Positions 1-36,673 of a DNA stretch of 36,673 bases are shown here, piece after piece; position 1 is the stretch's first letter, and each line of letters begins with the position of its first letter. The position numbers were made by a program, and so were the translations under genes. The notes beneath the pieces were generated by a model that saw only the letters and a list, made by a program, of their open reading frames with translations, was not told the DNA's origin and did no database searches. The DNA comes from Candidatus Berkelbacteria bacterium (GTDB taxonomy: Bacteria; Patescibacteriota; UBA1384; 2-12-FULL-50-11), in contig JACRAP010000018.1 of the NCBI GenBank assembly GCA_016213365.1, positions 1 to 36,673 of the forward strand, read 5' to 3'.

Positions 1-43
1 GGCACTTTTTTGTGACGTCAAACCGAGATAACGTCTCGTTCAG

Positions 44-117
44 CGCGCCCGAGAGGATTTGAACCTCTGACCCCAACCTCCGCAAGGTTGTACTCTAATC
101 CACTGAGCTACGGGCGC
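44..117 (-). tRNA. tRNA-Arg, anticodon GCG
   Basis: Reverse complement folds as a cloverleaf: GCGCCCG acceptor, GCTC/GAGT D stem, CAACC-TTGCGGA-GGTTG anticodon arm, AGAGG-TTCAAAT-CCTCT T arm. Confidence 0.93.
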
Positions 118-129
118 ATGTATAATATT
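97..129. repeat. 33-bp perfect direct repeat, copy 1 (5' end of tRNA-Arg plus leader)
   Basis: aatccactgagctacgggcgcatgtataatatt, identical to 176..208. Confidence 0.95.
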
Positions 130-175
130 CTCTCACAATGCGAGCCGTGGCGAAGGGGATTGAAGCGAAGCGTAA

Positions 176-208
176 AATCCACTGAGCTACGGGCGCATGT
201 ATAATATT
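176..208. repeat. 33-bp perfect direct repeat, copy 2 (truncated tRNA-Arg 5' end)
   Basis: Identical to 97..129; not followed by the rest of the tRNA. Confidence 0.95.
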
Positions 209-259
209 TTGATATTTTCCCAAATCCTACCGTTTCCTTGCTGGTTCTAAAACCAGCTG

Positions 260-346
260 CGGAAGCTGTAGGATTCGAACCCACGAGGGACTTGCATCCC
301 TAACAGTTTTCAAGACTGTCCCGATAAGCCACTCCGGCACGCTTCC
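260..346 (-). tRNA. tRNA-Ser, anticodon TGA
   Basis: Class II tRNA; anticodon arm ACAGT-CTTGAAA-ACTGT, long variable arm, T arm with TTCGAAT loop; TATAAT box upstream on the minus strand (363..368). Confidence 0.93.
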
Positions 347-391
347 CTGTAATTCTCGTACAATTATACCCTAGAATTTGGCAAAAGTCTG

Positions 392-1036
392 CTAGTCGTA
401 CGCTAAAGTCACCCCTATTACTTTCTTGGCCCCGGCCATCTTTAAGCAACGAACCGCCTCTTTAAGCGTCGAGCCAGTGGTTACAACATCATCAACAACA
501 ACCACCGTTTTATCGCGCAAATTATCTTTAACTAAAAAGCTGTCTTTAATATTTTCCCGCCGAGCCGCTTTATTCAGTCCAGCTTGAGCTGCGGTTTCTC
601 GAACTTTTAGGATTTTTACGCTCGCATTTCGCCTAAAAAGTTTTTCGGCGATAATTTTTGTTTGCAAAAACCCTCGCTCTCTAAATTTATTGCGCGAACT
701 CGGGATATACGCAACAACATCGAAGTCTATTTCCGCGTCGACCGCTTCGTCTAAAAACTTTTGCGACAAAAAAACTAAAGCGTTACTGTAATTGGCGTAT
801 TTTGCCTTAATTATTAACTCGCGAATCGCTGGATTTTTATAACTATAACCGCAAATTAATTCGCTAAGACCAGTAAACTTTTGGCAACCCTTACACAAGC
901 CGTTTTCGCCGAGTTTTTTACAGATAAAACATCGTCTTTTTAGTCGCTGGCAGTTATTCTCCCAGCATTCAGGGCAAACCCAACTACCTTCAAGGCCGCA
1001 AACAACGCAATCGATCGGGAACAGTAAACCAAGCAT
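392..1036 (-). CDS. comF: ComF family phosphoribosyltransferase
   Basis: N-terminal CxxC zinc-ribbon-like motifs (CVVC, CPEC, CFIC, CKGC) and PRTase motif VVVVDDVVTTGSTLKEA. Confidence 0.92.
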   Translation of the reverse strand: MLGLLFPIDCVVCGLEGSWVCPECWENNCQRLKRRCFICKKLGENGLCKGCQKFTGLSELICGYSYKNPAIRELIIKAKYANYSNALVFLSQKFLDEAVDAEIDFDVVAYIPSSRNKFRERGFLQTKIIAEKLFRRNASVKILKVRETAAQAGLNKAARRENIKDSFLVKDNLRDKTVVVVDDVVTTGSTLKEAVRCLKMAGAKKVIGVTLAYD

Positions 1037-1051
1037 TTGGTAATTATCGCC

Positions 1052-1081
1052 TTGACTTTGCGGTCAAATCCATACCATAAT
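1052..1081 (+). promoter_or_regulatory. Candidate sigma70-type promoter upstream of hsp20
   Basis: TTGACT-N18-CATAAT; TTGAC...GTCAA inverted repeat overlaps the -35. Confidence 0.45.
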
Positions 1082-1115
1082 AGTGCTACAGGGGCCCAAT
1101 AATTTAAGGAGAACT

Positions 1116-1493
1116 ATGACAAAAAAAGAAGAGCTTAACGACGAGTGGTTAGAAGAGGAAGAAGAGGGGCAGCTTGCTATCGACGCCTACCAAGACGACG
1201 ACAATATTTATATTAAAGCGCCGATCGCTGGCGTTAAGGTTGAAGATCTAGAGATTTCCATCACCGACGAAGTGGTAACCATCAAAGGCACGCGCAAAAA
1301 CGAAACCGAAACCGACAAAAATAACTATCTTGTCCAAGAGTGTTATTGGGGCTCGTTTATGCGCTCGTATATTTTGCCGTTTTCTATCGACGCCTCAAAA
1401 GCCGACGCAACTTTGCGTAACGGCATCCTATCAATTCAAATTCCAAAACAAGAAAAAACCAAAACCAGAATTCTAAAAGTTGAAGTAAATTAA
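1116..1493 (+). CDS. Hsp20/alpha-crystallin family small heat shock protein
   Basis: Alpha-crystallin domain (YIKAPIAGVKVEDLEISITDEVVTIKGTR ... LRNGILSIQIPK); AAGGAG SD precedes ATG 1116, so the ORF-track start is too far upstream. Confidence 0.92.
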   Translation: MTKKEELNDEWLEEEEEGQLAIDAYQDDDNIYIKAPIAGVKVEDLEISITDEVVTIKGTRKNETETDKNNYLVQECYWGSFMRSYILPFSIDASKADATLRNGILSIQIPKQEKTKTRILKVEVN

Positions 1494-1532
1494 AGCTTGC
1501 AACAAAGGGTGAGTTGAGGGAAGCTATAACTA

Positions 1533-2903
1533 ATGAAGCGAGGGGTATTAATTGCTTTTGTTGTGTTCGGCATTATCGTAGTCGGTCTTTTTGTTTTATT
1601 AATCCGAAGCGGTGGCGATAACAACACCGCCCCAACCGTTAAAAAAATTAGCGTTTGGATGCCGTACGACGAGATTAAAACCTACCAGCAAATCTCACAG
1701 CGTTTTGTAGAAGAAAACCCCGATGTAACGTTAGAGTTTAAATATATCGAATCTAAAGACGCCGCTGATTACGAAGCCAAAGTGGTGGACGCGATCGCTA
1801 GCGAAAAAGGCCCGGATATTTGGTTGGTTCGTAGTGATTGGATCCCCAAACACGCCCCAAAAAGCGAGCCGGCTTTCGCTGAAGACGAAACACTTAACCC
1901 GATCGATATCGCTAAAAATCGCTTAATCCCAGCGGTAGTGGATTTAAATATCTACGACAATAAACTTTACGGCGTGCCGCTATTTGCCGATACGCTGGCA
2001 GTTTTTTATAACGAAGATTTCTACTTAAAATATCTAGACGAAGCAACCCAAGCTCAACAAGACGCGATCGGGAGTTATTTAACTTCTTGGGGTATGTTAA
2101 GAACGCAGGTGTCTGGGATATCACGCTCAAGTGGCAGTACCGTTACGCGTTCGGGTATCGCGCTTGGAACGGCTGAAAACACTTACGCCGCAACCGACAT
2201 CCTTTCGGCTTTTCTGGTTCAATCGGGCGTAAAAATCCTCTCCGACGATAAAAAAGACGTAACCTTTAATTTAGCCCAGTTCGTTAACGGCAAAGCTCGC
2301 TTCCCTGCCACCGAGGCGCTCGATTTTTATACCAGTTTTGCCAAGCCCGGTAAGGCGAATTATTCCTGGAATAAAGGACTTGGCAGTGGCTTGAGCGCAT
2401 TTATCGGCGGTAGAACTGCCACACTGATCGGTTATCACTCTACCTTAAAACAAATCGTTGATGCCAACCCAAGCTTTAAGTTAAAAGTGGCAACTTTCCC
2501 GCAAATTAACGATTCGGTAAAAGTGGCCGATCGAGTTGATTTCGGGGTTAGTTGGTCGCACATCGTTAACAAAGATTCGAAAAACACCGGTTTAGCATGG
2601 AAGTATTTGGGTTATTTTATGGAGTCGAGCGTTTTGAACCAATATTCAAACCTGACCGACAAAATTTCGGTTGAGTTGCTTGGCAGAACGCGTCCAATCC
2701 CGACCGAACTAATTACAGCTGATAACGCAGCAGAGAAAATCTTTTTAGCGCAGTTGCAGTATTTAAAGCCGTTTATCAAACCTGAATGGCAAGAGACCGA
2801 CGAAATTTTGCAAGACGCGATAAAATTAATTGTAAACGACAACGCCAAAGCCCAAACATCTGCCGACACAACCGCTGAAAGATTTAAGAAAGCGTTCGAA
2901 TAA
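1533..2903 (+). CDS. Extracellular solute-binding protein (ABC sugar-binding type) with N-terminal TM anchor
   Basis: N-terminal TM helix, then a type 1 SBP pattern (KKISVWMPYDEIKTYQQISQRFVEENPDVTLEFKYI ... GPDIWLVRSDW). Confidence 0.8.
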   Translation: MKRGVLIAFVVFGIIVVGLFVLLIRSGGDNNTAPTVKKISVWMPYDEIKTYQQISQRFVEENPDVTLEFKYIESKDAADYEAKVVDAIASEKGPDIWLVRSDWIPKHAPKSEPAFAEDETLNPIDIAKNRLIPAVVDLNIYDNKLYGVPLFADTLAVFYNEDFYLKYLDEATQAQQDAIGSYLTSWGMLRTQVSGISRSSGSTVTRSGIALGTAENTYAATDILSAFLVQSGVKILSDDKKDVTFNLAQFVNGKARFPATEALDFYTSFAKPGKANYSWNKGLGSGLSAFIGGRTATLIGYHSTLKQIVDANPSFKLKVATFPQINDSVKVADRVDFGVSWSHIVNKDSKNTGLAWKYLGYFMESSVLNQYSNLTDKISVELLGRTRPIPTELITADNAAEKIFLAQLQYLKPFIKPEWQETDEILQDAIKLIVNDNAKAQTSADTTAERFKKAFE

Positions 2904-3220
2904 TGACGCTACGAGATCTGATTGTAACGAAAGCTTGGGCTTATACTATTGGTGTTCCGATTGAAAAAGTAGACGGCAAAGATAAGTTGGAATATACAAG
3001 CTTCTCGGAGTATTTTTTAGCTCTAATAAAAGTTGCTTCAAATATTGCTATTGGCTTAGCAGTTTTAATGATTGTTTGGGGCGCGTTTAAATACGTTACA
3101 AGCGGCGGCGACGAAACAAAAGCGCGCGAAGGCAAAGACGTAATAATCGGCGCGCTAGTCGGGTTGGCGCTGTTGTTTTTAATTAAGTTAATTATTCCGA
3201 TAATTGGGGTGCGAGAATGA
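2903..3220 (+). CDS. Small membrane protein, VirB2/TrbC pilin-like (paralog 1)
   Basis: Two TM segments and motif FKYVTSGGDETKAREGKDVIIGALVGLALL; TAATG overlap with upstream gene. Confidence 0.75.
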   Translation: MTLRDLIVTKAWAYTIGVPIEKVDGKDKLEYTSFSEYFLALIKVASNIAIGLAVLMIVWGAFKYVTSGGDETKAREGKDVIIGALVGLALLFLIKLIIPIIGVRE

Positions 3221-3897
3221 TTGACAGGGTGTTTGCCCAAGCGGTTATTGATAAGGACAAAGTCGATCAGCTTCCTGGCTCATCGCTAACGCTTAGTTCG
3301 CTTTTCTCAGGGGCAATAAACATAATCTTAACAACTATCGCATTAGTTGCATTTGGGAGCTTACTGTACTCTGGATTTATGTACATTAGTTCTGGTGGCG
3401 ACGCCGCCAAGGCCGAAACGGCTCGAAAAAATATCGTTTGGGCGCTTACCGGTGTAATTTTAGCGATGTTATCGTTTCTGTTAGTAAACTTTTTTGCGAG
3501 TATCCCAGAAACAGATTTTTCGGGGAGTAGTAACAACGGCGGTGATAATTCTGGTGGTGGCTTAACAACTACTGCTGATTTTGAAGTTACAACCGCTTCT
3601 GGTGGTTCTTTGGGTAACTATAATATCGCAAATCCAAGCCAACCGTTTACGGAACAATTTCTTATTAATTTACCAACCAAGCCATCGTCTAACGTTAGGG
3701 TTAGTGCTAACATCCAAGGGAATTTAGACTTAACGCTTTTAGACACGGCAGTTATTTTTACCCCAGAAAATTATTCTACTAACCAGCCAATTAGGGTTAA
3801 TTATTCTGGCAAAAATACCTCTGCTGGTAGTAGCACCCTAACTTTTAGTAGCGGCAGTAACACAAAATCGGTAACGTTTTTAATAGGCAATGATTAG
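3217..3897 (+). CDS. VirB2/TrbC-like membrane protein with C-terminal beta-rich extracellular domain (paralog 2)
   Basis: Motif FMYISSGGDAAKAETARKNIVWALTGVILAML; Ser/Thr-rich C-terminal extension; ATGA overlap with upstream gene. Confidence 0.72.
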   Translation: MIDRVFAQAVIDKDKVDQLPGSSLTLSSLFSGAINIILTTIALVAFGSLLYSGFMYISSGGDAAKAETARKNIVWALTGVILAMLSFLLVNFFASIPETDFSGSSNNGGDNSGGGLTTTADFEVTTASGGSLGNYNIANPSQPFTEQFLINLPTKPSSNVRVSANIQGNLDLTLLDTAVIFTPENYSTNQPIRVNYSGKNTSAGSSTLTFSSGSNTKSVTFLIGND

Positions 3898-4300
3898 ACT
3901 TATAATTCTTACATTACTATTTGCGCCGAATTTGGTTTTCGCCCAAGCGATCGATCTGCCAGATTCAAGCGGCGACGCTAAGCAATTTATTTCAGATGAT
4001 TTCTCTATCATCCCACCGTGTTTGCGTACAGCAACTGCCGCCCAAAGCGCGGGGATTAGCTGTATTAGTGAAAGTATCTTTTTCTATACTAGCTTGCTAC
4101 TGCTATTAATTGCGGTAGGTACTTTTGTTTATTTTCTTTACGGCGCGTTTTTATACACCTCGGCCTTTGGCGACGAGAACAAAATTAAGAGCGCAAAAAA
4201 TATTATTAAGTTTGCCCTTATCGGTATGTTTATAGCGATTTTCTCTAGGTTCCTGGTGAACTTGTTAATCGACGGGTTAAATGTTACGGGGCTAAATTAA
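3890..4300 (+). CDS. VirB2/TrbC-like membrane protein (paralog 3)
   Basis: Signal-like N terminus, 2 TM, motif FLYTSAFGDENKIKSAKNIIKFALIGMFIAIF. Confidence 0.65.
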   Translation: MIRLIILTLLFAPNLVFAQAIDLPDSSGDAKQFISDDFSIIPPCLRTATAAQSAGISCISESIFFYTSLLLLLIAVGTFVYFLYGAFLYTSAFGDENKIKSAKNIIKFALIGMFIAIFSRFLVNLLIDGLNVTGLN

Positions 4301-4306
4301 AGGCGC

Positions 4307-4335
4307 TTGACAATTTAAGGGAATAGTTCTGTAAT
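4307..4335 (+). promoter_or_regulatory. Candidate sigma70-type promoter for paralog 4
   Basis: TTGACA-N17-TGTAAT, followed by AAGGAGG SD before ATG 4366. Confidence 0.6.
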
Positions 4336-4365
4336 AATAATGTATTCAAATATTTAAGGAGGTAA

Positions 4366-4740
4366 ATGTTTATTAAACTAACTGATTTTGTAACTAAGGT
4401 TTACGCCCAAAATAACGGCGGTATTGGCGGTAGTAACACAGGACGATCTTTGAAACTTTCAGACTTTGAATTCTTAAAGTTATTCGGGACTGGTGGCGAT
4501 AAAACAACCTTCTCGGTTATCTTGGGGCAGATTATTGCGCTAGTTCTAACGATTGCGGCACTTACTGCCTTTATTTATCTGTTAATAGCAGGTTTCCAAT
4601 ACATTACTGCCGGCGGTGATTCAGCTAAAGTTGATGGCGCCCGAAAAGGAATTACCAACGCCTTAATTGGAATAATAATTATTATGATTTCTTACCTCCT
4701 TCTAAGGTTCGTAGGCACCGAATTGATTGGTAATAGATAG
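4366..4740 (+). CDS. VirB2/TrbC-like membrane protein (paralog 4)
   Basis: Motif FQYITAGGDSAKVDGARKGITNALIGIIIIMISYLLLRF; strong SD aaggaggt. Confidence 0.75.
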   Translation: MFIKLTDFVTKVYAQNNGGIGGSNTGRSLKLSDFEFLKLFGTGGDKTTFSVILGQIIALVLTIAALTAFIYLLIAGFQYITAGGDSAKVDGARKGITNALIGIIIIMISYLLLRFVGTELIGNR

Positions 4741-4741
4741 C

Positions 4742-6238
4742 TTAACCAACAACCGATCTTACTTCAGCTTCTGTAGTGAGCCCTTGGCTCACCTTCAGAA
4801 GTCCGTCTTCAAATAAACTTTTATTACCAATAGTGGTGAAATACTGTTGAAACTCGCTAAGCGACGCCTCGCGCTTAATTAACTCGATTATATTTGTGTC
4901 TGGCAACAGATGCTCGGCGATTAATAACCGACCTTTATAGCCAGTTTGGTGGCAAACTTCGCAGCCGCCGCCTTGGCAGTTGGTGCAGAGTTTTCTCACT
5001 AGTCGCTGGGCGACAATTAACGAAACCGAGTCGGCAAGCAAGTATTTTGGCACGCCCATCTGGATTAAACGCGAGAACGAGGCGGCGGCGCTGTTGGTGT
5101 GGAGCGTTGATAACACTAAATGTCCGGTTAAAGACGCGTTCACGGCGATATCGGCGGTTTCGTGATCGCGAATCTCACCCACCATTATTACGTTTGGATC
5201 TTGGCGCAACACTGCGCGAAGGGCTTGGGGGAAGTCGAAGCCGGCGAGCGGATCAACCTGAACCTGTTCGATCCCTTCAAGGCGATACTCGATCGGATCC
5301 TCGATCGTAATTATTTTGCGCTCCGGCGTGTTGAGTAGCTGCAAAACTGCGTACAGACTCGAAGTTTTTCCGCTTCCGGTTGGACCGGTAAAAAGTACCA
5401 ATCCTTCGGGCTTACCGATAGCTAACCGAATTGCTTCGAGGGTTTGAGCTGGGAACAGTAGCTGATCGAGCGTTAGGAGTTGTCTGTAATTAAGTAAGCG
5501 CAGCTCGATGGTTTGCCCGTAGGCGCTTGGCAATACGTTAACACGAATGTCGATCGGGTTGTTGTCGATATTTACGCTCATACGCCCGTCTTGTGCGATT
5601 GTGCGCAAGTCGAGCTTGATGTGACTGTTGGTCATAATTCTTGAACTTAAAAGCTTGTAAGATTTTTCAGGCAAAGTTAATACCGGTAAGAGTTTGCCGT
5701 CGATTCTAAAGCGAACGTAAACTGCTTCGTGCATCGGCTCGAAGTGGACGTCGCTGGCGTCTAAACTTACGGCGCCTGAAATAATTGTTTCAAGCAGTTC
5801 GGTTGTGCCGACTTTGTTTATCGCTTGCTGTAAGTCGTTGAGGGTTTGGATTACCGGCCGATCTTCCTCAATTACTTTTTGGATTTTTGGCAATAGAAGT
5901 GGATATCGTTGCAAGGCGTAGTTGATTGAGCTTTGGGAACAGATATGCGGCTCGAAAGTTACGCCTAAGTTAGCACTAAGCTGTTGCATATACTGAACAA
6001 GTTGCTCGTTTGCGGGATTTGGGGCGGCCGCTCGCACGACGTTACCGATTTTCATAAAGGCAACAACGTTTAGCGCCCTTGCCGCTTCTTCAGGGATTAG
6101 GCCTAAGATATCGGCAACAAACGGATAATTAACTAAATTGATGTACGGCAAGCCGTACTGACTCGCTAGGAGCTCGGCTTGTTGCTCTTCTTGAGAGCGA
6201 TCGTACTGTTTAACAACTGCACGCAAATCTTGAGGCAT
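4742..6238 (-). CDS. pilB: Type II secretion/type IV pilus assembly ATPase (GspE/PilB family)
   Basis: Walker A GPTGSGKTSSLYAVL, IITIEDPIEY, Walker B NVIMVGEIRDHETADIA, tetracysteine CTNCQGGGCEVC; start MPQDLRAV at 6238 more plausible than 6325. Confidence 0.92.
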   Translation of the reverse strand: MPQDLRAVVKQYDRSQEEQQAELLASQYGLPYINLVNYPFVADILGLIPEEAARALNVVAFMKIGNVVRAAAPNPANEQLVQYMQQLSANLGVTFEPHICSQSSINYALQRYPLLLPKIQKVIEEDRPVIQTLNDLQQAINKVGTTELLETIISGAVSLDASDVHFEPMHEAVYVRFRIDGKLLPVLTLPEKSYKLLSSRIMTNSHIKLDLRTIAQDGRMSVNIDNNPIDIRVNVLPSAYGQTIELRLLNYRQLLTLDQLLFPAQTLEAIRLAIGKPEGLVLFTGPTGSGKTSSLYAVLQLLNTPERKIITIEDPIEYRLEGIEQVQVDPLAGFDFPQALRAVLRQDPNVIMVGEIRDHETADIAVNASLTGHLVLSTLHTNSAAASFSRLIQMGVPKYLLADSVSLIVAQRLVRKLCTNCQGGGCEVCHQTGYKGRLLIAEHLLPDTNIIELIKREASLSEFQQYFTTIGNKSLFEDGLLKVSQGLTTEAEVRSVVG

Positions 6239-6293
6239 AGATTTATTGTAGCAGTTAACCGACGCAGAGGTGGGAGGATGGGGACAGATCGAT

Positions 6294-6409
6294 GCAATGA
6301 GCGCAGTTGAAGTGCGCGTAGACATGGGGGACTAGGAATGATTAGCGTAGTGAGCGCAGTCGAACTGCTTAGTGTGTAGAAATATTTGCAGTGAGCTCTG
6401 TCGAACTGC
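6294..6409. repeat. Three degenerate copies of a ~22-bp REP-like motif
   Basis: gcaatgagcgcagttgaagtgc (6294-6315), gtagtgagcgcagtcgaactgc (6347-6368), gcagtgagctctgtcgaactgc (6388-6409); third copy has GCAGT/ACTGC inverted ends. Confidence 0.75.
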
Positions 6410-6500
6410 GGGCTGAGTGGGAGCGTGTCCGCACTCTGCTAACAGAAGTAGATCTGCGTTTTGACGACGGAACAGAATTAAGGAAGGCGGCCTGATGTCA

Positions 6501-6773
6501 TCATGCTTCGAGATCATCGCCTATTGGCCAGACCGAATAAGTTCGGGAGCTCGGGATGGTCAAGAACTGGTGAAGCAGACGGCTGCGTTCTTCTGGGCTC
6601 AAGCCCGAAAGATATGGCTCCTTCCAGAGCGGCCAGCTGAGAAAGCAAGCCAGGGCGACGACCTTGGTGGCGTAATGTGTTGCTTCCTCATTAGTCAGCA
6701 CCAACCCGAACTTCTGCAGGCAAAGAACTCTAAACTCATCGATCTCGTTTTGGTTTGGTTTTGGTATATTCAT
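6501..6773 (-). CDS. Small protein resembling CPR proteins found next to recombinases
   Basis: IDEFRVLCLQKFGLVLTNEEATHYATKVVALACFL fits the (I/D)EF..LY.K.FG..L(T/S)(D/N)EEA pattern recalled from CPR genomes. Confidence 0.5.
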   Translation of the reverse strand: MNIPKPNQNEIDEFRVLCLQKFGLVLTNEEATHYATKVVALACFLSWPLWKEPYLSGLSPEERSRLLHQFLTIPSSRTYSVWPIGDDLEA

Positions 6774-6850
6774 GAACCGGTCTTAACACAACCACAAAGC
6801 AAGGCAACCCCTCGTTTTTTGCAAATCCTGCAAACCCCATTCAACCTGAG

Positions 6851-7210
6851 ATGATGAAGAAAGAGACGCGAGAGTATATCAGCGCGGTCACCAAGCTCGG
6901 GCTTCTGAAACGTGCTCAGGCCGGGAAGCACACCTGCCGCCTGCCACTCGGTTACACCAAGGACGCGGATGGGAACGTGATCATCGACCCAATCATCGGC
7001 CCGAAAGTGAAGTGGCTCTTTCAACTTCGAGCGGCCAAACTAACTCTGCGCCAAATACAAGCGGCTTCAATCGGCTGCGGGCTCCGGTCTGGAAAAGGCC
7101 AATTCTTGCAGATCTCTACGCTTTCGAGCATACTCAAGAATCCTTTCTACTCTGGCTTTGTTCGGAGTGGAGACATACTGTTTGCGGGTAACCATCCCGC
7201 CCTGCATTAG
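6851..7210 (+). pseudogene. Serine recombinase fragment (recombinase domain only)
   Basis: AGKHTCRLPLGYTKDADGNVIIDP...STLSSILKNPFYSGFVRSGDILFAGNHPAL matches the central domain of large serine recombinases; N-terminal catalytic resolvase domain and C-terminal portion absent. Confidence 0.8.
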
Positions 7211-7276
7211 CCAGTAAACTGTTTTGCGCAGGCGTTGTAGGTTGACAAACTGTGAACTGCGTCTACCATGTCACCT

Positions 7277-7570
7277 ATGACAAGTGCAGGCGCAGAAACA
7301 TACAAAGCTCAGACGCTGGCGGTAGAAAGCTTGCTTGAACACCACCCAGAGTTTGATCCCGCGACAGACCCTGGCTTCTCATCAGAAGAAAGGCATGTCT
7401 TCTCAGAAGTCTTTCAGCCAGATTGGAGCCAATACAAAGACGACTACCGCCAGGTGTATGATCATTTCATAAATCACGAGCCCGAATCAATGCGACAGGC
7501 TCAAGCGGTACTCAAGAAATTCTTCCTGGCTCATGGGGTGGATCCTGCCGGGTATGAGCTCGAATTCTAA
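7277..7570 (+). CDS. Hypothetical protein, candidate leaderless mRNA
   Basis: ORF in frame with 7268; TTGACA (7242) and TACCAT (7264-7269) place +1 at ATG 7277; hairpin terminator follows. Confidence 0.55.
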   Translation: MTSAGAETYKAQTLAVESLLEHHPEFDPATDPGFSSEERHVFSEVFQPDWSQYKDDYRQVYDHFINHEPESMRQAQAVLKKFFLAHGVDPAGYELEF

Positions 7571-7579
7571 CCCAAATCA

Positions 7580-7604
7580 GAGGCTCGGTCTGCAACCGAG
7601 CCTC
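7580..7604. terminator. Hairpin between convergent small genes
   Basis: GAGGCTCGG-tctgcaa-CCGAGCCTC followed by ttctcttt. Confidence 0.75.
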
Positions 7605-7610
7605 TTCTCT

Positions 7611-7820
7611 TTAGTCGTCGGAGTGGATCTTCTCGTAGGTGATCGTTCCGTCCGACTGCTTGGTTCCGGCCGTCGCATCGTTGTGGGTCGGACCGGATTT
7701 CTGACCGGCGTGATGATGACTCGGTTGACTTGCCGACTGAGCCGTCGCTTGCGTTCCCGCGGGTGCGTTTGAGAGCACTTCCGCGATGACGCTGCGTTCG
7801 GCGCTGGTCTTGTCTGCCAT
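7611..7820 (-). CDS. Small low-complexity His/Ala/Ser/Thr-rich protein
   Basis: MADKTSAERSVIAEVLSNAPAG...; GGGAGG SD at 7827-7832 preceded directly by hairpin GGGC-att-GCCC (7833-7843). Confidence 0.55.
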   Translation of the reverse strand: MADKTSAERSVIAEVLSNAPAGTQATAQSASQPSHHHAGQKSGPTHNDATAGTKQSDGTITYEKIHSDD

Positions 7821-7920
7821 TCTAGGCCTCCCGGGCAATGCCCACGTTTTCATACGTAAACCATCCCTTGACGGTTTCCTGGCGGGGGCAGACTTTGTTG
7901 TCGGGATCCAGCACTTTCAG

Positions 7921-7985
7921 GAACGATGGGATTCGAACCCTGAAGCGTGGACCTGCCGAACCTGTCGACGGCAGTTTTCAATCTG
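7921..7985 (-). pseudogene. Degenerate tRNA-Ser-like 3' portion
   Basis: Minus strand reads ...GATTGAAAACTGC...AGGGTTCGAATCCCATCGTTC: Ser(TGA)-like anticodon arm and T-arm, without a 5' half. Confidence 0.5.
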
Positions 7986-8074
7986 CGGAGAGGCAGGGAT
8001 TCGAACCCTGGGTCCGCCTTACGGCAGACAACTCATTAGCAGTGAGCTCCATTCGGCCACTCTGGCACCTCTCC
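7986..8074 (-). tRNA. tRNA-Ser, anticodon GCT
   Basis: GGAGAGG...CCTCTCC acceptor, CTCA-CTGCTAA-TGAG anticodon arm, long variable arm, CAGGG-TTCGAAT-CCCTG T arm. Confidence 0.94.
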
Positions 8075-8101
8075 ATAATATGTCTCGGCATAGCCTCGAG
8101 C
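8057..8101. repeat. Imperfect direct repeat, copy 1 (tRNA-Ser(GCT) 5' end plus leader)
   Basis: ccactctggcac plus diverged flank, compared with 8176..8220. Confidence 0.7.
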
Positions 8102-8175
8102 AAAAAACTGAGCCATCGTGGCCGCCGGGGAAATTGTTTATTTCCCGCCGGATGCTGCGCTCGCTCGCATCCGAC

Positions 8176-8220
8176 CCACTCTGGCACTAACCATAAACCC
8201 AGTCTTGGCAATGCCTCAAC
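8176..8220. repeat. Imperfect direct repeat, copy 2 (truncated tRNA-Ser(GCT) 5' end plus leader)
   Basis: 12-nt identity ccactctggcac plus similar flank (tcttggcaatgcctcaac vs tctcggcatagcctcgagc). Confidence 0.65.
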
Positions 8221-8276
8221 CCCCGTATTTTACCCCATAACAGGTTAATGCTCAACTAAAATTTCCTCTAAAACCC

Positions 8277-8305
8277 TTGACTTTTACCAGTAAATATGGT
8301 ATAAA
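8277..8305 (+). promoter_or_regulatory. sigma70-type promoter
   Basis: TTGACT-N17-TATAAA. Confidence 0.7.
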
Positions 8306-8311
8306 CAACAC

Positions 8312-8349
8312 ACACTTCGGGTGTCCCATATGGGAACGCCCGCAAGGGC
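8312..8349 (+). promoter_or_regulatory. Structured 5' UTR with three small hairpins
   Basis: ACAC-ttcgg-GTGT, TCCCATATGGGA, GCCC-gcaa-GGGC, beginning near predicted +1. Confidence 0.55.
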
Positions 8350-8378
8350 ACCTGAAAAAATAGGAGGATTCCAGAATC

Positions 8379-9116
8379 ATGAAGAAGGTTTTCTTTTTGT
8401 TTCTTCTCGTCGTCGCAGCCGCCTTCGGGCTGGCCCAGGACTACCGCGTCGAAGACGCGGACGTAGTGGTTCACGACCGAGCCGCCCTTGTGGCGGGAAC
8501 GGTTGTTGAATTGCAGTTGGAGACCAACGGTTGGTTGGCTCCGGGAAACTGCAATTGGCTACAGGACCACACGGTCCTTGCAGCCACTGCCGACTTGATC
8601 GAGGCAGCCGGCCTTCGGGTTGGCCCGCGCACCGAGCAACTCCTTAGGGAGAACGCTCGGCGCCGCGATCTCGAATCTGCCGAATTCGTTCGGCGGGACT
8701 CGAGTCGGATTCAAAGGGGGACTATGGATGTCCCGCCGGTGATCTGTATTGTCAGTACCGGCGGCGACGGACAAAAGTCAGGAGTAGGCATTGGAGGGTC
8801 TTATCGCGGCAATGATGCCGCGGTTATAACCACCACCGCGACTTCGTCGGCCTTCTTGTCGTTGGATTTCTATGCCAGCGACATGGAGCCGATCGGGCGA
8901 CTGCGCGGTGTTGGCAACCATAAGTCCAACAACATTCAGGGCGGTGCGATCGGTATCTTCGGCGGCTTCTTCTCGCGCCTTCTGGGCGTGAGAGTGTTTG
9001 AAGCTGGCTACATCAGCTCGAGTGATCCGCTCGAGCGAGCCGCTCGTTTCAGCACCGCCAACGCGTTGAAAGACGCAGGCGAGAAGCTGAAGAGGATCGT
9101 CTCTCGTGGCCGTTAA
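8379..9116 (+). CDS. Secreted hypothetical protein
   Basis: Signal peptide MKKVFFLFLLVVAAAFGLAQ; AGGAGG SD; own promoter and terminator. Confidence 0.75.
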   Translation: MKKVFFLFLLVVAAAFGLAQDYRVEDADVVVHDRAALVAGTVVELQLETNGWLAPGNCNWLQDHTVLAATADLIEAAGLRVGPRTEQLLRENARRRDLESAEFVRRDSSRIQRGTMDVPPVICIVSTGGDGQKSGVGIGGSYRGNDAAVITTTATSSAFLSLDFYASDMEPIGRLRGVGNHKSNNIQGGAIGIFGGFFSRLLGVRVFEAGYISSSDPLERAARFSTANALKDAGEKLKRIVSRGR

Positions 9117-9133
9117 CACGGCCACACCCTAGA

Positions 9134-9164
9134 GGGGTTCGACCATCGGTCGAGCCCCTTTTTC
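9134..9164 (+). terminator. Rho-independent terminator
   Basis: GGGGTTCGACC-atc-GGTCGAGCCCC-TTTTTCT. Confidence 0.92.
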
Positions 9165-9184
9165 TATACAAATTCTCTTACCCC

Positions 9185-9213
9185 TTGACATAAGGTTCGA
9201 ACAGGTATGTAAT
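9185..9213 (+). promoter_or_regulatory. Candidate promoter without downstream ORF
   Basis: TTGACA-N17-TGTAAT. Confidence 0.55.
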
Positions 9214-9219
9214 AGATAT

Positions 9220-9291
9220 AACCTGAAAAAGGTAATTGAACATTAGATTTTAAATAACAAAGAAGTCGCTTCCTTGTGTTGCGGCTTTTTT
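9220..9291 (+). ncRNA. Candidate ~72-nt small RNA
   Basis: Predicted +1 after TTGACA/TGTAAT; AAGTCGC-ttccttgtgtt-GCGGCTT-TTTT terminator (9263-9291); no listed ORF on this strand. Confidence 0.4.
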
Positions 9292-9330
9292 GTAAAGAAA
9301 ATGCATTGAATTTAAGGTATAATTTACAGG

Positions 9331-9345
9331 TTGGAGAGGTCGCAT
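9331..9345. repeat. 15-bp perfect direct repeat, copy 1 (truncated tRNA-Ser(CGA) 5' end)
   Basis: ttggagaggtcgcat, identical to 9391..9405. Confidence 0.9.
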
Positions 9346-9390
9346 CGCCCTAGCGGTTGAGCCGACCTCGCCACAGTTGGTCGCATCACG

Positions 9391-9405
9391 TTGGAGAGGT
9401 CGCAT
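9391..9405. repeat. 15-bp perfect direct repeat, copy 2 (intact tRNA-Ser(CGA) 5' end)
   Basis: ttggagaggtcgcat. Confidence 0.9.
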
Positions 9406-9482
9406 AGTGGACTAGTGCGCCGCACTCGAAATGCGGTAAAGTCGCAAGACTTTCGTGGGTTCAAATCCCACCCTCTCCGCCA
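9393..9482 (+). tRNA. tRNA-Ser, anticodon CGA, CCA encoded
   Basis: GGAGAGG...CCTCTCC-G-CCA, anticodon arm CGCA-CTCGAAA-TGCG, long variable arm. Confidence 0.93.
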
Positions 9483-9484
9483 TC

Positions 9485-9736
9485 TTATCTATACACTTCC
9501 TTCCTGTGCCTGATCCTTAAAATCCGCAACTCTTCGCCTGTTTTTTTAATTAAAATTCGATACGGACCAAATCTAAATCGATGTGTCGCAACTTGATGTT
9601 GCGTTAAAGGTTTTGCAAAATCTAAAACACTATCACTATTTTGCCAAAAAATAAATTTAATTTTTAGCCCAGACTTTACTTTGTTGGGTAATTTTACAAA
9701 ATCTTTTCTGGCAGACTCGCTAAATGTAAAATACAT
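9485..9736 (-). CDS. RelE/ParE-superfamily type II toxin
   Basis: FTFSESARKDFVKLPNKVKSGLKIKF...TQHQVATHRFRFGPYRILIKKTGEELRILRIRHRKEVYR. Confidence 0.85.
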   Translation of the reverse strand: MYFTFSESARKDFVKLPNKVKSGLKIKFIFWQNSDSVLDFAKPLTQHQVATHRFRFGPYRILIKKTGEELRILRIRHRKEVYR

Positions 9737-9744
9737 AACCTATC

Positions 9745-9987
9745 TTAATTAGACTGCTCTAAAACTTCGTCCAGCGAGTATACTTTTTCTTCGGCTGCAC
9801 GGCGAAGCGAGGACTGAAACTCTTTGTCTTGGCTTTAGATTAGATCTTCTAAATAGTCTAAATCAACCAGTGCCAAATCTGGTCGACCGCGCTTTGTTAT
9901 AACGGCAACCTTATTTCCTCCGCGAATTTCTTTTGCAATCGAAGCATAATCTGTTCTTAATTCCGTTGAGTTAATTACTTTAGTCAT
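9745..9987 (-). pseudogene. Phd/YefM-like antitoxin with in-frame TAA at codon 51
   Basis: MTKVINSTELRTDYASIAKEIRGGNKVAVITKRGRPDLALVDLDYLEDLI*SQDKEFQSSLRRAAEEKVYSLDEVLEQSN*; second half stays in frame. Confidence 0.8.
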
Positions 9988-9992
9988 AATTG

Positions 9993-10014
9993 AAATGTAT
10001 ATTACAAATGTATA
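9993..10014. promoter_or_regulatory. Candidate TA operator, two AAATGTATA direct repeats
   Basis: aaatgtata at 9993-10001 and 10006-10014, just upstream of antitoxin start. Confidence 0.35.
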
Positions 10015-10048
10015 ATAGTCAATATATAAAATCTGCTAATATAAACTT

Positions 10049-10522
10049 ATGCACAATTCGAATAAAAACAAAAAAATCGAAGTTGTCGCGCGAGATTTTC
10101 ATAATAACGATAAGAATCAGTTCTGGTACGTTGGAGTTGGATTGATTATCCTTACTATATCCGGTGCGTCGGTGTATTTGGGCGATTATATCCTGGCCCT
10201 AACGATTATCGCCTGCGGAATTGCGATCTTTAAGGCCTCCACCTTAAAGCCGAAATCTCGCAAAGTCGCACTGAATAACTCTGGCATTACCATCGACGAC
10301 CACTTTTTCGCCTACCATCATATAAAATCTTTCTGGATATCTGCTCATAACGACAGTATCACAGTCTATCTGGAAAGGGCTTTTCCCAAAACAGCGCTAA
10401 GCATAGTTCTGCCTAAAAATAGCGCAAAAGAAGTTATGGAAGTATTGGCGGTACACTTACCGTACCACTCGCATCGAGGCGAGCCGCTAAGCGACAAATT
10501 CAGCAGAATTTTAGGGCTCTAA
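10049..10522 (+). CDS. Membrane protein, two TM segments then a PH-like/DUF-type domain
   Basis: TM pair YVGVGLIILTISGASVYLGDYILALTIIACGIAIF; beta-rich tail. Confidence 0.6.
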   Translation: MHNSNKNKKIEVVARDFHNNDKNQFWYVGVGLIILTISGASVYLGDYILALTIIACGIAIFKASTLKPKSRKVALNNSGITIDDHFFAYHHIKSFWISAHNDSITVYLERAFPKTALSIVLPKNSAKEVMEVLAVHLPYHSHRGEPLSDKFSRILGL

Positions 10523-11829
10523 TTTATGACCTTATTTATTTTATTTGGTTCAACGTTAATTTTTGCCAAATGTTTCTTAAATTTTTTACCCTTAAAGTAA
10601 ACTATAAAGGCGCCGGTTAATAACGAGATAATTGCGATTACAACGCTACCCCAAGTAATCTGATCTCTACGTTTCTGTTCGGCTTGGGCGGCTTTGAACT
10701 CCTCGGCTTGGGCGGCAAGGAACAGCTCTTTCTCGTCGGTACTACTTAGCATTTTGGCGCTTCCGCCCTCAGATACAGAAATTTCAAAAGTAATCGTTTC
10801 ACTGGAAGGGGTAAGAGTGTCTTTTAATTTTCCTTGCGCTGTTAGCTTGTAAAAACCAACCTTAAGCGGTTCGTTTACAACAAACTCCCACTTTCCGGCT
10901 TCGTCAACGACTGGATCGGGATATTTTTTTGCGTCTAAACCGAGTAGCGGATCGAAGGTTAATAGCATTGTATAGCTGGCGATACCCGTGCCCCTAAATT
11001 TTACCCCCGTAAGCTTGCCTTCGTTAATGTCGTTAGTGTAGTCGTCGGTTAATTCGATCGCTTCGATTGTTGGGGCGCCCAGGCCGTTATCGACCGTTTC
11101 CTTAATCGTTACTTTAAAGTGGGTAGTCGGGCTCCAGCCGTCTCTATTTTCAGCTCGGATATGAAAGTAGTGAGTGCCAACCGCTACGTTTTTATAGGTT
11201 TCGGTTTTCTTGGTGGTGGAAACTTTTTTTTCTGGGTTGGTGGTGGCGGCTTGGTCGAACACAATGCTATAACCAGTAGCGCCGTTGGCTGGCGGCTCCC
11301 AGTTTAGGGTAACATTTGTGGCTTCGTAGGCCTGTTTTTGATCGGGGTGAGTGCTAGAAGTTACCGAAACCTGTCCTGGCGGGGTTGGGGCGCGATTAAT
11401 CGTGTAGTAGGTTGAACCGCCGTTTGATGATACTTCACTACCGTTATAAGCCAACCTAGCACCAGACACGGTAACGCTACCGCTACCGGTGCTGGTGCCG
11501 CGCAAGGTAATTGTTGCAACGGTTATGCTTGAAGTCGCTGAAACTAACCCCACAAACTGCCTACCGTTTGCTGGGCTTTTGCCGGGTAGCCATGTCGCCG
11601 AAGAGCTGGCATAAAAAGAAACGATTTTAACCGGACCGCTGACGTTAATCGTACCCTGTAAACTATCGAAAGTAGTGCCGCTGGCGCGCACATAAACCGT
11701 AAAGTTCTGGCCAACAACGTAGGTACCCCCACCCGATGGACTAATACCGGCGGCCTGAGCGCTCTTTACACCAAGGAATCCTGACAGGATCGCGGCAACG
11801 GTAATTATGGAAAAAATCTTTTTTATCAT
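10519..11829 (-). CDS. Secreted, membrane-anchored protein with cohesin-like and FN3-like domains
   Basis: Signal peptide; cohesin-like VGQNFTVYVRASGTTFDSLQGTINVSGPVKIVSFYASS...; FN3-like PTPPGQVSVTSS...; C-terminal TM and basic tail. Confidence 0.75.
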   Translation of the reverse strand: MIKKIFSIITVAAILSGFLGVKSAQAAGISPSGGGTYVVGQNFTVYVRASGTTFDSLQGTINVSGPVKIVSFYASSSATWLPGKSPANGRQFVGLVSATSSITVATITLRGTSTGSGSVTVSGARLAYNGSEVSSNGGSTYYTINRAPTPPGQVSVTSSTHPDQKQAYEATNVTLNWEPPANGATGYSIVFDQAATTNPEKKVSTTKKTETYKNVAVGTHYFHIRAENRDGWSPTTHFKVTIKETVDNGLGAPTIEAIELTDDYTNDINEGKLTGVKFRGTGIASYTMLLTFDPLLGLDAKKYPDPVVDEAGKWEFVVNEPLKVGFYKLTAQGKLKDTLTPSSETITFEISVSEGGSAKMLSSTDEKELFLAAQAEEFKAAQAEQKRRDQITWGSVVIAIISLLTGAFIVYFKGKKFKKHLAKINVEPNKINKVIN

Positions 11830-11864
11830 TAATATTATTTTATCTTTTTACGCACAAAATTTCA

Positions 11865-13055
11865 TTAATTGCCGTAGCTATTAGCTAAAATCGAGAGATC
11901 AAGTAAATCAACAACGTTATCAGACTCTGGATTTAGGTTTAGCCACGCGTCGTCGTTAACGTTTTGTCCCCACGCGTCGCTCATTAAAGAAACATCTAGT
12001 AGCTCAACTTTGCCGTCGCCGTTAACGTCGCCTGGTTTGCGACGGTCGATAGTGATTGATTTGGTAGCAACGGTCGATCCGCCGTCGATGTAACTGATTG
12101 TGTAGGTTTTCTTGCCAACGGTCGGAGTAAGCGTAACGCTCCATTTGGTTGAACCAGCGCTGGCAACGGTGGTACTGCCGTATTTAACGGTTGAGGTGCT
12201 AGTTTTAGTACCACTAATTTTGTATTGTATGCGGTAAGTTTTGGTGCTAATTGTTGAGGTGTCGTTAATGCCACTTCCCGCCGAACCGGTGCCGCCGGTG
12301 GAGCCAAACCAAATATTATAAAGCTTCCAAAAATTATAATTGCCGTTAAAAACGTGTGGGGTATAACGATATAACGACGCGGTTGCTTGGTTATTAAAGT
12401 TTACTGAATATACGCCGGTACCGTCGGCCAAAGAAACGGTATTCCCGACGCGATACTGGATGGCACTAGAGCCGTAGTAAGTTACCCACCAAGACGAGCT
12501 TTTGGCGGCGATTTCGTAGTTATAGCGAAACTGCCAAGCGGCGCGTTCAACCTGATTAGTAAATCCGTAATACTTCGAATCGCACCCGCCGGAATCCGGA
12601 CAACCGTAACCCATCGCGATTCGCAATCGAGTATCGCTTAAGGTGCTTAAGGTAATTAAGCTCATCTCTTTTTGGAGCGTAACAAGTAATACTTTAGGGC
12701 TGACAGTGTTATAAGCTACGGTTACACCCTTAACTGTACCGGTTGCGTAGCCGTGGCCGTGGGCGGCGTCCCAAATAATCTGGGCGGCGTTGCGGCCGTT
12801 GGCGCCAGTTCCGAGTTTGCTTGAAGGCGCGGTCGCAAGCGCGCTACCCTTACTTATTAAAAAGTTTTGTATATCGTTTACGGTCATACTGTTAGTGGCG
12901 ATAAAGGCAGTATTAGAGATTAAATTATTATAATAAAGTCCGTTGACGAAGTTTGTGCTACTGGTGTCTAGCGCTAGCGCGTTTGGTACGCCAACAGAAA
13001 AAACGAGTGCAAATGCCCCTAGCAGGCTTGTAACCCTAGTGATAAACCTACTCAT
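11865..13055 (-). CDS. Secreted protein with C-terminal type I dockerin-like domain
   Basis: Signal peptide; GDVNGDGKVELLDVSLMSDAWGQ...NLNPESDNVVDLLDLSILANSYG. Confidence 0.8.
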   Translation of the reverse strand: MSRFITRVTSLLGAFALVFSVGVPNALALDTSSTNFVNGLYYNNLISNTAFIATNSMTVNDIQNFLISKGSALATAPSSKLGTGANGRNAAQIIWDAAHGHGYATGTVKGVTVAYNTVSPKVLLVTLQKEMSLITLSTLSDTRLRIAMGYGCPDSGGCDSKYYGFTNQVERAAWQFRYNYEIAAKSSSWWVTYYGSSAIQYRVGNTVSLADGTGVYSVNFNNQATASLYRYTPHVFNGNYNFWKLYNIWFGSTGGTGSAGSGINDTSTISTKTYRIQYKISGTKTSTSTVKYGSTTVASAGSTKWSVTLTPTVGKKTYTISYIDGGSTVATKSITIDRRKPGDVNGDGKVELLDVSLMSDAWGQNVNDDAWLNLNPESDNVVDLLDLSILANSYGN

Positions 13056-13165
13056 CCTGCAACTATCTTACCACATTAATCAAGAGGCGTTTTTGTAAAT
13101 TCTGGCAAGATATGAGATAACTAACCTGATGGGAAAAAAGATAACGGAGTAGTATATTTAATTAA

Positions 13166-14026
13166 ATGAAAGGCATAATTTTAGCGGGCGGAAGCGGAAC
13201 GCGTTTGTACCCAATTACTAAAGGCATTTCAAAGCAGTTAATCCCTATTTACGACAAGCCGATGATTTATTATCCGCTTTCTACCTTAATTCAAAGCGGT
13301 ATCCGTGATATTTTAATAATCACAACGCCGCACGAGGCGTCGATGTTTAAGTCGCTTCTTGGTGATGGTAGTGAGCTCGGTATTAAAATCAGTTACGCCG
13401 TTCAACCAAGCCCCGATGGCCTTGCGCAGGCGTTTATTATCGGTGAGGAGTTTATCGGCAAAGACTCGGTGGCGTTAGTGCTAGGTGATAATATCTTTCA
13501 CGGACACGGTTTTAATGGAGTTTTAAAAAAGTGTATCGACCCAGAAGGCGGCGTTGTTTTTGCTTATCAGGTATCCGACCCAGAGCGTTACGGCGTTGTA
13601 GAATTCGATAAAGATATGAACGCGATCTCGGTTGAGGAGAAACCAGCCAAGCCAAAATCCAATTACGCGGTGGTGGGTTTGTATTACTACGATAACGATG
13701 TGGTGGAAATCGCTAAAAATATCAAGCCAAGCGCTCGCGGCGAGCTTGAAATTACCGCCGTAAACGACGAGTACTTGAAACGAGGTAAGTTAAGGGTTGT
13801 GGTGATGGAGCAAGGTTCGGCGTGGCTAGATACCGGAACGTTTGAAAGTATGAACGACGCCGCCGAGTACGTGCGCGTTATCGAAAAACGAACCGGCCAC
13901 AAGATCGGTTGCATAGAAGAAGCCGCTTGGCTCGAGGGCTTCATAACTGATGAGCAGCTCCGCACCCTCGCCGAGCCACTAAAAAAGAGCGGGTATGGGG
14001 AGTATTTGGTGGGACTAACAAGCTAG
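13166..14026 (+). CDS. rfbA: Glucose-1-phosphate thymidylyltransferase
   Basis: [71 protein letters not shown]. Confidence 0.97.
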
Positions 14027-14028
14027 TA

Positions 14029-15498
14029 CTAATCTGTTAAATTTTGCCACCGAGATTTTAAATTTAAGTTGAATTCTCGAGTTGAGTTAGTGTACCAAGT
14101 GGCATTCGTGCCTTCGATAAAAACTTTTGGTGGAAAATGTTTGTAGCTAAACCAAAGAACAGTAATGGCGCAGATGGATACATAAACTGTTTTGAAGACG
14201 TTGCTTTTATATGATTCGCTCGTTACGAAAAATAGTTTAAACAAGAAATAATACAAGAATGGCACTGCAGGCAGAAGGTATCGGCCCTGATATCCTCCTA
14301 AAATAGCGCCGTATTTCATATAGTGCATTAAATTGAAAGTGAACAATAGAGCTACATAGAATACCGCAACAACAAATATAATTTTTTCAGCGCTATTCTC
14401 TAAAACAGTTCTTCTTTTGATAATAATAGATGCAATAGAGATGAATATAGCTGCGAAAACCGAAGTAAACGCTGATCTGTCTGGGGGTATGGTTTTATGA
14501 CCAAAGAAAAAATATAATCGATCGTACATGATTTTAGGCCATCTTTTAACAAAATACCGATAATCTACTTTGATTTGCTTACCGTTGAGGGAACTTTCGG
14601 TTAGCTGTTTCTTCTGTTCCACCTCTCTTTTAAAAATCGCGTTATTAAGACAGTCTTCTACTCTATGTATGGTGTCGCAGCTTGGGTTGAGTGACTGATA
14701 AATTACGGCGTTTTTTATTATCCTTTCGCCAAACAATGTCACAATAATAGTCATAAGAATCACGATTAGGGATCTCTTAGCCACTTGACTGCTTGTGAGT
14801 TTGTATTTTGTGGGCAATTCCTCTTTTCTTGTTCTAAGCAAGATAGCTAATCCCAATATCACTGCAAATAGTATTGATGGGTAGATTGTTACTTTTATTA
14901 GAATTGATGAAATTCCGAGCGTGACCAATAAAAAATAATAGTTTTGATATCTTTCACCGTTAATTAATTTAACTAGGTAAAATAAGAAACAATAAAAAGT
15001 AAGTATCGACAGGCTGTCATAGTTAATAGAAGCGCCAATCCAAGTAAACATTCCAGTTAGAGTCATGAGCAAAACGACAGAATTTGATAGCATCTCGTTG
15101 CCCTTGCTTATTATTAGGGTAGTCTTGCGAAGTACATTTAAACTAGAGATAGTAAAGAGTACGCTAACTGACATTAGCGCTAATACACTAGCTTCCATCG
15201 ATAATTCTAGCCAGTTAGCTATTCTATACGGGAAGCTAAGTAGGTAATGGTAAAGGTAGCTTGGGATCCTTTCAATATCTCCAAGATAAAAAGAGTCAGA
15301 CCCCTGATCTGATATAATTGGCCCAGAAAAAAAGGGTTGTATAGAATAGTATTCTATGAACTTAAAATGGTAGGTTTCGTCAGCTGGTATGGCATATTTT
15401 ACGGACACCACAAACCAAATTGACTGGATGATGGTTAAGAGGATTACGACATAAAAAAAACTTCTCCCAGAAAGTACATTTATTAATCTTTTAGACAT
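14029..15498 (-). CDS. Polytopic membrane protein, glycosyltransferase-C/DUF2142-like
   Basis: Multiple TM; PADETYHFKFIEYYS early-loop motif; YQGRYLLPAVPFLYY. Confidence 0.6.
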   Translation of the reverse strand: MSKRLINVLSGRSFFYVVILLTIIQSIWFVVSVKYAIPADETYHFKFIEYYSIQPFFSGPIISDQGSDSFYLGDIERIPSYLYHYLLSFPYRIANWLELSMEASVLALMSVSVLFTISSLNVLRKTTLIISKGNEMLSNSVVLLMTLTGMFTWIGASINYDSLSILTFYCFLFYLVKLINGERYQNYYFLLVTLGISSILIKVTIYPSILFAVILGLAILLRTRKEELPTKYKLTSSQVAKRSLIVILMTIIVTLFGERIIKNAVIYQSLNPSCDTIHRVEDCLNNAIFKREVEQKKQLTESSLNGKQIKVDYRYFVKRWPKIMYDRLYFFFGHKTIPPDRSAFTSVFAAIFISIASIIIKRRTVLENSAEKIIFVVAVFYVALLFTFNLMHYMKYGAILGGYQGRYLLPAVPFLYYFLFKLFFVTSESYKSNVFKTVYVSICAITVLWFSYKHFPPKVFIEGTNATWYTNSTREFNLNLKSRWQNLTD

Positions 15499-15614
15499 AC
15501 AGATGTTATTATAATGTAAAATTATTTATTATATAAAGAGAATAAATGAAAGTTTATAGACTAAAGCTTCCATAAAAAAGGTTTTAATAAAATAATTAAT
15601 CGCCTTTCGTGAAA

Positions 15615-15697
15615 GGTTTATAACCGACAAGTAGCTCCGCACCCTGCCCGAACCACTAAAAAAGATTGGGTATGGGGAGTATTTAGCCAAACTAACT
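15615..15697 (+). pseudogene. Relic copy of the rfbA 3' end
   Basis: ggtttataaccgacaagtagctccgcaccctgcccgaaccactaaaaaagattgggtatggggagtattt aligns to rfbA 13937 onward. Confidence 0.88.
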
Positions 15698-15708
15698 ACA
15701 AACCCTTA

Positions 15709-16425
15709 CTAAGGCAGTCTGAATATACGGAATCGCTGGAGATATAACTTCACATCATCTAGGAAAGTGTTTTTAGCCCCATTTTTTGTATACAGGTAAG
15801 TAGCAGTTGCGTTAAAAACTTTTACGCACCTATAACCCAATGGAAAGAGAATTTTTTCAATTTCATCTTTTTCCTTTTTCCCCTGCGCTTCCGCAAATAT
15901 GTAAGGATCTTGTTCTGCCAGGATCTTTTTAGCCCCTCTTAGAACTTGTGGCTCAAAACCTTCAACATCTATTTTAATTAACCCAATTTTCTCAGAGCCA
16001 ATTAAGTTATCCAATGTGTCCATTGGTACGCTACCCCGTAAGCTCTTAACTTTTGCGACTCCGCCCTTTTTGTGCGGTTCGTAAGCTACGGAACACTGCC
16101 CCTTCTTTTCGCCTATGGCACAATTTCTAGGAATAATTTTCCCCTCTAGTTTATTCAATCTTATGTTCTCCTCTAGGGCCTTGTATATTTGCGGGACCGG
16201 TTCGAACGAAAAAATTTTTTTTGCATTTGTGAATAATGCAAAGTAAACAGAATGGTTACCAATATTAGCTCCAACATCAGCTACGCATCCTTTAAAATTA
16301 AGGCTGGATATAAACTCCAACATTCTTAATTCGTAGAAGCGCCCTGATTTAATTACAGCAATAACTTTATCGGGTATTGTCTCGGTGAACTCTAGTTTCT
16401 TATTTTTGTATGAAAATTTAGCCAT
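15709..16425 (-). CDS. FkbM family methyltransferase
   Basis: VADVGANIGNHSVYFA, IGLIKIDVEGFEPQVLRGAKKIL. Confidence 0.9.
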   Translation of the reverse strand: MAKFSYKNKKLEFTETIPDKVIAVIKSGRFYELRMLEFISSLNFKGCVADVGANIGNHSVYFALFTNAKKIFSFEPVPQIYKALEENIRLNKLEGKIIPRNCAIGEKKGQCSVAYEPHKKGGVAKVKSLRGSVPMDTLDNLIGSEKIGLIKIDVEGFEPQVLRGAKKILAEQDPYIFAEAQGKKEKDEIEKILFPLGYRCVKVFNATATYLYTKNGAKNTFLDDVKLYLQRFRIFRLP

Positions 16426-16497
16426 TGCTTATTGAAAATATCTAATTTTTTAGCATATTTCAACCGTCTATTGAGGGATTGTGGCTTTGACATTTAT

Positions 16498-17433
16498 TTA
16501 ATTGTTATTAATACGACGTTTAAAGATAACTACTTGGGAAACTAAATACAATAAAACCAATACAATAATAGTTGCTCCCCTATCAATTGCAGATAGTTGC
16601 AAAATATCATCAGTTTTTAGAAAGAGCTGTGAGCTAACGAGAATGAATATTGCCTCTCTAACGCCAATTGCCCCGGGGGTAATACTAATCAAGATCGAAA
16701 GCGAGCTAAGTGTTGAATAGATAACAATCGCTGGGATATTTATTGCAAGACCTAAAGATTTAAATTGTAAGTATGTACCGATAATACCCAAAAAGCTAAT
16801 TGTGACACCAAGTAAAATAAAGTTTATTATTAATAACTTTGACTGTTTAATTTTTATCCAACCGTTTTGTATTAATAATATTTTACCGTACAAAACGGAG
16901 AGCACTGAAGCCTTATTATCAATAATTTTTTCTGGTAAGCGTATGAATATTAAAAATAGAGTGAACAGCAATATTCCAGAATAAAATATCGACAATGAAT
17001 TAGTAATACTACCTGATAAATTCAAGCTACTTATAAGGCCTAAAATAGAAATAATCAAAAATGAAATAATATAATATCCATAAAGAGATCCGATAAAATC
17101 TGAATAATTGAATTTATATTTATTTTTTAAATATACAGCACGAATCCCCGCCCCCCCTAAAATTGGTCCGAAGTAGTTCCCGATAGTTGAAAGTAAGGAA
17201 ATATAAAACGATTCTTTATTCCCAATTTTTTTCCCAAACTCTCTTAGTATTAATTTTGTAAAAAGGCCGTTAATGAAAATTTCGACAAATTTTAATGAAC
17301 ATATAACAATAATATATATTACCGGGATGGCTAGTAGTGGTTCTGCTAACGTCTTATTTGCGGATAAGTAAAATAATAAATAGATTAGGAAAAGTACTGA
17401 AAATATTCTCCCAATATTTTGTTTTTTAAACAT
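16498..17433 (-). CDS. Lysylphosphatidylglycerol synthase TM-domain (UPF0104/AglD-like) membrane protein
   Basis: Polytopic; GGAGIRAVYLKNKYKF...TPGAIGVREAIFIL. Confidence 0.75.
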   Translation of the reverse strand: MFKKQNIGRIFSVLFLIYLLFYLSANKTLAEPLLAIPVIYIIVICSLKFVEIFINGLFTKLILREFGKKIGNKESFYISLLSTIGNYFGPILGGAGIRAVYLKNKYKFNYSDFIGSLYGYYIISFLIISILGLISSLNLSGSITNSLSIFYSGILLFTLFLIFIRLPEKIIDNKASVLSVLYGKILLIQNGWIKIKQSKLLIINFILLGVTISFLGIIGTYLQFKSLGLAINIPAIVIYSTLSSLSILISITPGAIGVREAIFILVSSQLFLKTDDILQLSAIDRGATIIVLVLLYLVSQVVIFKRRINNN

Positions 17434-17434
17434 A

Positions 17435-18526
17435 CTAACTTACGCCAAACCCTTTAATCGCTTCAATAATAATTTTAGTTGGGGAGTGTTTTGTTTGGGT
17501 TGGAGGGTGTTGATAGTGCTTATAATTTGCCACGAATTCCGCGATCTTTGCGTGATCTAGTTTTGAAATTAGAGCGGTAGTGCCGATGCCCTCCTTTCTT
17601 TCGGTTTCGTGTCGGAAAATTAGAGTTGGTTTACCCATATGATATAACTCTTCTTGATTGCCACCGCCGTCTGTTATTACAAATTCGGCATTTTTTACAG
17701 CTTTTATGAAAGGCAAATACTCGAGGCGAGGCAGTAGATGGATATTTTTATTTGCAGAAAGTCTTTGGCGTAAGCCAAGTTTACCTAGCTGTAGAAAAGT
17801 AGTTGGATGTTGAACCATAAGTAGTAGAAAATCTTTTGCAACAAACTCTAGCTCATCGACGATATGTTCAAACCGTTCTTTATTAAAGATGTTTTCGTAT
17901 CTGTGCAAACTTACGACCACGTATTTATTACTTGGGATATCGAATTTTGCGCCGTCAGCGTGCTTTAAGCCAAAAGCTACGGTATCGACTTGGGTATTTT
18001 CAAAAGTATTAATTTTAACGCCCTTATAATTCTTTAAATTATTCAAAGCCCAATCGCCCGGGCAGGCGAAATAATCTGCGAGCCGAAATGTTATAAGTCT
18101 ATTAATTTCTTCTGGAAAAGGCTCTCTCCAATTAAAACTTCTTAAGCCGGCCTCAACATGCATTACTTTTGTCCGGGTTAATTTGGCGTAAAGTGCAGTA
18201 ATCCAAGTAGTAAAAGTATCGCCGTGAGTGAGTAGGATGTGTTTTTTGCCGGTATAGCCCCCTAAAATTTTTTTACTTTTTGGCAAGGCCATAAACATCT
18301 TAAATAGCCATTTCCACATCTTCCCCATCGACTTTGCTTCCGTTTGCCAGGTTACAACCGTGTAATCAGGGTCCGGCAAGCCAAAAATCTTTAGCGTTTC
18401 GCTAATGGTTTCTTTATGTTGAGCGGTATATATCCATCTCCAATCAAGTTTTTGCCGCTGGCACTCAAGCATTATCGGAGCCATTTTAAAGAGTTGTGCC
18501 CTAGTGCCGATTGCAAAGTGGATCAT
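17435..18526 (-). CDS. wecB: UDP-N-acetylglucosamine 2-epimerase family protein
   Basis: IGTRAQLFKMAPIM, HGDTFTTWITALYAKL, HVEAGLRSFNWREPFPEEINR, ITDGGGNQEELYHMGKPTLIFR. Confidence 0.85.
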   Translation of the reverse strand: MIHFAIGTRAQLFKMAPIMLECQRQKLDWRWIYTAQHKETISETLKIFGLPDPDYTVVTWQTEAKSMGKMWKWLFKMFMALPKSKKILGGYTGKKHILLTHGDTFTTWITALYAKLTRTKVMHVEAGLRSFNWREPFPEEINRLITFRLADYFACPGDWALNNLKNYKGVKINTFENTQVDTVAFGLKHADGAKFDIPSNKYVVVSLHRYENIFNKERFEHIVDELEFVAKDFLLLMVQHPTTFLQLGKLGLRQRLSANKNIHLLPRLEYLPFIKAVKNAEFVITDGGGNQEELYHMGKPTLIFRHETERKEGIGTTALISKLDHAKIAEFVANYKHYQHPPTQTKHSPTKIIIEAIKGFGVS

Positions 18527-18528
18527 TA

Positions 18529-19494
18529 TTAATCTGAATTAATGTCTGATTTCTTTATTAGTTCTATTATCTTTTCTTGATTATTTAACATCCTACTTAG
18601 CATATCTGCAACTAACCCTAAAAACCAGATTAATAAACCGATACTTAATAGATACACCCCAACGAAACCAAGAAATTTATAGGGACTAAAGCTGCCTGTA
18701 TTTAGCCAATGGATTAATACAAACATTGACGAGGCGAAGCCAAGTATAAACGGCAACAGCCCAAGTAGTCCAAAGAACCGTAGCGGCGCAAAGTCGCGGT
18801 AAGAGCGAATAATATTTAAAGCACTGCTCCAAATAAATTTAGGGATACTGGAGACAACGCGGGATTTTCTGTCCTTAAAGTATTTAACATAGGTAGGGAT
18901 TGTTTTAATGCGTACTTTTTTTAACGCAAGAACTTGAAACGATTCTTGGGTGTAAGTGAAATCACCGTTGATATTTAGTTTTACGATCGCCTCGCGGTTA
19001 TAGGCGCGAAAACCACATGTAACATCGTTAAACTTTTGACCAGTTAAGCTACTAACAATAAATGCGCCGATCATATTACCGTAGTATTTTACGCTCGGCA
19101 TATTGTTTGGCTTTCTTTTTTTACCGTCAATGCCCGTAAATCTATCGGCGGCAACAAAATCAGCTTCGTTCTTAACTATTGGTGCAACAAAATTCGGGAT
19201 ATCTTCTGGGTTAAACTGTAAGTCGCCGTCGATATTTACCATAATGTCGGCCTTCTCTTTGATCGCGATTTCTAGTGCTTGACGAAAACGACTAGCGAGT
19301 CGTTTCTGTACGCCGTCGTAAAATACAGTTGCGCCGGCTTTCTTTGCGATTTCTACTGTTTTATCGGTACTACCGTCGTCGATAATTACTACTTTTAGCT
19401 CTTTTATCCCATCAATTTTTTTGGGGATACGCTTAATTAGCTCGGCGATTGTCGTTTCTTCGTTTTTACAAATCGAAAATATCAGTAATTTCAT
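18529..19494 (-). CDS. Family 2 glycosyltransferase (DPM1/undecaprenyl-P sugar transferase type) with two C-terminal TM helices
   Basis: VVIIDDGSTDKTVEIAKKAGA, NIDGDLQFNPEDIP, C-terminal TM pair. Confidence 0.88.
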   Translation of the reverse strand: MKLLIFSICKNEETTIAELIKRIPKKIDGIKELKVVIIDDGSTDKTVEIAKKAGATVFYDGVQKRLASRFRQALEIAIKEKADIMVNIDGDLQFNPEDIPNFVAPIVKNEADFVAADRFTGIDGKKRKPNNMPSVKYYGNMIGAFIVSSLTGQKFNDVTCGFRAYNREAIVKLNINGDFTYTQESFQVLALKKVRIKTIPTYVKYFKDRKSRVVSSIPKFIWSSALNIIRSYRDFAPLRFFGLLGLLPFILGFASSMFVLIHWLNTGSFSPYKFLGFVGVYLLSIGLLIWFLGLVADMLSRMLNNQEKIIELIKKSDINSD

Positions 19495-19533
19495 GCTTTT
19501 ATTTTACCTGTTATTATGCTTATAATCTATATT

Positions 19534-20820
19534 ATGGATAAAATAAATAAAATTGCAGTTATTGGGTTAGGATATGTTGGTTTACCGTTAGCACTACTGG
19601 CGGAAGAAAAAAAATTTGACGTAATTGGCATCGATGCAAGTGAGGGTAGGATTGATCAATTAAAGAAACGGATTTCTCCTATTGATGATAAAGATGCGAG
19701 CGTTAGACTTAAAAAAACGAAAATTAAATTCAGTACTGATTTTACGCTCGTAAGGGATGTTGATATTGCGATTATTTGCGTGCCAACTCCTGTTCACGAG
19801 GATAAGAAGCCGGATTTATCTATCGTTGAAAGCGCTACTATTTCTACTGCAAAACATTTACGAGAAAACGCCTTGTTAATTATCGAGTCAACCATAAACC
19901 CCGGCGTTTGTGACGAGCTGTTGATCCCAATAATTGAAGAGCAAACAAAACTAAAAGTTGGCAAAAATTTACACTTCGCGCATTGCCCGGAGCGTATTAA
20001 CCCAGGCGATCAGAAATGGCACGTCGGTAATATTAACCGAGTTGTCGGTGCAAACTCCGAAGAGGCATTGGATCTTGCGTACGCATTTTACTCGCAGTTA
20101 ATTGACGGCGAAATTAAAAAAATGGCCTCACTAAAAGAAGCTGAAGCAGTAAAAATTGTCGAAAATTCTTTTCGTGATATTAATATCGCTTTTGTAAACG
20201 AATTAGCAATGAGTTTTAGTAAATTGGGCATTAATGTTGTAAACGTAATTAACGGCGCCGCAACAAAGCCGTTTGCGTTTATGCCGCATTTTCCGGGGAT
20301 CGGCGTGGGCGGCCATTGTATCCCAGTTGATCCGTATTATTTAATTGAATACGCGCATAACAACGGATTTGAGCATAGGTTTATGTCGCTTGCGCGCGAG
20401 ATAAACGAAAATATGCCGGCGTATTGTATCGAACTGGTTGAAACGGAGCTGGAAAAGCAGAAGTTAGGCGACTTGAAGGGTAAGAAAGTGACCGTTTTAG
20501 GGTTGTCGTATAAACCAAACGTTGGTGATATGCGCGAAAGCCCAGCCACCAAGACAATTAAAATCCTTAAAGAGAAAGGCGCCGAAGTAACAACTTTTGA
20601 TCCTTATTTTGTCGATAAATCGACCGCCAAGAGCTTGGACGAGGCGTTAAGGAGTGCGGAGGTAGTTGTACTTGCCACCGCGCATAAAGAATTTATTGAC
20701 GCAGGCGAAAATATTATTAACTCTGGGGCCAAAATTGTTATGGATGGGCGCAATGCGCTATACTCGCAAGCTAAAAATATCAATAATAAGGTTTATCTGG
20801 GGGTAGGAGTTACTTCCTAA
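19534..20820 (+). CDS. wecC: Nucleotide sugar dehydrogenase (UDP-GlcNAc/ManNAc 6-dehydrogenase-like)
   Basis: IAVIGLGYVGLPLALLAEEK, GVGGHCIPVDPYYL, LGLSYKPNVGDMRESPA; TATAAT lies 7 nt before ATG 19534. Confidence 0.88.
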   Translation: MDKINKIAVIGLGYVGLPLALLAEEKKFDVIGIDASEGRIDQLKKRISPIDDKDASVRLKKTKIKFSTDFTLVRDVDIAIICVPTPVHEDKKPDLSIVESATISTAKHLRENALLIIESTINPGVCDELLIPIIEEQTKLKVGKNLHFAHCPERINPGDQKWHVGNINRVVGANSEEALDLAYAFYSQLIDGEIKKMASLKEAEAVKIVENSFRDINIAFVNELAMSFSKLGINVVNVINGAATKPFAFMPHFPGIGVGGHCIPVDPYYLIEYAHNNGFEHRFMSLAREINENMPAYCIELVETELEKQKLGDLKGKKVTVLGLSYKPNVGDMRESPATKTIKILKEKGAEVTTFDPYFVDKSTAKSLDEALRSAEVVVLATAHKEFIDAGENIINSGAKIVMDGRNALYSQAKNINNKVYLGVGVTS

Positions 20821-21799
20821 ATCTATTAAGAATACCCCTTATCTTAGCCAAAATTTTATAAAGCTTCGAGGACTCTATGCCGTGTAATTTTTTATTTAAC
20901 CGATCGATTTCTTCGAGGGATTTGTGTATTTCTTTCTCTAATTCCCATTGATCAATTAATCTTTCCCTTAATTTTACTGTCTGCTTATTAATTTGGTCGA
21001 ACGCCTCTTTCATAAATATGCTCATTAGCATCCCAAGTTCTATTATGTTTTGGGAAGATATGCTCTGGAGAGAGGGTTTATTGAGCAATAATCTTCCCCT
21101 GTTTTTATTGGCCACATATAGTTTTCTATAGCCGTTTTTGTGATAGTCATACTGTTGAACATGGCTGTTATAATAGGCGCTTAGCTCATTAAATTTTTTT
21201 AGTATTTCAGGGGCGCCAACTCCAGCAACTAATATATCTATTGCTAATAATTGCCTCCAAAGTCTCACATCTTGATTGCCATAACATGACCAGGTTAAGC
21301 GATGAGTTTCTAGTATTTTTTCAACAAACTTTTCTTGTGGTAGCGAGAAAGAAAGATGTTCGATTAGCCATGGGTGTTCCTGCCCAGACAGTGATCGATA
21401 TAATTTGTTTGTTTCTTTCTCGATTTGAACTACTTCTTTATTGTATGAAGGGAAGGCAATTATTAGGCCAATTTTTGCAACTCGAATTTGTTCTTCAATA
21501 AATATCTTTCTGTCCGGTGCTGGAATATGTTCGAGTACGTCTGTTGAAACAATAATGTCAAACTCGTTGTCTTTAAATGGAAGACTTCTTCCGTCGCCTT
21601 TAATGTAATTTGGCTCGTCGCTATCGATAACATCGAGAATAGTAATGTCGTATGATGGCATAAATTTCTTTAAGAAGTTACCCCTACCACCAACTTCAAG
21701 TATTTTAATTTTTTTATTTTTCGACAGCGCCAAGATACAGTCTTGGATAGACTTATATCTAGTGTAAACACTGAACGAAAGTTCTTTTAATTCGCTCAT
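20810..21799 (-). CDS. SAM-dependent methyltransferase (class I) with coiled-coil tail
   Basis: KILEVGGRGNFLKKF...LPFKDNEFDIIVSTDVLEHI. Confidence 0.85.
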   Translation of the reverse strand: MSELKELSFSVYTRYKSIQDCILALSKNKKIKILEVGGRGNFLKKFMPSYDITILDVIDSDEPNYIKGDGRSLPFKDNEFDIIVSTDVLEHIPAPDRKIFIEEQIRVAKIGLIIAFPSYNKEVVQIEKETNKLYRSLSGQEHPWLIEHLSFSLPQEKFVEKILETHRLTWSCYGNQDVRLWRQLLAIDILVAGVGAPEILKKFNELSAYYNSHVQQYDYHKNGYRKLYVANKNRGRLLLNKPSLQSISSQNIIELGMLMSIFMKEAFDQINKQTVKLRERLIDQWELEKEIHKSLEEIDRLNKKLHGIESSKLYKILAKIRGILNRFRK

Positions 21800-23592
21800 T
21801 TTTTTATAGAATAATCTTCTTTTGTAAGGGATAAATTCTTATTATAAAATGGGTCGCCTTGTTGGAGTTGCTTTTTCCATTTGGCCTTAAATCGGTTAAT
21901 CTCTTTTAAAAACCTGGCTTGCCTTTCGGGCGTATCTTCATATCCTCTTGTTTTACTTTCGTAGTGATAAAGCTTGGCATACGGCGTCCAAACTATTTGT
22001 TGATTTTGTTCGGTAATTTTCATACAAAGATCGACGTCGTTAAAAGCTAGTGGGTAGCTTTCGTCGAAGCCACCGATTTTTTGGAATAGTTCTCGTTTTA
22101 TCATTAAGCATGCCGCCGTTACTGCACTAACGTTTATTGGGTAGGAGAGTCGGCCGAAATAACCACCAAAATTTTCCGGTAAGTGTTTGTGTGAATGACC
22201 AGCAACGCCACCAATGCCAATAATTACCCCGGCGTGTTGAAGGGTATTGTCTGGGTAAAGCAATTTTGCTCCAACCGCACCGATATCTTTTTGTTGGCAG
22301 TATTCTAATAGATACTCGATCCAGCCAGCGGTTATAACTTCCGTATCGTTATTTAAGAAAATTAGATATTCGCCCCCACATCTTTCAGCTGCAAAGTTAT
22401 TTACTGCCGAATAGTTAAATGGCCTATTCCAGTTAATGATTTTTATTCGTGGATCAGACAGCGATTTATAGTAGTCAAATACAATATCTTCTTTACTGCC
22501 AGTATCTACTACGATTATTTCAAGATTTTGATATGTAGAGCGATTGGTAATAGAGGAAATGCATGTTCTTAGTGTGTCAACATGATTCTTTGTGGGAATG
22601 ATTATTGAAATAAGTGGCTCGCTTTCTAAATAATAGATAGTTCTCGCTGAAGCAAAAAGCGGACCCTCGATTACCCGAGCCGGTAATTTCTTCCTTTTTA
22701 AATATAGGTTTACTGCCCTCTGGGTTGAGTAATTAGCGTAATTCTTTGAGCCGGAGTTGGTTGAAGTTGAATTTGCATGTTCGCGCCAATGATAAAGAAT
22801 TTTGGGTATATGCATTATTTGTTTTGCATGCTCGCTTGCCCGTAGTATTAAATCATAATCTTGGGCACCTTCAAATCCGGAATTAATTTTCCCTATTTTA
22901 TTAAGTAAAGACCGTTTTAAAGTAAGGAGGTGGGTAACGAAGTTATAGCTCCTAATCGTAATAGGGCTCCAGTCTGGCTTGAAGTGGGGGTGACTTCTGA
23001 TTTTACCGTTATAAGATAGCTTATCTTCGTCTGAATACAACATGTCGGCATTGGGGTTAGCGTTAATCGCGCTTACGATCTCGAATAACGCAAACGGTGC
23101 CAAAGTGTCGTCGTGATCTAGTAAACAAACAAAATCTCCGGTCGCTAAATCTATAGCCTTGTTAGTATTTACGGCGATACCCCCGTTTGACTCAAGCAAC
23201 TCGAGCTTAATTCTTTTATCGGTTAAAACTAATTCTTTCAAGTAATTGATTGTTTTTGGGTTAGTGCTTCCGTCGGCGATACATAGCTCCCAGTTTTGAT
23301 AGCTCTGTTTTTGAACAGATTCTACCATCGGCTTAAGAAAGTTTATGGGCGTATTATAGGTTGGTACGACAATTGAAATTAAGGGCATAATTTTAAACTT
23401 CTTTTTGGTCTGCTCTTTCAGCTCTATTAAACTTGGCTCGTTTTCCTTAATCCATTTAACGTAATCTCTATCGTTATAATACTTTTCTTCTTGGTAAAAA
23501 CTTTTTTCTGTAATTAGTCGTAAAATAGCTTTCTTTAAAGTCTTTTTAAACCCATATTGTTGGGCGTGGTTAATAATTCTATGTAACTTCAT
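21796..23592 (-). CDS. Glycosyltransferase with two GT2 domains
   Basis: ISIVVPTYNTP...LLDHDDTLAP; ISIIIPTKNHVDTL...FLNNDTEVI...FDESYPLAFNDVDLCMKI. Confidence 0.92.
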   Translation of the reverse strand: MKLHRIINHAQQYGFKKTLKKAILRLITEKSFYQEEKYYNDRDYVKWIKENEPSLIELKEQTKKKFKIMPLISIVVPTYNTPINFLKPMVESVQKQSYQNWELCIADGSTNPKTINYLKELVLTDKRIKLELLESNGGIAVNTNKAIDLATGDFVCLLDHDDTLAPFALFEIVSAINANPNADMLYSDEDKLSYNGKIRSHPHFKPDWSPITIRSYNFVTHLLTLKRSLLNKIGKINSGFEGAQDYDLILRASEHAKQIMHIPKILYHWREHANSTSTNSGSKNYANYSTQRAVNLYLKRKKLPARVIEGPLFASARTIYYLESEPLISIIIPTKNHVDTLRTCISSITNRSTYQNLEIIVVDTGSKEDIVFDYYKSLSDPRIKIINWNRPFNYSAVNNFAAERCGGEYLIFLNNDTEVITAGWIEYLLEYCQQKDIGAVGAKLLYPDNTLQHAGVIIGIGGVAGHSHKHLPENFGGYFGRLSYPINVSAVTAACLMIKRELFQKIGGFDESYPLAFNDVDLCMKITEQNQQIVWTPYAKLYHYESKTRGYEDTPERQARFLKEINRFKAKWKKQLQQGDPFYNKNLSLTKEDYSIKK

Positions 23593-24815
23593 CTAATAAT
23601 TTCTATTTTTAGCTTATTTTCAGAGGAAAGTAAGGAGTGCGGGTTGTTACTACCTGAAATAATAAAACTATTTGCATTTGGTACCTGATCGTAGAATACT
23701 GTCGCTGACTCGTTCGCAATTGCTGGCTCGATAATAAACTCACCGTCGTTAAAATTATTTGGCAGCTCAAGACTTATTGTAATTTCATCGCCCTTCTTTA
23801 AACTGGATAATGATTTATTCTCTTCTATTAATGTGTTTGTTGCAAGTAACGCGCGTTGGGTGTGCTTTTCCCAAACTGTAATTCCTGCAATTGGGTTATG
23901 GATGTCTTTTCTAGCTTTAAGCGAGACTTCAACAAATATTTTTTCGCCGTAATTAAATTTACGTTGGGGAACCTTGTCGTGGTTAAGTACTTGAGTTTTC
24001 TTAATTTCTACATAGTTTTTGCTGATTGATGGACCTTGTTTCACCTCTTCTTGGGGTGAGTTGCTAATTTGACCCAAAACTACCTCTGAATATTCACGCA
24101 AAACCTGCTTGATTGAGCCAAAACTAGTAATCTCGCCGTTATCAATTAACACTCCTCTGTCGCAAAATCTTTCTAAAGAGTTTCTATCGTGGGAGACTAA
24201 CACAACAGTTCTGCCGCCTTTTTTCAGGGTTTGAAAATAATCAAAACACTTTTGCTGGAAGGCAGAATCCCCCACCGCCAAAACTTCGTCTATCAGTAAA
24301 ATATCGCTCTTGGCTTGTATCGCGATCGAGAACGCAAGGCGAACTTGCATGCCGGATGAGTAGTTCTTTAGTTTTTGGTCCATAAATTTCTCAAGCTCGG
24401 CAAACTCGACTATCTCGTTGTACATATTGGTCATTTCCTTGCGGCTAAATCCAAGGAGTGCGCCGTTTAAAAATACGTTCTCGCGACCGGAGAGTTCTGG
24501 GTTAAAACCAACGCCTAGTTCGATAAACGGAGTTAAGCTGCCCAGTACGGCGATATCGCCGCTATCAGGCGCGTAAATGCCGGCAAGAATTTTAAGCAAA
24601 GTACTTTTACCGCTACCGTTGCGGCCAACGATCCCAAAGAACTCGCCTTTTTTAATTTCAAACGAAATATTTTTTAAAACTTTTTGCTCCTCAAAGCCGC
24701 GCTCGCCACTGAACAATTTAATTACCCCCTGTTTTACGCCGCTAATTTTTTCGTGCGGCAACCTAAAGCTTTTGCTTAAGTTTTTAACGATAATGGCGTT
24801 TTCTTGGTTATTCAT
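23589..24815 (-). CDS. wzt: Polysaccharide ABC transporter ATP-binding protein with C-terminal Wzt-type carbohydrate-binding domain
   Basis: Walker A GRNGSGKSTLLK, signature YSSGMQVRLAFSIA, C-terminal beta domain. Confidence 0.9.
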   Translation of the reverse strand: MNNQENAIIVKNLSKSFRLPHEKISGVKQGVIKLFSGERGFEEQKVLKNISFEIKKGEFFGIVGRNGSGKSTLLKILAGIYAPDSGDIAVLGSLTPFIELGVGFNPELSGRENVFLNGALLGFSRKEMTNMYNEIVEFAELEKFMDQKLKNYSSGMQVRLAFSIAIQAKSDILLIDEVLAVGDSAFQQKCFDYFQTLKKGGRTVVLVSHDRNSLERFCDRGVLIDNGEITSFGSIKQVLREYSEVVLGQISNSPQEEVKQGPSISKNYVEIKKTQVLNHDKVPQRKFNYGEKIFVEVSLKARKDIHNPIAGITVWEKHTQRALLATNTLIEENKSLSSLKKGDEITISLELPNNFNDGEFIIEPAIANESATVFYDQVPNANSFIISGSNNPHSLLSSENKLKIEIIR

Positions 24816-25627
24816 TAAATATTCTCGGCGAAATGTTTAGAGTTGTTCTTGAAGTAGCTTGAGGCGATTAATATTAACAGGACAATTAATATGTAAGGGA
24901 TCGCCACGATCAGCGGGTTGGTAATAAAATTCGACGTGGTAACGGTTTGTTCGGAAATAAGATTGTAACGGGCGTCTTGAATTACCATCGCCACTGGATT
25001 TAACAGTAGAATTTTTGCCGCTAGCTCGCTGGTGTTTATAACCATCGAAATCGGGTAGATAATTGGAGTTAAATAAAACAGCGCTTGCATTATTACTTCC
25101 CAGATATAATTGATATCGCGAAACTTAACCATCAGCGCCGAAAGTAAAAACGCAAAAGATAACGAGATAATATACAGTTCAACGATATTTATCGGTAAAA
25201 GTAACGCGCTGGAGCGAAACTCAACGCCGCTAAGAACGGCAAAAAGAATTACAACCACAAGGTTGATTAACAGGTTAATTAACGCTGAAATGCTGGTTGA
25301 TAAAACGATAATGTATTTTGGAAAATTGATTTTACGAATCATATCGCTTCTGTTAACGATCGCGTGCAAACCTTGATTAGTAGATTCCACAAAATAGTTC
25401 CAAAGAACAACGCCTAGGAGTAAGTAAATCTCAAAGTGCGCGATATCGGCGCCAAAGCGCAAGTACTTAACGAAAACCAAGTAAAGAATCGTAAATAACA
25501 GTAACGGCTTTAATAGCGACCACAAATAACCGAGCACCGACCCTTGATATCGCAGCTTGAAATCTGTTATAACTAGTTCGCTTAAAAGAATTCGGTTCTT
25601 ACGGCTAAAAATATTAGATAAATTCAT
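24815..25627 (-). CDS. wzm: Polysaccharide ABC transporter permease
   Basis: ABC-2 type: DFKLRYQGSVLGYLWSLLKPLLLFTILYLVF; overlaps wzt. Confidence 0.9.
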   Translation of the reverse strand: MNLSNIFSRKNRILLSELVITDFKLRYQGSVLGYLWSLLKPLLLFTILYLVFVKYLRFGADIAHFEIYLLLGVVLWNYFVESTNQGLHAIVNRSDMIRKINFPKYIIVLSTSISALINLLINLVVVILFAVLSGVEFRSSALLLPINIVELYIISLSFAFLLSALMVKFRDINYIWEVIMQALFYLTPIIYPISMVINTSELAAKILLLNPVAMVIQDARYNLISEQTVTTSNFITNPLIVAIPYILIVLLILIASSYFKNNSKHFAENI

Positions 25628-25655
25628 TGAACTCCAGGTATATTATATAAGATAT

Positions 25656-26675
25656 ATGAAAAACTTTAAGAGCATAGCGGTAGTTGTACTAAATTGGAAC
25701 GGCGAAGATATGGTTGAAGCGGCCGTTTTGTCGCTGTTAAAACAAAGTTACCAGCAGTTCAAAATAATTATAGTTGATAACGGCTCGACCGATAATTCCA
25801 GAAAAATATTGGAAAAACTAAAAGACGAAAACTTTGAAAAAATCGAGCTAATTTTTAACGAACAAAATCTTGGCTTTGCCCTCGGAGTAAATGTTGGGAT
25901 AAAACACGCACTTGATAATAATTTTGATTTTGTGGGCTTATTTAATAATGACGCCGTGGCAGAAGAGAATTGGCTAGAGAAGTTAGTCGAAAGCTTCGAT
26001 AAAGTCGATAATCTTGGTGGCGCAACTTGTTTACTGCTGCATAAAAACGGCAAAACGATTGATAGTACCGGCGATTGGTACAGCGTTTGGGGGTTGCCGT
26101 TCCCGCGTAGCCGCGACCAAAAAACCGAACTTGCGCCGCAATCGGGGTTAGTTTTCGGTGTTTCCGGCGGCGCGTCGCTTTATAGCGCAACATTATTTAA
26201 GGAAATAGGGTTATTTGACGAACGCTTTTTCGCCTATTTTGAAGACGTGGATATTAGTTTTCGCGCCCAGTTAGCCGGATATAAGTTTTATTTTAATAAA
26301 GAAGCTATCGCTTACCACACCCAAGGCGCAACCAGTAAAAAGTTCCCAGGATTTGGTAAGTTTCAAATGTTCAAGAATTTGCCGCAACTATTTATAAAAA
26401 ATGTACCGCTCGGGTTAATACTCCCAATAGGTTTGCGATTTTTGCCGATCCTATTATTATTTTTGCTAAGAAGTTTACTCGGACTGCGCGAAGCAGTGCC
26501 GACGCTAAAAGGATTCTTGGTTTCGTTCTTGCTAATTCCGGGATCTCTTTTGCGCCGCAGGGAAGTTCAAGGTAATAAAAAAGTAACAAACCAGTATTTA
26601 CGAGAAATTATTTGGTGGGGCTTACCGCCAAAAATGACAAAAAAACTTTTTGGTAAAGAGGTTGAAGTTAAATAG
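25656..26675 (+). CDS. Family 2 glycosyltransferase (rhamnosyltransferase-like)
   Basis: VVVLNWNGEDMVEAAVLSLLKQSY, IIVDNGSTDNS, FDERFFAYFEDVDISFRAQLAGYK; internal ATG preferred to 25557. Confidence 0.9.
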   Translation: MKNFKSIAVVVLNWNGEDMVEAAVLSLLKQSYQQFKIIIVDNGSTDNSRKILEKLKDENFEKIELIFNEQNLGFALGVNVGIKHALDNNFDFVGLFNNDAVAEENWLEKLVESFDKVDNLGGATCLLLHKNGKTIDSTGDWYSVWGLPFPRSRDQKTELAPQSGLVFGVSGGASLYSATLFKEIGLFDERFFAYFEDVDISFRAQLAGYKFYFNKEAIAYHTQGATSKKFPGFGKFQMFKNLPQLFIKNVPLGLILPIGLRFLPILLLFLLRSLLGLREAVPTLKGFLVSFLLIPGSLLRRREVQGNKKVTNQYLREIIWWGLPPKMTKKLFGKEVEVK

Positions 26676-26680
26676 TATGT

Positions 26681-26696
26681 CCCGGCTTTCGCCGGG
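26681..26696. terminator. Small hairpin after glycosyltransferase gene
   Basis: CCCGGC-tttc-GCCGGG; no T tract. Confidence 0.35.
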
Positions 26697-26723
26697 CGAT
26701 GATGCTGAGATTGGTTAGCGAAG

Positions 26724-27455
26724 CTAGATGTGCTTAACGAGCTTTACCCCCTCGAGTCGATAGATGAAACCATCGTATTTACTTGGTCGTTCGATCAATG
26801 CCGTTACTGCCTCTGCGGCCTCCTCGGCGGTAATACCGTTTTGGCGTTCGTGGGGGTTCTGGATAAGTCGCTGCTCGACCAAACCAGTAAGTACTAGTCC
26901 CGGACACAGCGCGTACGACCGTGCTTTGTTGCCTTCGATTTCGCTAAGCTCGCGGTGGAGCGCCTCGGCAAGCGCCGTTTGTCCGCTTTTATCGAACGAA
27001 TAGGCGCCGTTGCCAGCAAGTACCCATCCGTTCAAGCCGCCGAGCGAGCTTAGTAGCACAAAAACTCCCGAACGCTGTGACTTCAGGATTCCTGCGGCAT
27101 GTTTTACAACAGTCGCAACGCCGATTCTGTTGAGCTCGCCGTCTTTTCGAAACCGATTGAGATCGATTTGCTCAAGCGACGTGCTATGAACGTAGGTTGA
27201 AGGGGTGGTGATAATCGCGCTGATTTCGCCCAATCCAAGAGCTTTTTCAAACGCTGCCGCCACCTGCTTCTCGACTGTAATGTCCGTTGGTACGGCCACG
27301 ATATTTGTGTTTTTAGCCCTCATCTCCTCCAACTTATCGGCGCTACGGGCGCAGGCAATAACCTGCCACTGCATTTGGGCAAACAACAACGCGGTTGCTC
27401 GTCCGATCCCCTCGCTCGCACCAAAAACAACCGCAACCTTTTGTCTTTTTGCCAT
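26724..27455 (-). CDS. Short-chain dehydrogenase/reductase
   Basis: VAVVFGASEGIGRATALLFAQ; GAYSFDKSGQTALAEAL (YxxxK). Confidence 0.9.
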   Translation of the reverse strand: MAKRQKVAVVFGASEGIGRATALLFAQMQWQVIACARSADKLEEMRAKNTNIVAVPTDITVEKQVAAAFEKALGLGEISAIITTPSTYVHSTSLEQIDLNRFRKDGELNRIGVATVVKHAAGILKSQRSGVFVLLSSLGGLNGWVLAGNGAYSFDKSGQTALAEALHRELSEIEGNKARSYALCPGLVLTGLVEQRLIQNPHERQNGITAEEAAEAVTALIERPSKYDGFIYRLEGVKLVKHI

Positions 27456-27467
27456 GTAAGTGAATAT

Positions 27468-27521
27468 AACAAAACGCCCTCCGCTTCGCTATGTACTAGG
27501 CACACGGCGAAAGGAGGGCGT
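27468..27521 (-). terminator. Large hairpin terminator for the upstream minus-strand gene
   Basis: Minus strand ACGCCCTCC...GGAGGGCGT then TTTTGTT. Confidence 0.75.
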
Positions 27522-27534
27522 GGGTGGGGGAGGG

Positions 27535-28218
27535 TCAGCGTCCCTTTCTGTGGCGCTGAAAGTGCGTCCACCAACGAAGCAGTTTTGTGGTGGTGCACTT
27601 TCCTTCCCAAAAGGGATCTTTGCGGAGTCCGTACCACAGAATCGCCTTCTCCAGCGGCGAGTATGGCGCTTTCTCGCCACTGCGATACTGAATAATCTCC
27701 AATTTCCCCCAGAATTCGTGAGTCTCAAGCCGTTTCTTGATGATGAAGGCGATCATCTCGGTGTGGTCGGGATGTCCGACGACATGGATATTGGTTTTGC
27801 CAGGATCGTTCGAACCCAATATCTTAACGATTTCGTCGGTAGCAGCAGCGAAGTTTTCGGCCGTGCTGTTGCCAACGGCGACCGCTCTGACTTCCCGATT
27901 TGGCAAATGACAGAAGTAATCGCTGTACTCTTCCTCTGCCCACAGCATTTCTAGCTGTGCTTCGCTAAGTTCTCCGTCTGGGCGAGCGCCGCCAACGAAG
28001 AAAATCGCCCGGACATCATGTGGGTTTAGGGGGCTAACAATACCCAGTATCAAATATCCAATTGTTAGAAAATCAGAAGGGTTTCGGAGGTAAAGCGTAT
28101 CCAGGATCGTAAAAACCGTTGTGATCCTGTATATCGCTTCGTTTGTTGGGTGGATAGCTTTGTCGGGTGACATCCATACCCCGAAATGCGACGGAATCAA
28201 AATAAAGTGGCTTCTCAT
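27535..28218 (-). CDS. Hypothetical protein, possibly DUF218/YdcF-like
   Basis: VGNSTAENFAAATDEIVKILG...IHVVGHPDHTEMIAFIIKKRL; AAGGAGC SD abutted by hairpin 28230-28243. Confidence 0.6.
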   Translation of the reverse strand: MRSHFILIPSHFGVWMSPDKAIHPTNEAIYRITTVFTILDTLYLRNPSDFLTIGYLILGIVSPLNPHDVRAIFFVGGARPDGELSEAQLEMLWAEEEYSDYFCHLPNREVRAVAVGNSTAENFAAATDEIVKILGSNDPGKTNIHVVGHPDHTEMIAFIIKKRLETHEFWGKLEIIQYRSGEKAPYSPLEKAILWYGLRKDPFWEGKCTTTKLLRWWTHFQRHRKGR

Positions 28219-28257
28219 ATGTGCTCCTTGCTCGCTACCGAGCGAAGTTGTGGGCTA

Positions 28258-28285
28258 ATTCTAACAGACTGAGCTGAAAAATCAA
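28258..28285 (-). promoter_or_regulatory. Candidate sigma70-type promoter
   Basis: TTGATT-N16-TAGAAT on minus strand. Confidence 0.45.
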
Positions 28286-28312
28286 CCGGTTTTTACAATA
28301 AAACGTCAGTTG

Positions 28313-28341
28313 TTGAACCGATCTAAATTGTTCGCTATAAT
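28313..28341 (+). promoter_or_regulatory. Promoter for hppA
   Basis: TTGAAC-N17-TATAAT. Confidence 0.65.
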
Positions 28342-28378
28342 TACTCTGTAAACAACTTAACTATAAGGAAGAGGTGAA

Positions 28379-30385
28379 ATGTCTATCGAACAATACGCTT
28401 TATACGGCTCTACTGCTGCAGGTGTTTTAGCAGTTCTTTACGGGTTATTCTTGGCACGCTGGATCGTTAAGCAAGACGCTGGTAGCGAAAAAATGCAGGA
28501 AATCGCCAAAGCGATTCAAACCGGCGCGCAGGCCTATTTAAACCGACAGTACAGAACCGTCGCGATTGTTGCCCTTATAGTTTTTGTAATTCTTGGCCTT
28601 ATTTTAAACTGGTTAACAGCTTACGGATTTCTAGTTGGCGCAATATTGTCCGCGCTTAGCGGCTATATCGGTATGAACATTTCGGTTCGAGCTAATGTTA
28701 GAACCGCCCAAGCGGCTAAAAAAGGTCTAAGCGCAGCGCTAGATTTAGCATTTAAAGGCGGCGCAGTAACTGGTTTGATGGTTGTTGGCCTTGGCTTAAT
28801 CGGCACGACCGTATTTTATTGGATTACAAAAGACGTCCCAGCGCTGGTTGGTTTAGCGTTTGGTGGCTCGTTAATCTCTATTTTTGCCCGTCTTGGTGGC
28901 GGAATTTACACTAAAGCCGCCGACGTCGGCGCTGACTTGGTTGGTAAGGTTGAAGCCGGTATCCCAGAAGACGACCCTCGTAACCCAGCAGTAATCGCCG
29001 ATAACGTCGGCGATAACGTCGGCGACTGTGCCGGTATGGCCGCCGACTTGTTCGAAACTTACGTAGTAACCGCTGTTTCAGCGATGCTACTTGGCCATAT
29101 TATTTTTGCAGGCAACGACAACGTTATTTTGTATCCGCTCGTTCTGGGTGCTGTTTCTGTTATCGCATCGATTGTTGGAACCTTCTTCGTAAAAGTTAAA
29201 GGCAAAAAATCTAGCATTATGGGCGCGATGTACAAAGGCCTGATTGTCTCAGCCGTTCTTGCCGCAATCGGCATTTACCCAGTTACAAATTGGTTAGCAA
29301 CTGGTCTTAGCGCTTCTGTTTTGAACATTTTTGGCGCTGGTATGGTTGGGATTGCAGTAACCGCCTTAATGATGGTTATCACCGAGTATTACACTTCAAC
29401 AAAATACGGCCCAGTTAAGGGCGTAGCTAAAGCGTCTGAAACCGGACACGGTACTAATATTATCGCTGGCTTAGCGCTGTCGATGCGCTCCACTATGCTA
29501 CCGGTTCTAGTGATCGCCGCTGGTGCGTTAATCGCCTTTAATCTTGCCGGATTGTTCGGAGTTGCTATCGCCGCTTTTGCGATGCTGTCGCTAACAGGTG
29601 TAATTGTAGCAATCGACGCCTTTGGCCCGATTACCGATAACGCTGGCGGAATCGCCGAAATGTCTGGTTTGCCAAGCGAAGTTCGCACCGTAACCGACGC
29701 GCTCGACGCAGTTGGTAACACCACTAAAGCCATTACTAAAGGTTACGCGATCGCCTCGGCCGGACTTGCCGCGCTGGTGCTGTTCGCCTCTTATACTCAA
29801 GAAATCGTCGCTAAAGGCAAAACCGTAACTTACGACTTGTCCGATCCGTACGTAATTGTTGGTCTGTTTATCGGTGGCTTACTGCCGTATATCTTCGCCG
29901 CCATCTCGATGGAAGCGGTCGGACGCGCCGCTGGAGCGGTTGTAACCGAAGTTCGTAGACAGTTCAAAGAACGAAAAGGCATTTTAGAAGGTAAGGCCAA
30001 ACCAGATTACGCTCGGGCAGTCTCGATCGTTACCGGCGCAGCGCTAAAAGAAATGATTGTTCCGGCGTTACTACCGGTTGTTGTGCCGATCTTGGTTGGT
30101 TACTTCCTCGGGCTAGCTGCGCTTGGCGGACTGCTAATCGGATCGATTGTAACCGGATTATTCCTTGCGCTATCGATGACTAACGGCGGCGCCGCTTGGG
30201 ATAACGCTAAAAAGTACATCGAAGAAGGGCATCACGGCGGCAAGGGTTCAGAGGCGCACAAAGCGGCTGTAACCGGCGACACTGTTGGCGACCCGTACAA
30301 AGATACCGCTGGCCCAGCCATTAACCCAATGATTAAGATTGTTAATATCGTAGCGATACTAATAATCGTGCTACTGGTTAAATAA
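28379..30385 (+). CDS. hppA: Membrane-bound ion-translocating pyrophosphatase, predicted K+-independent type
   Basis: [67 protein letters not shown]. Confidence 0.97.
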
Positions 30386-30417
30386 ACTCAAAGTTCTAAA
30401 CCCTAAACCCAAAAACA

Positions 30418-30642
30418 ATGAAGCCAAAGGATGCCAAAAACTGGGTGATCGACCGGTTTGAGAACGGTCACGCCATCTTAGTTGGTAACGGCGACGAGCT
30501 ATTGGTGCCACGCATCCAAATCCCAGAAGAAGCTAAAGAAGGCGATGTTTTATCGGCGGAGTTTTACTTTCAAAAAGACGAAAGAAAGCGCCGCGAAAAT
30601 TTAGCAAAATCTTTACTGGAAGAAATTTTAGGCAAAGATTAA
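30418..30642 (+). CDS. DUF3006-like small protein
   Basis: NWVIDRFENGHAILVGNGDELLVPRIQIPEEAKEGDVL. Confidence 0.7.
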   Translation: MKPKDAKNWVIDRFENGHAILVGNGDELLVPRIQIPEEAKEGDVLSAEFYFQKDERKRRENLAKSLLEEILGKD

Positions 30643-30660
30643 TTTTACAGACTAAATCCA

Positions 30661-30689
30661 TTGACTTTGGGGCATTTTGTTGATACATT
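30661..30689 (+). promoter_or_regulatory. sigma70-type promoter
   Basis: TTGACT-N17-TACATT; predicted +1 at the hairpin 30696-30709. Confidence 0.6.
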
Positions 30690-30721
30690 TTGCCAGACAC
30701 AAGGGTGTCGGGAGGGTAGAT

Positions 30722-31042
30722 GTGGATTCGTACCAAAAAGAAAAAGAATTCTTTTGGGACGCAAAAGAGTCCATAAGACTTGGAGCCTTAGAGCGATGGG
30801 TGCTTGAAAAATGGTATGCAAAGCCGAACCCTTGCACGCCCGATAAGGTTCCATTCTTGAACAAGGTTGCCGTTGAGGCGGCTTCGGAGTTTGGGCGGAT
30901 CAAGAAGTTTGGGGGTGGATACTTCGCAACTAAGAGGGCTCTCGAGTCTGGCATTGAGAAAATTCGTTCTCGAGTTTCTGCCCCTAGCCAGGAAATATCG
31001 CCGCAAGTGCCACCGTATCGGTTGCCGTACAAGGAGAACTGA
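30722..31042 (+). CDS. Hypothetical protein
   Basis: GTG start after GGGAGGGT SD; ORF-track start 30677 lies within the promoter. Confidence 0.6.
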   Translation: MDSYQKEKEFFWDAKESIRLGALERWVLEKWYAKPNPCTPDKVPFLNKVAVEAASEFGRIKKFGGGYFATKRALESGIEKIRSRVSAPSQEISPQVPPYRLPYKEN

Positions 31043-31107
31043 CGATGGCAGAGGCACTTTCGCCGGCTAGGGCATCCGCCCAACGCCGGCCTTCTTTTAA
31101 TACACAA

Positions 31108-31136
31108 AACACCCCAATAGTAACAATTGGGGTGTT
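31108..31136. terminator. Hairpin between convergent genes
   Basis: AACACCCCAAT-agtaaca-ATTGGGGTGTT. Confidence 0.7.
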
Positions 31137-31191
31137 GAAAAATCTGTATGTAAGGATTCGCTAAAGAATTTAGGCGCCTTAGTCATCGGCT

Positions 31192-31752
31192 TTAAAGCCC
31201 GAAGGCCTTTTCGATCGCTTGATCCACAACTGCCTCTAGGCTAGTCAGGAATTCGATCTTTGGTTCACAAAGCAAACCGCCGAAATAGTTTGCAATGTCC
31301 TGAATATTGGGGAATCCAGGATCCCCACCGAGTGCGATATTCACGTACGGATCGTCGAGAGTTCGATAAAACCATTCGTGAAATTCTCGGTTAGTGCCAG
31401 ATGCGTACTCACCGTTCGTTCTCGGGTTGTTCTTGTCTTCGCACGCAGCGTAGAACAAAATACAACCGTCAATCGATGCGCGAGTAAGCATATGTCTCTC
31501 CCAAGGGACTTGTGAGGGATGGCCATCATGCTCGCCGTCGATTCGATACTGAAAGAGCGGATGCCCTTCCTTATACCTGCACGGGCACGCTACCAGCAAA
31601 GGGCCCGGCGCCCTTTCATAGAGCATTTCGATACAGCGATGCTGCCAATCGCCACCACCATCTATTGGCCCAGCGGTGAAGATTACTTTCTTCCCATCAA
31701 GCACACGGCGTGGGGGGAGAATGTGTGGCAGAACAATCTGCGGTACGGTCAT
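31192..31752 (-). CDS. Nucleoside 2-deoxyribosyltransferase-like protein
   Basis: KKVIFTAGPIDGGGDWQHRCIEML; PWERHMLTRASIDGCILFYAA; NGEYASGTNREFHEW. Confidence 0.7.
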   Translation of the reverse strand: MTVPQIVLPHILPPRRVLDGKKVIFTAGPIDGGGDWQHRCIEMLYERAPGPLLVACPCRYKEGHPLFQYRIDGEHDGHPSQVPWERHMLTRASIDGCILFYAACEDKNNPRTNGEYASGTNREFHEWFYRTLDDPYVNIALGGDPGFPNIQDIANYFGGLLCEPKIEFLTSLEAVVDQAIEKAFGL

Positions 31753-31804
31753 GTTGTCCTCCTAGGCGTCAGAGTCGAGCCCTTAGTCGCCAAACAACGC
31801 TGAA

Positions 31805-31833
31805 ATTATATCATCAGTATTTGTAAAAGTCAC
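31805..31833 (-). promoter_or_regulatory. sigma70-type promoter
   Basis: GTGACT-N17-TATAAT on minus strand. Confidence 0.6.
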
Positions 31834-31883
31834 TAATATTATTACTTTTCGCTAAATCTGTCTGATAGAGTACAATTAGCTTG

Positions 31884-32531
31884 ATGCTAGTAGCAGTTTT
31901 TCAATATTTCAGCGCGGTGTTAACTTTTGTTTTTTTGAAAATTTTTACCAATCTAGAAATTTATGGAAAAAATAATCTACGCGAACTTAATTCAAGAGTA
32001 TTAGTTACTTCAAACCACGAAAGTCATTTAGATCCGCAATTAGTTGGCGTGGCGATGATAAATCGCCCATCGCTGTTTCCGCTTAGATTTATGGCAAAAG
32101 ATGCATTTTTTTATATTCCCGTATTTAATATTTTGATTTGGTTGCTTGGTTCGTTTAAAGCGCACAAGAAAAAAGGGATCGGAAAATCATTGCTTACACC
32201 CGTAAGGATTTTAGAAAAAAACGGCAATGTTGTAATGTTCCCAGAGGGTAAAATTATTCCGGGTAGGCCAGTGCTCGGCGAAGGGCGCCGTGGAACAGCA
32301 ATTTTAGCGCTAACGACTAAAGCAACAATCTTACCAGTTTCGTTACATACACCGCCAAAGTTAAACCCAATTAAAATAATTTTTGGCCGGCCAAAGATTG
32401 TAATTAACATCGGTGAGCCGTATTTTTTAAATAATTTAGATTATCCCGACTTTAGCGACGAAAACACAATCAAGGCAACAAAATTTATTATGGGTAAAAT
32501 TCATAATTTATACTCCCAGCATAAGTACTAA
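31884..32531 (+). CDS. plsC: 1-acyl-sn-glycerol-3-phosphate acyltransferase (PlsC family)
   Basis: TSNHESHLDPQL (NHxxxxD), MFPEGKIIPGRP; TACAAT 7 nt before ATG. Confidence 0.88.
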   Translation: MLVAVFQYFSAVLTFVFLKIFTNLEIYGKNNLRELNSRVLVTSNHESHLDPQLVGVAMINRPSLFPLRFMAKDAFFYIPVFNILIWLLGSFKAHKKKGIGKSLLTPVRILEKNGNVVMFPEGKIIPGRPVLGEGRRGTAILALTTKATILPVSLHTPPKLNPIKIIFGRPKIVINIGEPYFLNNLDYPDFSDENTIKATKFIMGKIHNLYSQHKY

Positions 32532-32588
32532 ACCCATTCGGTACTGTTTTGGTATGGATTTAATTTTATGTTATCTGAAATGATTTAG

Positions 32589-32691
32589 GCGCCAAGAACA
32601 AACTTGGTGCTAGTTGAGGGAGCTTACTAATTTAGCAAACTAATATTGGGCTAACGCCTAGCGGTTTGCTGTACTGTCGTAAATCACGACA
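32589..32691 (+). promoter_or_regulatory. Structured leader with three hairpins
   Basis: gcgccaag/cttggtgc (32589-32610), agcaaac/gtttgct (32634-32670), tgtcgt/acgaca (32675-32691). Confidence 0.5.
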
Positions 32692-32703
32692 CTAGAAGGA
32701 AAA

Positions 32704-32961
32704 ATGACCATTAAAACTTGGCCGTTTCAAAAAACTTTCAAAAAAGAATTAAACATTCTATTTGATAGGTTGGTGGTAAACAGTGAAGAGATGTGGGATC
32801 GAGTTGACCGTTTAGAGTGCTTAGTTAACACTTGCGCTCCAGCTGGTTTGCTTTATGCCCACTACATTTCAGAGCCGATGCGTCTTCGGGTAGTTTGGGA
32901 TGCTCGAATAACTACAGAAGCCGAAATCAAAAAGTGGCTAAAGAAATACGGCGTGCTATAA
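32704..32961 (+). CDS. Small hypothetical protein, paralog A
   Basis: RLECLVNTCAPAGLLYAHYISEPMRLRVVWDARITTEAEIKKWLKKYGVL resembles 33911..34177. Confidence 0.75.
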   Translation: MTIKTWPFQKTFKKELNILFDRLVVNSEEMWDRVDRLECLVNTCAPAGLLYAHYISEPMRLRVVWDARITTEAEIKKWLKKYGVL

Positions 32962-33079
32962 ATATCTCTCATAGTATCCAGAGGGTACTTAAGCGGTATA
33001 GATCCAAACAAAAAATTTAAAAATAATTAACTTGCCAAGAAGAAATTCTTGAGTACCTTTCGATCAACAGGAGGATTGT

Positions 33080-33862
33080 GTGAAGTCTCTATTCAACTTT
33101 CAGGCGATTCGAAATCGTGTGCTGTCTTCGGTGGCGGCGCTTGCTGTGCTGACTATTGTTGCGTTTTCGTTGCAAGCATGTGGCGGAAATGGCGACGAAC
33201 TTGTTTCGGGTGTCGGAAGTACGTCACTTACCGATTTGGGTGGATGCAGTACGGATACACAGCTTGAAACTACTGGATCCACTAGTGGATCGCAAGATCT
33301 TTGGGAAAGCAAGAAGGTTATTTTTACCTTTGTTGTGTCCACAGATGCGTCCGGCAATCTTGTATTAGCAGACTTGAACAACGTAGTAGTAACTACTACA
33401 GAGTTCAATGCGAAATTGCAGCAACTCCCAAAAGACGGAGTGAGTGCGATTGAGCTTCGAATTGCGGACGAAGCAACGATGTCGGAGATTTCCCCCGATC
33501 AAGTACAGACGGATTGGGAATATACCACACGAGTTGGTTGCTACTTCCTTAGGATTTCGTGGGAAAAGCACGATATAAGAAGTTGCATAAACAGGAATGT
33601 GTGGCATCTAGGCATTTTGCTGAAGAACACCTGTAGCGGCAGGGATATCACGAACATTCATGCTTGTGCGTGGTGGCAAAATGGACCCCAGGTGGGTCTT
33701 TACGATTCGTTTAATGGTTGGTGTGTTACAACCGTCGGCACATTTACTGCTATTCGAGAAAAGCTAAAGGTAGCGCTTGCAATTGTTGGAATTACCGGGT
33801 TTACCGCGTATATTATCAGCAGCGTGGGCGCTACGGTGATCGTTGGAGCGTTCGCGCTCTAG
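33080..33862 (+). CDS. Lipoprotein-like hypothetical protein with C-terminal hydrophobic helix
   Basis: GTG start after CAGGAGG; LTIVAFSLQACGG signal/lipobox-like; C-terminal VALAIVGITGFTAYIISSVGATVIVGAFAL. Confidence 0.7.
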   Translation: MKSLFNFQAIRNRVLSSVAALAVLTIVAFSLQACGGNGDELVSGVGSTSLTDLGGCSTDTQLETTGSTSGSQDLWESKKVIFTFVVSTDASGNLVLADLNNVVVTTTEFNAKLQQLPKDGVSAIELRIADEATMSEISPDQVQTDWEYTTRVGCYFLRISWEKHDIRSCINRNVWHLGILLKNTCSGRDITNIHACAWWQNGPQVGLYDSFNGWCVTTVGTFTAIREKLKVALAIVGITGFTAYIISSVGATVIVGAFAL

Positions 33863-33866
33863 TACA

Positions 33867-33900
33867 TGTATACCTCATCACTAAACCGGTGAGGTATACA
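33867..33900. repeat. 11-bp perfect inverted repeat (terminator or leader hairpin)
   Basis: TGTATACCTCA...TGAGGTATACA. Confidence 0.8.
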
Positions 33901-33910
33901 AGAAATATAA

Positions 33911-34177
33911 ATGAAATTATTTAATTTTTTTAGAACTTCGGGGTTTAAGTCAACTGAAATAGTAGTAGATAGCTCGATTAATGACATTGAGGATAAAAAG
34001 CTTACAATTAAAGCGGAGAGACTTGAGCAATTACTTAGACAGTCCAATGGATGCCCAAGAGGAATCCTTTACGGATTTTATAAATCGGACCCAATTAGAA
34101 TACGTATTGGTTGGGACGAATTGGAGATTAACGAGGAAGAAGTAATTAGGTGGATTAAGGAAAACGATTTGCTATAA
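33911..34177 (+). CDS. Small hypothetical protein, paralog B
   Basis: RLEQLLRQSNGCPRGILYGFYKSDPIRIRIGWDELEINEEEVIRWIKENDLL aligns to 32704..32961. Confidence 0.75.
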   Translation: MKLFNFFRTSGFKSTEIVVDSSINDIEDKKLTIKAERLEQLLRQSNGCPRGILYGFYKSDPIRIRIGWDELEINEEEVIRWIKENDLL

Positions 34178-34187
34178 GTTGATTGGT

Positions 34188-35582
34188 TTAACCAGTCTTT
34201 TTGTGTGTTTTCTCAAGATAACTTAAGCGCCAGCCGAGGTCGTGGATCGCATCTTTTTTAAGGGCGATAAAGGCGTTGCGGCTTGTGGCGGTGTAGTCGC
34301 TCATCGATTCAACCTTGAAGAGCGGCTTTCGGGTGCCGTTTTCGCCGCTCATTATTTTCATTGGGTACCCTTCGAAGCCCAGTTCCCAAAGGATTTGTCC
34401 TTCTTCGGAATCGTCGGTGGTTAGCATTTTTAAGATTTGATATTTTAAGTTCATTTTTGTTCGGCGCGGGAAGTCTTTTTGTTTAAAATATTCGATCGCT
34501 TCGGTAATTATTTCTTGGGCGGCGTCGATCGACTGGCCTTTTTTGGTTCTGTCGCGAACAACTCTGAATCTAAGGAATGGGTTTATCTCTAAGAGTTCTG
34601 GTCGATGAAAATCTTTAACTAAATCGGTAACGTCTTTGTCGGTAATAATATTAAATCCCCTGCCGCCGCCATAAAGCAAATCGCGGATAAAAGTGTTGAG
34701 CCAGTCGTAGAAGCCGTGGGAGAGGATGGTGAGGAATAGAAAAAGTGGGATTAGAATATATTTAGATTCACCAAGTGATGGTGCTATCTGTGTCAAAAAG
34801 ATTGAACCACCAATCAAGTTTATTAAAGATAGGGCCAATGTAAGATATAAAAACTCTTTCCAGTTAAAAATATATTCGACATCACTTATCAGTTTATAAA
34901 ATAATATTGCGATTAAAATGGGGATAAACGGTGCAATTAACAATATCGGACCATACTTTATTGCAGCTAATTGGTTAGGGTCATAATAAAGATAAACAAC
35001 AAAAGGCCCAATAAATAAATATAGTAAAGTAGTAGCTAAGGCAAGATAATACTTTATCTTCTTGTCTGAGTTACTTGAAGACTCATTTTTTCTTAACCCA
35101 AATAGGTAGTTACGAATTGCAAATAATGAAGTTGTAAAAGCAAATAAGCCAACTAACCAGAAATATTTACCTCGAGCTGTAATGAAACCATAATTTTTTT
35201 CAAAATAGCCATCAGTTTTACTTATTAATAACTCAGTCGCCATGGTTAATGACAATAAAACGATAAACACTAAATAAAATATTAAAATAGTAATTCTATT
35301 TATTTTTTGGTCATAAGTTTTTGTTACGAGCACACTGAAATGATAGATTATTGGGATGGGTAATAAGTATGAAAATGAGAATGTGTCCCAAACGAGATTA
35401 TATGTATTAAAATTAGTCAAATAAGGGGAAATTGAATTTACAGTCAGAAACGCACTTAGGGAAGCGAGAAATAAACAGGAAATTAAACTAATAGTACTTC
35501 TACTATTTCTTGTATATAAATATGTTCCAGTCCAGAACAAGCTCGAAGCAATTATTAAATAAGATATTAATATATAATTCAT
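34188..35582 (-). CDS. Polytopic membrane protein resembling histidine-kinase N-terminal 7TM sensor regions, with a soluble C-terminal region lacking kinase motifs
   Basis: Multiple TM helices in the N-terminal portion; soluble C-terminal part without HATPase N/G boxes. Confidence 0.6.
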   Translation of the reverse strand: MNYILISYLIIASSLFWTGTYLYTRNSRSTISLISCLFLASLSAFLTVNSISPYLTNFNTYNLVWDTFSFSYLLPIPIIYHFSVLVTKTYDQKINRITILIFYLVFIVLLSLTMATELLISKTDGYFEKNYGFITARGKYFWLVGLFAFTTSLFAIRNYLFGLRKNESSSNSDKKIKYYLALATTLLYLFIGPFVVYLYYDPNQLAAIKYGPILLIAPFIPILIAILFYKLISDVEYIFNWKEFLYLTLALSLINLIGGSIFLTQIAPSLGESKYILIPLFLFLTILSHGFYDWLNTFIRDLLYGGGRGFNIITDKDVTDLVKDFHRPELLEINPFLRFRVVRDRTKKGQSIDAAQEIITEAIEYFKQKDFPRRTKMNLKYQILKMLTTDDSEEGQILWELGFEGYPMKIMSGENGTRKPLFKVESMSDYTATSRNAFIALKKDAIHDLGWRLSYLEKTHKKTG

Positions 35583-35644
35583 ACTATTTTATTGGAATTC
35601 TATAGTAGTTATTTTGGTAATTCAAGTAGTGTAATATTTATAAT

Positions 35645-36094
35645 ATGATAAATAAATTAAAATCACTTATAACTATCATTGTATCGATTAGTTTAATTTT
35701 ATTATTTATAGATACACAGGTCAATAAAGAAGTTTTTATAGAAAAGTATGGAATGTCTGCTTCAACTATTACTATACTTTTCATATTTTCAGAAATTGCA
35801 TTTAATTTGGGTATTTTAATTATGTTAAGGGCCAGTGGAATATTTAAAATTAAATTAAAAGATTTACTTACTTTTAATTTTTCAAAAATAAAAATTAAAA
35901 GTAAGTTGTTTTTTTTGGGGTTCGGTATTAATAGGATTTCAGCAGCAGTGCCATGGATTTATATTATTGGAGTTGGGTGGAGAAAGCTTCCTATGGCAAT
36001 AATAAGTTTAATTGTTTTAGAGTTAATAATTATAACTATACTCACAATTGGAATATTTGAAATAAAGAGAAAATATGAAGTTTCGACAAGCTAG
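35645..36094 (+). CDS. Small polytopic membrane protein
   Basis: Four predicted hydrophobic segments; overlaps the next gene start. Confidence 0.65.
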   Translation: MINKLKSLITIIVSISLILLFIDTQVNKEVFIEKYGMSASTITILFIFSEIAFNLGILIMLRASGIFKIKLKDLLTFNFSKIKIKSKLFFLGFGINRISAAVPWIYIIGVGWRKLPMAIISLIVLELIIITILTIGIFEIKRKYEVSTS

Positions 36095-36673
36095 GTTAGG
36101 CGATATTCCAAAATTAGTAGAACTAGAAGACAGGGCTTGGCCGGAGGGTGGCTCTGCAAGTTCGGAACAATTTGAATCACGTATTAAAACATTCCCTACA
36201 GGAGTAATTATTGCAGAAGAGAATAATAATATTGTGGGAGTAGTAGTAGGACAAAAAATACAATTATCTGAAATTAGTAATGGTAAAAAAAATTGGAAGA
36301 CCATTACTGATAATGGCTATATCGCAAATTCCCATAGGCCCACGGGCGATACATTGTTTGGAGTTGACCTAAGTGTAGACCCCGATCTCCAGAATAGGGG
36401 TATAGGGAGAAGATTACTGCTTGAAATTGGGAAGTTGGCAATTAAAAATAATCTAAAATTTGGTGTACTTGGAGCTAGGATGCCAGATTATCATAAATAT
36501 TGTAAAAAATTAACACCAGAGCAATACGTAAACCATAGAGATGAAAATGGGAAATTAATTGACAGTGAATTAAGATTTTATGAGAGTGCGGGGTTAGAAT
36601 TACGAGGAGTAATCAAGGATTACTTCCCTGATAGAGAAAGTTTGAATAATGGGGTGTTGGCAGTGTGGAAAAA
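36075..36673 (+). CDS. GNAT family N-acetyltransferase, truncated by window end
   Basis: MKFRQARLGDIPKLVELEDRAWPEG...LFGVDLSVDPDLQNRGIGRRLLLEIGKLAIK; open to window end, missing from ORF track. Confidence 0.88.
   Translation, partial: MKFRQARLGDIPKLVELEDRAWPEGGSASSEQFESRIKTFPTGVIIAEENNNIVGVVVGQKIQLSEISNGKKNWKTITDNGYIANSHRPTGDTLFGVDLSVDPDLQNRGIGRRLLLEIGKLAIKNNLKFGVLGARMPDYHKYCKKLTPEQYVNHRDENGKLIDSELRFYESAGLELRGVIKDYFPDRESLNNGVLAVWK

Follow-up and report, generated by a model that had tools for sequence, protein, structure and literature searches.

In a group of small-genome bacteria, about four in ten tRNA genes (94 of 239 with at least one unit, in genomes G000, G001, G002, G005, G006, and G015) stand beside a separate copy of one of their own ends, a pattern pointing to a recurrent and previously undescribed process of insertion or duplication at tRNA ends. 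The repeated stretch is mostly the first or last 15 to 35 letters of the tRNA and lies next to the intact gene. Our best explanation, which we hold with about even confidence, is that these units are gene-less, structured, tRNA-anchored inserts that duplicate a terminal domain of the tRNA on either side of the gene and become layered over time. The initial annotation of the window (the whole 36,673-nucleotide contig of the Candidatus Berkelbacteria genome G000 analyzed here) had reported such copies for 5' ends; that observation is right but understated.

The tRNA-Arg repeat and other tRNAs of the window

The intact tRNA-Arg(GCG) gene occupies positions 43 to 117 of the window on the minus strand (ARAGORN; Rfam RF00005, 65.6 bits). 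A repeat search recovered a direct repeat, identical at 33 of 33 nt, at 97 to 129 and 176 to 208 with a period of 79 bp, so that the perfect 33-bp duplication first annotated there is exact. By boundary extension, the repeat reads on the minus strand as the 12-nt leader AATATTATACAT followed by tRNA-Arg nt 1 to 21; the copy at 97 to 129 belongs to the intact gene, and the copy at 176 to 208 lies upstream of it. The 46-nt spacer separating them (130–175, minus strand) contains AATCCCCTTCGCCACGG (145–161, minus strand), which is complementary to the copy's CCGTAGCTCAGTGGATT (complement test, p 0.05 for the Arg unit alone). Farther out, a promoter-like GGGAAAAT (214–221, minus strand) lies 17 nt upstream of copied nt 1; the tRNA consensus of this genome, learned from copy-less tRNAs, is GGTAAAAT. 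The best match to the tRNA-Arg 5' end in the upstream regions of other tRNAs is only 11 nt, which excludes a chance origin of the repeat. Chance or misassembly was also rejected on the grounds that orthologous tRNA-Arg genes in G002 and G005, on long contigs, are arranged alike and that control genomes gave zero copies.

Two of the three remaining tRNAs in the window have upstream 5' copies, as the initial annotation had it. For tRNA-Ser(GCU) (7985–8074, minus strand; ARAGORN), a 12-nt copy of nt 7 to 18 lies at 8176 to 8187 on the minus strand, as defined from sequence by boundary extension, and the spacer holds CCACGATGGC (8112–8121, minus strand), which is complementary to GCCAGAGTGG of the copy (p 0.29, not significant for this unit by itself). 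On its other side, a 15-nt copy of the T-arm, CAGGGTTCGAATCCC, was read downstream of the gene (7928–7942, minus strand). For tRNA-Ser(CGA) (9393–9482, plus strand; ARAGORN), the same procedure defined a 16-nt copy (9330–9345, plus strand) comprising 3 nt of leader and tRNA nt 1 to 13; it is preceded by a promoter-like GGTATAAT found by the promoter motif search (9316–9323, plus strand) and followed by CGACCTCGCCA (9363–9373, plus strand), the complement of the copied TGGAGAGGTCG (complement test, p 0.01). No upstream 5'-end copy was found for tRNA-Ser(UGA) (259–346, minus strand; ARAGORN). The loosely similar CGCCAC...GGCTC strings of the spacers, pointed out in the initial annotation, are no common element motif; they are spacer complements to each tRNA's own 5' end: AATCCCCTTCGCCACGG in Arg, CGACCTCGCCA in Ser(CGA), and CCACGATGGC in Ser(GCU). 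Spacers have layout and short motifs in common and no single consensus sequence. Elsewhere in the window, an 80-nt repeat (13,940–14,019 and 15,617–15,696, 81% identical) has one copy at the end of a nucleotidylyltransferase-like gene. The other copy, 1.7 kb farther downstream, contains an in-frame stop and is likely a gene remnant.

Units occur at both tRNA ends across related genomes

For each tRNA, we compared the first 38 nt with the 250 bp upstream and the last 40 nt with the 250 bp downstream, masking real tRNA genes and accepting ungapped scores of at least 12. In G000, a 560-kb draft of 23 contigs that is 94% complete, 5'-upstream copies were found at 11 of 37 tRNAs and 3'-downstream copies at 10 of 34. 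The corresponding counts in its relatives, whose genomes are 0.5 to 1.3 Mb, a size range that would fit Patescibacteria/CPR, were 4/38 and 11/38 (G001), 4/41 and 13/41 (G002), 5/41 and 9/41 (G005), 13/43 and 18/43 (G006), 8/38 and 10/38 (G015), 1/40 and 1/39 (G018), and 1/26 and 2/26 (G030). The same test on five control genomes (two Endomicrobium-group, one Clostridium, and two SAR86/gammaproteobacterial MAGs) gave 0/53 5' copies and 0/50 3' copies. Thus, the enrichment on which the initial annotation had staked its claim is present (11/37 5' copies in G000 versus 0/53 in controls), and the counts support a process that recurs at tRNA ends throughout the genome; restricting it to 5' ends was wrong, since mirror-image copies of 3' ends occur downstream with no lower frequency.

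The six genomes named at the outset span two families, and up to half of the tRNA genes bear units (24 of 44 in G006), although these reduced genomes are otherwise compact. Direct repeats (at least 14 nt, at 40–220 bp spacing) are 42 times denser within 250 bp of tRNAs than elsewhere (1.02/kb versus 0.024/kb). The narrow pattern GTAGCTCAG-N30-60-GTAGCTCAG matched in 7 of 55 genomes of the class and 14 of 380 of the phylum, while its reversed control had no match in either set. The same isoacceptors bear units in several genera, and some units at Ser-GGA, Arg, and Ile are kept across genera, a persistence that could mean selected function rather than turnover. Our literature search, which left subscription papers outside its reach, returned no account of such tRNA-end copies in CPR bacteria. 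Such units may confuse tRNA annotation and att-site prediction.

Polarity, boundaries, and complementarity of the units

Exact copies of at least 11 nt follow a strict polarity: 37 5' copies lie upstream within 200 bp, 0 beyond 300 bp, and 3 on the wrong side, and 54 3' copies lie downstream within 200 bp with 1 on the wrong side. Most 5' copies begin at tRNA nt 1, preceded by 0 to 5 nt of leader (12 in the Arg unit of the window), and have their inner end in the D-loop (13–21) or, for a few, in the anticodon loop (34–38). Most 3' copies extend to the last tRNA nt from a start in the T-loop (57–60) or, for a few, in the anticodon loop. This strict polarity and the loop-bound ends led us to reject decayed tandem tRNA copies as the sole source. 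Retro-copies of mature tRNA are disfavored, as genes without CCA have copies also without CCA.

The spacers carry complements specific to their own tRNA end (permutation of spacers among tRNAs: 40 5' units, p = 5e-5; 44 3' units, p = 2e-4). A further comparison for 3' units gave own 5.38 versus permuted 4.75 (p 0.004). Taken individually, 14 of 40 5' units and 13 of 60 3' units were significant (p ≤ 0.05), meaning that only part of the units show the feature clearly. Complement pairs covary among Arg units (for example, C-G/T-A at nt 16 and G-C/A-T at nt 17) and among Leu units. Because the spacers complement the same tRNA end, the units fold into strong predicted hairpins; mean MFE z values relative to shuffles were -2.57 and -3.08 for units versus -0.88 and -1.18 for flanks without units. 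In other members of the phylum (L162, L165, L166, and L170), we observed a 5' tRNA fragment that precedes one arm of an inverted repeat, the other arm lying downstream of the intact tRNA (CCCGCCCGACTCG ... tRNA ... CGAGTCGGGCGGG in L165).

Empty, occupied, and layered sites

G001 and G006 belong to the same genus and differ in their units. Two successive 3' units follow Thr(UGU) in G001, the outer more degenerate, and the G006 site is empty, running straight into the common flank; conversely, only G006 has the 5' unit at Arg(CCU). At tRNA-Phe (L264 in G006, L108 in G001), the G006 gene has acquired a new T-stem, changed on both strands, and the outer downstream copy, after which the common flank follows, keeps the old T-stem of G001. 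With the new stem in the gene and the old one in the outer copy, the outer copy is the displaced end at this locus. In G000 (L011/L013), tRNA-fMet is followed by two near-identical tandem 3' units with a period of 139 bp, and tRNA-Met by two identical ones with a period of 98 bp. Nested loci consist of a 5' half, a full tRNA, and a 3' half, and at Ile(GAU) of G001 the outer acceptor stem (GCGAGTA:TACTCGC) differs from the inner (GGGCGTA:TACGCCC) on both sides. A functional split tRNA is not a general reading of such nested outer tRNAs, as compensated outer acceptor stems are clear only at a few Ile loci.

We infer an origin by insertion with end duplication, resembling target-site duplication, and not by decay of whole-gene duplicates. 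The apparent direction, insertion and not loss, is based on a small number of comparisons between sister species. Under this preferred explanation, a 20- to 180-bp spacer would come to lie at a tRNA end flanked by a duplication of the terminal domain. At a 5' end, this domain would reach from nt 1 into the D-loop or the anticodon loop; at a 3' end, it would begin in the T-loop or the anticodon loop and include the last nt. The gene adjacent to the spacer would stay complete, and the outer copy would be the displaced or duplicated older end, decaying; further units could then be added at the same tRNA end. The spacer strand complementary to the copied end would let copy and spacer form a hairpin, and a 5' unit would leave the native promoter outside the copy, to be transcribed as pre-tRNA leader. 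With their boundaries, layers, and empty sites, the units provide countable insertion footprints, which make the repeated rebuilding of tRNA ends testable, as well as tRNA-like decoys in pre-tRNA leaders.

Predicted transcription of the units and a possible role in tRNA maturation

Among 34 5' units, the GGTAAAAT motif precedes the copy in 82% and falls in the interval from copy to gene in 18%, where 10% would be expected; it is found upstream of 76% of copy-less tRNAs. With the promoter upstream of the copy, 5' units should, judging from these positions, be transcribed as pre-tRNA leader. On the 3' side, a T-run separates gene from unit in 16 of 31 units with spacers of at least 60 nt and in 0 of 15 shorter ones. 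The earlier proposal of 5'-tRNA decoys in precursor transcripts may hold for 5' units, given the promoter upstream of the copy, and leaves uncovered the 3' copies beyond a terminator-like T-run.

These positions bear on a tentative alternative, possible although we consider it unlikely, in which copy and complement together make a selected pre-tRNA switch: folding of the leader would control tRNA maturation, 3' units would act likewise on the trailer, and the copy and the true 5' end would be rivals in pairing with the complement and with the 3' acceptor strand. The promoter outside the copy, the tRNA-specific complementarity with its covariation, the strong structure of the units, and their presence at the same isoacceptors in several genera are all consistent with such a device, as are several predicted MFE folds in which the copy binds the tRNA 3' strand and the true 5' end is paired to the complement. 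However, near-equal alternative folds arise automatically from identical copies, 16 of the 31 long 3' units lie beyond a T-run terminator, presence is patchy even among sister species, and complementarity is no stronger in 3' units without a terminator (p = 0.32). The same comparison, in which 3' units with and without a terminator were alike, led us to reject the idea that the complement evolved to insulate transcribed copies. More speculatively, and with still less confidence, small-genome bacteria might have a dedicated insertion system, guided by structure or by RNA, that adds hairpin units to both ends of tRNA genes by means of a spacer strand complementary to the target end, with transcribed units serving as leader or trailer switches on tRNA maturation.

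Slippage and integrase remnants as alternative origins

Neutral replication slippage or template switching at tRNA cloverleafs, with gene conversion keeping copy and gene alike, is an improbable source in our estimation. It would account for endpoints at hairpin loops, for inverted and direct copies occurring together, for the tandem expansions at both Met tRNAs, and for the strand-symmetric layout. However, the gene is matched better by the copy than by the complement, so the complement is not the copying intermediate; moreover, long 3' units of different tRNAs have a common layout, and units are absent in control genomes.

Least probable, and in our judgment quite doubtful, is that the units are remnants, reduced by deletion to about 100 bp, of tyrosine-integrase elements that had attachment sites at tRNA ends. 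The endpoints coincide with known integrase crossover loops, and tRNA termini, 5' or 3', are typical att sites (PMC3293823), the attB of Ms6 lying in a T-loop (PMC1762012). Against this, the spacers hold tRNA-specific complements, and there are no kb-sized versions, with no 5' copies at 300 to 1300 bp. PF00589 (tyrosine integrase) has 0 matches in G001 despite its 4 5' and 11 3' units, and a single match in most other genomes; with units but no match in G001, no integrase explains the process. Cas1 was absent from all eight genomes searched, and the Y1 (TnpA_REP-like) transposase was found only in G005 and G015, being absent from six of eight, including G000, G001, G002, and G006. We conclude that none of these three enzymes accounts for all unit-bearing genomes.

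Comparison with known systems

Repeats at the E. coli tyrT-tyrV locus have long been known. In that sequence, the last 19 nt of tRNA-Tyr, from the T-loop to CCA, recur beyond the intact gene at a spacing of 178 bp, with three copies following tyrV and one following tyrT. Each repeat is laid out as a 3'-end complement (GGGGAAGG...), GAGAACC or GAGAAGC, a hairpin, GGTTCGA, further hairpins, and the 3'-end copy. This is the layout of the long 3' units described here, which likewise hold a complement to the 3' end of the adjacent tRNA and close with a copy of that end. Rfam names the E. coli unit RtT RNA (RF00391; 132.9–137.5 bits in the E. coli locus L313), and the model had no match up to E 5 in eight other test loci, several with 3' units, so the resemblance is one of build, not shown homology. 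A search for the E. coli unit in phages and plasmids returned only enterobacterial RtT-like copies. E. coli has one locus and, in the stretch read, the 3' side only, whereas here many tRNAs and both sides are involved. By analogy of this common 3' anatomy, tyrT-tyrV is the closest precedent, and the E. coli RtT repeats would thereby be tied to a genome-wide process.

Other known systems each match single features only. Like tyrosine-integrase elements, the units show a reconstituted tRNA and a tRNA-fragment repeat, with the intact tRNA at one end, the fragment at the other, and breakpoints in tRNA loops; unlike them, they are gene-less, 20 to 180 bp long, present at both gene ends, and found in a genome (G001) that has no integrase. 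Casposons insert at tRNA 3' ends with a 14- to 15-bp target duplication (PMC6614799), close to the 15- to 18-nt 3' copies here, but Cas1 is missing (0/8 genomes) and the 5' side is used too. In the Caldiarchaeum tRNA-Thr model (PMC3293823), integration of an element leaves a 5' fragment (nt 1–27) as a direct repeat upstream of the intact tRNA, a likeness to the 5' units, although the insert there is 1.8 kb with a recombinase gene, at a single locus, in an archaeon. REP/RAYT elements differ in that their Y1 transposase is lacking in most of these genomes.

We observed a similar layered leader build at a non-tRNA locus of G005 (L140:2015-2290), upstream of an apparent ABC-type ATPase gene, with four or five layered GTAGCAAAYACCCCGGAGACTA copies, repeated promoter-like GGGGTAAAAT, and complementary GGGGT strings; it had no Rfam match at the gathering cut-off. 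A separate stretch of G002 (L127:6230-6350) matched LOOT RNA (RF03000) with 65 bits.
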